The notes under the pieces were generated by a model that searched no databases, was not told the origin of the DNA, and saw only the letters and a program-made list of their open reading frames with translations. A stretch of DNA of 64,000 nucleotides from Pseudomonadota bacterium (GTDB taxonomy: Bacteria; Pseudomonadota; Alphaproteobacteria; Rhizobiales; Beijerinckiaceae), in NCBI GenBank assembly GCA_020161575.1, contig JAIUNR010000007.1:186001-250000 (forward strand), written 5' to 3'. Each line of letters starts with the position of its first letter. Position 1 is the stretch's first letter. Below, one piece after another: positions 1-64,000 of the stretch. A program made the position numbers and the translations under genes.

Positions 1-119
1 CGCTCTTTGACGCCGTCGCCACGCGCGATGCGGCGGCGCGCGCACTTGCATCGGATGCGTGCGCGATGAAAACACCTCGCTGGTGGATCGCGCCGTGCCG
101 GATTAATCTTCCGGCATGA
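1..119 (+). CDS. 3' end of an unidentified protein (partial)
   Basis: An open frame enters from the left edge and stops at TGA 117-119, sharing ATGA with the start of the following DinB-like gene, which is a usual arrangement of translationally coupled genes. The visible tail is about 38 residues, begins with Ala/Arg-rich helix-like sequence and ends MKTPRWWIAPCRINLPA. The first two thirds use GC-rich third positions like the neighbours; the last codons do not. No family can be recognised from so short a tail, and it could be a chance open frame. Confidence 0.35.
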   Translation, partial: LFDAVATRDAAARALASDACAMKTPRWWIAPCRINLPA

Positions 120-637
120 GACAGGAACAGCTCGTCAATCCGCCCTTCGCCGCCACCATGGCGCGTTACAACCAATGGCAGAACCGCTCGCTTGTCGCGG
201 CGGCGTCATCGCTCACGGATCAGGCGCGGCAGGCGCCGCGTGGCGCCTTTTTCGGCTCGATCGCCGCGACCTTCAATCACCTCTACTGGGGGGATGCGAT
301 GTGGATGCATCGCTTCTCCGGCAGCGAGAAGCCAGCCGGTAGCATCAAGGATTCCACTGGCCTCTTCGCGGAATGGGCGGTGTTCAAACAGGCGAGGGCC
401 GATCTCGACGCGGCGATCCTGACCTTTGCGGACAGCGTTTCCGAAGAATGGCTGGCGGGTGAGTTGACCTGGCTCTCAAGCGCCGCGCAGCGTCAGTTCA
501 GCCGGCCACGCGCCCTGCTGGTGATGCATTTCTTCAACCACCAGACGCATCATCGCGGGCAGATCCACGCCATGCTGACCGCAGCCGGCGCCCGCCCCGA
601 CGATACCGACCTGATGCTCGCGCCCTGGCTGGAATAA
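116..637 (+). CDS. DinB family protein
   Basis: A 173-residue protein of the DinB/YfiT four-helix-bundle superfamily. Members bind a divalent metal through three histidines, and many act as thiol-dependent or unknown small-molecule enzymes; the substrate is not known here. Visible hallmarks are the first helix with FNHLYWGD (histidine near residue 58) and the C-terminal HHQTHHRGQIHAML block near residues 142-155, which supplies the other metal ligands. The length matches the family. The ATG overlaps the stop of the preceding frame. It converges with the polyprenyl synthase gene, leaving 7 bases between the stops. Confidence 0.85.
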   Translation: MRQEQLVNPPFAATMARYNQWQNRSLVAAASSLTDQARQAPRGAFFGSIAATFNHLYWGDAMWMHRFSGSEKPAGSIKDSTGLFAEWAVFKQARADLDAAILTFADSVSEEWLAGELTWLSSAAQRQFSRPRALLVMHFFNHQTHHRGQIHAMLTAAGARPDDTDLMLAPWLE

Positions 638-644
638 GCGCGCG

Positions 645-1658
645 TCAATGCGCGCGGCTGATGCAGAAATCGACCACCTCGTCGAGCGCTTCACGCATCG
701 CCGAGGGCGGGAAGAGGGCCAGCGCATCCTTTGCCATGGCGCCGTAATGGCGGGCGCGCTCCACCGTATCCTCAAGCGCGCGGTGCTTCCTGAGCAAATC
801 GATGGCGCGCAGAAGGCGGGTATCGTCATTCGCGCCGCTCTCGATCGAATCGCGCCAGAAGGCGCGCTCTTCGTCCGAGCCACGGCGGAAGGCGAGAACC
901 AGCGGCAGGGTGATCTTTCCCTCGCGGAAATCGTCACCGACATTCTTGCCGAGTTTCGCGGCGGTGCCGCCGTAATCGAGCGCGTCGTCGATCAGCTGGA
1001 AAGCGATGCCGAGATTGAGCCCATAGGAGCGGCAGGCCTTCTGCGCCGTCTCGTCCGCGCCGGAAACGATCGGGCCCACCTCTGCAGCAGCGGCGAACAG
1101 CGCCGCCGTCTTCGCGCGGATCACCGCGAGATATTCATCTTCGGTCGTTGCCGTGTTCTTCGCGGCGGCCAGCTGCATGACCTCGCCTTCGGCGATCACG
1201 GCGGCGGCGGTGGAGAGAACATCAAGGCAGGGGAGGGAGCCGACCTCGACCATCATCTTGAAGGCCTGCCCGAGCAGGAAATCTCCGACGAGCACGCTCG
1301 CCTCGTTGCCCCAGACCTTGCGGGCCGAGGGCTTGCCGCGCCTCAGATCGCTTTCGTCCACCACATCGTCGTGGAGGAGGGTCGCGGTATGCATGAACTC
1401 GACCGAGGCGGCGAGCTTGATATGCCCCGCACCTTCATAATTGTTGAGGATCGCGGTCGCGAGGGTGAGCATGGGGCGCAGGCGCTTGCCGCCCGACGAA
1501 ATGAGGTGCTGCGCGACTTCCGGGATCATTGTCACATCCGAGCCGGTGCGCGAGAGGATGGTCTCGTTCACCCGTGACATGTCCTCGCGCACAAGCGCGA
1601 CGAGCCGCTCAATATCGCCGCCGGCGGATTTTTCGCCGAAAGAAACAACAACACCCAC
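645..1658 (-). CDS. ispB: long-chain polyprenyl diphosphate synthase (octaprenyl type)
   Basis: A 337-residue trans-prenyltransferase that extends farnesyl or geranyl diphosphate with isopentenyl diphosphate to make the ubiquinone side chain; cytosolic or membrane-associated. The family's Asp-rich motifs are present: LLHDDVVDESDLRRG near residue 93 and QLIDDALDY near residue 221, with GGKRLRP for diphosphate binding near residue 56. Translation starts at GTG 1658: the reverse-strand sequence GGAG lies 7 bases upstream, and no better ATG is present. The chain length (C40 versus C50) cannot be read from sequence by eye. The gene stands alone, divergent from the methyltransferase gene. Confidence 0.9.
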   Translation of the reverse strand: MGVVVSFGEKSAGGDIERLVALVREDMSRVNETILSRTGSDVTMIPEVAQHLISSGGKRLRPMLTLATAILNNYEGAGHIKLAASVEFMHTATLLHDDVVDESDLRRGKPSARKVWGNEASVLVGDFLLGQAFKMMVEVGSLPCLDVLSTAAAVIAEGEVMQLAAAKNTATTEDEYLAVIRAKTAALFAAAAEVGPIVSGADETAQKACRSYGLNLGIAFQLIDDALDYGGTAAKLGKNVGDDFREGKITLPLVLAFRRGSDEERAFWRDSIESGANDDTRLLRAIDLLRKHRALEDTVERARHYGAMAKDALALFPPSAMREALDEVVDFCISRAH

Positions 1659-1769
1659 GATTTTACTCCGCGGTCGCCTGGGCCTTCCACTCGCCGCTAC
1701 GCTTGCACCCGACAGCCGCGAAATGCAACTTGGGAGTCGTGTCCACCATTGCGATCAAGGAGAAAAGGG

Positions 1770-2540
1770 TTGGAACAAGCCCCCGCCCGCGCGCTCGAAC
1801 CCCATGTGGTGGAAGACCGCCTTTTCGACGGCGCGCTGCGCCTGTGGCAACCGGAGAAAGGGCATCGTGCCGGCACGGATGCGGTGCTCCTCGCGGCGAT
1901 GCTTCCCGATGATGTGATGGAGATCGTGGATCTCGGCGCTGCGAGCGGCGTTGTCGGCCTTCGCGCCGCCCAGATGAACCCCGCCGCCCGCGTGACGCTG
2001 ATCGAGCGCGAGCCCGGTCTGGCGCGGCTGGCGGAAGAGAATATCTCGGTGAACGGCTTGCCGGACAGGGTCAGCGTGCGGGAACAGGATGTCCTGCGGC
2101 TGGGAGGCGACGCAGCCCTGCGCGAGCGTTTCGACTGCGTGCTCACCAATCCGCCCTATCTCGAAGCGGGCAAGTTCCGGCGTTCCGGCAATGACAACCG
2201 GGAACGCGCCCATATGCTCGAAGCGCCGCTGGCCGACTGGTTGCGCGGCGCTGTTGCCGTCCTCGCGCCCAAGGGCAAGCTCTTCCTCATTCATCGCGCG
2301 GAGGCGATCGGGAATATTCTTGATGCGCTTGGCAATCGCTGCGGCGACGTTGCGTGCCGCTTCGTCCATCCGCGGGCAGACAAGCCCGCGATCCGGGTGC
2401 TGCTGTCGGCGGTGAAAGGATCACGCGCGCCCTTGACGATCCTGCCGCCCGTTATCCTGAACGGCGCTGAGGGTTTCACGCCCGAGGCCGCGCGATGGCA
2501 TGCGGGTACATCGCGCCTTGATATGAAAACGGGCGGGTAG
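1770..2540 (+). CDS. tRNA1(Val) (adenine-N6)-methyltransferase-like protein
   Basis: A 256-residue class I SAM-dependent methyltransferase of the TrmN6/YfiC type, which methylates N6 of an adenine in the anticodon loop of tRNA1(Val). The N-terminus has the family signature LWQPEKGHRAGTDAVLL; motif I is VDLGAASGVVGL and the catalytic NPPY follows near residue 134. Start choice: TTG at 1770 has a strong AAGGAG at 1757-1762 seven bases before it, while the in-frame TTG at 1749 has none, so the shorter protein is preferred. The alternative name is a generic adenine-N6 methyltransferase; the RNA target is inferred from family. Confidence 0.8.
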   Translation: MEQAPARALEPHVVEDRLFDGALRLWQPEKGHRAGTDAVLLAAMLPDDVMEIVDLGAASGVVGLRAAQMNPAARVTLIEREPGLARLAEENISVNGLPDRVSVREQDVLRLGGDAALRERFDCVLTNPPYLEAGKFRRSGNDNRERAHMLEAPLADWLRGAVAVLAPKGKLFLIHRAEAIGNILDALGNRCGDVACRFVHPRADKPAIRVLLSAVKGSRAPLTILPPVILNGAEGFTPEAARWHAGTSRLDMKTGG

Positions 2541-2555
2541 TGGCCCGCCCGTTTT
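2526..2555. terminator. bidirectional intrinsic terminator
   Basis: A 12-bp perfect stem (AAAACGGGCGGG paired with CCCGCCCGTTTT) closes a 6-base loop that contains the TAG stop codon of the methyltransferase gene. A/T runs flank both sides of the stem, so it can serve this gene and the convergent small secreted-protein gene. Confidence 0.8.
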
Positions 2556-2560
2556 GTCGG

Positions 2561-2878
2561 TCAGTAACGGCAGACCCGGACCATGCGGCGGACATAGCCA
2601 TACGGTGTCCATACCGTGCGCGGCTGGAGGTAGCATCGGCGATGATAGACCGGCGCCGGGCGATAATAATGCGGGCGGTGATAGCGGTGATGCCGGTAAC
2701 GCGGAGGCGGGCGGTGCCAATGCCTGTGATAGACTTCCGTTGCTGCGGGCCTTGTGCTCTGTTCAAGCGTGATCGCGCTGCCCGCCGGCATGCCGGCGGC
2801 GCTGGCCGTCTGCGTGCCGAAGAGGCCGAGGAACGCGGCGAAGAGGGCCGCGACGAAACCTTGCGATATCCTGTTCAT
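2561..2878 (-). CDS. small secreted His/Tyr/Arg-rich protein
   Basis: A 105-residue protein with a clear Sec signal peptide (MNRISQGFVAALFAAFLGLF, cleavage likely after TASA near residue 26). The mature part is dominated by His, Tyr, Arg and Pro (repeated YRHHRYHRP-like units) and ends with CRY; it has two cysteines that could form a disulfide. The ATG at 2878 has AAGGAG six bases upstream. I do not recognise a family. The composition recalls other small envelope proteins of Hyphomicrobiales, but the BA14K signature is not seen. It may bind metal or anionic envelope polymers, which is a guess from composition only. Confidence 0.7.
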   Translation of the reverse strand: MNRISQGFVAALFAAFLGLFGTQTASAAGMPAGSAITLEQSTRPAATEVYHRHWHRPPPRYRHHRYHRPHYYRPAPVYHRRCYLQPRTVWTPYGYVRRMVRVCRY

Positions 2879-2946
2879 GGAAAGCTCCTTCTGGGTCGCA
2901 CGCTTACAAGTTAGCGATGCGAGATGAACGGCAGTGCAATAACGAG

Positions 2947-2972
2947 ATACGGCCTCCGGCTGGAGGCCGTAT
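2947..2972 (-). terminator. terminator-like hairpin after the Gly-rich protein gene
   Basis: An 11-bp perfect inverted repeat (ATACGGCCTCC and GGAGGCCGTAT) with a 4-base loop lies between the two small secreted-protein genes. It is 15 bases past the stop of the upstream one on the reverse strand. No long T-run follows, so it may be a weak terminator or an mRNA-stabilising hairpin. Confidence 0.5.
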
Positions 2973-2987
2973 GAAGGCGTGGGCACG

Positions 2988-3419
2988 TTACATGGGGCGT
3001 GCGCAGTAGAATTCGCCGTAGCGTGTCTGCTCGATCAGCGCGCAATTGGCGAAGCCATGGGTGCTGACGATGCGGGCAGGGCGGGTTTCGAACCGGCAAT
3101 GCGTATTGTCGGACCCGCTCGAATTGCCTTCGCATTTCTGAATCTGGCCACGAGGTGCAGCAACACGGGGCGCGCGCGGAGCTCGGGCAAAGCTCCGGGG
3201 CTCGTTCGGCCGCATGACCGGCGCACCGCCATCCGCGCCATTGCCATTATTCCCACCGCCATTGTGGCCGCCGCCATTGTGGCCGCCGGCGATATTGGCG
3301 GCCTGGGCGATATCGGCGGTCAGCGCGATGCTCATCATGCCACCGACCGTGCCGGCGGAAAGCGCAAGCGCGAGGGCGAGGTTGCTCAGGCGGTTCTTCA
3401 GGGTTTGCTTCGTGGTCAT
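2988..3419 (-). CDS. small secreted Gly/Asn-rich protein
   Basis: A 143-residue exported protein. The ATG at 3419 has AAGGAG eight bases upstream, making it the preferred start. Residues 1-40 form a signal peptide (LALALALSAGTVGGMMSIAL). The mature N-terminus has near-repeats of GGHNGG spanning about 20 residues, then an Arg/Pro/Ala linker. The compact C-terminal part holds four cysteines (QKCEG, THCRF, NCALI, YCARPM), likely disulfide-bonded. I do not recognise the family. It sits immediately upstream of the His/Tyr-rich protein gene on the same strand, so the two may be expressed together as envelope proteins. Confidence 0.7.
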   Translation of the reverse strand: MTTKQTLKNRLSNLALALALSAGTVGGMMSIALTADIAQAANIAGGHNGGGHNGGGNNGNGADGGAPVMRPNEPRSFARAPRAPRVAAPRGQIQKCEGNSSGSDNTHCRFETRPARIVSTHGFANCALIEQTRYGEFYCARPM

Positions 3420-3642
3420 CGGGGTTTCTCCTTGGGTTCGTGTCCGGGGGTGTGGGTCTTGATCTCGTTTCGGCTTGGGGGCGCCGATGGGAGGAGATTG
3501 ATCTAAAATGCCACACGTCGCAGTGCGTTCCCGCACAAGGAGAAAAGAGCTGTGTCGATGCGGTCGCGGATGAAAGGCTTGCCGCGCGCCCTTGTGCTCG
3601 CTAAGCCGAAGCCTCGTTTTCAAAAGCCAGAGCCGGGACGCC

Positions 3643-4587
3643 GTGACAGCCCTCGAGAACCTCCCTCCTCATCTCCGCCCGGATCGCTCGTTCCAGGGGT
3701 TGATCCTGACACTCCAGAATTTCTGGGCATCCAAGGGGTGCGTGATCCTCCAGCCCTATGACATGGAGGTGGGGGCGGGGACCTTCCATCCGGCGACGAC
3801 CTTGCGTTCGCTCGGCCCGAAACGCTGGAACGCGGCCTATGTCCAGCCCTCGCGCCGCCCGAAGGACGGGCGCTATGGCGATAACCCGAACCGCTTCCAG
3901 CATTATTACCAGTTCCAGGTCATCCTGAAGCCGAGCCCGGAAAACCTGCAGGAGCTTTATCTCGAAAGCCTCGCCGCGATCGGCATCGATCCGCTGGTGC
4001 ATGATATCCGCTTCGTCGAGGATGATTGGGAAAGCCCCACCGTCGGCGCCTGGGGGCTCGGCTGGGAATGCTGGTGCGACGGGATGGAGGTGAGCCAGTT
4101 CACCTATTTCCAGCAGGTCGCGGGGCAGGAATGCGCACCCGTTGCCGGCGAACTCACCTATGGGCTCGAGCGCCTCGCCATGTATCTGCAAGGGGTGAAT
4201 AACGGTTTCGAACTCAATTTCAACGGGCTCGAAGGCGACGACAAGGTCACCTACGGCGAGGTGTTCCGGCAGGCCGAGGAGGAATATTCCCGGCATAATT
4301 TCGAATATGCCGATACCGAAAAGCTGTTCCGCAATTTCGCTGATGCCGAGAAGGAATGCCGCGCCCTGCTCGCGGCGGGCGAGCCGCAGGAAGGCGCGAA
4401 CGACCAGCGCCACCGCCAAGTGCTGCCGGCCTATGACCAATGCATCAAGGCGAGCCATGCCTTCAACCTGCTCGATGCGCGCGGGGTAATCTCCGTCACC
4501 GAGCGGCAGAGCTACATCCTCAGGGTGCGCGAGCTGGCGAAAGCCTGCGGCGCGGCATGGGTCAAGACGGAAGCGGGAGGCGCGTGA
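3643..4587 (+). CDS. glyQ: glycyl-tRNA synthetase alpha subunit
   Basis: A 314-residue catalytic alpha subunit of the bacterial alpha2-beta2 glycyl-tRNA synthetase (class II), which activates glycine with ATP. Family sequence is unmistakable from [18 protein letters not shown] through [42 protein letters not shown] and [19 protein letters not shown]. The chosen start is GTG 3643 (protein begins [11 protein letters not shown]), the usual family start; an in-frame TTG at 3592 would add 17 unconserved residues. It is followed by a one-gene interruption and then glyS, all on one strand. Confidence 0.96.
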
Positions 4588-5051
4588 TGGATCGTCGTTT
4601 GTTCATGGGGGTAGCGATCGGGATTTTCGCTGGTCCCGCGCTTGCGCAGCAGGCATCGTCGCCGCTCGATCCGGTGAAGGCGTGCTATAATCCCAAGGTC
4701 AAGCCGGAACGCCGCCCTTATTCTAAGCGTCTGGCCGCGCTTTATCGCGCCGCGCAGAAAAAGGCGCAGGGCGAAGTGGTTTCCGGCCTCGATTTCGACC
4801 CCACCACGGGCAGCCAGGATTTCGACGACGATTTCCGCAAGAGCCTGAAATTCACGGTTGAGCCGCGCGGCGAGGGCAAGGCGCTGGTGGTTGTGAAGCT
4901 CAAGGTCTTTGCCTCCGAGCCGGAGAAAACGCTTCATTACGATGTCGTTCTGGAGGGCAATGCCTGGAAGGTCGACGACATCGCCGACCCTGCGAAAACG
5001 GATGGCTGGCGCTGGTCCACCTTGCTCGAAGCCGGCGCCAAGGGGCAGTGA
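4587..5051 (+). CDS. exported protein, DUF3828-like
   Basis: A 154-residue protein whose ATG overlaps the glyQ stop (TGATG), so translation is probably coupled. A signal peptide ([20 protein letters not shown]) ends before QQASS. The mature domain has a helix LAALYRAAQKK, then DFDPTTGSQDFDDDF and beta-rich LHYDVVLEGNAWKVDDIAD. This pattern resembles the DUF3828 family of periplasmic proteins. No enzymatic motif is visible. Its insertion between glyQ and glyS is probably just operon packing; nothing ties it to translation. The family assignment is from memory of the pattern, not from a search. Confidence 0.65.
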   Translation: MDRRLFMGVAIGIFAGPALAQQASSPLDPVKACYNPKVKPERRPYSKRLAALYRAAQKKAQGEVVSGLDFDPTTGSQDFDDDFRKSLKFTVEPRGEGKALVVVKLKVFASEPEKTLHYDVVLEGNAWKVDDIADPAKTDGWRWSTLLEAGAKGQ

Positions 5052-5066
5052 GCCCGAACACGTGGA

Positions 5067-7487
5067 ATGACCATGCCCGATCTTCTGTTTGAACTCTTTT
5101 CCGAGGAAATTCCGGCCCGCATGCAGGCGCAGGCGGCGGCGGATCTCCAGCGGCTGGTGACCAACGCGCTTGTCGAGGCGGGGGTGACCTATGAGGGCGC
5201 GCGCGCCTTCGCGACGCCGCGCCGGATCGCGCTGCATGTCGCGGGTCTGCCCGCGCGGCAGCCGGATACACGCGAGGAACGCAAGGGACCGCGCGTCGGC
5301 TCCCCCGAGGGGGCGATCCAGGGGTTCCTGAAATCCGCCGGCCTCGCGGATATTTCCGAGGCGAAGATCGAGAGCGACCCGAAAAAGGGCGAGTTCTATG
5401 TTGCGATCATCGATAAGAAGGGCCGCGCGACGATCGAGCTTCTGGCCGAAGTCCTGCCGGGTGTGATTCGTGCCTTCCCGTGGCCTAAATCGATGCGCTG
5501 GGGCAAAGCGAGCGCATCGCCCGGCAGCTTGCGCTGGGTGCGGCCTTTGCGATCCATCGTCGCGACTTTCGGCACCGATACCGAAGACCCCGAGATCGTG
5601 CCCTTCGATATCGATGGGCTGAAAGCCGGGAACATCACCTATGGCCATCGCTTTCACGCGCCGGATGCGATCCGTGTGAAGCGCTTCGACGATTACGTCA
5701 CCAAACTCGAAGCCGCGAAGGTGGTGCTCGATGCCGAGCGGCGCAAGGAGATCATCCGCGCCGACGCGAAGACGCTCGCCTTCGCGCAGGGGCTGGAGCT
5801 GATCGAGGATGAAGGCCTGCTTGATGAGGTCGCCGGCCTTGTCGAATGGCCGGTTGTGCTGATGGGTTCGTTCGACGAAGCCTTCCTCGATGTGCCGGGC
5901 GAGGTGATCCGCGCCACGATCCGCGCCAACCAGAAATGCTTCGTGCTGCGCGGCGCCGACGGCAAGCTCGCGAACCGTTTCCTCATGGTCGCGAATATTG
6001 CGGCGAAGGATGGCGGCAAGACCATCATCGCCGGCAACGAGCGCGTGATCCGCGCGCGGCTCTCGGATGCGAAATTCTTCTGGGAGACGGACAAGCGAAT
6101 CTGGGCGGCGGATAATGTCGAACTGAAGCGGCTTGAGCGGTTCAGGAACGTCACTTTCCACGAGAAGCTGGGCTCGCAATACGAGCGCATCGAACGCATC
6201 CGCGCACTGGCCAAGGAGCTATGCAAGGTCACCGGCGCGGATGAGGCGAAGGTGGATCGCGCGGCGCAGCTCGCCAAGCTCGATCTGCAAACCGAGGTGG
6301 TCGGCGAATTCCCGGAAGTGCAGGGGCTGATGGGCCGCATCTACGCCACGCTCAACGGCGAGGATGCTTCCGTCGCGGCAGCCATCGAGGAGCATTACAA
6401 GCCGCTGGGACCCACGGACCGCGTGCCGAATGATCCGGTCGCGGTGACGGTTGCGCTGGCGGACAAGCTCGATACGCTGGTGGGCTTCTGGGCCATTGAC
6501 GAGAAGCCGACCGGGAGCAAGGACCCCTATGCGCTGAGAAGGGCGGCGTTGGGGGTGATCCGGCTGGTGGTGGAGAATGGGTTGAGGTTGGATTTGGCTG
6601 CCTTTATAAATTTTCAGTTCCTTCAGATTGTTGAATCGATTGGTTTCACCAAACCTGTTGTGTTTCAGCCGGCGGATAGCCCCGGCGGTTGGGATGGTCT
6701 TACATCGTCCTTCATTGCCCGTGGTAGATCGCGCGGCGATGACTGGGAAGCACTCTTCAATGACGATACAATTTTCCGAGTATGCTATCAGAAAGATGGG
6801 GAATTTGAAGATGGCGATGGGCGTTCATTTTCTTGGAATATATTTGAGGAGGATTACGAACAGCTTTGGGCTTTAATACCGCGCGGACAAGTTAGGGCAG
6901 ACCTCCTCTCGTTCTTCCATGATCGCCTGAAGGTGATGCTGCGCGACAAGGGCGCGCGGCATGATCTGGTGGATGCGGTGCTGGGGAATGGCCGCATCGC
7001 GAAATCGAGCGAGGTGGGAACCGGCTCGCGTGAAGATTTCGCGTCAAAAGAAGACTCTAACGACGACCTTCTGCTCGTCACCCGCCGTGTGGAAGCCCTC
7101 GGCAAGTTCCTCGACACCGAGGACGGAAAATCCCTCCTCGCCGGTTCAAAGCGCGCCGCCAACATCCTGCGCGCCGAGGAGAAAAAGGACGGCGAGGGCA
7201 CCTTCGAGGCGCCGGCCGATCCCGCCGGCTTCACGGAAGGCGCGGAGAAGGCGCTCCATGCCGCGCTGGTCGCCGCCGGAAACGAGGCCGAAGCCGCGCT
7301 CGCGGTGCCGGATTACGAAGCCGCGATGCGCGCGCTTTCCACCCTGCGCGCGCCGGTCGATGCCTTTTTCGAGGCGGTGATGGTGAATGCGGAGGATGCG
7401 GCAATCCGCAAGAACCGCCTTGCCTTGCTCGCGGCCTTCCGCCGTGTGACGCGCCGGATCGCGGATTTCTCGAAGATCGCGGGGTAA
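5067..7487 (+). CDS. glyS: glycyl-tRNA synthetase beta subunit with internal insertion
   Basis: The tRNA-binding beta subunit of glycyl-tRNA synthetase, 806 residues, starting at ATG 5067 or ATG 5073 (the latter gives the common [17 protein letters not shown]). Conserved blocks include [33 protein letters not shown] and [23 protein letters not shown]. Most homologues I know are near 690-720 residues. The surplus maps to about residues 511-612 (6600-6905), between [11 protein letters not shown] and [12 protein letters not shown]. That stretch is visibly AT-rich, with codons such as TTT, ATA and AAT unlike the flanks, yet stays in frame. Function is probably retained because both sides are intact. 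Confidence 0.95.
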
Positions 7488-7493
7488 CGTCCC

Positions 7494-7594
7494 CGTCATG
7501 CCCGCCCTCGGGGCGGGCATCCACGATTTCAAGGGCAAGAAAGCATGGCTGGCAGGAAAAGACCTGGATGGCCGGGCCAAGCCCGGCCATGACG
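7494..7594. repeat. paired REP-like palindromes (REPIN-type intergenic repeat)
   Basis: Two 10-bp perfect hairpins with 3-base loops face each other: ATGCCCGCCC/GGGCGGGCAT at 7498-7520 and ATGGCCGGGC/GCCCGGCCAT at 7568-7590. The whole unit is bounded by CGTCATG at 7494 and its complement CATGACG ending at 7594. This is the layout of a mobilised REP doublet. It lies between glyS and the MFS gene and may also act as a transcription attenuator for glyS. Confidence 0.7.
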
Positions 7595-7733
7595 GCGGGA
7601 AAGCTGCATTCATTCACATACTTCTGTTCTCCCATGACAAGAATTCATGGGAGGTTTCGTTGCGCCCCCCTAGGAATTCACGCCGGTTTGCCTAATTCTC
7701 GCCACAACCCTTGATGTGTCGGGAGGAACCCCC

Positions 7734-9014
7734 ATGACCTCGTCAACCGCCTCCCGCGCCATGCCGGCCGGGCTGATCATTCTCGCCGGCTGCCTCATCT
7801 CGATGCTGACCTTCGGGCCGCGCTCGGCGATGGGCTTCTTCCAGCAGCCCATCATTTCCGCCAATGGCTGGGGACGCGATGTCTTCGCGCTCGCGCTCGC
7901 CTTCCAGAACCTGCTCTGGGGCGTGGGCCAGCCCTTCATGGGCGCGATCGCGGATCGCTTCGGCACCCTGCGCGTGCTCTGGGTCGGCGCGAGCCTTTAC
8001 GCCGCCGGGCTCTATTTCATGACGATGGCGACCGATCCGCTGACCTTGAACATCGGCGCGGGCGTGCTGATCGGCTTCGGGCTCGCCGGCTCGTCCTTCA
8101 ATCTCGTTCTCGCGGCTTTCTCGAAGCTTCTCCCGCCCGAGAAACGCGCCATGGCTTTCGGCATGGGCACGGCGGCGGGCTCTTTCGGGCAGTTCCTGTT
8201 CTCACCTCTCGGCGTGGCGCTGATCCGCGATTACGGCTGGCAGAACGCGCTGACGATCTTCGCCGGATTGACCCTTCTCGTGCTGCCGCTCGCTTTCGCG
8301 CTCGCCACCCGCCCCGGCGCAGGCGCGACTGGCGGGCAGATCGACGAGCGCGCCAAGCAGAGCGTGGTGCAGGCGCTGGTGCAGGCTTTCGGGCATCGCT
8401 CCTATGTGCTGCTGGTGCTCGGCTTCTTCACCTGCGGCTTCCAGCTCGCCTTCATCACGGTGCACCTGCCTTCCTATTTCAAGGATATCGGCATTCCGGC
8501 GGAGGTCGGCGGCTGGACGCTTGCGCTTGTCGGTGCGTTCAACATCATCGGTTCGCTCAGTGCGGGCTGGCTGGCAAACCGCATGCCCAAGCGCTGGCTG
8601 TTGGCGGGGATCTATACCAGTCGCTCCATTGTCACCCTCGGGCTGCTGGTCTCGGTTCCGTTTGTGGGGGTGCCGGTGAACCTGCTCGGCATCCAGACGA
8701 CGATCGGCGTCATCTCGGCGCTGACCTTCGGCGCCTTCACGGGGCTGCTCTGGCTTTCCACGGTGCCGCCGACGGCGAGCCTCGTTTCGCTGATGTTCGG
8801 GCCGCGCTACATGGCGATGCTCTATGGCTTCGCCTTCTTCTCGCATCAGGTCGGCGGGTTCCTCGGCGTGTGGCTGGGCGGAATCCTGTTCGAGCGCACG
8901 GGCAGCTACGATATCGTGTGGTGGCTGTCGATCGGTCTCGGGATTGTCTCGGCGCTGATCAACCTGCCGATCGTGGAGAAACCCGCGCCCGAGCTGAAGG
9001 CGCAACCGGCCTGA
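7734..9014 (+). CDS. MFS transporter
   Basis: A 426-residue major facilitator superfamily carrier of the inner membrane, with about twelve hydrophobic segments. The loop 2-3 region reads GAIADRFGTLRVLW, a recognisable version of the MFS A-motif, and the centre has a cytosolic loop near residue 205. The overall pattern resembles oxalate/formate-antiporter-like carboxylate transporters, but the substrate cannot be read. ATG 7734 has GGAGG seven bases upstream (7722-7726) and is preferred over GTG 7716. The next gene, a LysR regulator on the other strand, ends exactly where this one stops, so the regulator may act elsewhere. Confidence 0.85.
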   Translation: MTSSTASRAMPAGLIILAGCLISMLTFGPRSAMGFFQQPIISANGWGRDVFALALAFQNLLWGVGQPFMGAIADRFGTLRVLWVGASLYAAGLYFMTMATDPLTLNIGAGVLIGFGLAGSSFNLVLAAFSKLLPPEKRAMAFGMGTAAGSFGQFLFSPLGVALIRDYGWQNALTIFAGLTLLVLPLAFALATRPGAGATGGQIDERAKQSVVQALVQAFGHRSYVLLVLGFFTCGFQLAFITVHLPSYFKDIGIPAEVGGWTLALVGAFNIIGSLSAGWLANRMPKRWLLAGIYTSRSIVTLGLLVSVPFVGVPVNLLGIQTTIGVISALTFGAFTGLLWLSTVPPTASLVSLMFGPRYMAMLYGFAFFSHQVGGFLGVWLGGILFERTGSYDIVWWLSIGLGIVSALINLPIVEKPAPELKAQPA

Positions 9015-9929
9015 TCAGGCGGGCTCTCCCTCGACCTGCTTGCGCTTTCTCGCAAGCTCCGTCCCGAAGAAATCCAGGAAGGCGCGTACCCGCGCGGCTT
9101 TCTTGAGATCGGGATGGGTGAGCACCCAAAGCCCGGTATCGGATGCAGGCTGGATGACCGGGATCGGCTTTACGTCAGGGAGTTGATCCCCGATGAAGCA
9201 GGGCAGCACGCTGATGCCGAGTCCGGCCTGCACGGCGTCGGCCAGCGCGTTGACCGCATTCACGCGCACGTTGATGCAATCGGGGTGCACATTCGCGGCA
9301 ACCCAGCGGCCGCCGGCGGTCATATTGATGGAATCGCTGAAGCCGATCCACCGCGCGGGCGGGCGGACGATCCTCTGGAGGTCATCGACGGGCACGTTCG
9401 TCTCGGCGATCACCGCGGTACTGGCATAGGCACGCCAGGCGATGGTGGCCACGCGCCTGCCGACCAGGGTCTGCGGCGGATCGACCGAGGCCCGGATCGC
9501 GACATCGGCATCGCGGCGCGAGAGGTTGAGGATCCGGTTCTCGATGACGAAATCGAGCGTGATCTCGGGATATTTGCGCCGGAACCCGCAGAACATCGGC
9601 GAGACGAGATGCGCGAAGATCGTCTCGGTTGTGGTCACGCGCAATTCGCCGGAGGGACGCACATCCTGTCCCGCGATCCGGCGCTCGAACTCGACGATGG
9701 AATCGGACATACGCGCCGCCAGCGCGACCATCTCCTCGCCGGCGGAGGTGAGCAGGTAGCCGGATCGCGCACGCTCGAAAACGCGGACGCCCAGCTGCTC
9801 TTCCAGCGCGTTGAGCCTTCGGAAAACCGTGGAATTGTTTACCCCCAGCGCTTCCGCCGCGCCGCTTAGCGAACGCTGATCGGCAATGGCGCGTACGAGA
9901 CGGAAATCATCCCAGGCGAGTGACTGCAT
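9015..9929 (-). CDS. LysR family transcriptional regulator
   Basis: A 304-residue LysR-type regulator. The N-terminal winged helix-turn-helix is at residues 5-62 (FRLVRAIADQRSLSGAAEALGVNNSTVFRRLNALEEQLGVRVFER). A periplasmic-binding-protein-like effector domain follows from about residue 85. ATG 9929 has GAGG just upstream and gives a start matching the family; the in-frame GTG at 9968 would add 13 residues. The NNSTVFRRL recognition helix and short C-terminal half resemble the subgroup that often regulates detoxification or transporter genes. It is convergent with the MFS gene, with adjoining stops and no divergent target in the window. Confidence 0.9.
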   Translation of the reverse strand: MQSLAWDDFRLVRAIADQRSLSGAAEALGVNNSTVFRRLNALEEQLGVRVFERARSGYLLTSAGEEMVALAARMSDSIVEFERRIAGQDVRPSGELRVTTTETIFAHLVSPMFCGFRRKYPEITLDFVIENRILNLSRRDADVAIRASVDPPQTLVGRRVATIAWRAYASTAVIAETNVPVDDLQRIVRPPARWIGFSDSINMTAGGRWVAANVHPDCINVRVNAVNALADAVQAGLGISVLPCFIGDQLPDVKPIPVIQPASDTGLWVLTHPDLKKAARVRAFLDFFGTELARKRKQVEGEPA

Positions 9930-10043
9930 CTTCCTCTTGGCTCCGCTTGGCTTGCGCGCCTCTTGCACGCATTCCGGCTAGGGCCAAACAGATTTGCACA
10001 ACCGCAAATTTAAACCATAGGGAAATAAGCCGATTACGGAGAT

Positions 10044-11075
10044 TTAAGTAAAGTTTTCCTGTGCTGTTTCCCTCGGAGCGGCAGCGCGGAGCAGGCGATC
10101 CCGGATCGCCTCCCCGAGAGCGGCATCGGGAATGCCCATCGCGGCGATTCCGGTGACGGGCAGCGCGTCCAGCGCCCGCAAATGGCGGTAAAGATTGGCC
10201 GCGGCCTCCACGAGGCTTCCGCTTTCCGAGAGATTGAGAGTCAGGGCAGGATCGGCGCCGGGGGGAAGCGGCGTTCCGAAAGCAAGACAGGCCTCGCCGG
10301 GATTCACGGCGGTCGCGTCGAGGCGCACCGGGTGGCGGGGGGCGTAATGGGAGGCAAGACGACCGGGTGCCAGCGGCTTGGTGCCATCCGTCCGGGGTGC
10401 CGAAAGCGGGTGCCCGAGCACGCGGGCGAGCGCCTCCCGTGGTACGCCACCGGGGCGCAACAGGCGGACTTCTTCGTCGAGGCAGGCGACAATCGTCGAT
10501 TCGACGCCGATCTGGGTCGGCCCCGCTTCCACGAGCGCATCGAGCAGGCCGTCGAGATCGGCGAGGACATGGGCGGGGTTCGTGGGCGAGACATGGCCGG
10601 AGCGGTTCGCGCTTGGCGCCGCGATCGGTTTTCCTGCCGCTGCCAGCACCGCACGCGCGACCGGGTGATCCGGCACACGGATCGCGAGCGAGGGCAGGCC
10701 GGCGCGCGCGAGTTCGCAAACGGGGCAATCGGGTGCGGCAGGCACGACCAGCGTGAGCGGACCGGGCCAGAAGGCCTCCGCCAGACGACGCGCCTGCTGA
10801 GAAAATTTACCTAATGCGAGCGCCTTCTCCACCGTGTCGACATGGGCGATCAGCGGGTTGAAAAGCGGGCGGCCTTTCGTCGCGTAAAGCCGGGCAATGG
10901 CCTTGGCATCCGTTGCATCGGCACCGAGGCCGTAGACCGTCTCGGTAGGAAACGCGACAAGCCCGCCACCAGCCAGGATGGCGCCCGCCTTGCGGGAGGC
11001 GTTTGCATCGGCGGCGAGTCGCAAGGTCGCGTGGGGGGCGTCAGGGCTGTTGATCGTCATCGTGGGAGCGTGCAT
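10044..11075 (-). CDS. L-threonylcarbamoyladenylate synthase (Sua5 type)
   Basis: A 343-residue Sua5/YrdC-family enzyme that makes threonylcarbamoyl-AMP for the universal t6A37 modification of ANN-decoding tRNAs. The N-terminal catalytic YrdC domain shows GGLVAFPTETVYGLGADA, KGRPLFNPL and PSANRSGHVSPT. The C-terminal Sua5 domain (from about residue 220) shows SHYAPRHPVRL, which separates Sua5 from the short TsaC form. Start is uncertain: ATG 11075 has GGGGAG very close to it, ATG 11060 has none, and an in-frame start at 11105 lies within an 18-bp tandem repeat. It stands alone on the reverse strand. Confidence 0.9.
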   Translation of the reverse strand: MHAPTMTINSPDAPHATLRLAADANASRKAGAILAGGGLVAFPTETVYGLGADATDAKAIARLYATKGRPLFNPLIAHVDTVEKALALGKFSQQARRLAEAFWPGPLTLVVPAAPDCPVCELARAGLPSLAIRVPDHPVARAVLAAAGKPIAAPSANRSGHVSPTNPAHVLADLDGLLDALVEAGPTQIGVESTIVACLDEEVRLLRPGGVPREALARVLGHPLSAPRTDGTKPLAPGRLASHYAPRHPVRLDATAVNPGEACLAFGTPLPPGADPALTLNLSESGSLVEAAANLYRHLRALDALPVTGIAAMGIPDAALGEAIRDRLLRAAAPRETAQENFT

Positions 11076-11084
11076 ATCTCCCCG

Positions 11085-11120
11085 CAAGCGCCTTGGCCAG
11101 TCCAAGCGCCTTGGCCAGTC
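11085..11120. repeat. perfect 18-bp tandem duplication
   Basis: CAAGCGCCTTGGCCAGTC occurs twice in a row, at 11085-11102 and 11103-11120, just upstream of the likely sua5 start. Eighteen bases keep frame, so the copy number would change only a few residues if a longer start were used. It probably arose by replication slippage. Confidence 0.8.
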
Positions 11121-11212
11121 TTGGCGGAGATTCGGTTTGAGCGCAAAACCGGCGGGATGAACGCATTCGCCGCCGCCGGACTTCAGACTTGGGACAACCA
11201 GGTCTTGCGTAC

Positions 11213-11232
11213 AGTTTGTTCATATGTAAACT
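11213..11232. promoter_or_regulatory. candidate operator ahead of the acyl-CoA operon
   Basis: AGTTTGTTCATATGTAAACT has AGTTT/AAACT arms around a CATATG core, about 80 bases upstream of the acyl-CoA dehydrogenase start. It stands out as AT-rich within GC-rich sequence. Beta-oxidation genes are commonly controlled by TetR-type repressors that bind such inverted repeats, so this is a plausible operator. The assignment is inference. Confidence 0.3.
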
Positions 11233-11312
11233 AAAAACACGTGCCGCAAGAGCATGAACCCTCATCCCAGTGCCGCGAGGCGGATGCCGGATGGACAACC
11301 TTGGAGCGAAAC

Positions 11313-13097
11313 GTGACCTATCGTGCGCCGGTTGAGGATATCCTTTTCGCCATGCGGCATGTTGCGGGCATGGACATGGCGATTGAGAACGGGCTCTACC
11401 CCGATCTTGCCGATGGGGTCGCGGAAGCGGTTCTGGAGGAGGCCGGCAAATTCGCCGCCGAGCGGCTCGCCCCGCTCAATCGCGCGGGCGATCTCGAAGG
11501 CGCCAGGCTCGTCGGTGGCAAGGTCGTGATGCCGAAGGGCGTGACGGAAGCCTACCGCGACTGGGCCGACGGCGGCTGGGCCGGCGTGGCAAGCCCGGAG
11601 GAGCATGGCGGGCAGGGGCTGCCGATCCTCATCAACATCGCCTGCACGGAGTTGTGGAACTCGGCGAACATGGCCTTCGCGCTCAACCCGCTGCTCACCA
11701 TGGGTGCGATCGAGGCGCTGGTGGCGCATGGCTCGGCGGAGTTGCAGCGTCTCTATCTGGGCAAGATGATTTCCGGCGAATGGACCGGGACGATGAACCT
11801 CACGGAGCCGCAGGCAGGCTCTGATCTCAACCTGCTGACAAGCCGGGCGGACCCGGTGGGTGATGGCAGCTACCGCATCACCGGGCAGAAGATCTTCATC
11901 ACCTATGGCGATCACGAGATGACGGAAAATATCGTCCATCTTGTCTTGGCGCGGCTGCCCGATGCACCGCCCGGTACGCGCGGGATTTCGCTGTTCCTGG
12001 TGCCGAAATTCCTCGTCAACAAGGATGGCACGCTCGGAGCGCACAACGATCTGCGCTGCCACGCGCTTGAGCATAAGATCGGGATTCATGGCTCGCCCAC
12101 CGCGACGATGATCTACGGCGATAACGGCGGCGCCATCGGCTATCTCATCGGCGAGGAGAACAAGGGCCTCGCCTGCATGTTCACGATGATGAACAATGCG
12201 CGCCTCGCTGTCGGCACGCAGGGTGTCGCCATCGCCGAACGCGCTTATCAGCAGGCGCTGGCCTATGCCGGTGAGCGGCGGCAGGGTCGGGCGAGCGGCG
12301 CAGCGACGGCCTCGCCCATTCTCCATCACCCGGATATCAAGCGGATGTTGCTCGAAATGCGCGTGAAGATCGGCGCTGCGCGCAGCCTCTGCCTGCTGAC
12401 GGCGACCGCTCTGGACAAGGCGCATCGCGCGGCGGATGCCGCCGAGCGCAAGGCGGCGCATGAGGAGGCGAGCCTGCTGACGCCGGTCGCCAAGGCCTTT
12501 TCGACCGATATCGGCAACGAGGTCGCCTCGCTCGGCGTGCAGATCCATGGCGGCATGGGCTTTGTCGAGGAGACGGGCGCGGGCCAGCATTTCCGCGATG
12601 CCCGCATCCTGCCGATTTATGAGGGCACGAACGGCATCCAGGCGATCGATCTCGTGATGCGCAAGCTGCCTCTTTCCGAGGGCGGCGCGGTGAGGGCGCT
12701 TATCGCGCGCTATGCAAAAGCCGCGGAACAGGCGCGCGCGGTCAATGATCCCGGTTTTCAACGCATCGGCGAGCGGTTGGGAGAAGCGGTCGCGGCGCTT
12801 TCGCGCACGAGCGAGTTCCTGCTCGGCGTGATGAAAGCCGCGCCGGATACCGCGCTTGCCGGCGCAACGCCCTATCTGCGCCTGTTCGCAACCGCTGCCG
12901 GCGGCGCGCATCTGGCGGAAATGGCGCTTGCCGCGCGCGATGCGCTCTCGGCGGGGGATAGCGATCCACGCCATCAGGAGCGGATCCGCGATGCGCGTTT
13001 CTTCGCGGAGAACCTCGCACCGCTTGCTTCCGGCCTCGAATTTTCGGTGGTCGATGGCGGCGAGGCGATCAATGCTGCTTTCGCGGCGCAAGCATAG
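11313..13097 (+). CDS. acyl-CoA dehydrogenase
   Basis: A 594-residue FAD-dependent acyl-CoA dehydrogenase of the long subfamily that carries an extra C-terminal domain. It performs the first oxidation of fatty-acyl-CoA. Seen are TGTMNLTEPQAGSDLNLL, the substrate/FAD-binding middle, GIHGSPTATMIYG, and the catalytic-region QIHGGMGFVEETGAGQHFRDARILPIYEGTNGIQAIDLV near residue 435. GTG 11313 is chosen because GGAG lies six bases upstream and homologues begin (M)TYRAPVEDI; a longer frame from 11241 is unconserved. It leads a three-gene operon with the crotonase and SDR below. Confidence 0.92.
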   Translation: MTYRAPVEDILFAMRHVAGMDMAIENGLYPDLADGVAEAVLEEAGKFAAERLAPLNRAGDLEGARLVGGKVVMPKGVTEAYRDWADGGWAGVASPEEHGGQGLPILINIACTELWNSANMAFALNPLLTMGAIEALVAHGSAELQRLYLGKMISGEWTGTMNLTEPQAGSDLNLLTSRADPVGDGSYRITGQKIFITYGDHEMTENIVHLVLARLPDAPPGTRGISLFLVPKFLVNKDGTLGAHNDLRCHALEHKIGIHGSPTATMIYGDNGGAIGYLIGEENKGLACMFTMMNNARLAVGTQGVAIAERAYQQALAYAGERRQGRASGAATASPILHHPDIKRMLLEMRVKIGAARSLCLLTATALDKAHRAADAAERKAAHEEASLLTPVAKAFSTDIGNEVASLGVQIHGGMGFVEETGAGQHFRDARILPIYEGTNGIQAIDLVMRKLPLSEGGAVRALIARYAKAAEQARAVNDPGFQRIGERLGEAVAALSRTSEFLLGVMKAAPDTALAGATPYLRLFATAAGGAHLAEMALAARDALSAGDSDPRHQERIRDARFFAENLAPLASGLEFSVVDGGEAINAAFAAQA

Positions 13098-13106
13098 GGC
13101 TGGGCG

Positions 13107-13859
13107 ATGGGTGAACATGTCCTCAAAGGCCGTGAAGGCGCGGTCCTTGTCCTCACGCTCAACCGCGCGGACAAGAAGAACGCGCTGACCGGCGCCATGT
13201 ATGACGCCTTGAGCGCGGGACTTGCCGAAGCCAACGCGGATGAGGAGATCGGTGCGACACTCATTCTGGGTCAGCCCGGTATTTTCTGCGCGGGCAACGA
13301 CATCATGGATTTCATGGCCTTTGCGATGAAAGGCGGTGTCGGCGAGCCGATTATCAACTTCCTGAAGGCGCTGGTCGCCAACCGGAAGCCGCTTGTCGCC
13401 GGGGTGGATGGCGGAGCGGTCGGCATCGGAACGACGATGCTGCTGCATTGCGATTACGTCGTGGCCTCGGAGCGCGCGGTTTTCGCGACGCCCTTCGTTG
13501 ATCTGGCGCTTGTTCCAGAGGCCGGTTCCAGCCTCATCCTGCCCGAACTGATGGGGCACCGGGTGGCTTTCGAGATGCTGGTGATGGGCAAGCGCTTCGA
13601 CGCCGCCCGCGCCCGCGAGACCGGGCTGGTCAACGCGGTTGTTTCTCCGGATGCGCTGGAACAGGAGGCGCGCGCCGCCGCTGCCGCCATCGCGGCCAAA
13701 CCGCGCGAGGCGGTCGCGATTGCACGAGCCTTGATGAAAGGCGATCCCGCCATCTTGCTCGCGCGGATCGACGAGGAAGCGCGCACATTCGCCGAGCGCC
13801 TGAGATCCGCCGAGGCGCGCAAGGCGTTCGAGGCGTTCATGTCGCGGCCCAAAGCCTGA
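13107..13859 (+). CDS. enoyl-CoA hydratase/isomerase family protein
   Basis: A 250-residue crotonase-fold enzyme starting 9 bases after the dehydrogenase stop. Oxyanion-hole segments are visible: GIFCAGNDIMDFM near residue 55 and DGGAVGIGTTMLLHCDYVVA near residue 96. PEAGSSLILPELMG near residue 135 supplies one acidic residue, as in isomerase-like members. It would hydrate or isomerise the enoyl-CoA made by the preceding enzyme. The exact substrate is not readable. Length and order fit a beta-oxidation operon. Confidence 0.9.
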   Translation: MGEHVLKGREGAVLVLTLNRADKKNALTGAMYDALSAGLAEANADEEIGATLILGQPGIFCAGNDIMDFMAFAMKGGVGEPIINFLKALVANRKPLVAGVDGGAVGIGTTMLLHCDYVVASERAVFATPFVDLALVPEAGSSLILPELMGHRVAFEMLVMGKRFDAARARETGLVNAVVSPDALEQEARAAAAAIAAKPREAVAIARALMKGDPAILLARIDEEARTFAERLRSAEARKAFEAFMSRPKA

Positions 13860-13869
13860 GGAGACGATC

Positions 13870-14736
13870 ATGAGCCTTGCCGGAAAGACCCTTTTCATCA
13901 CCGGCGCCTCGCGCGGGATCGGCCTCGCCATTGCCCTGCGCGCGGCGCGGGACGGGGCGAATATCGTCGTTGCGGCGAAGACCGCCGAGGCACATCCCAA
14001 GCTCGAAGGCACGATCTTCACGGCCGCCGAGGAAATCGAGAAAGCCGGCGGCAAGGCGCTGCCGCTCCAGCTCGACATCCGCGACGATGCGGCGGTTGAA
14101 GCGGCGATGGCGCAGACAGCGCAGCATTTCGGCGGCATCGATATTGTCGTGAACAATGCGAGCGCGATCAATCTCGCGCCGGTCGCGACGCTGGAGATGA
14201 AGCGCTTCGACCTGATGCACCAGATCAACGCGCGCGGCACGTATCTCGTTTCGCGCGTGGCGCTCCCCTACCTGGCGAAATCGGGCAACCCGCATATCCT
14301 CATGCTCTCGCCGCCGCTCGACATGAAGACGAAGTGGTTCGCGGGGCATACAGGTTATTCCATGGCCAAATTCGGCATGAGCCTCGTCGTGCTCGGCCTT
14401 GCCGGAGAGACGAAGGGGCGGATCGGTGTCAACGCGCTCTGGCCGCGCACGACCATCGCCACGGCGGCGGTCAAGAACCTGCTCGGCGGCGATGCCCTGA
14501 TGCGCTCATCGCGCAGACCCGATATCCTCGCGGATGCGGCGCATCGCATCTTCCTCAAGGATGCAAAGAGCTTTTCCGGTCATTTCCTGATCGACGATAC
14601 TTTCCTTGCCGGAGAGGGCGTCACGGATTTCGATCCCTACCGCGCCGACCCGACGCAGCCGCTCGCGCCGGATTTCTTCGTCCCGGACGACATTCCCGCA
14701 CCGGCCAGCGCGAGTTACGCTCCGCTGGTCAAATGA
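13870..14736 (+). CDS. SDR family oxidoreductase (HSDL2-like)
   Basis: A 288-residue short-chain dehydrogenase. The NAD(P) motif is TGASRGIGLAIA at residues 11-22, NNAS follows near residue 97, and the catalytic Tyr-x3-Lys lies in GYSMAKFG near residue 160. AAKTAEAHPKLEGTIFTAAEEIE and the proline-rich tail with DFFVPDDIP are typical of the HSDL2-like group associated with fatty-acid metabolism. It is ten bases downstream of the crotonase and preceded by GAGG, so it completes the operon, probably as a hydroxyacyl dehydrogenase. The substrate is inferred from context only. Confidence 0.88.
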   Translation: MSLAGKTLFITGASRGIGLAIALRAARDGANIVVAAKTAEAHPKLEGTIFTAAEEIEKAGGKALPLQLDIRDDAAVEAAMAQTAQHFGGIDIVVNNASAINLAPVATLEMKRFDLMHQINARGTYLVSRVALPYLAKSGNPHILMLSPPLDMKTKWFAGHTGYSMAKFGMSLVVLGLAGETKGRIGVNALWPRTTIATAAVKNLLGGDALMRSSRRPDILADAAHRIFLKDAKSFSGHFLIDDTFLAGEGVTDFDPYRADPTQPLAPDFFVPDDIPAPASASYAPLVK

Positions 14737-14828
14737 CGGTACGACGCGCTACTTTGCGCTTGCCGCCTCGCAGAAAATCGGCTCGATAGCGGCGAGTTGT
14801 CGCCGGCGGCCCCGAGGGAGGACAAGGC

Positions 14829-15839
14829 ATGATCATCGTGCATCTTCCTGCCGGGAGCGACACGGATGCGCAGGTCGCACGTGACCAGCGCTGTTCCTTC
14901 GTGCGTCACGTTCTCGGCCCCGAGGAAGCCGTGCCGGAAGGCGCGGTCTGGATCGATCTGGTCGATCCGAGCCGGGAAGAGGATCGGCGGGTCGAGGCCG
15001 CGTTGGGGATCGAGATTCCCACGCGCGAGGAATCACAGAATATCGAACCCTCCGAAGTGCTCTATTTCGAGAACGAGGCGCGCTACATGTCCGCGCGCAT
15101 CCTCTGCCAATCGGGCACGGAGAGCCCCAAGCTCGCGGCGATTTCCTTCATGCTCAAGGATCACCGGCTGGTCACAGTGCGATACGACGACCCCCGCTCG
15201 TTCCACATGTTCATCAACCGCATGACGCGGCCTGGTGCCTGCCTTCCTTCCGGGGATCACATGCTGATCTCGCTGTTCGAGACCGTGATTGATCGCGCGG
15301 CGGAAATCCTGCGCATGGCGGGCGAGCGCATCGACGAGGTTTCGGATACGATTTTCAGCGCCAATGGCGGGCAGGCCGAGGTCGTGACCTATCGCGCGAC
15401 GCTGCAAAGCATGGGCGTGGAAGGAAACCGCATCTCCAAGGTGCGCGAGAGCCTCGTCTCGATCGAGCGGATGTTGCTCTTTCTCTCGGCAAACACACAA
15501 GGGCTCGCGCTTTCGGAGGATCTGCGCTCCGATCTACGCACGACCTTGCGCGACCTGCAATCGCTGGAGGATCACGCGACGTTCCTCTCCTCCAAGATCC
15601 AGTTCCTGCTCGATGCCGTGCTCGGCCTCGTCAATCTCGAGCAGAACAAGATCATCAAGATCTTCTCGGTCGCGGCGGTGGTCTTCCTGCCGCCGACGCT
15701 GATCGCATCGTCTTACGGCATGAATTTCAAGAACATGCCGGAGCTGGAATGGAGTGTCGGCTACCCGATGGCGCTTGGAATGATGGTGCTCTCCGCCGCG
15801 GGAACCTACCTCTTCTTCCGCCTCAAGCGCTGGCTTTAA
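14829..15839 (+). CDS. corA: CorA family magnesium/divalent-metal transporter
   Basis: A 336-residue inner-membrane channel protein of the CorA family. A large cytosolic N-terminal domain precedes two C-terminal helices, with the signature YGMNFKNMPE near residue 297 between them. A GGAGG-containing ribosome site (GAGGGAGGAC) lies before ATG 14829. The C-terminus ends FRLKRWL as is usual for basic-tailed CorA. Mg2+ is the expected ion; Co2+ or Ni2+ transport is possible in the family. It is a single gene convergent with the outer-membrane barrel gene. Confidence 0.93.
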   Translation: MIIVHLPAGSDTDAQVARDQRCSFVRHVLGPEEAVPEGAVWIDLVDPSREEDRRVEAALGIEIPTREESQNIEPSEVLYFENEARYMSARILCQSGTESPKLAAISFMLKDHRLVTVRYDDPRSFHMFINRMTRPGACLPSGDHMLISLFETVIDRAAEILRMAGERIDEVSDTIFSANGGQAEVVTYRATLQSMGVEGNRISKVRESLVSIERMLLFLSANTQGLALSEDLRSDLRTTLRDLQSLEDHATFLSSKIQFLLDAVLGLVNLEQNKIIKIFSVAAVVFLPPTLIASSYGMNFKNMPELEWSVGYPMALGMMVLSAAGTYLFFRLKRWL

Positions 15840-15845
15840 AAAAAA

Positions 15846-15874
15846 CGTGCGGCCCTTTGGGGGAGGGCCGCACG
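15846..15874 (-). terminator. intrinsic terminator shared by corA and the barrel gene
   Basis: An 11-bp perfect stem (CGTGCGGCCCT/AGGGCCGCACG) with a 7-base loop. The A-run at 15838-15845 becomes a U-run for reverse-strand transcripts, so the canonical direction is that of the outer-membrane protein gene; it also caps corA. Confidence 0.75.
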
Positions 15875-15930
15875 CCTGCATGGCGGAGACGGGGCTCCGC
15901 CTTGGCATGAACGTCGAATGGGGGCGACGT

Positions 15931-16641
15931 TCAGAACCGGTAGTTGAGGCCCACTTTCGCCGAAAGCTCGCCCGCGGTGATGCTGGTGCGGCCCGCCGCG
16001 AAGTTCACTTTCTGCTTGCCGAGCATCAGGTAATCAACTTCGCCCTTGAGACTGACATTTTCCGTCAGCATCTGCTCAACACCAAGACCAAGCAGCGGGC
16101 CGACGCGGGTCACGCTCTTGCGGCTGACGGGCGTGGCACCCACAGCGGGGCTCGTGTAGCGGACAGGAGCAATGCCGATACCGGCCACGCCGTAAACGAG
16201 AGTGGAGCCGAAGGAATAGCCGAGGCGGCCCTTCAGCGCGTGTCGGCTTGTCTGCTCGACACCCAGATGCGTCGTGCTCTTTTTCTTCGAGCCGAAGGTC
16301 AGCGCGCTTTCCGCCTCCACACCATAGACGATGTTGCCGGACTGGAAATTGTAACCCGCCTGGATGCCGGCATGGCCGCCGCCGACGCCGCGCGTATTCT
16401 TCCTGCCGGAGAAATTCAGCGCCGGAATGTTCGGGCTCGCGCCGCTCGATTTGAAACCATTGGCATCGAAGCCGCCATGCACGCCGATATAGGCGCCCGA
16501 CCAATCCTTCGCCTTCGCCGGCGCATAAGCCGGGGAAGGAGGGAGGCGGCGCGCGAGCGGATCGGCCGCATGAGCGCCGCCCGACATCACGGCAAAGGTG
16601 GCGGCGGCGAAAGCCAGGCCGGAAATCTTCATCATCGTCAT
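15931..16641 (-). CDS. outer membrane beta-barrel protein (Omp25/RopB-like)
   Basis: A 236-residue outer-membrane protein. A signal peptide (MKISGLAFAAATFAVMSGGAHA) is followed by ADPLARRLPPSPAYAPAKAKDWSGAYIGVHGG, the usual opening of the Omp25/Omp31/RopB porin-like family of Hyphomicrobiales. Alternating strands end in GELSAKVGLNYRF, with the terminal aromatic residue expected for BAM recognition. Three in-frame ATGs lie at 16641, 16635 and 16632; GAGAG precedes them, so the exact one is open. Probable role: eight-stranded barrel for envelope integrity. Confidence 0.88.
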   Translation of the reverse strand: MTMMKISGLAFAAATFAVMSGGAHAADPLARRLPPSPAYAPAKAKDWSGAYIGVHGGFDANGFKSSGASPNIPALNFSGRKNTRGVGGGHAGIQAGYNFQSGNIVYGVEAESALTFGSKKKSTTHLGVEQTSRHALKGRLGYSFGSTLVYGVAGIGIAPVRYTSPAVGATPVSRKSVTRVGPLLGLGVEQMLTENVSLKGEVDYLMLGKQKVNFAAGRTSITAGELSAKVGLNYRF

Positions 16642-16765
16642 CTCTCGGTTGTCTTGAAAACTCGCCATCACCCCGTGGCGTGGCCGGCGCCGGAGACAGC
16701 GCCACGCCTTGACCATGCTAAAACCGGGATATGTTGTCGCCCGGCCGGGTTTGGCCGGTCACCAT

Positions 16766-16793
16766 CCTGTCCGAACAAGCCGGATCGGACAGG
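16766..16793. promoter_or_regulatory. inverted repeat between the barrel gene and the membrane AraC gene
   Basis: CCTGTCCG and CGGACAGG are perfect 8-bp arms around a 12-base spacer, lying between two divergently transcribed genes. The position suits an operator for the AraC-type regulator, acting on itself or on the outer-membrane gene. Binding is inference. Confidence 0.4.
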
Positions 16794-16895
16794 TTCGGTG
16801 GTCCAACAGGCTTGCCGCCACAGTTTCGCCCGGCTCAAACGGGAGAGCCTGCCGGTCTGCGTGTTCCGCCCAGAAATTGCCCGAGGATTCCTCTG

Positions 16896-18152
16896 ATGAA
16901 AATCACGCTTGTCGGCCAGATGCTGACGGCAGCGCTGGTGCTGCACCAGCTCTTCGTCATCGTGCTGCTGGTGACCAGGAATGAGGAGCGCAAGGATCAT
17001 TCCTACGCGATGGCGGTATTTTTCGCGGCGAATCTGACGACGAACCTGCCCGACATGATCGGCTTCTTCCGCCCAGGTCTGCATGTCGAATTTATCGAGA
17101 TGTTCTCAACATCGTTTCTGATGCTGCTGGGGCCGGCGACCTACTTCTATGCGCGCGCCCTTGTCGCGCCGGAAGTCATCCGCCTTGAGCGAAAAGATTT
17201 TCGGCATGTGATCCCTTTCCTTGCGGTCCTCATCGCGATGATCGCGATCGTCCCGATCGTCGGCGGCCTGACCATCATGTCGGGCGCTCCCGTCGTCGGC
17301 CCAGGCTCGCCGGGCGAGGAGGTTCTTTCCCGCTTGGCGCAGCCCCAGGCGACGAACGCCAACCTGCCTCTCACGCCGGCAATCATTGCGATGATTGCCA
17401 TCTCCGTCTCGACCGTGCTCGCCTTCATCGTGCTCACGACGAGCTACATCCTGCGCACGCTGCGTCTCCTCGCCCGCTACCGGCGCTCGAAATACGATTA
17501 TTTCGCCGCGATCGAGGGGCGAAGCCTCACATGGTTCGAATGCTTCATCGGGCTTCTGGCCTTCGTCTGGCTCGTCAACATGGCGATCATCCTCGACGAC
17601 ATGACCGTTGCCTGGCTCAAACTCTCGCCGGATATGTCCTCGGTCATCGAGGCCGTCTGGGTCTATGCCCTCTCCTTCATGGTCCTGTGGCAGCAGGCGA
17701 TCTTCAAGCCCTACAGACAGGGCCCTGTCACAGGCATGCCGGAGGCCATTGCCGGAGAAGAGCCTTCCGCCAATGGCGGCAAGTACCAACGTTCGGCGCT
17801 CGACGGGGAACGAGGCCGGCGCATCGCCACCAAGATCGAGAAGGCGATGGCGGAAGAGCGGCTCTACCGCAATCAGGGTATGACGCTCCGGCATCTCTCG
17901 GATCATACCCGCGTGCCGGAAAACTACCTCTCGCAGGTGCTGAACGAGACGCTTGGACGCAATTTCTACGAATTCGTGAATCACTGGCGGATCAGGGATG
18001 CCTGCGCCTTGCTGGCGGAAGACGCGCTCTCGATCATCGAGATCGGCGAGGAGGTTGGCTTCAACTCCCGCTCGACCTTCAACGCGGCGTTCAAGAAGGA
18101 GACCGGATTGACGCCCTCCGAATACCGCGCGAATCTGCGTCGCGTTGCCTGA
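16896..18152 (+). CDS. seven-helix membrane protein with C-terminal AraC DNA-binding domain
   Basis: A 418-residue regulator. Residues 1-270 contain seven hydrophobic segments (starting at LVGQMLTAALVLHQLF and ending at VIEAVWVYALSFMVLW). Residues about 311-418 are a full two-helix-turn-helix AraC domain (GMTLRHLSDHTRVPENYLSQVLNE and IIEIGEEVGFNSRSTFNAAFKKETGLTPSEYR). ATG 16896 follows GAGG at 16883-16886. The protein would sense a signal in the membrane and act on DNA directly, without a kinase. An inverted repeat upstream may be its site. The ligand is unknown. Confidence 0.85.
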   Translation: MKITLVGQMLTAALVLHQLFVIVLLVTRNEERKDHSYAMAVFFAANLTTNLPDMIGFFRPGLHVEFIEMFSTSFLMLLGPATYFYARALVAPEVIRLERKDFRHVIPFLAVLIAMIAIVPIVGGLTIMSGAPVVGPGSPGEEVLSRLAQPQATNANLPLTPAIIAMIAISVSTVLAFIVLTTSYILRTLRLLARYRRSKYDYFAAIEGRSLTWFECFIGLLAFVWLVNMAIILDDMTVAWLKLSPDMSSVIEAVWVYALSFMVLWQQAIFKPYRQGPVTGMPEAIAGEEPSANGGKYQRSALDGERGRRIATKIEKAMAEERLYRNQGMTLRHLSDHTRVPENYLSQVLNETLGRNFYEFVNHWRIRDACALLAEDALSIIEIGEEVGFNSRSTFNAAFKKETGLTPSEYRANLRRVA

Positions 18153-18185
18153 GGGGGCGAATCGCGTGGAGGCGCAGACAATTCT

Positions 18186-18881
18186 ATGTGCGGGCGCTTC
18201 GCGATCACCTCGCCGCCGGAGGCAGTGCGGCATCATTTCGGCTACACGGATCAGCCGAATTTCCCGCCCCGTGTCGATATACGTCCTACCGAGCCGGTTC
18301 CGGTGGTGCGCCTCATCCATGGCGAGCGGCGATTCCAGCTCATGCGTTGGGGGTTCATTCCCGGTTTCGTGAAGGATGAGCGGGATTTCCCGCTTCTCTT
18401 CAATGCGCGCGCCGAGACCCTGTTCGAAAAGGCAAGCTTCCGAAACGCCATCCGCCGCCGGCGTTGCCTGTTCTTCGCGGACAGCTTTACCGAATGGCAG
18501 AAGCTCGACGAGAAAGGCCGGCGCAAACGCGCCTTCACCATCCGTCGGCCCATGGGCGGGCTGATGGCTTTCGCGGGTATCTGGGAATGCTGGCAAAGCC
18601 CGAACGGCTCGGAAATCGACACCGCCGCGATCATCACCACCAGCGCGAATGCAGCGCTGGCCGCGATCCACGAGCGGATGCCGGTTATCCTCGAAAAGCA
18701 CGATTTCGACGCATGGCTTGCGCCGGAAACAAGCATCCCGGAGATTAGCCGCCTGCTCGCGCCGCTTTCGGACGAGCAACTCGAGATCGTCCCCTCGGAA
18801 GCCCAGGCCCCGCCGCGCGAGGAGGCGCCTTCCCGGCGCAAGACTAAGCCCGAAAGCCCTCAACTCGGGCTGTTCGGATGA
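18186..18881 (+). CDS. SOS response-associated peptidase (SRAP/YedK, HMCES type)
   Basis: A 231-residue SRAP-family protein that crosslinks through Cys2 to abasic sites in single-stranded DNA and protects them. All key residues are visible: MCGRFA with catalytic Cys2, the Asn in FNARAET, the Glu in SFTEW, and the His in IHERMPVIL. The tail (PPREEAPSRRKTKPESPQLGLFG) is disordered and ends with an LGLF-like motif of the sort that can bind the sliding clamp. It is preceded by the AraC-type gene, and its stop overlaps the next small gene by ATGA. Confidence 0.93.
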   Translation: MCGRFAITSPPEAVRHHFGYTDQPNFPPRVDIRPTEPVPVVRLIHGERRFQLMRWGFIPGFVKDERDFPLLFNARAETLFEKASFRNAIRRRRCLFFADSFTEWQKLDEKGRRKRAFTIRRPMGGLMAFAGIWECWQSPNGSEIDTAAIITTSANAALAAIHERMPVILEKHDFDAWLAPETSIPEISRLLAPLSDEQLEIVPSEAQAPPREEAPSRRKTKPESPQLGLFG

Positions 18882-19042
18882 TCGATGTCCTGATCGTCAC
18901 CGTTTGCATCGCCGTTCCCGGCCTGGCGATTTTCTTTGCGTTCCGGTCGATCTGGCGGGGTAGGAAGAAGGAAGCTTCGCAGCACGATAGCGGAAGCTGG
19001 AGCTACACTTCCGATGGCGGAAGTGATTCCGGCGGGGATTAG
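18878..19042 (+). CDS. 54-residue single-span membrane protein
   Basis: A short gene whose ATG overlaps the SRAP stop (ATGA), implying coupled translation. The protein has one hydrophobic helix (VLIVTVCIAVPGLAIFFAF, residues 4-22), a basic patch (RSIWRGRKKE) expected to face the cytosol, and a Ser/Gly/Asp-rich tail (SYTSDGGSDSGGD). Codon use matches its neighbours, which supports a real gene. No family is recognised. It may simply be a small inner-membrane protein co-transcribed with the DNA-damage protein. Confidence 0.6.
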   Translation: MIDVLIVTVCIAVPGLAIFFAFRSIWRGRKKEASQHDSGSWSYTSDGGSDSGGD

Positions 19043-19077
19043 ATCAAGTTCTCCGCTCTGCTTGGCCGGAAAACGCG

Positions 19078-20316
19078 CTAGCGCGTGAAATCCGCCACCA
19101 GCTCCACATGGGCGGAATGGCGGAACTGATCCACCGGGATCACCTCGCCGATCCTGAACCCCGCCTTGGTCAGCAACGCGGCATCGCGCGCGAAGCTCTC
19201 GGGATCGCAGGAAATATAGACGAGCCGTTCGAGCTTCGACTTGGCGATTTCCTTCACCTGCGCCTCCGCGCCCTGTCGAGGCGGATCGAGCAGAACAGCA
19301 TCGAAAACCTTGAGTTCCGGGGCGAAAAGCGGGCGGCGGAAGAGGTCGCGGGCCTCGGCCGTCACGGGCTTGCCGCCGGGGTTTGCCCGGATAGAGCGCT
19401 GGAAAGCCTCGATCGCGCCTTTGTCTGAATCGTATCCGGTGACCTTCATTTTCCGGCCAAGCCGAAGCCCGAATGGTCCCAATCCGCAGAAGAGATCGGC
19501 GACGTGCTTTGCACGGCCGAGCTTGTCTGCCGCCAGCTGTGCCAGCAGCACCTCGGCACGCGCTGTCGCCTGAAGAAAGGCGCCGGGCGGCAGGAAGGCG
19601 GTCATTCCTTCCGTACCTTCAAGGGCAACGAAGGGCGGGCGTGGTTCGAGCAGGCGCTCGCCATGGAGCGTGAGGCGGGCGAGCCCCGCTTCGGCGCCGA
19701 GCGCGATGAGCTTGAGGCGCAGCGCTTCCGGCAATGGCCCGGCGCCCCGGATATCGGCATCGAGCCCCGCTGCGCTGGCCGTGACCTGAAGATCGAGCGG
19801 TTTGGTGATTCCACGCAAGACATGGCCGATCCTGCGGGCGAGATCCGCCGCCGGCGCGAGCGCGGGCACCAGGAGCGGGCATGAATCGAGATCAACGAGG
19901 TCATGGCTCCTTGCACGCATGAACCCGGCCTCGATCCCGCCCGGCTTCTGGCGGATATGGAGCGTCACCCGCCGTCTGCCTTCGCCATGGGCGTCCAGGG
20001 TCTGGGCAATTGCGGGCGAAAGGCCTGCGCGTGCGAGCGCGGCCGCTATCCGCTCCTGCTTCCAGCCGGCGACCTTTTCGCCCGCCCAATGCTGCGTGGC
20101 GCAGCCGCCGCAGGCGCCGAAATGGCGACATTCGGGCTGGATGCGGTCCGCGGCGGGCGCCACGATTTCCAGAATTTCCACGCGCTCCGCGGTTATTTGC
20201 GCACGAACCGTCTCGCCCGGAAGGGCGTAGGGTACATGGTGGCGGACGCCTTCGTGGAACGCGATCCCGTCCCCGCGGTTGCCGATGGCCTCGATGGTCA
20301 GGAGCGCTTCAGTCAT
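19078..20316 (-). CDS. RumA/TrmA-family RNA m5U methyltransferase
   Basis: A 412-residue SAM-dependent RNA (uracil-5)-methyltransferase. An N-terminal TRAM-like barrel starts at LTIEAIGNRGDGIAF. A 4Fe-4S cluster motif reads CRHFGACGGC near residue 63 with a fourth Cys in DSCPLL. Motif I is VADLFCGLGPFGLRL, DPPR is in LLDPPRQGA, and the catalytic Cys is in YISCDPESFARD near residue 370. The iron-sulfur motif favours the RumA/RlmD side (23S rRNA) over TrmA. Its start overlaps the stop of tlyA by 8 bases, so the two RNA methyltransferases form an operon. Confidence 0.88.
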   Translation of the reverse strand: MTEALLTIEAIGNRGDGIAFHEGVRHHVPYALPGETVRAQITAERVEILEIVAPAADRIQPECRHFGACGGCATQHWAGEKVAGWKQERIAAALARAGLSPAIAQTLDAHGEGRRRVTLHIRQKPGGIEAGFMRARSHDLVDLDSCPLLVPALAPAADLARRIGHVLRGITKPLDLQVTASAAGLDADIRGAGPLPEALRLKLIALGAEAGLARLTLHGERLLEPRPPFVALEGTEGMTAFLPPGAFLQATARAEVLLAQLAADKLGRAKHVADLFCGLGPFGLRLGRKMKVTGYDSDKGAIEAFQRSIRANPGGKPVTAEARDLFRRPLFAPELKVFDAVLLDPPRQGAEAQVKEIAKSKLERLVYISCDPESFARDAALLTKAGFRIGEVIPVDQFRHSAHVELVADFTR

Positions 20317-21040
20317 CGTGTCGGGTTCCGATCAGCAGGAATTCGCGGTTGCCGTCTCCGCCTTCGATGGGGGAAGGCAGGACCATGTCGATATGGATGC
20401 CGAGCGCTTCGACATCGTCGCGTACGCGTGCAAGGATCTCGGCGTGGAGCGCGGGGTCGCGGATGATACCGCGTTTGCCGGCATTCGGCCCGGCCTCGAA
20501 TTGCGGCTTGACGAGCGCCACGAGCCTGCCGCCCGGTTTCAGCCTTGCAAGGCCGGCGGGAAGCGCCTTGGCGAGACCGATGAAGGAGAGATCGGCGGTG
20601 ATCAGGTCCGCGCGCTCGGGAATGAGCGTGTCGTTCACGGCCCGCGCATCCGTGCCTTCGAGATTGACGAGCTTCGGATCATCCTTGAGGCGGGCGTGCA
20701 ATTGGCCATGGCCGACATCGACCGCATAGACCCGTCCCGCACCGCGCTGGAGCAGGAGATCGCAAAACCCGCCCGTCGAGGCGCCGAGATCGACACATAT
20801 CCAGCCCGAAGGGGTGATGTGAGCCGAATCCAGCGCTGCCTTCAGCTTCAACCCGGCGCGCGAGACCGTATCGAACGGGCGCTCCGCGCGAAGTTCCGTT
20901 TCTTCGTCAAGGCCTTGCGAGGCTTTGGTGACCGGCTTGCCATTCGCCATCACGAGGCCGGCGGCAATCGCCGCCTGCGCCAGCGCACGGCTTTCGAAAT
21001 GGCCCTTCTCGACCAGAAGCTGATCTGCCCGCTTGCGCAT
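20309..21040 (-). CDS. tlyA: TlyA family rRNA 2'-O-methyltransferase
   Basis: A 243-residue protein with an N-terminal S4 RNA-binding domain (MRKRADQLLVEKGHFESRALAQAAI, residues 1-60) and an FtsJ-like methyltransferase domain (VDLGASTGGFCDLLLQRGAGRVYAVDVGHGQL). Homologues methylate 2'-OH of 16S and 23S rRNA; some are annotated as hemolysin A. ATG 21040 begins the conserved S4 domain; AGGAG is present but about 14 bases away, so a start slightly upstream cannot be excluded. It overlaps the RumA-like gene and usually sits near dxs, as it does here. Confidence 0.88.
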   Translation of the reverse strand: MRKRADQLLVEKGHFESRALAQAAIAAGLVMANGKPVTKASQGLDEETELRAERPFDTVSRAGLKLKAALDSAHITPSGWICVDLGASTGGFCDLLLQRGAGRVYAVDVGHGQLHARLKDDPKLVNLEGTDARAVNDTLIPERADLITADLSFIGLAKALPAGLARLKPGGRLVALVKPQFEAGPNAGKRGIIRDPALHAEILARVRDDVEALGIHIDMVLPSPIEGGDGNREFLLIGTRHDD

Positions 21041-21153
21041 CGCTTTTTTCTGCTCTCCTGTGGATCCGGTATGCGTGTTCGCGAGTATGACGACAAGCAT
21101 CTTCGCGCGCGCCGCATGTGGAGATGACGGATAAGGTATCCAAGGAGGACTCC

Positions 21154-21909
21154 ATGACCAGCCCAGCCATGACCAGCCCAACCCTTTCCCGCCGGCTGTT
21201 TCTCGCCGGTTCCGCTGTCGCGATCGGCCTGCCGGCTGCACCGCGTGTTTTCGCGCAGGCGGCCTCACCCGCTCCGACCGGCCCTTTCGTGCTGCCGCAA
21301 CTGGGCTATGCCTTCAACGCGCTTGAGCCGCATATCGACGCGATGACGATGGAAGTCCATTCGCAGCGCCACCATGGCGCTTTCATTGCCAATCTCAACA
21401 ATTTCGCCAAGGATCACGGCACTCTGGCCTCGACGCCGATTCCGAAACTGCTCGCGGAATGGCAGCAACTGCCCGAGGCGATCCGCATGGGCGCGAAGAA
21501 CAGCCTTGGCGGTCACGCCAATCACGCGATGTTCTGGCAGATCATGACACCGGGCGGCGCCAAGGAGCCGGCGGGTGATTTGAAGGCGGCCATCGAGCGC
21601 GATCTCGGCGGGCTCGACAAGATGAAGGCCGATTTCAATGGCGCCGGCGGGCGTGTTTTCGGCTCGGGATGGGTATTCATCACGGTGAGCAAGGAAGGCA
21701 AGCTCGCGATCGTCTCGAAGCCGAACCAGGATACACCCTTGATGGATGGGCAGATGGTCCTTTTCGGCAACGATGTCTGGGAGCACGCCTATTATCTGAA
21801 ATACCAGAACCGTCGCGCTGAATACCTCGCGAATTGGTGGAATGTCGCGAACTGGACGAAAATCGCCGAGCGTTATTCGGCCGCGAAAGCGGGCACACTC
21901 GCGCTCTGA
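21154..21909 (+). CDS. Tat-exported Fe/Mn superoxide dismutase
   Basis: A 251-residue superoxide dismutase with an N-terminal twin-arginine signal (SRRLFLAGSAVAIGLPAAPRVFA, residues 10-32), so it should act in the periplasm on extracytoplasmic superoxide. Metal ligands are visible: His in EVHSQRHHGAF, His in NHAMFWQIM, and Asp and His in DVWEHAYYLKY. AAGGAGG at 21142-21148 fixes ATG 21154. Fe versus Mn cannot be decided by eye. Its 3' end overlaps the DUF2161 gene on the opposite strand by 37 bases. Confidence 0.92.
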   Translation: MTSPAMTSPTLSRRLFLAGSAVAIGLPAAPRVFAQAASPAPTGPFVLPQLGYAFNALEPHIDAMTMEVHSQRHHGAFIANLNNFAKDHGTLASTPIPKLLAEWQQLPEAIRMGAKNSLGGHANHAMFWQIMTPGGAKEPAGDLKAAIERDLGGLDKMKADFNGAGGRVFGSGWVFITVSKEGKLAIVSKPNQDTPLMDGQMVLFGNDVWEHAYYLKYQNRRAEYLANWWNVANWTKIAERYSAAKAGTLAL

Positions 21910-22580
21910 TCGCCCTGGCGGGCGGCCTCTATCTCGGCGATCACATCGGCATAGGTGATCGCCGCTTCCGCTCCTTTCGGGGAGAGGGCGTAGATGCCGC
22001 GGCTTTCGCGCTGGAACCAGCCATAGACATCGTTCTGAAGGAGGGCGGCGGCGCGCGCGACGCCGCTTGCCGCGCGAAGGTCGGCGACCTTGGTCGTGCC
22101 CAGTGCCTTCAGAATGCTGACGAGGCGGAGCGCATCCTGCCGATAGGCCGTGACGCGGGGGCGGCGCGTGGAGCCTCCCTGATTGGGATCGCCGATCCGA
22201 TGGGCAAATTCCTTGAGCAGGAGCGTCGCCCGCCGGACGTTCCGGCGCGGTTGATAGGGCAGGGGATCGGCCAAGGCCTCGACGAAATCCCCGGTAACGA
22301 CCAGAACCCCCAGGCCGAGGCGCCTGCACAGCTTGAGGATATCCGGCAATTGCCGGCGTTTCGGCGGCGGAAAGGCGAGGTAGACCGCATCCGTCATCGC
22401 CTGCCGGTCCACCCCCTGTAACAGGAGCGGGAGCGAGAAAGCAGTCTTCAGCTCCACGATGACAGGCGCCTCGTCCCCACGCCGGGCGACGACGTCGCAA
22501 TCCCGCACCTCGCCTTTGACGGCGTAGCCCTGCTTCTCCAGAAAGCGCTTCACGGGCGCGTATAGATCGGTCTCGGCCAT
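21873..22580 (-). CDS. DUF2161 domain putative PD-(D/E)XK phosphodiesterase-like protein
   Basis: A 235-residue protein matching the DUF2161 family of alphaproteobacteria. It starts (M)AETDLYAPVKRFLEKQGYAVKGEVRDCDVVARRGDEAPVIVELK, in which the CDVVARR...VELK segment fits a PD-(D/E)XK nuclease core (Asp, then Glu-x-Lys). A C-terminal half carries a winged-helix-like region (KALGTTKVADLRAASGVARAAALLQNDVYGWFQRESRGIYALSPKG). The biochemical role is not established. ATG 22580 matches homologues; ATG 22595 is an alternative. It converges and overlaps with the SOD gene. Confidence 0.78.
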   Translation of the reverse strand: MAETDLYAPVKRFLEKQGYAVKGEVRDCDVVARRGDEAPVIVELKTAFSLPLLLQGVDRQAMTDAVYLAFPPPKRRQLPDILKLCRRLGLGVLVVTGDFVEALADPLPYQPRRNVRRATLLLKEFAHRIGDPNQGGSTRRPRVTAYRQDALRLVSILKALGTTKVADLRAASGVARAAALLQNDVYGWFQRESRGIYALSPKGAEAAITYADVIAEIEAARQGDQSASVPAFAAE

Positions 22581-22625
22581 GGCCGAGAAGCGCATGTTTT
22601 TACCGATTCGGAAAGGCCATGCCCG

Positions 22626-24542
22626 TCAGGCGCGCTGGGCGGCGCCTTTCGCGGCTTTGGCCAGCAGAGACTGCACCTTCGCCACGATGCCTTTCGCATC
22701 GAGCCCCGCCTCGGCATACATTTTCGCCGGGCTGTCATGCTCCTGATAGGTATCGGGCAAGGTCATGGCGCGGAATTTGAGCGCGCCGTCGAGCAGGCCT
22801 TCCTCGGCGAGGAAATGCGCGACAAAAGCGCCGAAGCCGCCGACGGAGCCTTCCTCGATCGTGATCAGGATATCGTGCTCGCGGGCGAGTTTGCGGACAA
22901 GCGCCTCGTCGAGCGGCTTGGCGAAACGGGCATCGGCGACGCTGATCGAAAGCCCCTGCTTCTCGAGTTCGTCCGCAGCCTTGAGCACCTCGCCGAGGCG
23001 CGTGCCGAGGGAAAGGATCGCGATTCCGCTTCCCTCACGGATCATGCGACCCTTGCCGATGGGCAGGACCTGCCCGCGTTCGGGCATTTCGATGCCGACG
23101 CCTTCCCCGCGCGGATAGCGGAAGGCAATGGGGCCGTCATCGTAATCGGCGGCGGTTGCCACCATATGCATGAGCTCAGCCTCGTCGGCGGCGGCCATCA
23201 CGACCATGTTGGGCAGGCAACCGAGATACGCGATATCGAAGGAACCGGCATGGGTCGCGCCATCCGCGCCCACAAGTCCCGCGCGGTCAAGCGCGAAGCG
23301 CACCGGCAGGTTCTGGAGCGCGACATCATGCACCACCTGATCATAGGCGCGCTGGAGGAAGGTGGAGTAGATGGCGCAGAAGGGCTTGTACCCTTCCGTT
23401 GCAAGCCCTGCGGCGAAGGTCACCGCGTGTTGTTCCGCGATGCCGACATCGAAGGTGCGCGCCGGAAAAGCCGCGCCGAAATGATCGAGCCCCGTACCGG
23501 AGGGCATGGCCGCGGTAACGGCGACGATCCTGTCATCCGCCTGTGCCTCGCGGATCAGCGCATCGGCGAAGACCTTGGTGTAGCTTGGCGCGTTGGAAGG
23601 CGGTTTGGCCTGTTTGCCGGTCACGACATCGAACTTGGTGACGGCGTGGAGCTTGTCCGGTGTCGCTTCGGCCGGGGCATAGCCCTTGCCTTTCTGGGTG
23701 ATCGCGTGGATCAGCACCGGCCCGCCGACATCGGTATCGCGCACATTGCGCAGCACGGAGACGAGGTGGTCGATATTGTGCCCGTCGATCGGGCCGACAT
23801 AATAGAAGCCAAGTTCCTCGAACAGCGTACCGCCGGTGACATAGCCACGCGCGTGCTCAACCGCGCGGGTGATCGCCGAATCGAGGCGCTTGGGAAGCTG
23901 CGCGGTGAGCTGCTTGCCGAAATCGCGCAGCTTCAGATACGCCTTCGAGGCCGCGAGCCGCGCGAGATAGGCCGACATGCCGCCGACCGGCGGGGCGATC
24001 GACATGTCATTGTCGTTGAGGATGACAATCAGGCGTGAGTGCATGGCGCCGGCATTGTTCATGGCCTCGAAGGCCATGCCAGCGCTCATCGCGCCATCGC
24101 CGATCACCGCGATGACATGGTTCGAACCGCCGGAAAGATCGCGTCCCACCGCCATGCCGAGCCCGGCGGAAATCGAGGTCGAGGAATGCGCGGCGCCGAA
24201 AGGATCATATTCGCTCTCGGAGCGTCGTGTGAACCCGGAGAGACCACCGCCCTGGCGCAGGGTACGGATACGGTCGCGCCGTCCCGTGAGGATCTTGTGC
24301 GGATAGGCCTGATGGCCGACATCCCAGATCAGCCTGTCACGCGGGGTATCGAAGACATGGTGGATCGCCACAGTGAGTTCCACGACGCCAAGCCCGGCGC
24401 CGAGATGGCCGCCCGTGACGGAAACCGCATCGATCGTCTCGGCGCGCAGTTCATCGGCCACCTGCCGGAGCTTGTCGGCTTCCAGGCGGCGCAGATCCTC
24501 CGGGGTGCGGATAGTGTCGAGCAGGGGCGTCAGGACCGCCAA
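22626..24542 (-). CDS. dxs: 1-deoxy-D-xylulose-5-phosphate synthase
   Basis: A 638-residue thiamine-diphosphate enzyme that condenses pyruvate with glyceraldehyde-3-phosphate, the first step of the MEP isoprenoid pathway. Seen: [21 protein letters not shown], the TPP motif [28 protein letters not shown], the catalytic-Glu segment [15 protein letters not shown], and [21 protein letters not shown] 24542 is chosen because GGAG lies 8 bases upstream and the resulting [17 protein letters not shown] start gives the normal family length; the longer frame from 24614 also lacks ATG. It follows xseB, a typical pairing in Hyphomicrobiales. Confidence 0.95.
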
Positions 24543-24643
24543 ATGGGCTACTCCGAACTGGGGGCCGTTCCAAAGCGTTGCGCCATGCTTAACCGCTTGC
24601 CGGAACGCATTCAATCAATGTTTGGGCGGAAAGGCGCGCCGGC

Positions 24644-24898
24644 TCAGCTTTCCGGGTCGAGCGGCGCCGCGCCGGCCGGCTTGCCATCCGCGCCGAGGCT
24701 GATCTTGTTGATGCGCATCTCGGCTTCTGCCAGCAGGGCTTCACAGCGTTTTTTCAGATGCTCGCCGCGTTCGTATTTCTCGATGGATTTCTCAAGGCTG
24801 ACATCGCCGCGTTCAAGTTCCGTGACGATGGTATCGAGTTCCTTCATCGCCTGTTCGAAGGGAAGGGCCGCGATATCGGGGGGCATGTTCGTGCTCAT
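24644..24898 (-). CDS. xseB: exodeoxyribonuclease VII small subunit
   Basis: An 84-residue XseB. It is a coiled-coil-like helical hairpin with the family core FEQAMKELDTIVTELERGDVSLEKSIEKYERGEHLKKRCEALLAEAE at residues 14-60. It binds the C-terminal part of XseA to make exonuclease VII, which degrades single-stranded DNA. The xseA gene is not in the window. It is 101 bases upstream of dxs on the same strand, so co-transcription is likely. Confidence 0.94.
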   Translation of the reverse strand: MSTNMPPDIAALPFEQAMKELDTIVTELERGDVSLEKSIEKYERGEHLKKRCEALLAEAEMRINKISLGADGKPAGAAPLDPES

Positions 24899-24976
24899 GG
24901 CGGCAACCTAGTCGAAAGGCGCGGCGAAGAAAACCACCGGGAGAAGCCTTGGATACCGGCTTCCTCAATTATTGTG

Positions 24977-25978
24977 TCATCCGCCGCGCCCGAGGCGAAG
25001 CCCCGGCGCGGGGCGCTCGATCAGCACATCGCGGCGGAAGCGGAACAGCGCGGCGGGACGTCCGCCGGTATTGGTCTGTTCGCCCGTCGGCTCCACGAGG
25101 CCGCCGGTCTCCACGAGGCGGCGGAAATTCTGCTTGTGCAGGTGATGGCCGGAAATGGCTTCCACCTTCTTCTGGAGATCGGTGAGCGTGAAGGCGTCCG
25201 GCATCATCTCGAAGATCAGGGGGCGGTATTTCAGCTTGCCGCGGATGCGCCCCAAAGCGGTGGCGAGAATACGGCGATGGTCAAAGATCATTGCGGGGCC
25301 GAGGCGCTCGGCGGGGGGATGGGCAGGCGCTGCGCGGCCATCACGGATCGCTTCGTCGATGAGGCCGGCCTCGTAGAGCAATTCGTAGCGTTCGAGCACC
25401 TTCTCCTCGTCGAAAGGCGTGTTTTCTGTCCCGAAATAAAGCGCAATCCGCTCCTTGCGGGTCAAGCCCGTACGCGGAACCTTCGAGCTGGCGCTGTCCT
25501 CGTTCGCCCAATGGGCGAGTGCAGGCAGAATCACGCGGTCGATCAGCGCGGGCCTGCCCTTGCGCCAATCCTCCCACGGAAAGGCGGCGTAAACCGGAGT
25601 GAAACGCGCCGCCGGCGCTGCTTGCGGATCGATCCGGGTGAGCGCGAGATAGCCGATCGAGACAAGATGCGCGCTGCCGGTCACAGGCCTGTCGCTGATC
25701 TTCTCCGAAAGGCGTCCCCGATCAGCGAAGGTATAGAGCTGTTCGACATAACCGAGATCGAGCCCGGCCTGATGCTGCGCGAAATGACGCAGGCCCAGTT
25801 CGAGGGTGCGATGCGTGAGCGGCTCGTAGGGGCCGGTCGGAAGGCCGGAGGGATCGGCGGCGCTGGCACGCGAGGCGAAGATGCACGGTTCGTCACCCCT
25901 CATCGCCATGATGACGGCGGTGAGGTTGATCTCAATCGGCGGGCTTATCCCCTCTGCTGAATGCGCCTTCTCCGGCAT
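24977..25978 (-). CDS. NadQ-like (COG4111) NUDIX-fold transcriptional regulator
   Basis: A 333-residue protein with a NUDIX-fold N-terminal half (INLTAVIMAMRGDEPCIFA, LPTGPYEP, TLELGLRHFAQHQAGLDLGYVEQLYTFAD) and a winged-helix C-terminal half (ALGRIRGKLKYRPLIFEMMPDAFTLTDLQKKVEAISGHHLHKQNFRRLVETGGLVEPTG). The canonical NUDIX catalytic box is not intact, as expected for a regulator. This arrangement fits the COG4111 family that includes NadQ, a repressor of NAD biosynthesis in alphaproteobacteria. No nad gene is adjacent in this window. The assignment to NadQ itself is inference. Confidence 0.65.
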   Translation of the reverse strand: MPEKAHSAEGISPPIEINLTAVIMAMRGDEPCIFASRASAADPSGLPTGPYEPLTHRTLELGLRHFAQHQAGLDLGYVEQLYTFADRGRLSEKISDRPVTGSAHLVSIGYLALTRIDPQAAPAARFTPVYAAFPWEDWRKGRPALIDRVILPALAHWANEDSASSKVPRTGLTRKERIALYFGTENTPFDEEKVLERYELLYEAGLIDEAIRDGRAAPAHPPAERLGPAMIFDHRRILATALGRIRGKLKYRPLIFEMMPDAFTLTDLQKKVEAISGHHLHKQNFRRLVETGGLVEPTGEQTNTGGRPAALFRFRRDVLIERPAPGLRLGRGG

Positions 25979-25996
25979 GGCTTCCTTTTCCTAGAG

Positions 25997-26040
25997 CATT
26001 TTCCGACCAAGTGGATGCCGGTTGGTCGAAAGAAAATGCG
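25997..26040. repeat. palindromic intergenic repeat, copy A
   Basis: A nested palindrome: outer arms GCATTTTC (25997-26004) and GAAAATGC (26033-26040), inner arms CGACCAA and TTGGTCG around GTGGATGCCGG. A related element on the other strand occurs at about 50785-50822 with compensating base changes in the inner stem. It matches a type of repeat often seen between genes in Rhizobiales (recollection, not searched). Confidence 0.7.
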
Positions 26041-26051
26041 TCAAGACAAAT

Positions 26052-26094
26052 GCTGGAACGGACGATCTTATTCAATCAGCTCGTCCGTTCCAGC
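26052..26094 (-). terminator. long hairpin over the stop codon of the tyrosine phosphatase gene
   Basis: GCTGGAACGGACGA and its perfect 14-bp complement TCGTCCGTTCCAGC enclose a 15-base loop that contains the reverse-strand stop codon at 26072-26074. The right arm encodes the last residues (RWNGRA) of the phosphatase. It may act as a terminator or 3'-end stabiliser, and it abuts palindromic repeat copy A. Confidence 0.55.
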
Positions 26095-26605
26095 GGCCGA
26101 TATCGAGGCTGAACGGTACGCCCTCGAAGCAATCCGCCCCGCGCCCGATCGCCTCAATGGCGCTCACCATGCGCCCGCCCCGGCCCAACAGGCCATCGGC
26201 GAGGCGCACGAGGTGGATATTCGGTGTCGCTGTCGGCGAGGCTTCGCGCAGATCTTGTGCCCAATCGACTTCGCTTCGCTCCGGGCGCAACAGGCATGCG
26301 GCGATATAGGCGCTCGCGGTGGAACGGCTGACACCGGCATAGCAATGCACCACAACCGGCTTTTCCCGCTTCCAGCGCCCGAACCAGTCGATCAGTGCGG
26401 CGACATCCGCCTCACGTGCCAGAACCTCGCCCTCTCGCGGCGCGGTGATGTCGGAAAAGTTCAGCATCAGATGCCGCTCCGGCGTGATCTCGGCAGGGCG
26501 CTCGACCGGGCGGCTTGCCTTGATCACCGTGACGAGATCGGCGGCGCCGCTCTCGCGCACCACCTGATGCAGCCGTTGCAGCGAACAGACATGGATGCGT
26601 GGCAT
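26072..26605 (-). CDS. protein tyrosine/dual-specificity phosphatase-like protein
   Basis: A 177-residue cysteine-dependent phosphatase. The active-site loop HCYAGVSRS (His-Cys-x5-Arg-Ser) lies near residue 97, and FSDI with a following Asp is the likely general-acid region near residue 50. ATG 26605 has GAGGAGA six bases upstream, which overlaps the stop of the HD-domain gene, so the pair is translationally linked. Targets could be phosphoproteins or small phosphates; the sequence does not say. The end of the gene is built into a hairpin. Confidence 0.8.
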   Translation of the reverse strand: MPRIHVCSLQRLHQVVRESGAADLVTVIKASRPVERPAEITPERHLMLNFSDITAPREGEVLAREADVAALIDWFGRWKREKPVVVHCYAGVSRSTASAYIAACLLRPERSEVDWAQDLREASPTATPNIHLVRLADGLLGRGGRMVSAIEAIGRGADCFEGVPFSLDIGRWNGRAD

Positions 26606-26615
26606 CCCCTTCTCC

Positions 26616-27266
26616 TCAAGCTTCCGGGCCAGCCGGCTGGCCGACCGCCTTGTCGAGTGCGTGAAAGCGCGCCAGGAACGCGCTTTTGGCGGCTTCCGCC
26701 GGCATAGGAACCAGCCATGCCAGCAAGCAACGCGGCAGGCCCTCCTGCCGGCCGAAAATATCATCCGCTTCGGGTGGCGAAAAGCCGGCCAGCCTTGTGG
26801 CCTCGTGATAGGCCGCGATGCGATCGGCGTGCTTGGCAAGATCGGCCGCGATGCGCGTCATCGGGGCGGGCAGGCCGAAGCGACGCATCACGGCTTCGAG
26901 CAGGCGCGTCTCTGTCTCGCGATAGGCGCCGCCGACCATGGCCTTGAACGGCGAAATCATGTCGCCGATCACGTATTCAGCGGCGTCATGCAGCAGGATC
27001 GCGAGACGGGTCGCGCGGCTTGATTGCGGGTTAAGCTCCGCCGCGATCGCCTCCACGAGCAGGGAATGCTGCGCTACCGAGAAGATATGTTCGCCCAGCG
27101 TCTGGCCGTTCCAGCGCGCGACACGCGCCAGGCCATGCGCGATATCCTCGATCTCGATATCGAGCGGGGAGGGGTCGAGCAGGTTAAGCCGGCGCCCGGA
27201 AAGCATGCGCTGCCAAGCGCGCGGTCCGGCGCTGCGGGAACGGGGGCGGGGCGTTTTCGCGGACAT
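26616..27266 (-). CDS. HD-domain hydrolase (YfbR/5'-nucleotidase-like)
   Basis: A 216-residue HD-superfamily phosphohydrolase. The metal-binding pattern is seen in GEHIFSVAQHSLLV, the HD pair in AILLHDAAEYVIGDMISPFK, and the distal Asp in AKHADRIAAYHEATRL. It resembles YfbR-like deoxyribonucleoside 5'-monophosphatases. An N-terminal stretch of about 25 basic residues (SAKTPRPRSRSAGPR) is likely flexible. It is 10 bases upstream of the tyrosine-phosphatase gene on the same strand, suggesting a two-gene phosphatase operon. Confidence 0.82.
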   Translation of the reverse strand: MSAKTPRPRSRSAGPRAWQRMLSGRRLNLLDPSPLDIEIEDIAHGLARVARWNGQTLGEHIFSVAQHSLLVEAIAAELNPQSSRATRLAILLHDAAEYVIGDMISPFKAMVGGAYRETETRLLEAVMRRFGLPAPMTRIAADLAKHADRIAAYHEATRLAGFSPPEADDIFGRQEGLPRCLLAWLVPMPAEAAKSAFLARFHALDKAVGQPAGPEA

Positions 27267-27335
27267 TCTTCTCGTTTGCCCGTCTCGCCGGCATCTTGCA
27301 AGCGGGCTCGTGCCTCCGGCACGGCGGCGGATGGC

Positions 27336-27647
27336 TTACTCCGGCAGAAGGGTGTCCTCGATGGCTTCGATCAGGGCGCGGGTGCGCGAATCCGCGAGGG
27401 AATAGTAAATCGTCGTGCCTTCGCGCCGGGTTGAAACCACGCCGGCATGGCGCATGAGGGCGAGATGCTGAGAAAGCGCAGATTGGGCAAGATCAATTCG
27501 CCGTGCCAGCTCTCCAACCGCCAGTTCCCCCTCTGCGATCAGATAGCACAGGATCAGCAGACGGCGACGGTTTGCGAGGATGCCGAGCAATTCCTCAACT
27601 TCGCGCGAGCGAAGAGCCAACGACTCGGCGAATGTGACTGCAGTCAT
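27336..27647 (-). CDS. ArsR family transcriptional regulator
   Basis: A 103-residue winged-helix repressor. The recognition region is LAVGELARRIDLAQSALSQHLALMRHAGVVSTRREGTTIYYSL at residues 41-83. One cysteine is present in LLILCYLI, close in pattern to the BigR/SqrR persulfide-sensing group, but the second conserved cysteine near the C-terminus is absent, so sulfide sensing by a disulfide is doubtful. ATG 27647 is the natural start. A palindrome TCTACGTAGA lies 17 bases upstream. No target operon is directly divergent. Confidence 0.88.
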   Translation of the reverse strand: MTAVTFAESLALRSREVEELLGILANRRRLLILCYLIAEGELAVGELARRIDLAQSALSQHLALMRHAGVVSTRREGTTIYYSLADSRTRALIEAIEDTLLPE

Positions 27648-27663
27648 GGATGGGCCCCGTAAT

Positions 27664-27673
27664 TCTACGTAGA
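27664..27673. promoter_or_regulatory. palindrome upstream of the arsR-type gene
   Basis: TCTACGTAGA is a perfect 10-bp palindrome 17-26 bases before the ATG at 27647. Autoregulation through such short palindromes is common in the ArsR family. Binding is inferred. Confidence 0.3.
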
Positions 27674-27734
27674 GCGATATCAGGCTTTGGAAAAGAATCA
27701 AGATATTGGGAATTTAAGGATTTTTATCCTATCT

Positions 27735-28619
27735 TTATGTATACTGTTCAGAATAAACGACAATTCCAACGCCACCGGCACTGATGCCCTCGCCGGAAGC
27801 TCGTGCCTCGGCGAGTTTGTCCAGCCTGATGAAAGCGAGGGCATGCCCCTCGTAAACCTCTCCGATCCGGCCGATTTCGCGCGTGCCCGCGACAACGGAT
27901 GAGCCGCCTAGCACACCGAATCCATTCGCAAAGCGGATCGGCACGGCGCGGGTGCGAGCGGTTCCACGATGTTCCATGCGGCTCACCACTTCCTGGCCAA
28001 TATAGCAGCCCTTACGAAAATCGACGCCGTGGAGACGGTCGAAATTCGCTTCGTGTGGGAAGATCGCGCCTGCGAAATAGTCTTTCCCGCCTTCCGCGAT
28101 TGCGAGCATGACCCGCCTTTGGTGAAAAGTACCGGGGGTCAGTTTCGGCAAAGCATCAAAGGCGGTCTCGATTTCGGCATGTGGGCCGATGACCCGCTGG
28201 CCAAGCGCGGGATGCCGCGGGTCGGGGAAGATGTAGAAGGCATCCGAGGAAGCGGGGGGGCTGTCGAGCAATACTGCCACGCCAACCGGCGCCTCGATGA
28301 GATCGATGGTGACATCGGCACGCAACCGATAGCGGGAGAGGCGGGAAGCCAGATCCTCGGAGAAGCCGCGCGGGACATCGATCAGGAAAAGCGGTTCCTC
28401 GTCACTGGCATTGAAGACCAGCATGTCGGTGATGATCTTGCCTTGCGGGGTGAGCAGGGCGGCAAGCGTGCCTGCGCCCGGCTTCAGCGCCTCGATATTG
28501 GCCGTGAGCAGGTTATGCAGGAAATGCACGCAATCCTTGCCGCCGATCGCGATGATCGCGCGGTCATCAAGGAAGGCGATACCCGGCGCGGCGGGGAAGG
28601 CGGGGCTTGTTTCGCTCAT
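27735..28619 (-). CDS. ygfZ: folate-binding protein YgfZ/GcvT-like
   Basis: A 294-residue tetrahydrofolate-binding protein of the YgfZ family, which assists iron-sulfur enzymes and MiaB-type tRNA modification under oxidative stress. The diagnostic KGCYIGQEVVSRMEHRG motif is near residue 196, with the regulatory cysteine. The N-terminal folate-fold segment is LHNLLTANIEAL. ATG 28619 (MSETSPAFPAAPGIAFL) matches family starts; the longer frame upstream is unconserved. It is divergent from the dihydroorotase gene, 85 bases apart. Confidence 0.88.
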   Translation of the reverse strand: MSETSPAFPAAPGIAFLDDRAIIAIGGKDCVHFLHNLLTANIEALKPGAGTLAALLTPQGKIITDMLVFNASDEEPLFLIDVPRGFSEDLASRLSRYRLRADVTIDLIEAPVGVAVLLDSPPASSDAFYIFPDPRHPALGQRVIGPHAEIETAFDALPKLTPGTFHQRRVMLAIAEGGKDYFAGAIFPHEANFDRLHGVDFRKGCYIGQEVVSRMEHRGTARTRAVPIRFANGFGVLGGSSVVAGTREIGRIGEVYEGHALAFIRLDKLAEARASGEGISAGGVGIVVYSEQYT

Positions 28620-28704
28620 GGAGCGCAGATAAGTCGAATGCGACCGCCCGGCAAGGGACCCTTGAGCGATCGAGAAGATCGCCGGGAGACGAAGGAGCCA
28701 TTTC

Positions 28705-30039
28705 ATGACCATCGCCTATGATACGCTGCTGCTCGGTGCCGAGGTCGTCAACCAGGACGGGCGCGGCATCCGCGATCTCGCACTGAAGGGCGGACGCATC
28801 GCGGCGATCGGCGCCCTTGGCGGTGTCAGGGCGGCCGAAATCATCGATTGCAAGGGCCTCACGATTCTTCCGGGCGTGATCGATACCCAGGTGCATTTCC
28901 GTGAACCCGGCCTCACGCATAAGGAAGATCTCGAAACTGGCTCGCGCGCGGCTGTCATGGGCGGCGTGACGGCGGTGTTCGAGATGCCCAACACCAATCC
29001 CAACACGGTGAGCGCCGAGACCCTGGCCGCCAAGGTCGCGGCCGGGCATCACCGGATGCATTGCGATTTCGCTTTCTTCGTCGGCGGCACGGCGGAGAAT
29101 ATCGAGGAGATACCGGCTCTCGAAAAACTGCCCGGTGCGGCGGGGATCAAGGTCTTCATCGGCTCCTCGACCGGCAATCTGCTGGTCGAGGATGACGAGA
29201 ACCTCGCCAAGATCCTGAACAAGATCACGCGGCGCGCCTCCTTCCATTGCGAGGACGAGATGCGGTTGCGCGCTCGCATGGATCATCGCGTTCCGGGGGA
29301 TCCGCGTTCGCACCCTGTCTGGCGTGACGAGACCGCCGCCCTGCTGGCCACCCAGCGCCTCGTGACGCTGGCCCGTCGCCTCGGCAAGCGGGTGCATGTG
29401 CTGCATCTCTCGACCGGCGAGGAAATGGAATGGCTCGCCGGGCACAAGGATGTCGCGAGCGTGGAGGTGACACCGCATCATCTCACGCTCGCCGCACCGG
29501 ATTGCTACGAGCGCCTCGGCACCTATGCGCAGATGAATCCACCCGTGCGCGATGCCGCGCATCGCGAAAAACTCTGGTGGGGCGTCAATCAGGGGATCGC
29601 GGATATCCTCGGTTCCGATCACGCGCCGCATACGCGCGAGGAGAAGGATCACGCCTATCCCGCCTCGCATTCCGGCATGACCGGCGTGCAGACGCTGGTG
29701 CCGACGATGCTCGACCATGTGAATGCGGGTCGCCTCACGCTGGAACGCTTCGTCGATATGTCCTCCGCCGGGCCGGCGCGGCTGTTCAACATCGCCGCCA
29801 AGGGGCGGATCGCGGTCGGCTACGATGCGGACCTGACCATTGTGGACATGAAACGGCGTGAGACCATCACCAATCGCTGGATCGCCTCGAAATGCGGCTG
29901 GACGCCGTATGACGGCGTTGCTGTCACGGGCTGGCCGGTGGGCACATTCGTGCGTGGCACGAAAGTCATGTGGCAGGGTGAAGTCTGTGGACCCTCGCGA
30001 GGCGAAGCCGTACGCTTTGCCGATTCGTTGCCGGCCTGA
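28705..30039 (+). CDS. pyrC: dihydroorotase
   Basis: A 444-residue amidohydrolase of the class I dihydroorotase group, which closes carbamoyl-aspartate to dihydroorotate in pyrimidine synthesis. Seen: GVIDTQVHFREPGLTHKEDLETGS, the carbamylated-lysine region GIKVFIGSSTG, HVLHLSTGEE, VTPHHLTL, and GSDHAPHTREEK with the catalytic Asp. The first metal-ligand motif reads QVH rather than the common HVH. AAGGAG lies 6-7 bases before ATG 28705. It is probably functional, as I recall this variant in Rhizobiales homologues. Confidence 0.9.
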   Translation: MTIAYDTLLLGAEVVNQDGRGIRDLALKGGRIAAIGALGGVRAAEIIDCKGLTILPGVIDTQVHFREPGLTHKEDLETGSRAAVMGGVTAVFEMPNTNPNTVSAETLAAKVAAGHHRMHCDFAFFVGGTAENIEEIPALEKLPGAAGIKVFIGSSTGNLLVEDDENLAKILNKITRRASFHCEDEMRLRARMDHRVPGDPRSHPVWRDETAALLATQRLVTLARRLGKRVHVLHLSTGEEMEWLAGHKDVASVEVTPHHLTLAAPDCYERLGTYAQMNPPVRDAAHREKLWWGVNQGIADILGSDHAPHTREEKDHAYPASHSGMTGVQTLVPTMLDHVNAGRLTLERFVDMSSAGPARLFNIAAKGRIAVGYDADLTIVDMKRRETITNRWIASKCGWTPYDGVAVTGWPVGTFVRGTKVMWQGEVCGPSRGEAVRFADSLPA

Positions 30040-30104
30040 CCCGGCGCATCGGCGCGCGGACTAGCCTTGTTCGCGGCCGATTTCGGGAATGGTATTGAAC
30101 CGAT

Positions 30105-30848
30105 ATGACGAACCCATCCTCTCCGGGTGATCCTGCCGCCGTTACCTTCACCTGGACCGGCATCTGGCGTGGTATCAAGCATCAGCAGCCGTTCACGCCC
30201 GGTATTTTCGCCTATGGGCTCGCCTTCGGGCTTGTCGCGGTGCAGGCCAAGCTCTCGCTGATGCAGGCGGCTGCGATGAGCGCGCTTGTCTATTCAGGTT
30301 CCGCGCAGGTCGCGACGACCGGCATTCTCGCGGCGGGGACATCCGGCCTGGCCGCCCTGCTCTGGGCCGTGTTCGGTACCGTGATGGTGATGAATGCGCG
30401 CTACATCCTCTACAGCGCCGCATTGAGGCCGTGGCTAGGGCAGATTTCACCCCTGAAAGCCTATACGACGCTGTTCTTTCTCGGAGATGGCGGCTGGCTG
30501 TTGGCGATGCGCGCTTACGAGGCGGGCGAGAAAGACGCGGGCTACGTGCTGGGAACCGGGATCGCCACATGCCCGGCCTGGATCGGCGGAACCGTGGCCG
30601 GCGCTTTCGCGGTTGGCTTCGCGCCGGACCCGAAACGCCTCGGATTCGATTTCATGCTCGCCGCCTTTTCCGCGGCGATGATGACCGGCATGTTCCGGGG
30701 ACGGAGCGATCTGCCGGTCATGGCTTTTGCCGCCCTCGTCGCTCTTGCTGTTTCGATGGTCGCGGGGTTTGGCGGCGCCGTGGTCGCTGCGGGAATCGCC
30801 GGCGGTGTGGTGGCGTGGCTGCGCGCCGGGCGGGCGGTGGCACCATGA
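30105..30848 (+). CDS. azlC: AzlC family branched-chain amino acid exporter, large subunit
   Basis: A 247-residue polytopic inner-membrane protein of the AzlC family. The N-terminus has GIWRGIKHQQPFTPGIFAYGLAFGLVAVQA and SALVYSGSAQVATTGIL, typical AzlC sequence; about six to seven helices follow. With AzlD it exports branched-chain amino acids or analogues. The stop overlaps the start of azlD by ATGA. The gene follows dihydroorotase on the same strand, 65 bases away, without evident functional link. Confidence 0.88.
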   Translation: MTNPSSPGDPAAVTFTWTGIWRGIKHQQPFTPGIFAYGLAFGLVAVQAKLSLMQAAAMSALVYSGSAQVATTGILAAGTSGLAALLWAVFGTVMVMNARYILYSAALRPWLGQISPLKAYTTLFFLGDGGWLLAMRAYEAGEKDAGYVLGTGIATCPAWIGGTVAGAFAVGFAPDPKRLGFDFMLAAFSAAMMTGMFRGRSDLPVMAFAALVALAVSMVAGFGGAVVAAGIAGGVVAWLRAGRAVAP

Positions 30849-31150
30849 TGTCGTCCAGTGATTTTCTGGCGCTTTTGGCGGTGATGGCGATTGCAGCCTA
30901 TACCTGCCGGGTTCTCGGCTTCATGGCGATGCGCTACGTGCCGATGACGGCGCGGATGCAGGCCGCGCTGAAGGCGACCCCGATTTCGGTCATGTCCGGT
31001 ATTGTCGCGCTGACCGCCTATAACGGCGGACCGCCCGAATGGGTCGCGCTTGGCGTCGTCATCGGGCTGATGCGGATCTTTGGCAATGATATCATTGCCG
31101 CTTTCGGAGGGATCGCCGCGGTCGCGCTGATGCGCGCCACGGGGTTCTGA
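30845..31150 (+). CDS. azlD: AzlD family small membrane subunit
   Basis: A 101-residue protein with about four hydrophobic helices (LLAVMAIAAYTCRVLGFMAM, ALKATPISVMSGIVALTAY, WVALGVVIGLMRIFGNDIIAAF). The ATG at 30845 overlaps the azlC stop. TCRVLGF and the conserved pattern of short helices match AzlD/DUF931 partners. It forms the exporter together with AzlC in the inner membrane. The 3' end converges with a small conserved gene, only 7 bases apart. Confidence 0.88.
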   Translation: MMSSSDFLALLAVMAIAAYTCRVLGFMAMRYVPMTARMQAALKATPISVMSGIVALTAYNGGPPEWVALGVVIGLMRIFGNDIIAAFGGIAAVALMRATGF

Positions 31151-31157
31151 AGCGGGC

Positions 31158-31427
31158 TTAGTTCTTCGTCGTCAGCGAATATTCGCCGGCCTTGATGCGC
31201 TCGGGGAGTTTTTCAGCGAATTTCGAGACGGCATCCTCGCCATAGGTCGCGACGAGTTCCACGAAAGCCGCGAACAGCGCGGCATGGGCAAGGCAGTCGC
31301 CGTCGATCCCGTCATAGCGTCCTTCGGCGAAGGCTTCGCTCACATAGGTATAGGCGGCGCGGCGCTGTTCGGCGTAAAGCGTATCGTTGGTGTCGCCGAT
31401 CTGGTCGTTTGTCTGCACCTTACTCAC
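31158..31427 (-). CDS. conserved hypothetical, 89 residues
   Basis: A small soluble acidic protein starting at GTG 31427 (MSKVQTNDQIGDTND). The helical middle reads AAYTYVSEAFAEGRYDGIDGDCLAHAALFAAFVELVATYGEDAVSKFAEKLPERI. I know of no named function. Its codon use matches the neighbours, and the length and absence of signal suggest a small cytosolic protein. It converges with azlD. An alternative start cannot be judged, as no clear Shine-Dalgarno site is present. Confidence 0.7.
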   Translation of the reverse strand: MSKVQTNDQIGDTNDTLYAEQRRAAYTYVSEAFAEGRYDGIDGDCLAHAALFAAFVELVATYGEDAVSKFAEKLPERIKAGEYSLTTKN

Positions 31428-31619
31428 CTTACCTGTCGGCTTACGCCTGTTTCTTGCGGTGTGCGCAGGACAAACTTGCCCTCGCCCTGCTTCCGCTGCC
31501 CTTTTTTAAAGGCCAGGAGACCCTAGAACGGGCGAGAGGCGAAAGCGAGCATTCTATTGAGAAAACGTTAACGCGGCCGCTTGCCTTTGTGGATCGTGGC
31601 ATTGGCGCATCACCGGCGT

Positions 31620-32087
31620 TCAGCTTCCGAAGCGCCTTTCGAGATCGCGCGCCACCCGCGCCGCATCCCGCGCGAGGACGCGCCGCGCCGCGCGCAACGT
31701 ATCCGTGCACTGGCGATAGCTGGTCGCATACTCCGAAAAGCCGCGATTATAGGCGCCGATCATCTTCTCGCGCGCGCCGGAACTCTCGCCCTCGGCGTCG
31801 ATCAGGGTTTCCATGCGTGTTCGCCACGGATTGGCGCTGGTGCCTGGCGTGCAGATCTGATGGGCCAGCGCAAGGCTGCCGAGAATTTCGGAAAGCTCGA
31901 TCAACGGCTTTTCCTGCGCCGTGACCGGAGGCGGGGCGGGGGCAGGCGTCACGGGCGGCTGGGCGGGGGGCACGCGAGCGCGGCGCTGCGCGGGGCGAGG
32001 GGCGGGCGTATTCTGCTGCGCGAGCGCGATATCGGCGCCGAGTGTCGCGAGGACGAGTGCAATCGCGAGGCGCGGCGCGGATTTCAT
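31620..32087 (-). CDS. TIGR02301-like exported protein
   Basis: A 155-residue protein with a signal peptide (MKSAPRLAIALVLATLGADIALA), a Pro/Ala-rich linker (PAQPPVTPAPAPPPV) and a conserved domain: ELSEILGSLALAHQICTPGTSANPWRTRMETLIDAE, then REKMIGAYNRGFSEYATSYRQCTDTLRAA. This pattern is that of the TIGR02301 family of Hyphomicrobiales; function unknown. Two cysteines probably form a disulfide in the periplasm. Its ATG overlaps the stop of the NUDIX gene by four bases, so it is the last gene of the SDR-NUDIX operon. Confidence 0.78.
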   Translation of the reverse strand: MKSAPRLAIALVLATLGADIALAQQNTPAPRPAQRRARVPPAQPPVTPAPAPPPVTAQEKPLIELSEILGSLALAHQICTPGTSANPWRTRMETLIDAEGESSGAREKMIGAYNRGFSEYATSYRQCTDTLRAARRVLARDAARVARDLERRFGS

Positions 32088-32527
32088 GCCGCCTCTTCCA
32101 CGATCAGCCCTGCGGCGCGGGCAAGGATCTCGGGCAGCCGCTGCGTCATGGGCAGATCGCCGGGCGCGAAAGGGTCCACCCAGACCCAGCCGGAAACCTC
32201 GTCGGAAGGCGCGGGCTCACCCTCTTCCCAATGGCCGGCAAAGGCGCAGACCACGGCGTGATTCATCAGGTTGCCGCCATCATCGCGCCCGACATATTCG
32301 ATGTGATCGACAAAGCCGGCGATGCTGGCGCGAATGCCTACTTCTTCCGCCAGTTCGCGCAGGGCGCCCTCGCGCAAGGTTTCGCCGGGCTCGATACGCC
32401 CGCCGGGCAGGGAGTAAAGCCCGAGTGACGGCGCCTTCGCCCGCCGGATCAACAGCACTTTACCGGCCCGGAAAACCGCAATGGAGGCGCAAAGCACCGG
32501 CCGTGCCGGCGCCGCCGCATCAGACAT
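32084..32527 (-). CDS. NUDIX hydrolase
   Basis: A 147-residue NUDIX hydrolase. The full NUDIX box is present: GGRIEPGETLREGALRELAEEVGI near residues 42-65, with the catalytic Glu residues of REL-AEE. It hydrolyses a nucleoside diphosphate linked to another moiety; the substrate is unknown. ATG 32527 lies 8 bases inside the 3' end of the SDR gene, and its own stop overlaps the TIGR02301-type gene, so all three are probably one transcript. Confidence 0.88.
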   Translation of the reverse strand: MSDAAAPARPVLCASIAVFRAGKVLLIRRAKAPSLGLYSLPGGRIEPGETLREGALRELAEEVGIRASIAGFVDHIEYVGRDDGGNLMNHAVVCAFAGHWEEGEPAPSDEVSGWVWVDPFAPGDLPMTQRLPEILARAAGLIVEEAA

Positions 32528-33278
32528 GCTGCCCGCCATTGATGTGCAGTTCCGTGCCCGTGACATAGGAGGAGGCTTCCGTGCACAGGAAGTAAATCGC
32601 CTTGGCGACCTCCTCCGGCGTGCCGAGGCGGCGCATCGGCAATTGCTCGACGATCTTCTCCGTGCCCGGCGAGAGGATCGAGGTGTCGATCTCACCGGGC
32701 GAGATCGCGTTGACGCGCACGCCGAACGGACCGAAATCGGCCGCCATTTCGCGGGTCAGGCCCGCGAGCGCGGCTTTCGAGGTCGCATAGGCCGCGCCGG
32801 CGAAAGGATGGACGCGCACCCCGGCGATGGAGGTGACATTCACCACCGCGCCTTTTGTCGCGCGCAATTCGTCGATCAGGCCGCGCGCGAGCAGGATCGG
32901 CGCGAAGAAATTGACCTGAAAGACCTTGTTCCAGTCTTCCACCGAGGTGTTGATCGTCGCGAGACGGGAACCGCCGGGGCCCTTGGGTGAGATGCCGGCA
33001 TTGTTGACGAGCGCGTGCAGCTTGCCATCCGGCAGGCGGCTCTTGATTTCATCGATCGCCCGCAAGGTATCGGCGGCATCGGCGAGATCGACCTGGACAT
33101 GATCATCCTGGCCACCTTCCCACGGGCAATTCTCGGGGAAGGGCTGGCGAGAGCAGGCGATGACCCGCCAGCCGGCCGAGGCGAAACGCTTCACCGTGGC
33201 ATGGCCGATGCCGCGCGAGGCGCCCGTGAGCAGCAAGGTGCGCTTCTCGGGTTGTTGGTTGGTGTTCTGGGCTTCCAT
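32520..33278 (-). CDS. SDR family oxidoreductase
   Basis: A 252-residue classical short-chain dehydrogenase. The NAD(P) motif TGASRGIGHATV is near residue 18, NNAG near residue 91, and the catalytic Tyr-x3-Lys in YATSKAALAG near residue 160. The C-terminus with FLCTEASSYVTGTELHINGGQHV is typical. The substrate is unknown. It leads the SDR-NUDIX-TIGR02301 operon and lies 35 bases downstream of the pdxH stop on the same strand. Confidence 0.88.
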   Translation of the reverse strand: MEAQNTNQQPEKRTLLLTGASRGIGHATVKRFASAGWRVIACSRQPFPENCPWEGGQDDHVQVDLADAADTLRAIDEIKSRLPDGKLHALVNNAGISPKGPGGSRLATINTSVEDWNKVFQVNFFAPILLARGLIDELRATKGAVVNVTSIAGVRVHPFAGAAYATSKAALAGLTREMAADFGPFGVRVNAISPGEIDTSILSPGTEKIVEQLPMRRLGTPEEVAKAIYFLCTEASSYVTGTELHINGGQHV

Positions 33279-33313
33279 TTCCGGCTCCTCGGATCAGGGC
33301 GTCGAAACGCGTA

Positions 33314-33916
33314 TCAGGGATAGAGGCGCAGGGTCACGAAAGGCTGATCGAGCGTTTCGCGACGATAGACCAGACGGTCATGCAGGCGGAAGGGCTTGTC
33401 CTGCCAGAATTCGATTTCAAGCGGTGAAAGGCGGAAGCCGCTCCAATGGGGCGGGCGCGGAACATCCCCGAAGCCAAATCGCGCCGCCTCGCGGGCAACG
33501 GCCTTTTCGAGCGCGAAACGGCTTTCGAGCTCGCGCGATTGCTGCGAGGCCCAGGCACCGATCCGGCTGTCGCGCGGGCGGGAGGAGAAATAGGCATCCG
33601 CCTCCTCCTCGCTCACGATGGAAACGGGGCCACGAAAACGCACCTGCCGGCGCAGGCTCTTCCAGTGGAACAGGGCGGCGGCCTGCCGGTTGGCGAGCAA
33701 TTCGCGCCCCTTGGCGCTTTCGAAATTGGTGTAGAAGACGATGCCGCGCGCATCATGCTCCTTCAACAGCACCATGCGCAGGTTGGGCAGGCCATCGGTA
33801 TCGGCTGTGGCGATCGCCATCCCGTTGGGATCATTGGGTTCGCTTTTTTCGGCTTCGGAAAGCCATTGGGAAAAAAGCGAAAACGGCTCTCTCTCTTCGC
33901 TGGGCAAACCGCTCAT
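33314..33916 (-). CDS. pdxH: pyridoxamine 5'-phosphate oxidase
   Basis: A 200-residue FMN-dependent oxidase that makes pyridoxal 5'-phosphate from the pyridoxine or pyridoxamine phosphates. Seen: [51 protein letters not shown], then [16 protein letters not shown] and the C-terminal [27 protein letters not shown]. The length is normal. It probably shares a transcript with the SDR gene that follows. It diverges from the surface-antigen-like gene. Confidence 0.94.
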
Positions 33917-34049
33917 TAACGCTTCCGTCCTCTAATAGGGGTGAAGTTGTGTGGGGTGGGTCATGCGGAATCTCGCAAAGTCCCAAATTCGCGATGCCTC
34001 GGGGGAGGCACGTGTCCGGTCAGAAGACCGATATAATGCGCTCTCCGGG

Positions 34050-34586
34050 ATGCGCAATCGCCTAGACGCGATCATGGCGTGGCTGATTGTCTCCGGGCTT
34101 TCGGTCCTGTGCGGGGGGTGCGGCATTACGATGTCGCTGACTTCGCTGAATTTCGACCCGGAAACCACGGCGAGCGTCGCGCGCAACCCATCTCCCCTTG
34201 ATCCCGGCCTCGATGAGGAGGACTGGCGCCGCGCGCAGGCGGCCTTGTCGCTGGCGGTGGATCCGCAAGGGGGCAGCCTGCCGGTGAACTGGGATAATCC
34301 GGCTTCAAAGCGCAAAGGTTCTTTCACGGCGGCCGGCAACATGGTGCTGGTGGAAAACTCGATCTGCCGCCCCTTCACCGCGACTGTTCTCGCACCCGGC
34401 GCCGCACGTGAAATCCGCTATCGCGGCGAGGCTTGCCGGGTTGGCCCCGGCGATTGGGCGCTCAAGAGCGCCGAACCGCTCGTCGAAGCCACAGCCAGCA
34501 CACGGGGAGCGGGTAAAGCCGCGGCTGGAAGCGCTTCTCAACCGCTGCCGGCGCGGACCAGCGCGATGCTCGACGAGACGCAATAA
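34050..34586 (+). CDS. RT0821/Lpp0805-like surface antigen domain protein
   Basis: A protein of about 178 residues with an N-terminal hydrophobic helix (MAWLIVSGLSVLCGGCG) that may be a lipoprotein signal (Cys in GGC). The conserved domain reads ALSLAVDPQGGSLPVNWDNPASKRKGSFTAAG, then NSICRPFTATVL and YRGEACRVGPGDWALKSAEPL, a pattern shared with the 17-kDa surface-antigen (RT0821/Lpp0805) group. The start is uncertain: in-frame candidates are ATG 33963, 34050 and 34074. A TATAAT at 34032-34037 hints that transcription begins just before 34050. The Arg/Ala/Ser tail is disordered. Confidence 0.6.
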   Translation: MRNRLDAIMAWLIVSGLSVLCGGCGITMSLTSLNFDPETTASVARNPSPLDPGLDEEDWRRAQAALSLAVDPQGGSLPVNWDNPASKRKGSFTAAGNMVLVENSICRPFTATVLAPGAAREIRYRGEACRVGPGDWALKSAEPLVEATASTRGAGKAAAGSASQPLPARTSAMLDETQ

Positions 34587-34706
34587 GGCGCGTGCTGCCG
34601 ACGAATTCTTGCTATATGCGCGGCGATTTCCCATCTAGGGTCTGGACATCGAGCCCGTTTCGGGCCGCGGGACTGGCCGAGTCATTTTTTTGATAAGAGG
34701 ATAGCG

Positions 34707-35624
34707 ATGCGTGATCCCTATCAGGTTCTAGGGGTAAACCGGAGCGCGAACGCGGAGGAAATCAAGCGCGCCTTCCGCAAGCTCGCGAAAACCTATCACC
34801 CGGACCGCAACGCCAACGATCCCAAGGCGCAGGAACGCTTCGCCGAGGCCAACAGTGCCTATGAAATCCTGGGCGACGAGGCCAAGCGCCGCGCTTTCGA
34901 TCGCGGCGAGATCGATGCCGATGGTCGTCCCATGGGGTTTCCGCATCCGGGCTTCGATCCCGCCGGCAGTGCGGGCGGGTTCCGCTTCGATTTCGGCGGA
35001 GCCAGTCCGGGAGGCGCCAAGGGCGATCCGCGCGACTTCTTTTCGGATATCTTCCGGCAATTCGAGGGCGGCACGCGCGAATCAGGGCGCGGCGGTAAAG
35101 GCGGCGGCGAGGGGCGACGCTCCTCGATTCCGCCGGGGGACGATATCACGCTCGAGGCCGCGGTCACACTCGAGGATGTCAGCAATGGCGGCTCGCGCCG
35201 GATCACGCTGCCGGACGGACGTACAATCGAGATCAAGATCCCGAAAGGTATTGCCAATGGCGGCACGGTACGCCTCAAGGGACAGGGACAGCCTTCGGTT
35301 TTCGGCGGGCCGAATGGCGATGTGCTGGTCACCCTGCGCTACCAGCGCCATCCGCGCTTCGAGGTTGATGGCGCGGATTTGCGCGTGCCGATCGCGGTGC
35401 CGCTGCGCGATGCCGTTCTGGGCGGGAGCGTGCGCGTGCCTACCCTCCAGGGCGAGGTCGAGGTGACGGTTCCGGCCTGGACCAGCGGCGGCAAGACCCT
35501 GCGGCTCAAGGGGAAGGGGCTTCCCCTCAACGACCGGGTGGGGGATCTCATGGTGGATCTCAACATCGATCTTGGGCCCCACGACCCCGAGATCGAGGGC
35601 TTTTTCCGCCGCCGCAAGGGATGA
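34707..35624 (+). CDS. DnaJ-like co-chaperone (CbpA type)
   Basis: A 305-residue J-domain protein without the zinc finger. Residues 1-66 are the J-domain with the essential HPD in TYHPDRN. A Gly/Phe-rich linker follows (PGSAGGFRFDFGGAS), then the two substrate-binding beta domains (DITLEAAVTLEDVSNGGSRRITLPDGRTIEIKIPKGIANGGTVRLKGQG and VPIAVPLRDAVLGGSVRVPTLQG). It would deliver substrates to DnaK. GAGGA precedes ATG 34707. The name CbpA/DnaJ-class II is by architecture; the true DnaJ gene should be elsewhere. Confidence 0.9.
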   Translation: MRDPYQVLGVNRSANAEEIKRAFRKLAKTYHPDRNANDPKAQERFAEANSAYEILGDEAKRRAFDRGEIDADGRPMGFPHPGFDPAGSAGGFRFDFGGASPGGAKGDPRDFFSDIFRQFEGGTRESGRGGKGGGEGRRSSIPPGDDITLEAAVTLEDVSNGGSRRITLPDGRTIEIKIPKGIANGGTVRLKGQGQPSVFGGPNGDVLVTLRYQRHPRFEVDGADLRVPIAVPLRDAVLGGSVRVPTLQGEVEVTVPAWTSGGKTLRLKGKGLPLNDRVGDLMVDLNIDLGPHDPEIEGFFRRRKG

Positions 35625-35717
35625 ACCACAGCCCTTTCACCCTTTTGCTTGAACCTTCCTCCGAACCGGGTAAGGAATTCGGCATCAAAGTTTCGCCCCG
35701 CCGGGGCGCCTTTCCGG

Positions 35718-35737
35718 TTTGCTCCGCGCGGAGCAAA
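35718..35737. promoter_or_regulatory. perfect 20-bp palindrome upstream of fabI
   Basis: TTTGCTCCGCGCGGAGCAAA is exactly self-complementary and lies 56 bases before the fabI start. A second, shorter palindrome CGCCCCG-C-CGGGGCG is at 35694-35708. The former could bind a fatty-acid or other dimeric regulator, or the pair could end the dnaJ-like transcript. No T-run favours one choice. Confidence 0.4.
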
Positions 35738-35793
35738 TCGACCGGTATGTCGAGGATCGGGCAAGAATGACGAATGCGAAGGAAGAAAGCTTC

Positions 35794-36603
35794 ATGGCTG
35801 GCGTGATGCGCGGCAAACGCGGGCTCGTGATGGGTGTCGCGAATAATCGTTCGATTGCCTGGGGAATCGCGAAGGCTTGCCGCGAGGCCGGCGCCGAACT
35901 CGCCTTCACCTATCAGGGCGATGCGCTGCGCAAGCGTGTCGAGCCGCTGGCGGCGGAGCTTGGCGCGGCGGTTGTCGGCCATTGTGACGTGACCGACGGT
36001 GCGACCATCGATGCCGTTTTCGCCGAGGTCGAGCGGATCTGGGGCAAGATCGATTTCCTCGTCCATGCGATCGCCTTCTCGGACAAGGATGAATTGACCG
36101 GGCGCTATGTCGAGACGAGCGAGGAGAATTTCAGCAAGACCATGCTGATCTCGTGCTACTCGCTCACCGCTGTGGCACAGCGCGCCGAGAAGTTGATGAA
36201 GGATGGCGGCTCCATCCTCACGCTCACCTATTACGGTGCCGAGAAATGGATGCCTCATTACAACGTGATGGGTGTCGCCAAGGCGGCGCTGGAAGCGAGC
36301 GTGCGGTATCTGGCGGCGGATCTCGGCCCGAACGGCATTCGCGTCAACGCGATTTCCGCCGGCCCGATCAAGACGCTGGCGGCATCGGGGATCGGCGATT
36401 TCCGCTATATCCTCAAGTGGAACGAGTATAATTCGCCGCTTCGCCGCACGGTGACGATCGAGGAAGTGGGTACGAGCGCGGTGTATTTCCTCTCGGATAT
36501 GGGGCGCGGCGTGACGGGCGAGGTGACCCATGTCGATGCCGGCTATCATGTGGTCGGCATGAAGAACCCCGAAGCGCCGGATCTGTCGCTCGACAAGGAA
36601 TGA
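35794..36603 (+). CDS. fabI: enoyl-ACP reductase (NADH), FabI
   Basis: A 269-residue enoyl-ACP reductase for the last step of type II fatty-acid elongation. Seen: GKRGLVMGVANNRSIAWGIAKAC (NAD-binding), the Tyr-x6-Lys catalytic pair in HYNVMGVAKAAL near residue 156, and GPNGIRVNAISAGPIKTLAASGIGDF. ATG 35794 (MAGVMRGKRG) has AAGGAAG eight bases upstream; ATG 35767 would add nine residues. The stop overlaps an in-frame ATG of the next gene, so the following secreted-protein gene may be co-transcribed. Confidence 0.94.
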   Translation: MAGVMRGKRGLVMGVANNRSIAWGIAKACREAGAELAFTYQGDALRKRVEPLAAELGAAVVGHCDVTDGATIDAVFAEVERIWGKIDFLVHAIAFSDKDELTGRYVETSEENFSKTMLISCYSLTAVAQRAEKLMKDGGSILTLTYYGAEKWMPHYNVMGVAKAALEASVRYLAADLGPNGIRVNAISAGPIKTLAASGIGDFRYILKWNEYNSPLRRTVTIEEVGTSAVYFLSDMGRGVTGEVTHVDAGYHVVGMKNPEAPDLSLDKE

Positions 36604-36611
36604 GGAGCCTC

Positions 36612-37100
36612 ATGCACCGCCGCTTTCCCGCGCCTTTCCTGTCCGGTGTGATCACGATGCTTGCTTTGGCCGGGTCCGGCCTGCCGGCGGTTTCGCAGGC
36701 GATCACGCCGCAGGCTCCCGCCGCGCCGCCGGTCGCTGCCGTCTCCGCCGAAGCACCGAAGGTCGTGAAGACGGAAGTCGAGCGCAAGGGACGTTCGGGG
36801 CTCGAGATCTTCATTGGCACCTATCTCACCCTCTCGAAAGAGTGCAAGGTCGGCGCCAATCCCCGGCTTGAAGTCGCTACCCAGCCCAAGGGCGGCAAGG
36901 TGCATACGCGCCCGAACGCCATCAACCTGCGCGCCGTGCCCGGCGCGCCGAAGGGCAATTGCATCGGCACATCGCCCAACGGACTTGGGATTTTCTATCG
37001 CTCCGAGCGCAAGTTCAAGGGTGAGGATGCCTTCACCATCCGCCTTGTCTATCCAAGCGGCGACGTCCGCGAGGTCCATGCGAAGATGATCGTCGAGTAA
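36612..37100 (+). CDS. secreted Cys-containing protein, paralogue of the 41957 gene product
   Basis: A 162-residue exported protein with a signal peptide (FLSGVITMLALAGSGLPAVSQA). Its mature domain contains LTLSKECKVGANPRLEVATQPKGGKVH, KGNCIGTSPNGLGIFYRSERKFKGEDAFTIRL. The order of short motifs (EC...QPkgGK...GxC...YY/FY...FkGeD) recurs in the protein at 41957-42355. ATG 36612 has AGGAG four bases upstream; an earlier ATG at 36600 overlaps the fabI stop. The family is unknown. It sits 6 bases before the histidine-phosphatase gene and thus may belong to the Pls-like operon. Confidence 0.7.
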   Translation: MHRRFPAPFLSGVITMLALAGSGLPAVSQAITPQAPAAPPVAAVSAEAPKVVKTEVERKGRSGLEIFIGTYLTLSKECKVGANPRLEVATQPKGGKVHTRPNAINLRAVPGAPKGNCIGTSPNGLGIFYRSERKFKGEDAFTIRLVYPSGDVREVHAKMIVE

Positions 37101-37106
37101 CCTTGG

Positions 37107-37706
37107 ATGCAACGACTGTATTTTATTCGCCACGGCGAGACCGATTGGAATCGTGACGGGCGTCTTCAGGGGCACATCGATATTCCGCTCAACACGGCGG
37201 GAAAGCGGCAGGCAAAGGCCGCAGGCCTTCACCTCGACCGTCTTCTCGGGGCTACGTCGCAGGCGCTTCCGTTTTATGTAAGCCCCCTCGGGCGGACTCG
37301 CGAGACGGCAGAAATCGTTCGCGAGACGCTGCATGCCCCGCTTGGCGCTGTTGAGGAAGATGCCCGTCTCAAGGAGATCAATTTCGGCCAATGGGAAGGA
37401 AAGACCTGGCCCGAGATTCGCTCCCGGGATCCGGCAGGTGTACGTGGCCGCGACAAGGATCGCTGGAATTTTGTACCGACCGATGGCGAGAGCTACGCCA
37501 TGGTCGAAACACGGCTTTCAGCCTGGCTCGCAACGGTGCAGCAAGATGCGATCGTGGTGTCGCATACCGGGGTGTGCCGCGTGCTGATGGCGATTTTCGG
37601 CGTGAAACCACCCGCGGAGCTGGTCACTGAGGAGATCTGGCAGGGTAAGGTTCTGGTGCTCGAAAAGGGGCGCGCGGAATGGATTCCCGGCCCTGGGCAT
37701 CATTGA
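37107..37706 (+). CDS. histidine phosphatase family protein
   Basis: A 199-residue phosphoglycerate-mutase-like phosphatase. The catalytic RHGETDWN is at residues 8-15, the second Arg is in SPLGRTRETAE near residue 60, Glu near residue 90 (EDARLKEINFGQWEG), and the second His in VVSHTGVCRV near residue 152. Substrate unknown; such proteins act on phosphorylated sugars, nucleotides or proteins. It starts 6 bases after the secreted protein gene, so both may be made from the fabI-side transcript. It is separated by 139 bases from the large synthetase. Confidence 0.9.
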   Translation: MQRLYFIRHGETDWNRDGRLQGHIDIPLNTAGKRQAKAAGLHLDRLLGATSQALPFYVSPLGRTRETAEIVRETLHAPLGAVEEDARLKEINFGQWEGKTWPEIRSRDPAGVRGRDKDRWNFVPTDGESYAMVETRLSAWLATVQQDAIVVSHTGVCRVLMAIFGVKPPAELVTEEIWQGKVLVLEKGRAEWIPGPGHH

Positions 37707-37845
37707 GCGCGGCCGTTTCCGTTAAGCGCGCATTCAGCGCCGACACGTCTATAAGCAGCACTGCGGATTGACTTCTCTGTGAAGCTCCGCTGTTTTGCGG
37801 CACGGGTGTGGGTTGAGGCCCTGCGTTAGGGCCAGCGGAGACGGG

Positions 37846-40800
37846 ATGGACAATCGGGAGGCCGAACCAAAGGCGGCCGTGGACTTTCGCGCGCATCTTG
37901 CGGGAACACGGAATGATTCGCTGATCCGCGAGGAGTCTCTCGCGGATATTTTCCGGGCAAGCGCGGCAGCTGCGCCCGATAAGGTTCTGTTCCGGTCAGG
38001 CAACCGCCAGATGAGCTGGCGTGAAGCCGATGCGGCAACGGATCGCGCTGCCGCCAAACTGACGGCTCTTGGTGCCGGCCCCGGGCTCATCCTCGGTTTG
38101 TGGATGCCGCGCGGCATCGATCTCCTTCTTGCCCAGATCGCCATTGCCAAGAGCGGCGCCGCCTTCCTGCCCTTCGATGCGGATGCGCCTGTCGAGCGCA
38201 TCGCGACCTGCCTCGCGGATTGCGCCGCGATCGGGTTGGTGAGCAACGAAGCCGGCCTGGCGCTCACGCGCGGCCTTGCCGCGCCTGTTCATGAGGCGGG
38301 AGCGCTTCTGGCTGTCAACGATATGGAGACAAGGGAGCCTGCGAAAGCGGGGCCGGATGATCCCGCCTATCTCATTTACACTTCCGGCTCGACGGGTGTG
38401 CCCAAGGGGATTGTGATCTCCAATCGCAATATCTGCCATTTCCTGCGCGCTTCGAATGCGGTCTACGGGTTCAACGCCGAGGATGTCGTCTTCCAGAGCG
38501 GGTCCGTCGCGTTCGATCTGTCGATGGAGGAGATCTGGGTTTCCTATCTTGCCGGGGCGACGCTTTATGTCGCCACCTCGGAGATTCTCTCGGATATCGA
38601 GAACCTGCCCGCCGTGATGGCGCAGAACGGCGTTACCGTCATCGATACCGTGCCGACTTTGATCGCCGCGATCCCGAAGGATATTCCCAGCCTTCGCCTG
38701 ATCCTGTTCGGGGGCGAAGCGTTGCCGCCCGCTTTGGTCGAGCGCTGGTCGCGTCCGGGAAGGCGCATCCTCAATACCTATGGCCCGACGGAAGCCACGG
38801 TGGTCGCCACCTACGAGGAAGTGCGGGCGGGGCGTCCCGTCACGATCGGACGGCCGATCCCCAACTATACCTGCTATGTCGTGGACGAGGCACTGAACCT
38901 TCTTCCGCCAGGGCGGGAGGGTGAGCTTCTCATCGGGGGTCCCGGTATCGCCAGCGGCTATCTCGCACGACCGGAGCTGACGGCCGAAAAATTCATTCCC
39001 AACCCTTTCGTGGCGGATCTCGCCCTAGCGCCCGATCCGGTGCTCTATCGCTCGGGCGATGCCGTCAGTCTCAACGCGGATGGCAATCTCGCCTTCCTCG
39101 GGCGCATCGACGATCAGGTGAAGATCCGCGGGTTCCGCGTCGAGCTTGGCGAGATCGAGGCGGCGCTGGTTGATACGGATGATGTGTTTCAGGCGGCGGT
39201 CGTCGTACGGCAGGATGGCGGGATCGATCGCCTCGTGGCGTTTGTCGTGCCGGAGGCGGAGAGCATCATCGTTCCCACCACCTTGCGCGAGGAGCTCAAG
39301 CGTCGCCTGCCGCCCTACATGATCCCGGAGCGCTTCGAGACGATCGAGGCGCTGCCGCGCATGGTCTCGGGCAAGGCCGACCGCAAGGCGCTGAAGGGGC
39401 TCCCGCTTGCGGAGATCATTCCCGTGGAGGGCGAGGATGATACCGCCCTTACATCGACCGAAAAGCTGCTGCGCGACGCCGCGCACCGCGTGCTGCCGGG
39501 GCGTGCCATTGGGTTCGAGGCGGATTTCTTCCTCGACCTCGGCGGGCATTCGCTGATCGCGGCGCAATTCGTCTCGATCATCCGCGAGACGCCTGCTTTC
39601 GCGGGCATCACGCTGCAGGACATCTACCAGCTTCGTACCTTGCGCAAGATCGGCGCGGCGCTGGACGAGCGTTTCGGCACGCATGACGCGCCCCCGCCTG
39701 ATCTTTCCTTCACGCCGCCGTCCTTTGTGCGCCGTTTCATCTGCGGGGTGGCGCAGTTTGCCAGCCTGCCGCTGATCCTTTCCATCTCCACCCTGCAATG
39801 GCTGGGCGTGTTCATCACCTTCATGCTGGTGAACGAGAAGGATCTGACCTTCTGGGAGACGGTCGGCGTTCTGGTTACGGCTTATGTCTGCATCAAGTTC
39901 GGCACCCTGGCGCTCGTGATCGCGCTCAAATGGATGGTGCTCGGGCGGACGAAGCCGGGTCGCTACCCGCTCTGGGGCAGCTATTTCTTCCGCTGGTGGC
40001 TGGTGCACCGGCTCAATACGCTGGTTCATCCAAGCTATCTCGCCAATTCGCCCATCATGCGCCTCTATTTGCGGCTGATGGGGGCGAAGATCGGTTCGGG
40101 CGTGTTGATCGCCCATGCCGAATTCGGCGCCGCTGATCTCGTCGAGATCGGGGCGGGTGCTTCGATCGGCCACAAGGCGAATATCGCCAATGCCGAGGTG
40201 ATCGGCAACGAGCTGATCATCGGCCGGGTGACGATCGGGCGGGATGCCTATATCGGCAACCAATCCATCGTGCCCGCGGGCTGCGTGATCGGCGCCGATG
40301 CGCGTATCGAGGACATGACCGCTCTGGCCGATGATACGCATGTCGCGGCTTGCGAGATCTGGGACGGGTCACCGGCTCGTCATACGGGTATGGTTGATCG
40401 TGCCGCCCTGCCACAAAAATCACTGCCGGGACCAATCTGGCGGCATATGCAATATTGGGTCTACGGGCTGCTGATCCTCGCCTTTTCCGGCATCGGCCTC
40501 ATCCCGCTTTTCCCCGCCTTCTATGTTTTCGATAACCTCGAAACTTTGCTGGTGGACACGCTGCCCGGCGCGGAATGGTACCATGTGGTGCCTGTCGTTT
40601 CCTGGGTCATGGGCGCGGCCCTGGTGGTCTTCACGCTGGCCTTCGTCATCGCGATCCGCTGGATCCTGATGCCAAGGCGCTTGCAGGAGGGCACGCATTC
40701 CATCCATTCCTGGCTTTATCTGCGCCAATGGATGGTGAACCTCGCCACGGAAGTCTCGCTCGATACGCTCTCCTCGCTCTATGCCACCGTCTATATGCGC

Positions 40801-41874
40801 GGCTGGTATCGCCTGATGGGCGCGCGGATCGGCAAGGGCGCGGAAATCTCGACCAATATCGGCGCGCGCTATGATCTCATCTCGATCGGCGAAGGTTCTT
40901 TTATGGCCGATGAATGCGTGCTCGGCGACGAGGACAACCATCGCGGCTGGGTGACTTTCCGCAAGACGCGGATCGGCAACCGCGTCTTTGTCGGCAACAA
41001 TGCGGTAATCGCGCATGGCAGCGTGCTGGAGGAGGGCTCCCTTGTCGGGGTCAAATCACGCGCGCCCGATAGCGGCCATGTCGGGCGGGAGGAAACCTGG
41101 TTCGGCGCGCCGCCCATCAAGTTTCCGGTGCGCCAGAAATTCGGCGATGTCGGTGCCAACTGGACCTATGAGCCGCCCTTGCGCATGAAGCTTTGGCGCG
41201 CCGCCTTCGAGGCGATGCACACGACCTTCCCGACCATGCTGTTCCTCACGCTCGGGTCCATCGCGGTCTATTTTCATATCTATCCTGCTTACGAGAGGGG
41301 CAATTACGGGCTCGCGGCCTCGAAATTCGTGCTCGCCAGCATGATCATGCCGATGATCATGGTGCTCTCTGTCTGCGCGATCAAATGGCTGCTGATGGGC
41401 GTCTATCGGCCCGTCGCCAAGCCGATGTGGTCATGGTGGGCGATGAAGACGGAGGCCGTGGCCGTGCTCTATTGGGGGCTTGGCGGTAAGGTGCTGCTGG
41501 AGCATCTGCGCGGAACGCCTTTCCTGCCCATGATCCTGCGCCTGTTCGGCACCAAGGTCGGCAAGGGGGTCTACATGGACACCACCGACATTACCGAGTT
41601 CGATTGCGTCTCCATCGGCGATTATGTCGTCATGAACGATCTCTCCTGTCTCCAGACCCATCTCTACGAGGATCGCGTGATGAAGGTCGGCCGGGTCGAG
41701 GTCGGCAATGGTGTCACGATCGGCGCTTTCGCGACCGTGCTCTACGATACCAGGGTCGGTGACTTCGCGCGCCTCCAGCCGCTGACGCTGGTGATGAAGG
41801 GCGAGCATATCCCCGCCAGCACGATCTGGGGCGGCGCGCCGGCCCAGCCTGTGGCTCTGGCGCAACATAGATAA
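37846..41874 (+). CDS. Pls/PosA-like membrane nonribosomal peptide synthetase (poly-amino-acid synthetase type)
   Basis: A 1342-residue multidomain protein. Adenylation domain: YTSGSTGVPKG near residue 177, FDLSMEEIW near 222, NTYGPTEATVVA near 309, GRIDDQVKIRGFRVELGEIE near 418, SGKADRKAL near 507. Carrier domain: DLGGHSLIAAQ, Ser near residue 568 for phosphopantetheine. Six membrane helices (about 640-700, 870-935, 1125-1180) alternate with three left-handed beta-helix modules (about 745-830, 990-1070, 1235-1335). This is the known layout of epsilon-poly-lysine synthetase, where a loaded amino acid is polymerised at the membrane. The pocket residue aligned to GrsA 239 is Glu, favouring a cationic amino acid. 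GGAG five bases upstream fixes ATG 37846. Confidence 0.85.
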   Translation: MDNREAEPKAAVDFRAHLAGTRNDSLIREESLADIFRASAAAAPDKVLFRSGNRQMSWREADAATDRAAAKLTALGAGPGLILGLWMPRGIDLLLAQIAIAKSGAAFLPFDADAPVERIATCLADCAAIGLVSNEAGLALTRGLAAPVHEAGALLAVNDMETREPAKAGPDDPAYLIYTSGSTGVPKGIVISNRNICHFLRASNAVYGFNAEDVVFQSGSVAFDLSMEEIWVSYLAGATLYVATSEILSDIENLPAVMAQNGVTVIDTVPTLIAAIPKDIPSLRLILFGGEALPPALVERWSRPGRRILNTYGPTEATVVATYEEVRAGRPVTIGRPIPNYTCYVVDEALNLLPPGREGELLIGGPGIASGYLARPELTAEKFIPNPFVADLALAPDPVLYRSGDAVSLNADGNLAFLGRIDDQVKIRGFRVELGEIEAALVDTDDVFQAAVVVRQDGGIDRLVAFVVPEAESIIVPTTLREELKRRLPPYMIPERFETIEALPRMVSGKADRKALKGLPLAEIIPVEGEDDTALTSTEKLLRDAAHRVLPGRAIGFEADFFLDLGGHSLIAAQFVSIIRETPAFAGITLQDIYQLRTLRKIGAALDERFGTHDAPPPDLSFTPPSFVRRFICGVAQFASLPLILSISTLQWLGVFITFMLVNEKDLTFWETVGVLVTAYVCIKFGTLALVIALKWMVLGRTKPGRYPLWGSYFFRWWLVHRLNTLVHPSYLANSPIMRLYLRLMGAKIGSGVLIAHAEFGAADLVEIGAGASIGHKANIANAEVIGNELIIGRVTIGRDAYIGNQSIVPAGCVIGADARIEDMTALADDTHVAACEIWDGSPARHTGMVDRAALPQKSLPGPIWRHMQYWVYGLLILAFSGIGLIPLFPAFYVFDNLETLLVDTLPGAEWYHVVPVVSWVMGAALVVFTLAFVIAIRWILMPRRLQEGTHSIHSWLYLRQWMVNLATEVSLDTLSSLYATVYMRGWYRLMGARIGKGAEISTNIGARYDLISIGEGSFMADECVLGDEDNHRGWVTFRKTRIGNRVFVGNNAVIAHGSVLEEGSLVGVKSRAPDSGHVGREETWFGAPPIKFPVRQKFGDVGANWTYEPPLRMKLWRAAFEAMHTTFPTMLFLTLGSIAVYFHIYPAYERGNYGLAASKFVLASMIMPMIMVLSVCAIKWLLMGVYRPVAKPMWSWWAMKTEAVAVLYWGLGGKVLLEHLRGTPFLPMILRLFGTKVGKGVYMDTTDITEFDCVSIGDYVVMNDLSCLQTHLYEDRVMKVGRVEVGNGVTIGAFATVLYDTRVGDFARLQPLTLVMKGEHIPASTIWGGAPAQPVALAQHR

Positions 41875-41956
41875 AATACGTAGGTAAGGCGTGCGTTCTC
41901 GCTGGCTTAAGGAATGGCAATGGCTAGGGTCCGCCCGGTTCAACCGGGAGCGGATC

Positions 41957-42355
41957 ATGAAGTTTTTGAAAATCCTCGCCGCCGCCTTTTTTCTCGGCAA
42001 TCTCTGCCATGTGGCTGTTGCTGAAACGATCTCCGTCAATGTTCCGGCGGGCAAGAGAAGTGCCGTCACTTCCTTTGGCTCGTATTCGATTGACGAGTGC
42101 ACCGGTGCGGCCGTGCCGGAAGGGCGGATTTCGCGCCAGCCCGCGAACGGCAAGCTGGAAGTCGTCGAGGAGCGCAGGCCAATGAAGGCCGGGCGCTGCG
42201 GCACGATTATGGCCAATGTTCTGGTTGTGTACTACACGCCCAAGGCAGGCTTTCGCGGTTCTGACGAAGGCACCGTGGATTTCACCAGTCAGATCGTGAT
42301 GGAAAGCTCTCAGATTCGTTCGCGCAGTCTCTATCTCACCATCTCGGTGAAGTGA
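41957..42355 (+). CDS. secreted Cys-containing protein, paralogue of the 36612 gene product
   Basis: A 132-residue exported protein with signal peptide MKFLKILAAAFFLGNLCHVAVA. The mature part shows SYSIDECTGAAVPEGRISRQPANGKLEV, AGRCGTIMANVLVVYYTPKAGFRGSDEGTVDF, the same order of motifs as the protein at 36612-37100. ATG 41957 has GGAG six bases upstream, and that site lies in a small hairpin (41934-41948, CCCGGTT/AACCGGG) which could limit translation. Family unknown. It lies 82 bases after the Pls-like gene, so a link with that system is plausible but unproven. Confidence 0.68.
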   Translation: MKFLKILAAAFFLGNLCHVAVAETISVNVPAGKRSAVTSFGSYSIDECTGAAVPEGRISRQPANGKLEVVEERRPMKAGRCGTIMANVLVVYYTPKAGFRGSDEGTVDFTSQIVMESSQIRSRSLYLTISVK

Positions 42356-42426
42356 GCTGAGTTGAAACGGGGCATGGGGCGTTTCCACCCCTTTTCCCCT
42401 CGCTGCTTTCCCGCTAAACCCGGCAT

Positions 42427-43512
42427 ATGTCGCATAATTCCTTCGGTCACCTTTTCCGCTTCACCACGTTTGGCGAAAGCCACGGCCCTGCCATCGGCTG
42501 CGTCGTTGATGGCTGCCCGCCGCGCATCGCGCTGACCGAGGCTGATATCCAGGCGGATCTCGACCGCCGGCGCCCCGGCCAGAGCCGCTTCACCACGCAG
42601 CGGCAGGAGCCGGATAACGTGAAGATCCTCTCCGGCGTTTTCACGGAGGCGGATGGTATCCAGCGCACGACCGGCACCTCGATCGGCCTCCTGATCGAGA
42701 ATGTCGATCAGCGCTCGAAGGATTATTCCGAGATCGCGCAGAAGTTCCGGCCGGGCCACGCCGATTACACCTATGACGCCAAATACGGCATCCGCGATCC
42801 GCGCGGCGGTGGCCGTTCCTCCGCGCGCGAGACCGCGATGCGGGTCGCCGCCGGTGCCATCGCGCGCAAGGTGATCCCATTCATGCGCATACGCGGCGCG
42901 TTGGTGCAGATGGGGCCGCACAAGATCGACCGCGCCAATTGGGATTGGGAAGAGGTCAACAACAACCCGTTCTTCTGCCCGGATGCGAAAGCGGCGACTT
43001 TCTTCGCGGATTACCTCGATCAAATCCGCAAATCCGGCTCCTCCATCGGCGCGGTGATCGAGGTCGTGGCGGAAGGCGTGCCGGCTGGGCTTGGCGCGCC
43101 GATCTACGGCAAGCTCGATGCCGATCTCGCCTCCGCGATGATGTCGATCAATGCCGTAAAAGGCGTGGAAATCGGCGCCGGCTTCGGCGCGGCCGAACTC
43201 ACGGGCGAGGAAAACGCCGATGAGATGCGGGCGGGAAATGACGGTTCCCCGCGCTTCACCGCCAACCATGCCGGCGGGATCCTAGGCGGTATTTCAAGCG
43301 GTCAGCCGGTTGTCGTGCGCTTCGCGGTGAAGCCAACTTCGTCGATACTCACGCCGCGCCTGACCGTCGACAAGGCAGGCGCTGAAACCGAGATTCTGAC
43401 CAAGGGACGACACGATCCCTGCGTCGGCATCCGCGCCGTCCCTGTAGGAGAGGCGATGATGGCGATTGTCCTTGCGGACCATTTTTTGCGACATCGCGCG
43501 CAGGTGGGGTGA
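42427..43512 (+). CDS. aroC: chorismate synthase
   Basis: A 361-residue FMN-dependent enzyme that forms chorismate from EPSP in the shikimate pathway. Seen: [32 protein letters not shown], the [17 protein letters not shown] signature, [29 protein letters not shown] and [18 protein letters not shown]. The length is the family norm. It is a single gene on this strand, 71 bases after the secreted protein. Confidence 0.97.
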
Positions 43513-43596
43513 ACCGGCTCGCCTCTTTCGCGGCCTAGGGCTTGCCAATTTCAGCCGGAAAAGATAAGAACAAAAAAAGAACAAAGGAATTGGGTG

Positions 43597-43983
43597 ATGA
43601 AACTTGGATGGGCAATCTACTATGTGCCGGATGTGGCGGCGACGCTGGCCTTCTATGAAGCGGCATTCGGCTGCACGCGCGGCATGATGACGGAGGGAGG
43701 CGAGTTCGGCACACTCCAGACCGGCGAAACCACCCTGGCCTTTTGTGCCGAGAGTTTTCTGGCGGCGGATGATTTCGCCTTCGAGCCCATGCGCAGGGAA
43801 AAGCCATTGCCGGCTTTCGAGATCGCTTTCGTCACGGATGATGTCGAGGGCGCCTATGTCAGAGCGGTGGAGGCTGGCGCGGCGCCGCTGATCGCACCGA
43901 AAGCCAAGCCTTGGGGACAGATTGTCTCCTATGTGCGGGATATCAACGGCTTCCAGGTGGAAATCTGCTCTCCGGTGGCGTAA
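43597..43983 (+). CDS. VOC family (glyoxalase/bleomycin-resistance-like) protein
   Basis: A 128-residue vicinal-oxygen-chelate protein with one betabetabeta-alpha repeat pair: WAIYYVPDVAATLAFYEAAFG at the N-terminus and DINGFQVEICSP at the C-terminus, with IAFVTDDVEGAYVRAVEAGA between. Most family members bind a metal through His/Glu residues; a clear His ligand is not obvious here, so catalysis is uncertain. ATG 43597 has AAAGGA eight bases upstream; a GTG at 43594 is an alternative. It stands between aroC and the riboflavin gene. Confidence 0.85.
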   Translation: MKLGWAIYYVPDVAATLAFYEAAFGCTRGMMTEGGEFGTLQTGETTLAFCAESFLAADDFAFEPMRREKPLPAFEIAFVTDDVEGAYVRAVEAGAAPLIAPKAKPWGQIVSYVRDINGFQVEICSPVA

Positions 43984-44060
43984 TTTTAGTAGCATTTAAA
44001 AAAGAAAGCATTTCCTGAATTGTTAATTGACGCTTGCTGCTTGGCTTGCAAGAGTGAGGC

Positions 44061-45356
44061 ATGAAACTTGCCGCCTGGCTCAGGAGAACCGGAATCCGAC
44101 GCAGCGATTTCGCGGCGCAGATCGGGCTGACGCCGGCGGCAATCACGCTTCTATGCAAGGAGGACGCTCCGTGGATCAGCCGGGATACGGCCGAACGCAT
44201 CGCCAGGGCGACGCGCGGCGCCGTGACCCCGAATGATTTTCTCGGCCTTGCGTCCCATGTCGGGGGAATATCGATGCAGGATACGAGCATCCGGGTTCAG
44301 GCCGCGATCGAGGCTTTCGCGCGCGGCGAGATCGTGGTGGTTACCGATGACGACGACCGCGAAGGTGAGGGCGACCTTATCATTGCGGCCTCGCTTTGTA
44401 CCGCGGAGAAGATGGCCTTCATCGTGCGGCATACCTCCGGGATCGTCTGCGCGCCTTTGCCTGTCGCCGAAGCCCGGCGCCTCCGGTTGGACCCGATGGT
44501 CGCGGTCAATGACAGTGCACATACAACGGCTTTCACCGTCTCGATCGATTACCGCGAGGGGCTGACCACCGGCATTTCGGCCGACGAGCGCACCGCGACC
44601 GTGCGGGCTTTGACCAACGGCAATGTGCAGGCGGGCGATTTCGTGCGACCCGGCCATATTTTTCCGCTGATCGCGCGCGATGGCGGCGTTCTTATGCGTT
44701 CGGGGCATACGGAAGCGGCGGTCGATCTGTGCCGCCTCGCCGGCTTGCCGCCGATCGGGGTGATTTCCGAACTGGTCAACGACGATGGCACCGTCACGAA
44801 AGGGCGGCAGGTCGTGGATTTCGCGAAGAAGCACAAGCTCACCCTTGTGACGATCGCGGATATGATCGCCTACCGGCAGGCACGCGAGAAGCTGATCGAG
44901 CGTGTCGCGGTGTTCCCTGTCGAGACCACGATCGGCAAGCTCACGGGCTATGCCTTCTCGACGCCTTTCGACGAAGTGCAGCACCTCGCGCTCGTTCACG
45001 GGGATATCGGCGACGGGCGGGCGGTGCTCACCCGGCTGCACCGGGCCAATGCGCTTTCCGATGTTTTCGGTGGCGGCAAGGCGATCGAAACAGCCTTCGA
45101 GAAATTCAAGGCGGAAGGGCGCGGCGTGTTGGTCTATCTGCGCGATGGCACGGCGGGGGTGCCCAAGGCGGGTTTCGAGGCGCCGGCTTCTTCCGATGCT
45201 ATGCGCCAGCAGGCCTGGCGCGAGGTTGGTCTTGGCGCGCAGATTCTGCGCGATCTCGGGGTCTCGTCGATCCGCAACCTTTCGCTCAGCGGCAATCGCG
45301 CTTTCGTTGGTCTCTCGGCCTTCGGTATCGAGATCGAGGGTACCGAGGCGATGTGA
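44061..45356 (+). CDS. ribB: 3,4-dihydroxy-2-butanone-4-phosphate synthase with N-terminal HTH and GTP cyclohydrolase II-like tail
   Basis: A 431-residue three-part protein. Residues 1-60 (MKLAAWLRRTGIRRSDFAAQIGLTPAAITLLC...SRDTAERIARAT) form a helix-turn-helix like that of Xre/YdaS proteins. Residues about 72-275 are RibB, with VTDDDDREGEGDLIIAAS and RSGHTEAAVDLCRLAG, converting ribulose 5-phosphate to the four-carbon riboflavin precursor. Residues about 286-431 resemble RibA but lack the zinc-binding cysteines, so GTP cyclohydrolase II activity is not expected. An internal ATG at 44274, with GGGGGA at 44262-44267, could yield a head-less form. No FMN riboswitch is seen upstream. Confidence 0.88.
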   Translation: MKLAAWLRRTGIRRSDFAAQIGLTPAAITLLCKEDAPWISRDTAERIARATRGAVTPNDFLGLASHVGGISMQDTSIRVQAAIEAFARGEIVVVTDDDDREGEGDLIIAASLCTAEKMAFIVRHTSGIVCAPLPVAEARRLRLDPMVAVNDSAHTTAFTVSIDYREGLTTGISADERTATVRALTNGNVQAGDFVRPGHIFPLIARDGGVLMRSGHTEAAVDLCRLAGLPPIGVISELVNDDGTVTKGRQVVDFAKKHKLTLVTIADMIAYRQAREKLIERVAVFPVETTIGKLTGYAFSTPFDEVQHLALVHGDIGDGRAVLTRLHRANALSDVFGGGKAIETAFEKFKAEGRGVLVYLRDGTAGVPKAGFEAPASSDAMRQQAWREVGLGAQILRDLGVSSIRNLSLSGNRAFVGLSAFGIEIEGTEAM

Positions 45357-45365
45357 TGGCGCCCC

Positions 45366-45884
45366 CTAGCCGCGGACTGGGGGCGGAACGATTCCGTGAG
45401 CGGCGAGATGCGCGCTCAGCTGCTCGACCGTGCGCGTGAGCTGGAGAATTTCCTGCTCGCGCATTGCGTCGATCTTTGCATGCAGCAATTCAATCTCCAG
45501 CTCCGCCTTCACATTGATCCTGAAATCATTCTCGGCGTTCCGCCTGTCGATTTCCGATTGGCGGTTCTGGCTCATCATGATGATCGGCGCCGTATAGGCT
45601 GCCTGAAATGAGAGGACGAGGTTGAGCAGGATGAAGGGATAGGGGTCCCAACGGTGGAAATAGGCCAGCGTATTCGCTGCGATCCACAGGAGCAGGATCA
45701 CGCTTTGGATCACGATGAAGCGCCAGGAGCCGATCAGCCCGGTAACTCGGTCGGCGACGCGGGCACCGAAGCGGTCTTCGGCCGTGAGCGGCTGACGTGC
45801 GGGGCGCAGCAGGCGCAGCTCCTGAAGCCTGCGCAATTCCTCGGCGCTGAATTCGGGCAGTTCCGGCCCCTTCTTTCTGGGCAT
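45366..45884 (-). CDS. DUF1003 membrane protein
   Basis: A 172-residue protein with two helices (FIVIQSVILLLWIAANTLAYF and FILLNLVLSFQAAYTAPIIMMSQNRQ near residues 55-110) and a C-terminal coiled coil (AELEIELLHAKIDAMREQEILQLTRTVEQL). The ADRVTGLIGSWRFI, RWDPYPFILLNLVLS and MMSQNRQSEIDR segments are the DUF1003 hallmark. Function is unknown; an inner-membrane scaffold role is possible. ATG 45884 has GGAGG five bases upstream; ATG 45896 is an alternative. Confidence 0.88.
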   Translation of the reverse strand: MPRKKGPELPEFSAEELRRLQELRLLRPARQPLTAEDRFGARVADRVTGLIGSWRFIVIQSVILLLWIAANTLAYFHRWDPYPFILLNLVLSFQAAYTAPIIMMSQNRQSEIDRRNAENDFRINVKAELEIELLHAKIDAMREQEILQLTRTVEQLSAHLAAHGIVPPPVRG

Positions 45885-45916
45885 ATCCACCTCCATTCTT
45901 GCTGGAGTGCCGGGTG

Positions 45917-46843
45917 TCAGGCGCCCATGAGCATTTCGACATGGGCGGCGGTTGATTCCGCTAACCCTTCGAGATCATAGCCGCCTTCGAGCATGGAGAG
46001 GATGCGATTTCCGCACAGGCTCTGTGCGAGCCCCATCAACTTCTCGGTCGCCCAGGCGAAATCGGCGGCTTCGAGGCGGATTTCCGCCAGTGGATCGCGT
46101 CGATGCGCATCGAAGCCGGCTGAGATCAGGATCATATCAGCCCCGTGCTTGCGGATGGCAGGGAAAGCACGGGTTTCGAAAGCTTCCCGGAATATCCGCC
46201 CGCCATCGCCGGCCCGCAGCGGGAGGTTGAGGATGTTGTCGTGCTCGCCGCGTTCGTCCATTGCCCCGGTTCCGGGGTAATTGGGCATTTCGTGCGAGGA
46301 AATGAAGAGGACATCGCGATCCGACCAGAAGATATCCTGCGTGCCGTTGCCGTGATGCACGTCCCAATCCACGATCACGATGCGCTTCGCGCCCCGCGCC
46401 TGCGCCAGCCGTGCGGCGACTGCGATGTTGTTGAAGAAGCAGAAGCCCATGGCGGCCTCGCGTTCGGCATGATGACCGGGCGGGCGGCAGGCAATGAAAG
46501 CGTTTGCCACCTCTCCATCGATAATCGCTGAAACGGCACGTTCGGCTGCCCCCAGCGCGGCGAAGGCGGCAGGCAAGGTACCCGGCGACATGCTGGTATC
46601 CGCATCGAGGAAGTGTAGCCCCTCCGCCGGAGCCTGCGCGACGATCTCTCCGACATAGCCCGCGGGATGCGCGAGCGTGGCGAGATGCATGTTGCCCGCC
46701 GGCGCGTTTTCCCGCGTGAGCGGCGCGAAGACAGGCGCGGCCAGTGCCTTCTCGATTGCGGCGAGCCGTGCTGGCCGCTCCGGGTGCCCTTCCGGGACAA
46801 GGTGGTTCTGAAAAACGGAATCGGCGATGAAGAGAGTGGTCAC
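45917..46843 (-). CDS. histone deacetylase family protein (AcuC/acetylpolyamine amidohydrolase-like)
   Basis: A 308-residue zinc-dependent deacetylase. All active-site elements are seen: RPPGHHAEREAAMGFCFFNNIAVAA, the metal ligands in VDWDVHHGNGTQDIFW and in ISAGFDAHRRDP, and the catalytic Tyr region LEGGYDLEGLAES. In bacteria such enzymes deacetylate acetyl-CoA synthetase, polyamines or other small amides; the target here is open. It is on the same strand as, and 32 bases upstream of, the DUF1003 gene. Often found near xseB/dxs in related genomes, but not here. Confidence 0.93.
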   Translation of the reverse strand: MTTLFIADSVFQNHLVPEGHPERPARLAAIEKALAAPVFAPLTRENAPAGNMHLATLAHPAGYVGEIVAQAPAEGLHFLDADTSMSPGTLPAAFAALGAAERAVSAIIDGEVANAFIACRPPGHHAEREAAMGFCFFNNIAVAARLAQARGAKRIVIVDWDVHHGNGTQDIFWSDRDVLFISSHEMPNYPGTGAMDERGEHDNILNLPLRAGDGGRIFREAFETRAFPAIRKHGADMILISAGFDAHRRDPLAEIRLEAADFAWATEKLMGLAQSLCGNRILSMLEGGYDLEGLAESTAAHVEMLMGA

Positions 46844-47004
46844 GCGCTAGGCCTCGGCGATGTGAAGGGCGCGCTTGTGGTGTGCGATAGCGCACGGCGC
46901 GGTCAAGCAAATTCATGCAGAAGCAAGCTGTGGCTTTGTTGCACTAGGCCCGGAATTTATACCGCGTTAAGCAGACCGCAATCTTCCTTTGATTCTGTGC
47001 CGGC

Positions 47005-47628
47005 ATGATGACCTCGCTGATGAAATTTTCACGCTCCGCTTTTGCCCTCGGCCTTTGCCTCGCAGCGGCTGCCTGTAATTCCTATTCGAGCTTTCCTGAC
47101 CCGACCCTTTCCTCTCGCGATGTGCAGCTGCTTGCGCTCGCGCCCAAATCGGTCAATCGCGATCTCGACCCCTCCCGCGCGCGCTACCGCATGCCGAACC
47201 ATACGGCAGAGAAGGCGCCGGGGACGGTCGTTGTCGATTCCGCGGCGCGCTTCCTCTACTTCGTGGAAGATGCGAATACGGTCCTGCGCTATGAAATTTC
47301 TCCTGGTGAGGAAGTGCATCAATGGACCGGCGTGGCCTTTGTCGGACGCAAGGTCGAGTGGCCGTCCTGGACGCCGGGGCCAACCGCAAGGAAGATGGTG
47401 CCGGGCCTTCCGGGTGTCGTGCAGGGCGGGCCGGAAAACCCGCTTGGCGCGCGCGGCATCTATCTGCATGACGAGAAGGGGCGCGACACCGAGTATCGCA
47501 TTCACGGTACCAATGAGCCGGAAATGATCGGGCTTCCGGTATCGCTCGGCTGCATCCGCATGCACAATATCGACGCGATTGACCTTTACAACCGCGTCAA
47601 GGTCGGCGCGAAGGTCGTGGTGCGCTGA
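47005..47628 (+). CDS. L,D-transpeptidase (YkuD/ErfK type), lipoprotein
   Basis: A 207-residue envelope enzyme that forms 3-3 cross-links in peptidoglycan or anchors proteins to it. The signal ends with LAAAAC, a fair lipobox with Cys near residue 24. The YkuD domain holds HGTNEPEMIGLPVSLGCIRMHN near residues 166-190, with the catalytic His and Cys. APGTVVVDSAARFLYFV is the start of the domain. Three in-frame Met codons (47005, 47008, 47020) are available; none has a strong ribosome site. An intrinsic terminator follows the stop. Confidence 0.92.
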   Translation: MMTSLMKFSRSAFALGLCLAAAACNSYSSFPDPTLSSRDVQLLALAPKSVNRDLDPSRARYRMPNHTAEKAPGTVVVDSAARFLYFVEDANTVLRYEISPGEEVHQWTGVAFVGRKVEWPSWTPGPTARKMVPGLPGVVQGGPENPLGARGIYLHDEKGRDTEYRIHGTNEPEMIGLPVSLGCIRMHNIDAIDLYNRVKVGAKVVVR

Positions 47629-47654
47629 AACAGCGGCATATCCCGTAAAGGCAC

Positions 47655-47680
47655 AAGGCGCGGTTCGACCGCGCTTTTTT
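47655..47680 (+). terminator. intrinsic terminator of the L,D-transpeptidase gene
   Basis: GCGCGGT/ACCGCGC with flanking AAG/CTT pairs and a TCG loop, followed by six Ts. It touches the stop codon of the convergent marR-type gene. Confidence 0.85.
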
Positions 47681-48140
47681 ATTTGCGCTTGCTCTCTGAA
47701 TCGAGCGCCTTGATGGCATCACGCCAGCGCGTCATCACCTGATCCAGCTGCGTCAGATCCTCACGTGAAAGCGTACCCGTCGTCGCTGCGACGAATTTCT
47801 CCTGCACCGCCATGCCCGCCGCCGCCGCCTGCCTTCCGGCTGGCGTAAGGTGTAGGGCATAGGAGCGTCGGTCACCGGGAATCGCCCGGCGATCGACCAT
47901 CCCGGCCTCGACCAGCCGATCGACCAGTCCGGAAACATTGCCCTTGGTAACATAGAGGCGCTCGGCGAGATTGCGCTGGGTGATCCCTTCCTGCTCGGTC
48001 AGGGTCGAGAGCAGATCGAATTGCGCTGTGGAAAGCCCGATTTCGCGAAGCCGCGCTGAAATCGCCGCATGGCCGCGTTGATGGAGGCGAAGAAAGCGGA
48101 ACCAGATCCGCGCCGGGGTGATGCTGGGGCTGTCCGCCAT
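47679..48140 (-). CDS. MarR family transcriptional regulator
   Basis: A 153-residue winged-helix regulator of the MarR family. The DNA-binding part is residues 45-105: STLTEQEGITQRNLAERLYVTKGNVSGLVDRLVEAGMVDRRAIPGDRRSYALHLTPAGR, with the Asp-Arg-Arg wing. The C-terminal helix (LTQLDQVMTRWRDAIKAL) is for dimerisation. Such proteins respond to aromatic or oxidant ligands. The next gene upstream (DUF1499) is divergent, 172 bases away, and could be its target; this is inference. Confidence 0.9.
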   Translation of the reverse strand: MADSPSITPARIWFRFLRLHQRGHAAISARLREIGLSTAQFDLLSTLTEQEGITQRNLAERLYVTKGNVSGLVDRLVEAGMVDRRAIPGDRRSYALHLTPAGRQAAAAGMAVQEKFVAATTGTLSREDLTQLDQVMTRWRDAIKALDSESKRK

Positions 48141-48312
48141 GCCGCTCGTTCCGCCCTTCCAGAAAGACGCCTAGAAACCTGAATTACCGCACTTTTCCTA
48201 GGCGATGCCGTGTGCAACAAACAACCCCGGATTTTACTTAAGGCAAACGGGTAGCGTAAATACGCGCCGGATGCGCGATCTCCAGGGCTGTTGAGATGCG
48301 GAAAGGCGATGG

Positions 48313-49083
48313 ATGAGGCGGCAATTGCCCCCCATGCCCCAATCGGGCCTCGCGATTGTCGCCGAGCGGTTTTCCCTGCTTGCCGTTCCGGTTGCCGCAG
48401 GTGGGGTTCTGGCGACACGTGCTGGGCAGATCGCGCCGGAGAACGGCATCGCTGCGATCACGTTCGCGGCCATTCTGGCGACAATCGCGCTGGCGGCGGC
48501 GTTCGTCGCTGCCATCGACATCTGGCGCAACGGCTATCTCGGGCTCGATCGTCTCGCGCGGGCGATGCTTGTCGCGGGCGTTCTGCTCGCCTTTCCCGCC
48601 TATCTCGCCTACCAGTCCTTCCGCCTGCCGGCGCTCAACGATATCACGACCGATCTTGATGACCCGCCGCTCTTTTCCACCAGCGCGCGCAGCCTGGCGG
48701 AAAGGGAAGGGCACCGCCCCCCGGAAGTCCTGCGTGCCCGGCGCGAAATCCAGCGCCGCGCCTATCCTGCGATACGGACACTCGTGATCGAGGGCAGTGC
48801 GGAAGAGGCGTTCCAGAGCGTGCTTGGCGCGATCCGGCAGCTCAAATGGAAGGTCATCGAGGAGGTCCGGCCCGACGATCGCCGGGGGATCGGGCGTATC
48901 GAGGCGATCGACGAATCGCGGCTGATGCGTTTTCGTGATGATATCACCATCCGCTTCCGCCAGAGCGGAGACGTGACCCGTGTGGATATCCGCTCCGCCT
49001 CGCGGATCGGCCGCCATGATTTCGGTGCCAATGCCGCACGAATTCTCCGGCTTCAGCAGGAAATCGCCAATCCCTCGGAATGA
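48313..49083 (+). CDS. DUF1499 domain membrane protein
   Basis: A 256-residue protein with about three N-terminal helices (LLAVPVAAGGVLATRAG, AAITFAAILATIALAAAFVAAI, AMLVAGVLLAFPAYLAY). A soluble DUF1499 domain follows: PALNDITTDLDDPPLF, AYPAIRTLVIEGSAEEAFQSVLGAIRQLKWKVIEEV, and VTRVDIRSASRIGRHDFGANAARIL. DUF1499 function is unknown. ATG 48313 has AAAGG six bases upstream. It converges with the MBL-fold gene, five bases apart. Confidence 0.88.
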   Translation: MRRQLPPMPQSGLAIVAERFSLLAVPVAAGGVLATRAGQIAPENGIAAITFAAILATIALAAAFVAAIDIWRNGYLGLDRLARAMLVAGVLLAFPAYLAYQSFRLPALNDITTDLDDPPLFSTSARSLAEREGHRPPEVLRARREIQRRAYPAIRTLVIEGSAEEAFQSVLGAIRQLKWKVIEEVRPDDRRGIGRIEAIDESRLMRFRDDITIRFRQSGDVTRVDIRSASRIGRHDFGANAARILRLQQEIANPSE

Positions 49084-49088
49084 GCGGG

Positions 49089-49997
49089 TCAGGCTCTCGC
49101 GAATACGCTGCTAAGCGTTACGGGCGGCTCGGCGCTCACAGCGCCGCGCGCGATCAGCTCCTCGAGATGCGCGAAGACGGAAAGGCAGGCGGCGCCGACG
49201 AGGCGGTGATCAAGGCCGGGGTAATTTGCGGCGACGATTTCGGGAATGATCGCAGGGCCGAGGGCCAGTTTGTCGAGGATCTGCGCCTCGCGCTGGCGGC
49301 GATGCTGGAGAAGCGCGCGGGTGAAACGCCGCGGATCGGTGACAGGCCCGCCATGCCCTGGCCAATAGGCGAGATCGCCCTCGCGCCGCGTGAGCTTGTC
49401 GAGGCTTTCCATATAAGCGCCCATCGCGCCGTCGGGCGGGGCGACGATGGTGGTGGACCACGCCATCACATGGTCGCCGGAGAATACCATGCCCGTGCCT
49501 TCAAGCTCGAACATCAGGTGATTGGCTGTGTGCCCCGGCGTTTCGATCGCCCGGAAGCGGTGATCGCCCGCCTCCAGGATATCGCCATCGACAAGGACCC
49601 GCTCCGGCGCGTGATCGACATCGCTCGATGCTTCGAGGCGCTGACTTTCCCCGATATGGGCCTCGCGCGACGCACGATGCGGGGCGCAACCGATGATCGG
49701 CGCGCCCGTCCGCTCCGCGAGCAGGCGTGCGCCGGGTGAATGATCGCGATGGGTATGCGTGACGAGAATATGCGTCACCACCTCGCCCCGGAGGCTATCG
49801 AGCAGCGTATCGATATGCGTGGTGTCATCCGGGCCCGGATCGATGACGCTCACGGTGCCGCGCCCCACCACATAGGTGCATGTGCCGGAAAAGGTGAAGG
49901 CGCTCGGATTGTTGGCGATGATACGCCGGATGCGCGGCGCGATCGAAAGCAGGACACCGCCTCGCGCAGGGGGGGTACGGTCGAAATCGGGCGTCAA
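49089..49997 (-). CDS. MBL fold metallo-hydrolase
   Basis: A 302-residue metallo-beta-lactamase-fold hydrolase. Zinc ligands lie in ILVTHTHRDHSPGARLLA (HxHxDH near residue 75), IETPGHTANHLMFEL and VFSGDHVMAW, with a C-terminal winged-helix-like tail (AIIPEIVAANYPGLDHRLVGAACLSVFAHLEELIARG) typical of LACTB2-like members. Start choice: TTG 49997 has GGAG six bases upstream and gives M-TPDFDRTPPARGGV; an open frame runs further up without conserved sequence. The substrate (thioester, RNA or lactone) is not readable. Confidence 0.85.
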   Translation of the reverse strand: MTPDFDRTPPARGGVLLSIAPRIRRIIANNPSAFTFSGTCTYVVGRGTVSVIDPGPDDTTHIDTLLDSLRGEVVTHILVTHTHRDHSPGARLLAERTGAPIIGCAPHRASREAHIGESQRLEASSDVDHAPERVLVDGDILEAGDHRFRAIETPGHTANHLMFELEGTGMVFSGDHVMAWSTTIVAPPDGAMGAYMESLDKLTRREGDLAYWPGHGGPVTDPRRFTRALLQHRRQREAQILDKLALGPAIIPEIVAANYPGLDHRLVGAACLSVFAHLEELIARGAVSAEPPVTLSSVFARA

Positions 49998-50146
49998 CTC
50001 GGGCTCCCGTGATCGGATCGTGGATCGGGCGAAAAAATCATTCCCGTCTCGTTCCGAGACGCTTATACGACCGGATGGCGAAAGCAAACGGCCCGGCCTC
50101 TGCGCGGGGTTTTCGCACGGGTTTTTACGATGAGCAGGAGAAGGCG

Positions 50147-50728
50147 ATGCGGATGACGAATGGAACGCTGGTTGGAGCCGCACTCGGCGAAGACAGGGCA
50201 GGGTTTGCGACGCAAGTGCTGCTGGTGCTGGCGGCTACGGGGCTGCTGGCCGTCTCGGCCAAGGTGCAGGTGCCGTTCTGGCCGGTGCCGATGACGATGC
50301 AATCGCTTGTGGTGCTGGTGATCGGCGCGGCCTTCGGCTGGCGATTGGGTGCCGCCACGGTCCTTGCCTATCTTGCAGAGGGCGCAATGGGCCTGCCGGT
50401 CTTCGCCGGTGCGGGGGCCGGAGCTGCCTATATGGCGGGGCCGACGGGTGGCTATCTGGCGGGGTTCGTGCTGGCTGCGGCGATTACCGGCTTTCTTGCG
50501 GAAAAAGGTTATACCCGCTCGGTTCCCGGCGCGCTGGCGGTGATGGCGATCGGCCATGCCGTGCTGTTCGTGCCCGGTTACCTGTGGCTGGCGACGCTGG
50601 TGGGCACCGAGAAGGCCTATCACGGCGGCGTCGAGCCCTTCTATTATGCGACGCTCCTCAAGACGGCGCTGGGTGCGGCCCTGCTGCCGGCGGCTTGGTG
50701 GGCGGTTGGGAAGATCCGCCGCGCCTGA
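50147..50728 (+). CDS. bioY: biotin transporter BioY
   Basis: A 193-residue substrate-binding (S) component of an ECF vitamin importer for biotin. Seen: QVPFWPVPMTMQSLVVLVIGAAFG near residue 38, AYLAEGAMGLPVFAGAGAGAAYMAGPTGGYLAGF and about six helices. ATG 50147 has AGGAG six bases upstream. BioM and BioN partners are not in the window; BioY alone can act in some bacteria. A terminator lies about 100 bases downstream. Confidence 0.93.
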   Translation: MRMTNGTLVGAALGEDRAGFATQVLLVLAATGLLAVSAKVQVPFWPVPMTMQSLVVLVIGAAFGWRLGAATVLAYLAEGAMGLPVFAGAGAGAAYMAGPTGGYLAGFVLAAAITGFLAEKGYTRSVPGALAVMAIGHAVLFVPGYLWLATLVGTEKAYHGGVEPFYYATLLKTALGAALLPAAWWAVGKIRRA

Positions 50729-50791
50729 AGACGCGATGCTGTTTGAGAGCGTGTGGTCTGATTGGATCAGATCGCATGCTCTACCCTTTTC

Positions 50792-50822
50792 TGTCGATCA
50801 ACCGGCACCCGCTTGATCGACA
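50792..50822. repeat. palindromic intergenic repeat, copy B
   Basis: TGTCGATCAA and TTGATCGACA, perfect 10-bp arms, enclose an 11-base loop. The reverse strand reads CGATCAAGCGGGTGCCGG then TTGATCGACAGAAAA, closely matching the element at 26005-26037 including the GTGCCGG/ATGCCGG loop, with compensating stem changes. A further small inverted repeat, TCTGATTGGATCAGA, sits at about 50757-50771. Confidence 0.7.
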
Positions 50823-50829
50823 ATACCCT

Positions 50830-50865
50830 AAAGGGCAGGGATCCCGAGAGGTTCCTGCCCTTTTT
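50830..50865 (+). terminator. terminator between bioY and folK
   Basis: AAAGGGCAGG (50830-50839) pairs perfectly with CCTGCCCTTT (50854-50863), with a 14-base loop and a run of five Ts. It ends bioY-side transcripts and touches the folK stop, so it may also weaken reverse-strand read-through. Confidence 0.7.
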
Positions 50866-51368
50866 CATGCCTCCTGTGTGAGCGAGGCGATTCTGGAGAT
50901 GTCGCTCTGGTCGAGATGCGCGAGCCAGGTTGGAATCCTCTTGCCGGCCACGACGAGATCCGGCGCGATCTCCTGAAGGGGAACCAGCACGAAGGCGCGT
51001 TGATGCATGAAGGGGTGGGGAAGGGTCAGCCTCTCATCCCGCATATGCGTATCGCCATGTGTCAGAAGATCGATATCGATGATGCGCGGTCCCCAGCGTT
51101 CCCGCCTTTCGCGGCCAAGTCCCGCCTCGATGGCGAGCACGGCATCAAGCAGGGCGAGAGGCGGCAGGGTGGTCGTGATCTCGGCGGCGGCATTGGCGAA
51201 CCAATCCTGATCTGTTTTGCCCCAGGGTGGAGTCCGGTAGGCGCCCGAGACCCGGACGAGGCGAGTTCCCGGCAAGGCGGCGATCGCGGCCAGCGCCCCG
51301 CGCATCGAGGCCAGCTTGTCGCCGACATTCGAACCGAGGGCCAGGTAGGATTGTACCTGTTCAGTCAT
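50865..51368 (-). CDS. folK: 2-amino-4-hydroxy-6-hydroxymethyldihydropteridine diphosphokinase
   Basis: A 167-residue HPPK that transfers pyrophosphate to the pterin in folate synthesis. Seen: YLALGSNVGDKLASMRGAL, SGAYRTPPWGKTDQDWFANA, and the signature GPRIIDIDLLTHGDTHMRDERLTLPHPFMHQRAFVLVPLQEIAPDL. Its start overlaps the folB stop by 8 bases; it is the last gene of a folP-folB-folK operon. Confidence 0.95.
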   Translation of the reverse strand: MTEQVQSYLALGSNVGDKLASMRGALAAIAALPGTRLVRVSGAYRTPPWGKTDQDWFANAAAEITTTLPPLALLDAVLAIEAGLGRERRERWGPRIIDIDLLTHGDTHMRDERLTLPHPFMHQRAFVLVPLQEIAPDLVVAGKRIPTWLAHLDQSDISRIASLTQEA

Positions 51369-51741
51369 GACGGGGCCGGGTGATGGTCACGGCGATGGAA
51401 TCAAGCAAGGCGGCGACGGCGGCGTTCGGCTTCTCGACCGTGATCGAAACCCCCTCGATCCGCGGATAGGCGCGCAGCAACTCGGCGGCGATAGCCTCTG
51501 CCAAAGCTTCGATGATCGCGAAGCGCTGCCCGACCGCGATCTCCTGCACGATGGCTGCGATATCGGCGTAGGAAACGGATTTTTCGAGATCGTCGTTGCG
51601 CCCTGCCTCGGAGAGATCGAGGGTCGCGTCGACGGAGATATAGAAGCGCTGGCCGAGCCGGCCTTCCTCCTCATAGACACCGTGATAGGCGAAGACGCCG
51701 ATGCGCGTCAGGATGATATGGTCGCGGGCGCGCGAGGACAT
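51361..51741 (-). CDS. folB: dihydroneopterin aldolase
   Basis: A 126-residue aldolase that cleaves 7,8-dihydroneopterin in folate synthesis. Seen: RIGVFAYHGVYEEEGRLGQRFYISVDATLDL, VSYADIAAIV and VGQRFAIIEALAEAIAAELL, ending with EGVSITVEKPNAAV, which holds the catalytic Lys. GGAG lies 8 bases upstream of ATG 51741. It is 14 bases after folP and overlaps folK. Confidence 0.95.
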   Translation of the reverse strand: MSSRARDHIILTRIGVFAYHGVYEEEGRLGQRFYISVDATLDLSEAGRNDDLEKSVSYADIAAIVQEIAVGQRFAIIEALAEAIAAELLRAYPRIEGVSITVEKPNAAVAALLDSIAVTITRPRHD

Positions 51742-51755
51742 GGTGCGTCTCCGGT

Positions 51756-52610
51756 TCAGGATTGTGGGGCGGCAAGCGCGGCGATCACGCAGGCGGCATC
51801 GCGGTGGGCGGCGACATCATGGACGCGCAGGATATCCGCGCCGCCAAGCAGGCCGAAGCACCCTGTCGCCAATGTACCCGCCAGTCGATCATCGACCTCG
51901 CGGCCAGTGATCAGCCCAAGAAAGGATTTGCGCGAAACGCCGAGCAGGATCGCGGTGCCGAATTCAGCCCGCAGCTTCGGGATCGCGCGGATCGCTGCAA
52001 GGTTCTGTTCGAGGGTCTTTCCGAAGCCTATCCCCGGATCAAGCGCGATCCGCGCGCGCGGGATCACCGCCTTGTCGGCCAGTGCCAGCGAGGTTTCGAA
52101 AAAGCGCATCATATCCGAGACGATATCGATCCCGGGCAGCCGCTCATGCCGGTTATGCATGATCACGAGCCCCGCGCCGGCCTCACCGACAAGATCGGCC
52201 ATGCCGGGGTCGCGCTGGAGGCCCCAGACATCGTTGACGATGCGCGCGCCGGCGATAAGGGCGGCGCGCGCCGTTTCGGCCTTGTAGGTATCGACTGAGA
52301 GGCTGAGATCGGGATGCGCGTCGCGAAGGGCACGGATGGCTGGCACCACGCGCGCGATCTCCTCCGTGGCCGGGACCTCCGCTGCGCCGGGCCGGGTCGA
52401 TTCGCCGCCGATATCGAGCAGATCCGCGCCTTCGCGGACAAGCTTGCCAGCATGGGATAGCGCAGCCTCTATCGTGTCAAAGCGACCGCCATCCGAGAAC
52501 GAATCGGGCGTGATATTGACAATCCCCATGATCAAGGCGCGCTTTTCGTGCGCGCAGGGCCAGGGCGCGGCAAGGGTGCTTGGGGCGGGCGTGGTTTTGG
52601 CAGGCGACAT
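51756..52610 (-). CDS. folP: dihydropteroate synthase
   Basis: A 284-residue enzyme that joins para-aminobenzoate to the pterin pyrophosphate; it is the sulfonamide target. Seen: IMGIVNITPDSFSDGG, ADLLDIGGESTRPGA, SVDTYKAETARAALIAGARIVNDVWGL, MHNRHE, LDPGIGFGKTLEQNLAAI and LLGVSRKSFLG. ATG 52610 precedes about 25 unconserved residues; no strong ribosome site is present. It leads the folP-folB-folK operon. Confidence 0.95.
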   Translation of the reverse strand: MSPAKTTPAPSTLAAPWPCAHEKRALIMGIVNITPDSFSDGGRFDTIEAALSHAGKLVREGADLLDIGGESTRPGAAEVPATEEIARVVPAIRALRDAHPDLSLSVDTYKAETARAALIAGARIVNDVWGLQRDPGMADLVGEAGAGLVIMHNRHERLPGIDIVSDMMRFFETSLALADKAVIPRARIALDPGIGFGKTLEQNLAAIRAIPKLRAEFGTAILLGVSRKSFLGLITGREVDDRLAGTLATGCFGLLGGADILRVHDVAAHRDAACVIAALAAPQS

Positions 52611-52786
52611 GATGGTTCCGGCTTCGGCGCCTGCTCTTACCCCCGCCGGTGCCAAGAGACAACGCGGGACATGTGTGATTCGCCTGCCTATCCGCCGGAT
52701 TCGCCACAGAAATTCACCGGAAATCTGGACAGGAATCACATGATCTGAAACCTTGCGCGCCAGAATGCCCGCCCGAAAGGTCAAGA

Positions 52787-53974
52787 ATGGCTGCCTCCTC
52801 CAGCTCTCCCCTGCGCCAGGCGAATGCCGGGCGCGCCCGCAAGAGCGCCAGCGCCCCCGCGCGTCGACTGGTGCAATGGATGAAAGGGGAGGCACTGCCG
52901 TTCTGGGCCTCGAAGGGATGGGATGCGAAGCGCGGCGGTTTTCACGAGCGCTTCTTCTTCGACGGCACGCCCGATGATCTGACCGTGCGGCGCGTGCGCG
53001 TTCAATGGCGGCAGATCTACGTGCTCGCCCATGCGGCGGAACTCGGTTGGCACAACGCGCTCAAGCTTGCGTTTCAGGGGCTTGAGCGCCTGCTCGAAAA
53101 GGCCTGGGCGCCGGACGGCACGCCCGGCTTCGTCCATGTCCTCGCACCCGATGGTTCGGTCGTCGATGACCAGCGCGATCCGTGCGATCACGCCTTCGCG
53201 ATCCTCGCGCTGTGCTGGCTCGCGAAATCCACCGGCGACGCGCAGGTGCGCGCTCTGCTCGCCCTGGTGATGGATTATTGCGAGAATGTGCTCAGCGATA
53301 CCGAGGGCTATTTCATTGAAAAGCCCGACGGGAACATCCTTCATCGCCAGAATCCGCACATGCACATGTTCGAGGCGATGCTGGCCGCGACCGAAGCGCT
53401 CGGACATCCTGATGCGCCCGCCCGCGCCGCGCGCTACCGGCGGATGCTCGAGGAGCGCTTTCTCGATCCTGATTCCGGTGCGCTTGTCGAGGAGCTGGAC
53501 GGGAGCTGGCGCCCTGTGATGCATAATGGCGCGGCGCTGGTCGAGCCGGGGCATATGGCGGAATGGGCATGGCTTCTGCGCCGCCACGAGCGCCAGCGGG
53601 GGCTGAAACCCTCGCCGGTCGCCACCCATCTGCTCGGCGCCGCTCTGCGGGCCGCCGAACCGCAGCACGGCTTCCTGATCGACGCGATCGACACGGCGCA
53701 GAATGTTCGCCGGGCAACACGGCGGCTCTGGCCGCAAACCGAATTGACCAAGGCATGGCTCGCACAGGCGGAAGCGGGGGTGGATCGAGCAGAAGAGGCA
53801 GCCGAAGCCATCATCGATTCGCTCTCTGAAACCTATCTCGCCGGGCCGTTTCCGGGTGGCTGGATCGACAAATTCGGCCCGGATGGCGCGGTCGCGATCG
53901 ATACGGTGCCGGCAAGCACGCTGTATCATCTCTTCATTACAGCGATCGAAGCGGAGCGGGTTCTGGGGATCTGA
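52787..53974 (+). CDS. AGE family epimerase/isomerase
   Basis: A 395-residue (alpha/alpha)6-barrel sugar isomerase of the N-acylglucosamine 2-epimerase family. Seen: LPFWASKGWDAKRGGFHERFF, RRVRVQWRQIYVLAHAAELGW, QNPHMHMFEAMLAATEAL, the catalytic-His segment HNGAALVEPGHMAEWAWLLRR near residue 245, and DTVPASTLYHLFITAIEA at the C-terminus with the second His. Substrate is likely a free or phosphorylated mannose/glucose-type sugar, or a sugar amine. It is divergent from folP by 176 bases and is the last gene before the tRNA pair. Confidence 0.88.
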   Translation: MAASSSSPLRQANAGRARKSASAPARRLVQWMKGEALPFWASKGWDAKRGGFHERFFFDGTPDDLTVRRVRVQWRQIYVLAHAAELGWHNALKLAFQGLERLLEKAWAPDGTPGFVHVLAPDGSVVDDQRDPCDHAFAILALCWLAKSTGDAQVRALLALVMDYCENVLSDTEGYFIEKPDGNILHRQNPHMHMFEAMLAATEALGHPDAPARAARYRRMLEERFLDPDSGALVEELDGSWRPVMHNGAALVEPGHMAEWAWLLRRHERQRGLKPSPVATHLLGAALRAAEPQHGFLIDAIDTAQNVRRATRRLWPQTELTKAWLAQAEAGVDRAEEAAEAIIDSLSETYLAGPFPGGWIDKFGPDGAVAIDTVPASTLYHLFITAIEAERVLGI

Positions 53975-54043
53975 CGCAGGACCGTTTTTCTCTCGCTTAC
54001 TTTGTGCGGAGAGAAAACAGGGGTGCGATCGGGAGAGCCTCGA

Positions 54044-54120
54044 TGGTCGGAGTGGCAGGATTCGAACCTGCGACCCCCTCGTCCCGAACGAGGTGCGCTA
54101 CCAGGCTGCGCTACACTCCG
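54044..54120 (-). tRNA. tRNA-Pro (anticodon CGG)
   Basis: A full cloverleaf on the reverse strand. Acceptor arms CGGAGTG and CACTCCG pair perfectly, with the discriminator A and encoded CCA (complement of TGG 54044-54046). The T-loop is GGTTCGAATCC. Anticodon stem CTCG flanks TTCGGGA; the anticodon is CGG, complement of 54084-54086. It reads CCG codons. Confidence 0.95.
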
Positions 54121-54528
54121 TGACCAGCGAAGAGCCGGTTCTATAGAACCCTCTGATCGAAGCCGCAAGCCCGTCGTGCGGAAAAATGCAGCGACTTTTG
54201 GAATGCGCTGGATCTCAGCCTGCTCTTCTTCGGTGCAGGACCATGTGCCGATCGCTTTTGGCGCGGGTTATCCTGTTTGCAGGATGATCTTGCTCTGCCA
54301 AAAACCAGGCCTTGTGTTGATCAGAATGTCGGATTCAGCAGGAATTACGGTGCCCGAAGTGGAGGCAAGCCGCGATGGCTCAAAAGGCTCTAGCGGAAAA
54401 GCTCGCAGTGAGAATGACGGCAGCGTAGAGGTGAGATCGCCTGGGTTTTCCCCAATCTCTGAAAAGCGCACAGAGGAGTTGATGCCGCGCCGCGAACCAG
54501 CTAAACGAGCCTCCTCCTCCGGGAGCAT
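54121..54528. other. gene-free stretch between two tRNA genes
   Basis: About 400 bases between tRNA-Pro and tRNA-Gln. Reading both strands shows no open frame with a recognisable family, no integrase fragment, no strong promoter. Composition is mixed and less GC-rich than the region to the left. It marks the border to the AT-rich polysaccharide block. Confidence 0.5.
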
Positions 54529-54603
54529 TGGGGCGTAGCCAAGTGGTAAGGCAGCGGATTTTGATTCCGCCATTCCCAGGTTCGAATCCTGGCGCCCCAG
54601 CCA
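54529..54603 (+). tRNA. tRNA-Gln (anticodon TTG)
   Basis: Acceptor arms TGGGGCG and CGCCCCA pair perfectly, followed by discriminator G and encoded CCA. D-arm AGCCAAGTGGTAAGGCA, anticodon stem GCGGA/TCCGC with loop TTTTGAT (anticodon at 54561-54563), T-loop GGTTCGAATCC. The AT-rich island begins directly behind it. Confidence 0.96.
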
Positions 54604-54691
54604 GTTTCTTACTAGAAATATGAAGCTTCCGAGACTGGTTGCTTAATGACACGGCCTGGCAGAGGGCTTGATTCGGAAAGCGGGTAGGGCA

Positions 54692-56650
54692 ATGCGGCAG
54701 CCTGTTTGGTCGTTAGAGCCTCTTGGAGAGCTAACAAGACAAAAAGGCCTTTGGCTCTCCCCTTCTGAAGTGCCTTGGATGCGTCTCTCTTTCACTTTGC
54801 CTATGCTTAGAGGGGCGTGGATCAAGCTCATTTGGCGAAGCGGTTTAGATTCCATTCCTGAGCGGCCGGTCTTTCGATGTGTTACTCGAGCCGGTGAGTT
54901 CCGGGATGCTATATTGCCTGCTGCGGTGCTTGGGCGGGGATCCTGGATTGGGTACATCTCCAATGATGTTGTTGAAATTCGGATTTCGCCTCAGAAATCA
55001 GGCGAAGAATTTGCCTTCGCTATTGAGGCGGTTGGCTTCTTAAGTTTGTTAGAACTTATGCAAGAGATTGCGGGACGCAATCCTCTTCACGCTCTCTGGG
55101 CTTTAGGGGCAGCATTGATTGGACGTTGGGAGGATTCACGAACAATCCTACGCAACGAACTCGCCGGTTGGCCGCTAGCGAAATATGATACTTGGCGTAA
55201 TGACCACAAACGCAGTTTCGGTGACGCCAATTTTGATCGCATGCCCACTTCCAGTACGCGCATGGTCCTTGCAACTAGCTTACCGGCAGGTCAGGCGGTG
55301 GTTGATTGTCCGCTTTATCAATCAGCTTTAGATTTACAATGTGAAGACTGGCAACTTCTTGTATTGTCTTCTGATATTCAGAGTTCTTGTCCCGACCGAG
55401 TGGTTTTTCTACCTGAATCGAAAACACTCAAGGATATGCTGGTAGATGCAGGAGACGGTTTGTTCGCCGTTTTGCCATCGGGTGCCCGCATAGATCCCGA
55501 TATGTTTCCGGCATTGAAGAGGGCCGCGGAGCAGTTTCCAGATTATGAAGCCTTCATGGGTGACGAGGAGCATGTTGGGCAGGACGGCATACCAATAGGA
55601 GCCTGGTTCAAGCCGGCCTACGATATGCTTCTTTTTGGCAATGCGCCGCATCTCGGACATTGTGTCTTTTGGCGGCTTTCAGCCCTGCGCGAGCGATTAG
55701 CGGGGAGCGCCAGTGATATGCGTATTAAGGCCCTGCGCCGCCCAATCATTTCTCTGCCGGCAGGAAAGAGAGAGTTTGGAGAGATCGAAAAGGCAATAGC
55801 GACCAGTTTGCCGCAGCCTGGCTTGCGGGCGGATCCCTGTTTTTTTAGCATTATTGTTCCAACAAAAAACAAAAAAGAGCTACTGAAGGCGTGTGTAGAT
55901 AGTATTTATCGGCGCAAAAAGTCAAAATACGAATTAATAATCGTAGACAATGGAAGTGATGAATTGGATTGTTTGCGTTATTTTGATTCTTTATCAAAAA
56001 TTGATTCAATAAAAATTATCAAAGATTGTGCAAAATTTAATTTCTCAAGTCTGTGCAACAAAGGTTTTTTAAGTTCTAGTGGAGATGTTGTTGTTTTTTT
56101 GAACAATGACACTGAGATTTTAGAGCCGGATTGGCTAGAGAAGCTGGCGTCCTTGGCGCGTAACGCTAATGTTGGCGCCGTAGGTGCGCGGCTTCTCTAT
56201 CCTTCTGGGAGAGTTCAGCACGGGAACATGACGCTAGGACTTGGCGGTAGAGCCGACCATTTTGAGATTGGAGCCCTCCGCTCCGACGCAGGTGTATTTG
56301 GACGGGCGTCGATTCCGCATTTGGTGTCAGCGGTGACAGGCGCTTGCCTAGCATTGGAGAGAGCAAAGTTCGAGGCAGTGGGAGGCTTTGATGCACTTAA
56401 TCTGCCGGTCGACCTAAGTGATGTCGATCTTTGTCTTCGCCTTCGCGAGAAGGGTTGGCACAGCGCGTTGGCAGGAAATGTTGAGATTATTCACAAGGAA
56501 TCAGCAACGCGTGGCAGGCGCAGCGACACTTCTACGCTTCACCTAGAAGAGCGCCGCTATTTTCTCAACCGATGGGGTGACCAGTTACGAGACGATCCTC
56601 GATTTCATCCAGTCTATTCACTTGCGGATTGTCGAGCGCGGCTTGGCTGA
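54692..56650 (+). CDS. double-GT2 glycosyltransferase for surface polysaccharide
   Basis: A 652-residue protein. Residues 1-190 are an unassigned beta-rich and helical region. Residues about 225-350 look like a degenerate first GT2 domain (FAVLPSGARIDPDMFPALKRAAEQFPDYEAFMGDEEHVGQDG, then FKPAYDMLLFGNAPHLGHCVFW). Residues about 385-640 are a complete GT2 domain: FSIIVPTKNKKELLKACVDSIY, LIIVDNGSDE, VVFLNNDTEI (metal-binding NND), VTGACLALERAKFEAVGGFD, and LSDVDLCLRLREKGW. It resembles rhamnosyl or O-antigen transferases. ATG 54692 is preferred to TTG 54668. Codons are AT-rich, with 55850-56130 extreme. Confidence 0.85.
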   Translation: MRQPVWSLEPLGELTRQKGLWLSPSEVPWMRLSFTLPMLRGAWIKLIWRSGLDSIPERPVFRCVTRAGEFRDAILPAAVLGRGSWIGYISNDVVEIRISPQKSGEEFAFAIEAVGFLSLLELMQEIAGRNPLHALWALGAALIGRWEDSRTILRNELAGWPLAKYDTWRNDHKRSFGDANFDRMPTSSTRMVLATSLPAGQAVVDCPLYQSALDLQCEDWQLLVLSSDIQSSCPDRVVFLPESKTLKDMLVDAGDGLFAVLPSGARIDPDMFPALKRAAEQFPDYEAFMGDEEHVGQDGIPIGAWFKPAYDMLLFGNAPHLGHCVFWRLSALRERLAGSASDMRIKALRRPIISLPAGKREFGEIEKAIATSLPQPGLRADPCFFSIIVPTKNKKELLKACVDSIYRRKKSKYELIIVDNGSDELDCLRYFDSLSKIDSIKIIKDCAKFNFSSLCNKGFLSSSGDVVVFLNNDTEILEPDWLEKLASLARNANVGAVGARLLYPSGRVQHGNMTLGLGGRADHFEIGALRSDAGVFGRASIPHLVSAVTGACLALERAKFEAVGGFDALNLPVDLSDVDLCLRLREKGWHSALAGNVEIIHKESATRGRRSDTSTLHLEERRYFLNRWGDQLRDDPRFHPVYSLADCRARLG

Positions 56651-56779
56651 CGCCGAATAGAATTGGCTCGGTTTGTTTGAACAGTTTCGGGGCTGTCGAT
56701 AAGTGACTTTTGCCGTTGGGACGCTGCTGCCGGGATTTGCGGCCGTGATACGATGAAGGCCTTTTCGAGCATCGTCTTA

Positions 56780-57080
56780 TGTTCGGCGACAGACCGGTCT
56801 TTGTGAGCGCACCTTCCAAAAAATCCTTCTCCAGCGTTTATCTGGCCGATCTTGGCGTGAAGCTCCTTCAGGTCGATCCCTGGCGCAGGCTCGGCCTTAC
56901 TCTCGCTGCCGAACACCCCGGCAACCCCGTCCAGAAGCTAGCCCTTCCACTTCTTGATCTGGCCGACATGCACGTCGAGCAGCTGCGTCAGTTCGTTCAG
57001 CGTTTTCTCGCCCCGGGCGCAGTCAGCGCAACTTTCGCCTTGAAGACCGGCGTGTGGTTCCGCCTTACTCGTCTCGCCAT
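56780..57080 (-). pseudogene. decayed IS3-family transposase OrfA
   Basis: Reading from 57080 on the reverse strand gives MARRVRRNHTPVFKAKVAL, then after a frame change RGEKTLNELTQLLDVHVGQIKKWKG, a premature TAG, LLDGVAGVFGSES, DLKELHAKIGQ and, in another frame, EGALTKTGLSPN. This is the order of the OrfA protein of IS3-group elements (helix-turn-helix, then the ALTKAGL stretch before OrfB). At least two frameshifts and one stop make it inactive. AGGAGAGACC precedes the old start. No OrfB is visible. The end points are approximate. Confidence 0.75.
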
Positions 57081-57140
57081 GGTCTCTCCTGTTCTCGGCA
57101 GAATGCCGCGCTCAGGCGAAAACCCACCTATCGGCGCTGT

Positions 57141-57280
57141 TCAATTTTCCCGAGCCATTCTGATCCCGTTGATCACCAGCCGGTTATCAACCCGAGCCTT
57201 GTCGCGCGTGTCTGTCGGCAAATGCGGAAAATCAGCGCAAACTTGGCTTCGCTCAGCCAGAATTGCCCCGATCCATCCAT
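57141..57280 (-). pseudogene. fragment of an IS5-family transposase N-terminus
   Basis: From 57280 on the reverse strand the frame gives MDGSGQFWLSEAKFALIF and, one base shifted, HLPTDTRDKARVDNRLVINGIRMAREN before a stop. The FWL.eakFa, HLPTDtRgK.RVD.R.VI.GI pattern is that of the first 50 residues of IS5-family transposases. It is broken by a frameshift and cut off where the IS3 remnant begins. It shows two insertions at one spot. Confidence 0.65.
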
Positions 57281-57450
57281 ACCCCTTTCGGAAGTCGTGA
57301 ATCATACGATGTCGATCATGCCTGCCTTTTTATGGGGCTGGCCCCTGAAAAGAAAAAAGACTCGACACTTGTGCCAGATTCTTGCAGTCCATTCCTCCAT
57401 AGACGCTGGAATCGAGGCGTTTAATGGTTCGGAATTGGGGCTGTTCTCAG

Positions 57451-58425
57451 ATGAAGCATGCTTTAGTCACTGGTGGCGCTGGCTTCCTTGGAAGCCATAT
57501 TTGCCGCCGGCTTCTCATCGAGGGGTACAAGGTTTTGTGCCTCGATAACCTCCAAACAGGCCGCCTTAAGAACATCGCGCCTCTGCTCGATGATCCCAGC
57601 TTTAGCTATATTACGTCGGACGTTCGAGCCTCCCTTCCCGTCGGAGATTATACCGAGATCTGGAATCTAGCTTGCCCTGCTTCTCCTCCTCGTTATCAGG
57701 CCGACCCAGTTGGGACAATGATGACCAATGTATTGGGAATGAAAAACGTCCTTGACCTGGCTCTAAAAACGGGTGCCCGCGTTTTTCAGGCGTCAACGAG
57801 TGAGATTTATGGAGATCCAGAAGTTCACCCTCAGACTGAAAGCTATCGCGGGGCAGTTAATACTATCGGTCCTCGCTCGTGCTACGATGAAGGGAAGCGT
57901 GCAGCGGAAACCCTATGCTTCGATTATCATCGGGAGCACGGCGTAGAGGTTAAGGTTGCGCGTATCTTTAATACGTATGGCCCAAATATGGACCCCCATG
58001 ATGGGCGGGTGGTATCCAATTTTATTATAAAGGCTTTGACCGGAGCCCCCTTAGAGCTCTTTGGGGGAGGCTTTCAAACGCGGTCATTCTGTTATGTTGA
58101 TGACCTGATCAATGGCTTTTTTTCCTTCATGCGTGCCCCGGCTAGCATCACTGGTCCTCTAAACATTGGGAATCCTGAAGAGTTTAAGGTCAGCCAACTT
58201 GCCGCTATCGTGTTAGAAATGACGGGAAGTCGCTCACGATTAATAGACAGCCCTCTGCCCAAAGATGATCCTCAACAACGCAAGCCGGATATAAGCGCAG
58301 CGCAACACCAGTTGGGATGGGCGCCCAAGATTGCTCTGAGTGAAGGGCTTGCCCGTACCATTGCCTATTTTCGTTCGGAGATAGAATTGGATTCAGCTCT
58401 CGCACTCAAGCGAGTAGGTGAATAA
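57451..58425 (+). CDS. UDP-glucuronate decarboxylase (UDP-xylose synthase)-like epimerase
   Basis: A 324-residue extended SDR. The Rossmann motif TGGAGFLGSH is at residues 7-16. NLACPASPPRYQADP, the active-site STSEIYGDPEVHPQTESYRGAVNTIGPRSCYDEGKRAAE (Tyr-x3-Lys) and RIFNTYGPNMDPHDGRVVSNFI are the hallmark of UXS, which turns UDP-glucuronate to UDP-xylose. ATG 57451 is chosen; ATG-like starts at 57424 add unconserved residues. It shares a TAATG with galE. Confidence 0.88.
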   Translation: MKHALVTGGAGFLGSHICRRLLIEGYKVLCLDNLQTGRLKNIAPLLDDPSFSYITSDVRASLPVGDYTEIWNLACPASPPRYQADPVGTMMTNVLGMKNVLDLALKTGARVFQASTSEIYGDPEVHPQTESYRGAVNTIGPRSCYDEGKRAAETLCFDYHREHGVEVKVARIFNTYGPNMDPHDGRVVSNFIIKALTGAPLELFGGGFQTRSFCYVDDLINGFFSFMRAPASITGPLNIGNPEEFKVSQLAAIVLEMTGSRSRLIDSPLPKDDPQQRKPDISAAQHQLGWAPKIALSEGLARTIAYFRSEIELDSALALKRVGE

Positions 58426-59417
58426 TGTCGAAGCGGGTTCTCGTTGTGGGCGGGGCTGGCTACATCGGCAGCCATGCCTGCAAAATCCTTAAGCGTGCTG
58501 GATATACACCGATTGTGTTTGATAATTTGGTGTATGGTCATGAAGACGCTATAAAGTGGGGCGCTTTCGAGCAGGGGGATATCCGTAGCCGAGATGATCT
58601 GGATCGTGCTTTTTCTCAGCATAATCCAGAATACGTTATGCACTTTGCTGCTTTCGCCTATGTTGGGGAATCAGTTTTAGAGCCTTCCAAGTATTATGAG
58701 AATAATCTTGTTGGCTCCATATCTCTTATTGAAGCCATGCGGCGGCACGGCGTAGAAAAAATTGTTTTTTCATCAACATGCGCGACGTATGGGGAGGTGG
58801 CGACGCTTCCGATTCATGAAGCGACCCCCCAGAATCCTGTCAATCCGTATGGCTTTACAAAGCTCGCGGTGGAAAATGTACTGCGAGATTATGGTCGTGC
58901 TTATGGCATTCGCTCCGTAGCATTACGCTATTTTAATGCAGCTGGCTGCGATCCTGAAGGTGAGCTTGGCGAGCGGCATACGCCCGAAACACACGCCGTC
59001 CCGCTTGCTATTCTGGCAGCGCTTGGTCACGGTGTATTCAATATCTTCGGCACCGATTATCCAACTCCAGATGGAACGGCTATTCGAGACTACGTCCATG
59101 TTAATGACCTTGCTGATGCCCATGTAAGAGCTCTTGCATATCTTGATCGTTGCTCTGGCAGTGCGGCAATGAACCTTGCTACGGGGCAGGGAACTTCCGT
59201 GAAGCAACTGATCAAGGCTGTAGAACGCGCGACAGGGTGTACTGTGCCAGTGCGCTATATGCCGAGGCGGGCGGGAGATCCTCCCGTGCTTTATGCTTCG
59301 TCAGAGCAAGCTGCTGAGCTGCTCGGCTGGCAACCCAGCTTTACAGATGTTAACCTAATTGTCGAAACGGCGGCGCGTTGGTTCATGCGTCGCTCGGCAA
59401 GCTTTGGCTCGAGGTAG
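58425..59417 (+). CDS. galE: UDP-glucose 4-epimerase
   Basis: A 330-residue SDR epimerase interconverting UDP-glucose and UDP-galactose. Seen: VVGGAGYIGSHACKIL, FDNLVYGH, FSSTCATYG with the catalytic Ser/Thr, PVNPYGFTKLAVENVLRDY (Tyr-x3-Lys), YFNAAGCDPEGELGE and GTAIRDYVHVNDLADAH. ATG overlaps the preceding stop by one base, so the two are translationally coupled. Confidence 0.94.
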   Translation: MSKRVLVVGGAGYIGSHACKILKRAGYTPIVFDNLVYGHEDAIKWGAFEQGDIRSRDDLDRAFSQHNPEYVMHFAAFAYVGESVLEPSKYYENNLVGSISLIEAMRRHGVEKIVFSSTCATYGEVATLPIHEATPQNPVNPYGFTKLAVENVLRDYGRAYGIRSVALRYFNAAGCDPEGELGERHTPETHAVPLAILAALGHGVFNIFGTDYPTPDGTAIRDYVHVNDLADAHVRALAYLDRCSGSAAMNLATGQGTSVKQLIKAVERATGCTVPVRYMPRRAGDPPVLYASSEQAAELLGWQPSFTDVNLIVETAARWFMRRSASFGSR

Positions 59418-59421
59418 TGCC

Positions 59422-60777
59422 ATGACTGTAAGAATCGCGATTATAGGAACTGGCTATGTAGGCCTCGTCAGCGGTGCGTGCTTTGCCGAGTTGGGACACG
59501 ACGTGGTGTGTGTCGACAAAGTTGCAAGTAAAATTGATATGCTCAATAGCGGAGGAATCCCTATATATGAGCCTGGCTTAGAAGAAATTGTCCGGCGGAA
59601 TTCAGCGGCTGGTCGGTTGCGCTTCACCACGAGCGTGACAGAAGCGGTGCAGCGGTGTGATGCGGTTTTTATTGCAGTAGGAACCCCAACAAAATCTGAT
59701 TCTGACCATGCGGATCTAAGCTATGTTTACGCCGCTGCGGAAGAAATAGCTAAATCCATCACAGGATTTACCGTTGTCGTATCGAAGTCCACAGTCCCTG
59801 TTGGAACCAATAGACGCGTCTTGGAAATCTGCCGAGCCAATATTGGCGAGAACGCGCAGGTTGCGGTTGCCTCCAACCCAGAGTTTTTGCGGGAAGGGGC
59901 AGCCATCAACGATTTCATGTGCCCAGATCGGATAGTGGTAGGTGCTGATGATCAGCGCGCCCAGGAAGTTATGGAGCGCATCTACTCTCCGCTAACAATC
60001 AGCCGTAATGTACCGCTGATCAGTACGAGTACAGAGACAGCGGAATTGACGAAATACGCTGCGAACGCTTTTCTTGCCGCCAAGATCAGCTTCATAAATG
60101 AGATGGCAGATCTTTGCGAGGCTGTAGGCGCTAACATCAACGACGTATCGCTCGGAATTGGCCTAGATAGTCGTATCGGTCGTCGATTCCTTAATACCGG
60201 CCCAGGATGGGGAGGGTCCTGCTTTCCCAAGGATACCCGTGCCCTGCTAGCAACAGCTGAACAGAATAATGTAAACTGTAAGATCGTCCAGGCAGCATTA
60301 GAGGCCAATGAGGACCGAAAGCGCCTAATGATTGAAAAGGTTATACATGCCTGCGGCGGGGCAGTGAATGGAAAGCGCATCGCAGTATTTGGCTTAACTT
60401 TCAAAGGCCAGACAGATGATATGCGCGAAAGTACTAGCCTTGTTCTTCTCCCCGCACTTGCGCAACTGGGGGCGCAAATCTGCGCCTTTGATCCATCTGA
60501 CCCTCATGAAGCTTCAGAATTGATCGGCAATATTAATACTTGTAAAACGCCAGAACAGGCAGCCGAAGGTGCAGATCTGCTTGTTATACTCACTGACTGG
60601 ATGATTTTTAAAACTTACGACTTGAAGCAACTCGCTGCGCAAATGCGGAGAGCGCATATGCTCGATTTACGAAATATGTATTCAAGCACTGAAGCGCTGG
60701 CAGCTGGCTTCACTAATTATACAGGGCTTGGAATGCCCCCGACGAAGAGGCCTGCTCTTTTGGCTGTTGCTGAGTAA
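59422..60777 (+). CDS. ugd: UDP-glucose 6-dehydrogenase
   Basis: A 451-residue NAD-dependent enzyme making UDP-glucuronate from UDP-glucose. Seen: IAIIGTGYVGLVSGACFAELGHDVVCVDK, VGTPTKSDSDHADLSYV, STVPVGTNRRV, NPEFLREGAAINDFMCPDRIVVG, KYAANAFLAAKISFINEMA and the catalytic Cys in NTGPGWGGSCFPKDTRAL. GAGG lies 7 bases upstream of ATG 59422. It supplies substrate for the UXS gene in the same cluster. Confidence 0.96.
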   Translation: MTVRIAIIGTGYVGLVSGACFAELGHDVVCVDKVASKIDMLNSGGIPIYEPGLEEIVRRNSAAGRLRFTTSVTEAVQRCDAVFIAVGTPTKSDSDHADLSYVYAAAEEIAKSITGFTVVVSKSTVPVGTNRRVLEICRANIGENAQVAVASNPEFLREGAAINDFMCPDRIVVGADDQRAQEVMERIYSPLTISRNVPLISTSTETAELTKYAANAFLAAKISFINEMADLCEAVGANINDVSLGIGLDSRIGRRFLNTGPGWGGSCFPKDTRALLATAEQNNVNCKIVQAALEANEDRKRLMIEKVIHACGGAVNGKRIAVFGLTFKGQTDDMRESTSLVLLPALAQLGAQICAFDPSDPHEASELIGNINTCKTPEQAAEGADLLVILTDWMIFKTYDLKQLAAQMRRAHMLDLRNMYSSTEALAAGFTNYTGLGMPPTKRPALLAVAE

Positions 60778-60788
60778 TTGGAAGGCGC

Positions 60789-62897
60789 ATGGGGGGTACT
60801 TCAGTCCGGCCTAGTTCTATGCATCACTGTATTGTTACACCTGATATCGTTGGGCCTGTTCGTAACGGAGGCATAGGTACTCATGTCTATTGGGTAGCAC
60901 AGGCACTTGTTTCAGCCGGCGAGCGTGTATCTATTCTATTTACGGGGCCGGTAGAGGTTAAAGATGCCGATTATTGGCGAAAGCATTATGCTAGCTTAGA
61001 CATTGAATGGATCGCGCTAGATGAAGTCAGCCGTGGCACTCATGGTAACTTGCACGCAACTCCACTACATCGCCGATCTATTCACATCTACGAAGCGCTA
61101 CAAGCGCGCTGTTTTGATGCGATACACTTTCAAGAGTGGCAAGCAAATGGCTTCATGGTAGCTCGCGCTCGCGCTGTGCTTGGTGCCTTTAGTAGTCAGT
61201 TCCTAACGCTCACCCTCCACTCCAACACCCAGTGGATCGCGGAGGGTAGTCTGAAATGGCACAATGATCCTGTAGACGACTCAATTACGTGTTGGGCGGA
61301 GGCGTATGTCGCTCGACACGTAGATCGAGTTATTAGCCCATCCCATCACATGGTGGAGTGGTGTGAGAGAGCTGGATGGACTTTCTCTTCTCCTGTTAGG
61401 ATCGAACCTTATTACATAGGGAAAAGTAATTTTGATGCCCCAATAGAGGCTCGGCAAGGCGTGCTAGCTTTTTTTGGCCGCTTGGAAACGCGCAAAGGGC
61501 TAGATTTGTTTCTGAGGGCCCTTCGCCGCCTCTCGCAGGACGTGCGCAAGCGGATTAAAGAAGTCCATTTTGTCGGAAAAGTAGGGGAAGTTGGCGGCGA
61601 GGCTGGAGACGAGATTATTCGCCGTGAAATGGCTCAGCTGGGGTTAAACTTCCATATCCAGACAGAGCTCGATGCTTCTCAAGCGATAGATTACTTGAAG
61701 GGCATCCGTGCTACCGTCATCGTTCCTTCTCTAATGGACAACTACCCCTTTACTGTTCTGGAGACAATTTCGGTCGGTTTGCCAGTTCAAGCTTCAGCTG
61801 TTGGCGGAATCCCTGAAATACTTGGCGAAGAAAATACATTCAGAGCTGATCAAGTTGCTCTAGCCTCTAGGATCGAAAGACTGCTTGATGGACAACTTGC
61901 TCCGGTTCATTGTCGCTATAGTCCTGAAGGGCGCGAGAAAGCTTGGGTGGATGCGCTGCGCGGGATCCCTGCTCCCAACATGAATACTCTACCTAGCGAC
62001 AACCTGCCGCTTGTCTCTATATGCATCCCCCACTTCAACTATGGAGCCTATTTGCCGGCAATGCTGCACAGTATTGAGGGCCAAAATTATTACAACATTG
62101 AGGTTATTGTTGTCGATGATGGCAGCACAGACTCGGAATCTTTGAATGCGTTTAATGCCCTGTCGGCTAGAAACACAAAAACAAAATGGCGTTTTATTAA
62201 TCAAAAAAACCAAGGCATTGGTTCTGCTCGCAATGCTGCAGCTAAAGAGGCAAGTGGAGAGTACATTATTTTTGTAGACGCTGATAATTTGGTTCGGGCG
62301 GAAATGGTATCTACATTTGTAGAGGGTATGATAAGGACTGATGCTGCAATATTAACATGCCATTTCTGTGCATTTTCTGAGGATGTCACCCCTAAAAGTG
62401 CCAAAGACATTATCTATACGTACGCCCCTGTTGGGCCAGCGATAGCAGCAGGCTGGCGTCGGAACGTTTTTGGAGATGCAAATTTTTGTATCAAAAAATC
62501 AGTGTTCGAGAGCTTAGGTGGCTTTTCCACGCAGCGTGACGCATCATGGGAAGACTGGGAATTTCTCGCTCGTGCCGCGCTTGCAGGGTATAAAATGGAC
62601 GTCATACCAGAGCCGCTTTTTTGGTATCGACACACCCTTGCGGGAGCTAGTCGCAACACTAATCTGGTAAAGAACCAACGAAGGGTTATGGATGCGTACT
62701 TAAGTGCTGCGCCTGCGCTCTATCGCCCAATTATCGCCTGTATGTCGCAGGTTGGCTTCACTGCTGATTTGCACACTCGGACACCTGCAGGAGAAATTGC
62801 GGGCAAAATCGCTGATCGCATCTATGCTGCATTTGGCTCCCCCACTGGTCCTGTTGCGCGGTGGCTCGAACGCTTTTTCCAGCGAGTGCTCAGGTAA
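60789..62897 (+). CDS. GT4-GT2 fusion glycosyltransferase
   Basis: A 702-residue protein with two transferases. Residues 1-395 are GT4-like: IVTPDIVGPVRNGGIGTHVYWVAQAL, AFFGRLETRKGLDLFLRAL and PSLMDNYPFTVLETISVGLPVQASAVGGIPEIL (the donor-binding E-x7-E region). Residues about 405-680 are GT2: VSICIPHFNYGAYLPAML, VIVVDDGSTDSESL, IIFVDADNLVRAEM (DxD) and SWEDWEFLARAALAGYKM. Both active-site sets look intact, so one protein could add two sugars in sequence. GGAAGG precedes ATG 60789; ATG 60819 is a second option. The GT4 half is the paralogue of the next gene. Confidence 0.88.
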   Translation: MGGTSVRPSSMHHCIVTPDIVGPVRNGGIGTHVYWVAQALVSAGERVSILFTGPVEVKDADYWRKHYASLDIEWIALDEVSRGTHGNLHATPLHRRSIHIYEALQARCFDAIHFQEWQANGFMVARARAVLGAFSSQFLTLTLHSNTQWIAEGSLKWHNDPVDDSITCWAEAYVARHVDRVISPSHHMVEWCERAGWTFSSPVRIEPYYIGKSNFDAPIEARQGVLAFFGRLETRKGLDLFLRALRRLSQDVRKRIKEVHFVGKVGEVGGEAGDEIIRREMAQLGLNFHIQTELDASQAIDYLKGIRATVIVPSLMDNYPFTVLETISVGLPVQASAVGGIPEILGEENTFRADQVALASRIERLLDGQLAPVHCRYSPEGREKAWVDALRGIPAPNMNTLPSDNLPLVSICIPHFNYGAYLPAMLHSIEGQNYYNIEVIVVDDGSTDSESLNAFNALSARNTKTKWRFINQKNQGIGSARNAAAKEASGEYIIFVDADNLVRAEMVSTFVEGMIRTDAAILTCHFCAFSEDVTPKSAKDIIYTYAPVGPAIAAGWRRNVFGDANFCIKKSVFESLGGFSTQRDASWEDWEFLARAALAGYKMDVIPEPLFWYRHTLAGASRNTNLVKNQRRVMDAYLSAAPALYRPIIACMSQVGFTADLHTRTPAGEIAGKIADRIYAAFGSPTGPVARWLERFFQRVLR

Positions 62898-62929
62898 ATT
62901 AGTTGTTCAGAAAAGTGGAACTCTTATCA

Positions 62930-64000
62930 ATGTCCCAGGCTTCTTCTAAGCGCATCTGCATTGTAACGCCGGACATTATCGGCCCCATTAGAAATGGCGG
63001 TATTGGCACGCACGCATACCATCTATCAAATGCGCTGGTAAAAGCAGGGCACGCCGTAACAGTTGTCTTCACTGGCCCTGTCGAGCACGAAGATGAAGCA
63101 CACTGGGTAAAGGTCTACGCGGAGCGCGGAATTACTTTTGAAGTCATCAATGAGAGAAACAATTCCTCTTTAGTATCAGACGCGGATTGGTTTATTAAAA
63201 GATCTCTTATTATTTTTTGGCATTTAAGGGGAAAGGATTTTGACTATATACACTTCCAAGACTGGCAGGCAAATGGATTTTGCTGCATACAAGCTAAGAG
63301 GTCGACTGAATATTTTCAGAATACAACTCTTACGGTGACTATGCATTCCAGCACCGATTGGATTAATGAGGGGATGTGCAAGTGGAATGATTGGCCGCTA
63401 CCAGACACGAAACTTAGCTGGTGCGAGAGATATTGTTGTGAGCACGCAGATATTATTTTGAGCCCGTCTCAATACATGTGTAAATATACAGAAGAGAGCG
63501 GGTGGTCTCTTGCTGAAAATAGGAAGATAATTCCTTATTGTTTTGATGTTGATGATCTTCCTGTACCTTATAGCCCGGAACCTGGCGTATTTGCATTCTT
63601 TGGGCGGTTAGAAACTCGCAAAGGTCTTGAAATCTTCCTTGGCTCTTTAATGCGCCTCAGCCTTGAAGAAAAAAATAAATTGCAGAAGGTGTTTTTCTTT
63701 GGGAAAAACGGTAAAATTACCGGTTCTGATTTTGATGGAGTAGAATTTATTAATAACTCTCTCAAAGGAGCATGCATAAAATATGAAATAGCAGAGAATT
63801 TGTCTGCATTTGACGCCTTGAATGCTATAAGGGAGCGCAGGGCCATCGCTGTCATGCCTTCTTTACTGGATAATTTTCCTTTTACAGTTATCGAGTGCCT
63901 TGCGTATGGCATTCCAATGATTGCCGCATCGACGGGCGGCATTCCCGAAATGTTGGAGGAGGATTGTCTCTTTGGAGCAAGTGAGCGGGAGCTATGCGCT
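62930..64000 (+). CDS. GT4-like glycosyltransferase, cut by window end
   Basis: An open frame starts at ATG 62930 and runs 357 codons to the right edge without stopping. It repeats the GT4 half of the preceding protein: RICIVTPDIIGPIRNGGIGTHAYHL, DYIHFQDWQANGF, LTVTMHSSTDWINEG, VFAFFGRLETRKGLEIFLGSL and PSLLDNFPFTVIECLAYGIPMIAASTGGIPEML. The two genes look like an ancient tandem duplication. Codons are strongly AT-rich. Whether a GT2 half follows is outside the window. Confidence 0.85.
   Translation, partial: MSQASSKRICIVTPDIIGPIRNGGIGTHAYHLSNALVKAGHAVTVVFTGPVEHEDEAHWVKVYAERGITFEVINERNNSSLVSDADWFIKRSLIIFWHLRGKDFDYIHFQDWQANGFCCIQAKRSTEYFQNTTLTVTMHSSTDWINEGMCKWNDWPLPDTKLSWCERYCCEHADIILSPSQYMCKYTEESGWSLAENRKIIPYCFDVDDLPVPYSPEPGVFAFFGRLETRKGLEIFLGSLMRLSLEEKNKLQKVFFFGKNGKITGSDFDGVEFINNSLKGACIKYEIAENLSAFDALNAIRERRAIAVMPSLLDNFPFTVIECLAYGIPMIAASTGGIPEMLEEDCLFGASERELCA

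Follow-up and report, generated by a model that had tools for sequence, protein, structure and literature searches.

We find that a gene in the window, by which we mean the whole 64,000-nucleotide stretch of DNA analysed here, encodes a protein of the Pls/PosA family, and we consider it quite likely that this protein is a single-module, membrane-bound synthetase of a cationic homo-poly(amino acid). Acting at the membrane, this one-protein machine would probably build a short polymer from a positively charged amino acid. The protein belongs to a branch with a D-L-E-D pocket code, and the best reading of its history is that the gene is ancestral and, for the most part, vertically inherited.

Family assignment and domain layout

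The open reading frame is intact and encodes 1342 aa, from an in-frame ATG with GGAG immediately 5' of it to the stop codon (Table 1). The NCBIfam terminal-domain model TIGR02353 ('Pls/PosA family NRPS') matches residues 635–1333 over its full length (model positions 1–695 of 695) with 592 bits, far above chance and above the cut-off of 423, as expected from the family named in the initial annotation. Pfam matches were AMP-binding (258 bits), Hexapep, AMP-binding_C and PP-binding, with two weaker ones to beta-helix models; neither a Condensation nor a Thioesterase domain was detected at E 0.001. The protein thus has an adenylation and a carrier domain followed by a terminal domain of ∼700 aa (TIGR02353), as is typical of Pls/PosA enzymes; the annotated lack of separate condensation and thioesterase domains, itself a family trait, holds and rules out an ordinary NRPS. 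After the generic adenylation model, the best full NRPS model in NCBIfam was MxcG (352 bits); MxcG loads lysine. The mechanical list of open reading frames gives this gene an earlier start, at a TTG.

The terminal domain is built from three homologous units, each a pair of membrane helices and a left-handed beta-helix, with profile–profile probabilities of 99.8, 99.5 and 97.9%. Structure prediction, which the initial annotation had suggested as a check, gave the same picture: in the AlphaFold2 model of residues 530–1342 (best of five, pLDDT 81 and pTM 0.79; the other four had pLDDT 46 to 70) there are three pairs of long helices, each followed by a beta-helix. A simple hydropathy scan over 19 residues with a cut-off of 1.6 picks up all of the six helices but the fifth (∼1112–1150). 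Pfam, the model and the module comparison are in agreement with the order first described, in which, as in other Pls/PosA proteins, six helices in three pairs alternate with three tandem domains, with the one helix below the hydropathy cut-off. The best Foldseek matches of the terminal-domain model were left-handed beta-helix acetyltransferases, and among solved structures there were only weak beta-helix matches, carbonic anhydrases among them.

The carrier serine, S569, is kept in 101 of 101 alignment rows. In the third unit, all 99 rows extending to position 1272 have His there, whatever their code class, and Q1270, H1272, E1275 and K1280 are kept in every row reaching them; this conservation makes H1272 a candidate catalytic residue.

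Table 1. Features of the synthetase gene and its immediate neighbours (window coordinates).
Feature	Position	Strand	Basis
gpm (histidine phosphatase family), conserved upstream neighbour	37107..37706	+	His_Phos_1 150 bits; synteny
Possible promoter TTGACT-N17-TGTTTT (weak), 5' of the gene	37768..37796	+	TTGAC kept in 10/11 aligned genus members; putative −10 element assigned by eye
Pls/PosA-family protein, putative poly(amino acid) synthetase, 1342 aa	37846..41874	+	TIGR02353 592 bits vs 423; intact frame; ∼41% identity to A. baumannii PosA over 98% of length
Adenylation domain, residues 30–517	37933..39396	+	AMP-binding 258 bits
Pocket residues D224, L225, E228 (GrsA 235, 236, 239)	38515..38529	+	D-L-E in 59/59 tree-clade tips
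Second acidic pocket residue D267 (GrsA 278), branch-typical; His in PosA	38644..38646	+	Code alignment; tree clade
Carrier domain, ∼residues 540–607; attachment serine S569 at 39550–39552 in LGGHSLIA	39463..39666	+	PP-binding 25.4 bits, cut-off 20.8
Membrane helices 1–2, residues 627–699	39724..39942	+	Model helices; hydropathy
Left-handed beta-helix module 1, ∼residues 754–849	40105..40392	+	Model; Hexapep
Membrane helices 3–4, residues 863–941	40432..40668	+	Model; hydropathy
Left-handed beta-helix module 2, ∼residues 999–1094	40840..41127	+	Model
Membrane helices 5–6, residues 1112–1183; helix 5 below hydropathy cut-off	41179..41394	+	Model; hydropathy
Left-handed beta-helix module 3, ∼residues 1239–1332, motif QTHLYEDRVMK; candidate catalytic H1272 at 41659–41661	41560..41841	+	Conservation
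aroC (chorismate synthase), conserved downstream neighbour	42427..43512	+	TIGR00033 432 bits, cut-off 212; synteny

Pocket code and the DLED branch

The pocket code reads DLEDLGTVVK (D224, L225, E228, D267, L287, G289, T311, V319, V320 and K510), and the GrsA numbers given here are those that we take to apply to these residues. The Glu claimed earlier at GrsA 239 is E228, and the code then read as D-L-E-x-L-G-T-V-V-K has Asp at the 'x'. The same alignment columns in PosA give DMEHNGTVSK, in agreement with D217, M218, E221, H260, N280, T304, V312 and S313 named in PMC10522769. Asp at code position 1 (D224) and Glu at position 3 (E228) are as described for Pls/PosA enzymes, and alanine mutants of their PosA counterparts, D217 and E221, are without detectable activity (PMC10522769).

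PosA, the delta-poly-L-ornithine synthetase of Acinetobacter baumannii (PMC10522769; PDB 8g95–8g98), is collinear with the window protein over the full length and ∼41% identical to it, as measured with a copy from another A. baumannii strain than the one assayed. Both have the D, E and T pocket residues, the same terminal domain and the motif QTHL[FY]EDR. When the adenylation domain was compared with PDB chains that contain a single such domain, PosA (8g95) came out best, with 384 bits as against 273 for the epsilon-poly-L-lysine synthase 7wew. The pockets differ at M218 (L225), H260 (D267), N280 (L287) and S313 (V320). Because two of the four residues that mark the ornithine-type PosA subtype (M218, E221, T304 and S313) are changed, to L225 and V320, with E228 and T311 retained, we do not class the window protein as an ortholog of PosA with a known specificity. 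Replacement of PosA Ser313 by Ala lowers kcat/KM for ornithine ∼180-fold (PMC10522769, table); since this residue is Val, and His260 is Asp, in the window protein, ornithine use is not simply transferable. Pls, the Streptomyces epsilon-poly-L-lysine synthetase, has the same three-part layout and Glu at GrsA 239 but Ala at GrsA 236 (PMC10522769), where the window protein has Leu, and DAES sequences fall outside the DLED + DMEH group. The adenylation–carrier–TM/tandem-domain layout also recurs in the PDAP (poly-L-diaminopropionate) synthetase (PMC4668381), whereas DFE-type relatives in the sampled order have Phe at GrsA 236 and are 27–35% identical to the window protein.

The tree clade that contains the window protein holds D-L-E-D codes only (59 of 59 tips); the four letters are kept down to ∼48% identity to the window protein, and four key pocket residues are invariant in the branch. 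The clade is sister to PosA with support of 1.0 for the full length, 0.943 for the adenylation domain and 1.0 for the terminal domain, and this agreement between separate trees rules out a domain swap between the protein halves. Sequences next to the DLED + PosA pair have a PosA-like DMEH code, PosA itself being the only one of them assayed. In the sampled order, 51 of 297 genomes had Pls/PosA matches, 52 in all, of which 26 are DLED; the DLED code is unlike those of the other classes there (DMEH, DAES, DGES, DFE, DYE and a split form).

Both the code and the branch had been published before, with the substrate given as unknown, and the gene is thus not the first of its kind to be seen. PMC10522769 lists 'DLEDIGTV(T/V/I)K', found in rhizobia and Methylobacterium, in this way among its unique signatures, and the exact code DLEDLGTVVK is printed (as DLedLgTVvK) in a Bosea genome note, for a NAPAA region present in all eight complete Bosea genomes (PMC10508160); the note gives the antiSMASH region and the code only, without monomer, clade, synteny or function. 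It was the one paper returned by a literature search by code letters, which codes spelled with spaces, as in PMC10522769, escape. The initial view that the product in this lineage is undescribed therefore stands in so far as the literature searched yielded no product name, and has to be tempered by these two entries. Nor did that literature yield an enzyme assay for any DLED-branch member or a report of a monomer, although this is the commonest type in the sampled order. New relative to print are the D-L-E-D-only clade, its sister relation to PosA in three trees, and the fabI/gpm/aroC synteny.

Genomic setting

In the bacterial family of the window, the gene adjoins fabI/gpm and/or aroC in 13 of 14 carrier genera, both sides being seen in 8, which bears out the core-region location proposed at the outset; fabI-gpm-aroC is kept together in 6 of 20 genomes that lack the synthetase gene. 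PosA, in contrast to this conserved housekeeping string, is described as a single-gene operon (PMC10522769). The synthetase has a within-genus mean identity of 82%, between dnaJ (76%) and aroC (90%). Recent plasmid-borne acquisition in the window's lineage is ruled out by synteny and distance correlation; Azospirillum and rhizobial copies are located on large secondary replicons.

We compared neighbouring ORF groups common to at least three loci, at least two of them outside the housekeeping setting. The recurrent neighbours identified, a minority of these groups, are transferases and a two-component system, with no monomer-naming gene among them. In at least 7 of the 18 DLED loci that we compared away from fabI-gpm-aroC, the synthetase has a gene for a carrier-activating transferase next to it; the window's own genome encodes, elsewhere, AcpS (over cut-off) and an EntD-like transferase, the latter with 92 bits against a cut-off of 169. 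In five of six loci of the rhizobial sub-branch, four of the five being from one genus, genes for an OmpR-type regulator and a sensor kinase lie upstream in divergent orientation.

Proposed mechanism and alternative readings

From the family, domains, code, conservation, phylogeny and synteny seen in the data we propose catalytic steps; what follows on the monomer and its linkage, on the length and export of the chain, and on its role is proposed in the same way. The adenylation domain would use ATP to activate a basic diamino acid, which would then be bound in thioester linkage to the phosphopantetheine of S569. The terminal domain, whose three TM-pair/beta-helix units may fold as one pseudo-trimer, would add monomer after monomer to the chain, probably, as Pls and PosA do, through the amine of the side chain; the candidate for the catalytic base is H1272, in the third unit. 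Three features narrow the specificity guess: the sister position of the branch to PosA, amid ornithine-type codes, a second acidic pocket residue, D267, and Val320 in place of PosA Ser313. Weighing against the proposal are the changes at PosA Ser313 and His260 and the MxcG match noted above. A further point against it is that a Bdellovibrionales Pls homologue outside the DLED branch is reported to activate arginine and none of four diamino acids tested (PMC10522769). L-ornithine appears the likeliest monomer, at a little under even chances, with L-lysine second after it and rather unlikely; something else, including a monomer unseen so far in the family, is somewhat less unlikely than lysine.

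This last case corresponds to a synthetase whose E228 + D267 pocket selects an amino acid beyond the known set of Dap, Dab, Orn, Lys and beta-Lys, such as Arg or a diamino acid carrying a modification. We regard it as tentative. The code matches no other class in the order sample, is kept throughout the clade down to ∼48% identity, and counts among the unique signatures of PMC10522769. Set against this, Leu at position 236 and the PosA Met differ little in size, codes in this enzyme family are degenerate (PMC10522769), and, as a weaker point, the identified recurrent neighbours include no monomer-making gene. A broader version, in which a DLED polymer from such a monomer, encoded by an old one-place chromosomal gene in most carrier genera, has a general envelope or stress function and not one in competition, is more doubtful still. 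Natural cationic poly(amino acids) find use in food preservation, and poly-ornithine acts against fungi (PMC10522769); a cationic polymer tied to a housekeeping locus, if true, would suggest a role in ordinary cell physiology.

With the same adenylation and carrier chemistry, the terminal domain might instead hand single residues or short oligomers to a lipid or polysaccharide acceptor and so change surface charge. The resemblance of its units to acetyltransferases acting on sugars and amino acids, the conserved chromosomal position by fabI, gpm and aroC without an obvious antibiotic cluster, and the regulator–kinase pair of the rhizobial loci point this way. Yet PosA, the nearest characterized relative, makes free polymer in vitro (PMC10522769) and has the same candidate active-site motif, and we consider such an envelope aminoacyl transferase improbable. 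That the gene is a degenerate or non-functional remnant is very improbable indeed: we found no support for it, the frame is intact, pocket, carrier serine and candidate catalytic residues are conserved, and the synthetase is conserved within genera to a degree between that of dnaJ and that of aroC.

Domain layout and terminal domain

The initial annotation described a Pls/PosA-type synthetase in which adenylation and carrier domains are followed by membrane helices and beta-helix modules, without separate condensation or thioesterase domains, and this layout is borne out by Pfam, TIGR02353 and a structure model. Pfam detected AMP-binding, AMP-binding_C, PP-binding and Hexapep in the window protein, and neither a condensation nor a thioesterase domain. 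TIGR02353, the NCBIfam model of the terminal domain (NCBI name Pls/PosA), covers residues 635–1333 with 592 bits against a cut-off of 423. The top match among PDB chains holding a single adenylation domain, a ranking limited to such chains since two-domain chains stand higher by summed score, was PosA, the delta-poly-L-ornithine synthetase of Acinetobacter baumannii (8g95, 384 bits); the adenylation domain of Pls, the epsilon-poly-L-lysine synthetase of Streptomyces (7wew), scored 273 bits. We conclude that the observation is real and that its first interpretation was correct.

Features of the window
Feature	Position	Strand	Remarks
Small protein before gpm	36600-37100		Signal-like N-terminus by eye
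Pls/PosA-family synthetase gene	37846-41874	+	Intact frame, 1342 aa
Small protein after the synthetase	41939-42355		Signal-like N-terminus by eye

An AlphaFold2 model of residues 530–1342 (813 residues), built from 25 aligned sequences, reached a pLDDT of 81 in its best version (the other four of five models, 70 to 46), with a pTM of 0.79. The long helices are arranged in three pairs with a beta-helix after each pair, and the three units are mutually homologous (hhalign 97.9–99.8%). The structural comparison proposed at the outset yields three helix pairs and three beta-helices, consistent with the PosA model of Patel and Gulick (PMC10522769). Beta-helix acetyltransferases were the top Foldseek matches among those listed; matches span 111–377 alignment columns of the 813-residue model, with TM by query length of 0.08–0.14 in the best 50 rows. 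Q1270, H1272, E1275 and K1280 are invariant in the rows reaching those columns (99 or 100 of 101, including 10 second copies of the same contigs and excluding two split-locus rows), across 27 to 100% identity to the window protein. R1277 is variable, being Gly in 15 rows. H1272 is the candidate catalytic base.

Pocket code and the DLED branch

The pocket code, previously read as D-L-E-x-L-G-T-V-V-K, was confirmed by alignment as DLEDLGTVVK, the x being Asp. Because the PosA row of the same alignment, DMEHNGTVSK, reproduces the published residues, we consider the pocket columns trustworthy. Compared with PosA, the window protein keeps the D, E and T of the pocket, whereas the S of PosA is replaced by V and a second acid, D267, occupies the position of PosA His260. 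PMC10522769 reports that the activity of PosA D217A and E221A was not detectable; kcat/KM for ornithine fell about 180-fold in S313A and about 33-fold in T304A, as ratios calculated here from the published values.

Codes were grouped into classes named by their first letters. In the order sample of 297 genomes (match, E 1e-100 or better), 51 genomes gave 52 matches: DLED 26, DFE 14, DAES 4, DGES 3, DMEH 2, DYE 1 and split forms 2, with 14 of the DLED matches belonging to the window's family. The class sample gave matches in 11 of 387 genomes, four from that family; the other seven were two DLED, two DAES, one DVEA, one DFEH and one masked. The fetched loci, a set assembled around the window and hence DLED-enriched, carry D-L-E-D in 72 of 103 rows, two further rows being unreadable at the code. 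Without second copies this leaves 62 (30 DLEDIGSVVK, 23 DLEDLGTVVK, 8 DLEDIGTVVK and 1 DLEDVGTVVK). These rows were sorted by the code letters themselves; independently of such sorting, D-L-E-D is present in 59 of 59 tips of the clade spanned by the window protein and the proteins of loci L094 and L126.

DLED sequences formed a single clade in full-length FastTree trees (support 0.992 with 86 rows, 0.968 with 85) and in trees of the adenylation domain (0.90) and terminal domain (0.978). With the root placed by assumption on DFE/DYE sequences, PosA was sister to this clade and the remaining DMEH sequences came next. DLED plus PosA had support of 0.943 in the adenylation-domain tree and 1.0 in the terminal-domain tree; the weak nodes lay deeper, namely DLED with PosA and L072 in the former (0.344) and DLED with all DMEH in the latter (0.061). 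We read these trees as a single change from a DMEH ancestor to DLED, with DMEH being a putative ornithine code by analogy with one enzyme, PosA.

The window protein is a member of the DLED branch, which is already known though uncharacterised. In PMC10522769, DLEDIGTV(T/V/I)K from rhizobial and Methylobacterium sequences appears as unique signatures with no substrate assigned; DLedLgTVvK has been given for Bosea (PMC10508160), and regions of the antiSMASH type NAPAA are counted in surveys of Methylobacterium and of methanotrophs. A literature search, with subscription papers and supplements outside it, found no report of the monomer or function of the branch, in agreement with the earlier remark that the product appears undescribed. 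The branch is widespread and the kind of system is already established; added here, as judged from sequence, is that its members form a single clade whose D-L-E-D pocket does not vary, that its sister is PosA, the ornithine enzyme, and that in the window's family the gene is conserved in a housekeeping location.

Genomic setting and inheritance

Among the 21 genera sampled in the window's family, 14 have a DLED gene, one a DFE gene and six neither, two of these six genomes being only 78–79% complete. In 13 of the 14 DLED genera the gene has same-strand neighbours homologous to fabI and/or gpm on its upstream side or to aroC on its downstream side (both sides in 8, upstream genes only in 4, aroC only in 1), which upholds the proposed core-region location; for most loci synteny was read over about 6 kb of upstream and 4 kb of downstream sequence, and misses are soft. 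No fabI, gpm or aroC homologue accompanies the gene across 14 kb in G035 (L118), and G026 (L111) has an inverted aroC in a displaced position. One genus of another family, represented by G085 (L100), shares the gene order, which is lacking, within the examined stretches, from DLED loci in Rhizobium, Azospirillum and Methylocystis and from the remaining loci compared. Where the DLED gene is absent, gpm lies within about 1.3 kb of aroC in 11 of 20 genomes (flank examined, 1.5 kb), with fabI adjoining in six of the 11. All 17 genomes of the window's genus match, G016 by a fragment alone (298-aa frame, below cut-off).

Pairwise distances of the synthetase correlated with those of fabI (r 0.85, 24 loci), gpm (0.77, 24), aroC (0.90, 20) and dnaJ (0.96, 18), each value being reached in 0 of 999 permutations; the control pairs fabI–aroC and gpm–aroC gave 0.92 and 0.82. 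All r values are raised by the presence of many genus-mates among the loci. Our reading is that the gene would have entered early at the fabI/gpm–aroC site and been inherited mostly vertically.

The two small proteins have no Pfam or NCBIfam match and resemble each other (27% over 82 aa, E 9e-6, one-sequence blastp comparison). The one before gpm is not tied to the synthetase, because it is also present at the same locus in G018, a genome without that gene.

Partner genes and related loci

A transferase-like frame of 225–248 aa lies 18–90 bases upstream of the synthetase open frame in five loci (one other family). Three of these frames exceed the Pfam phosphopantetheinyl transferase cut-off and one is just below it; that of L102 has no Pfam match, but blastp links it with the others (E 2e-39 against the L094 frame). 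A similar gene directly follows the synthetase in Rhizobium CCGE531 and in L125. Of 18 compared loci that lie outside the housekeeping setting, at least 7 have such a neighbour, a lower bound because frames overlapping the synthetase were excluded. Elsewhere in the window's genome are AcpS (TIGR00516, 99 bits, cut-off 60) and an EntD-like transferase (92 bits, under the cut-off of 169).

Divergently oriented genes for a sensor kinase and an OmpR-type response regulator are present upstream in five of six loci of the rhizobial sub-branch (L087, L091, L092, L093 and L097); no such pair precedes the gene at L125, the sixth. This arrangement suggests that expression of the rhizobial-type copies may be signal-regulated.

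On contigs C8, C15 and C17, the window's genome has several further large genes encoding NRPS-type adenylation domains; their open frames measure as much as 3080 aa, and some extend to a contig end.

A split relative occurs in L128 (G047:C96, 377-10060), where a 1116-aa protein without an adenylation domain combines four tandem carriers with a Pls/PosA terminal domain (664 bits) in one chain and adjoins a separate (partial C)-A-carrier protein. SbnA and SbnB make 2,3-diaminopropionate; the neighbours here include homologues of SbnB (384 bits, above cut-off) and SbnA (258 bits, below cut-off, the gene being truncated where the stretch ends). The gene content of the locus suggests a poly-diaminopropionate synthetase divided among several proteins. 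L129 (G151:C188) has frames similar in size to those of L128, a likeness by frame size alone.

In Azospirillum thermophilum (L085, 1622-8010) a large secondary replicon carries the gene, with a divergent rRNA operon about 1 kb away. In 11 draft contigs (L047–L056 and L061; ten Azospirillum, one named Roseomonas) the gene is 0.5–1.4 kb from a contig end, which an adjoining rRNA operon would explain.
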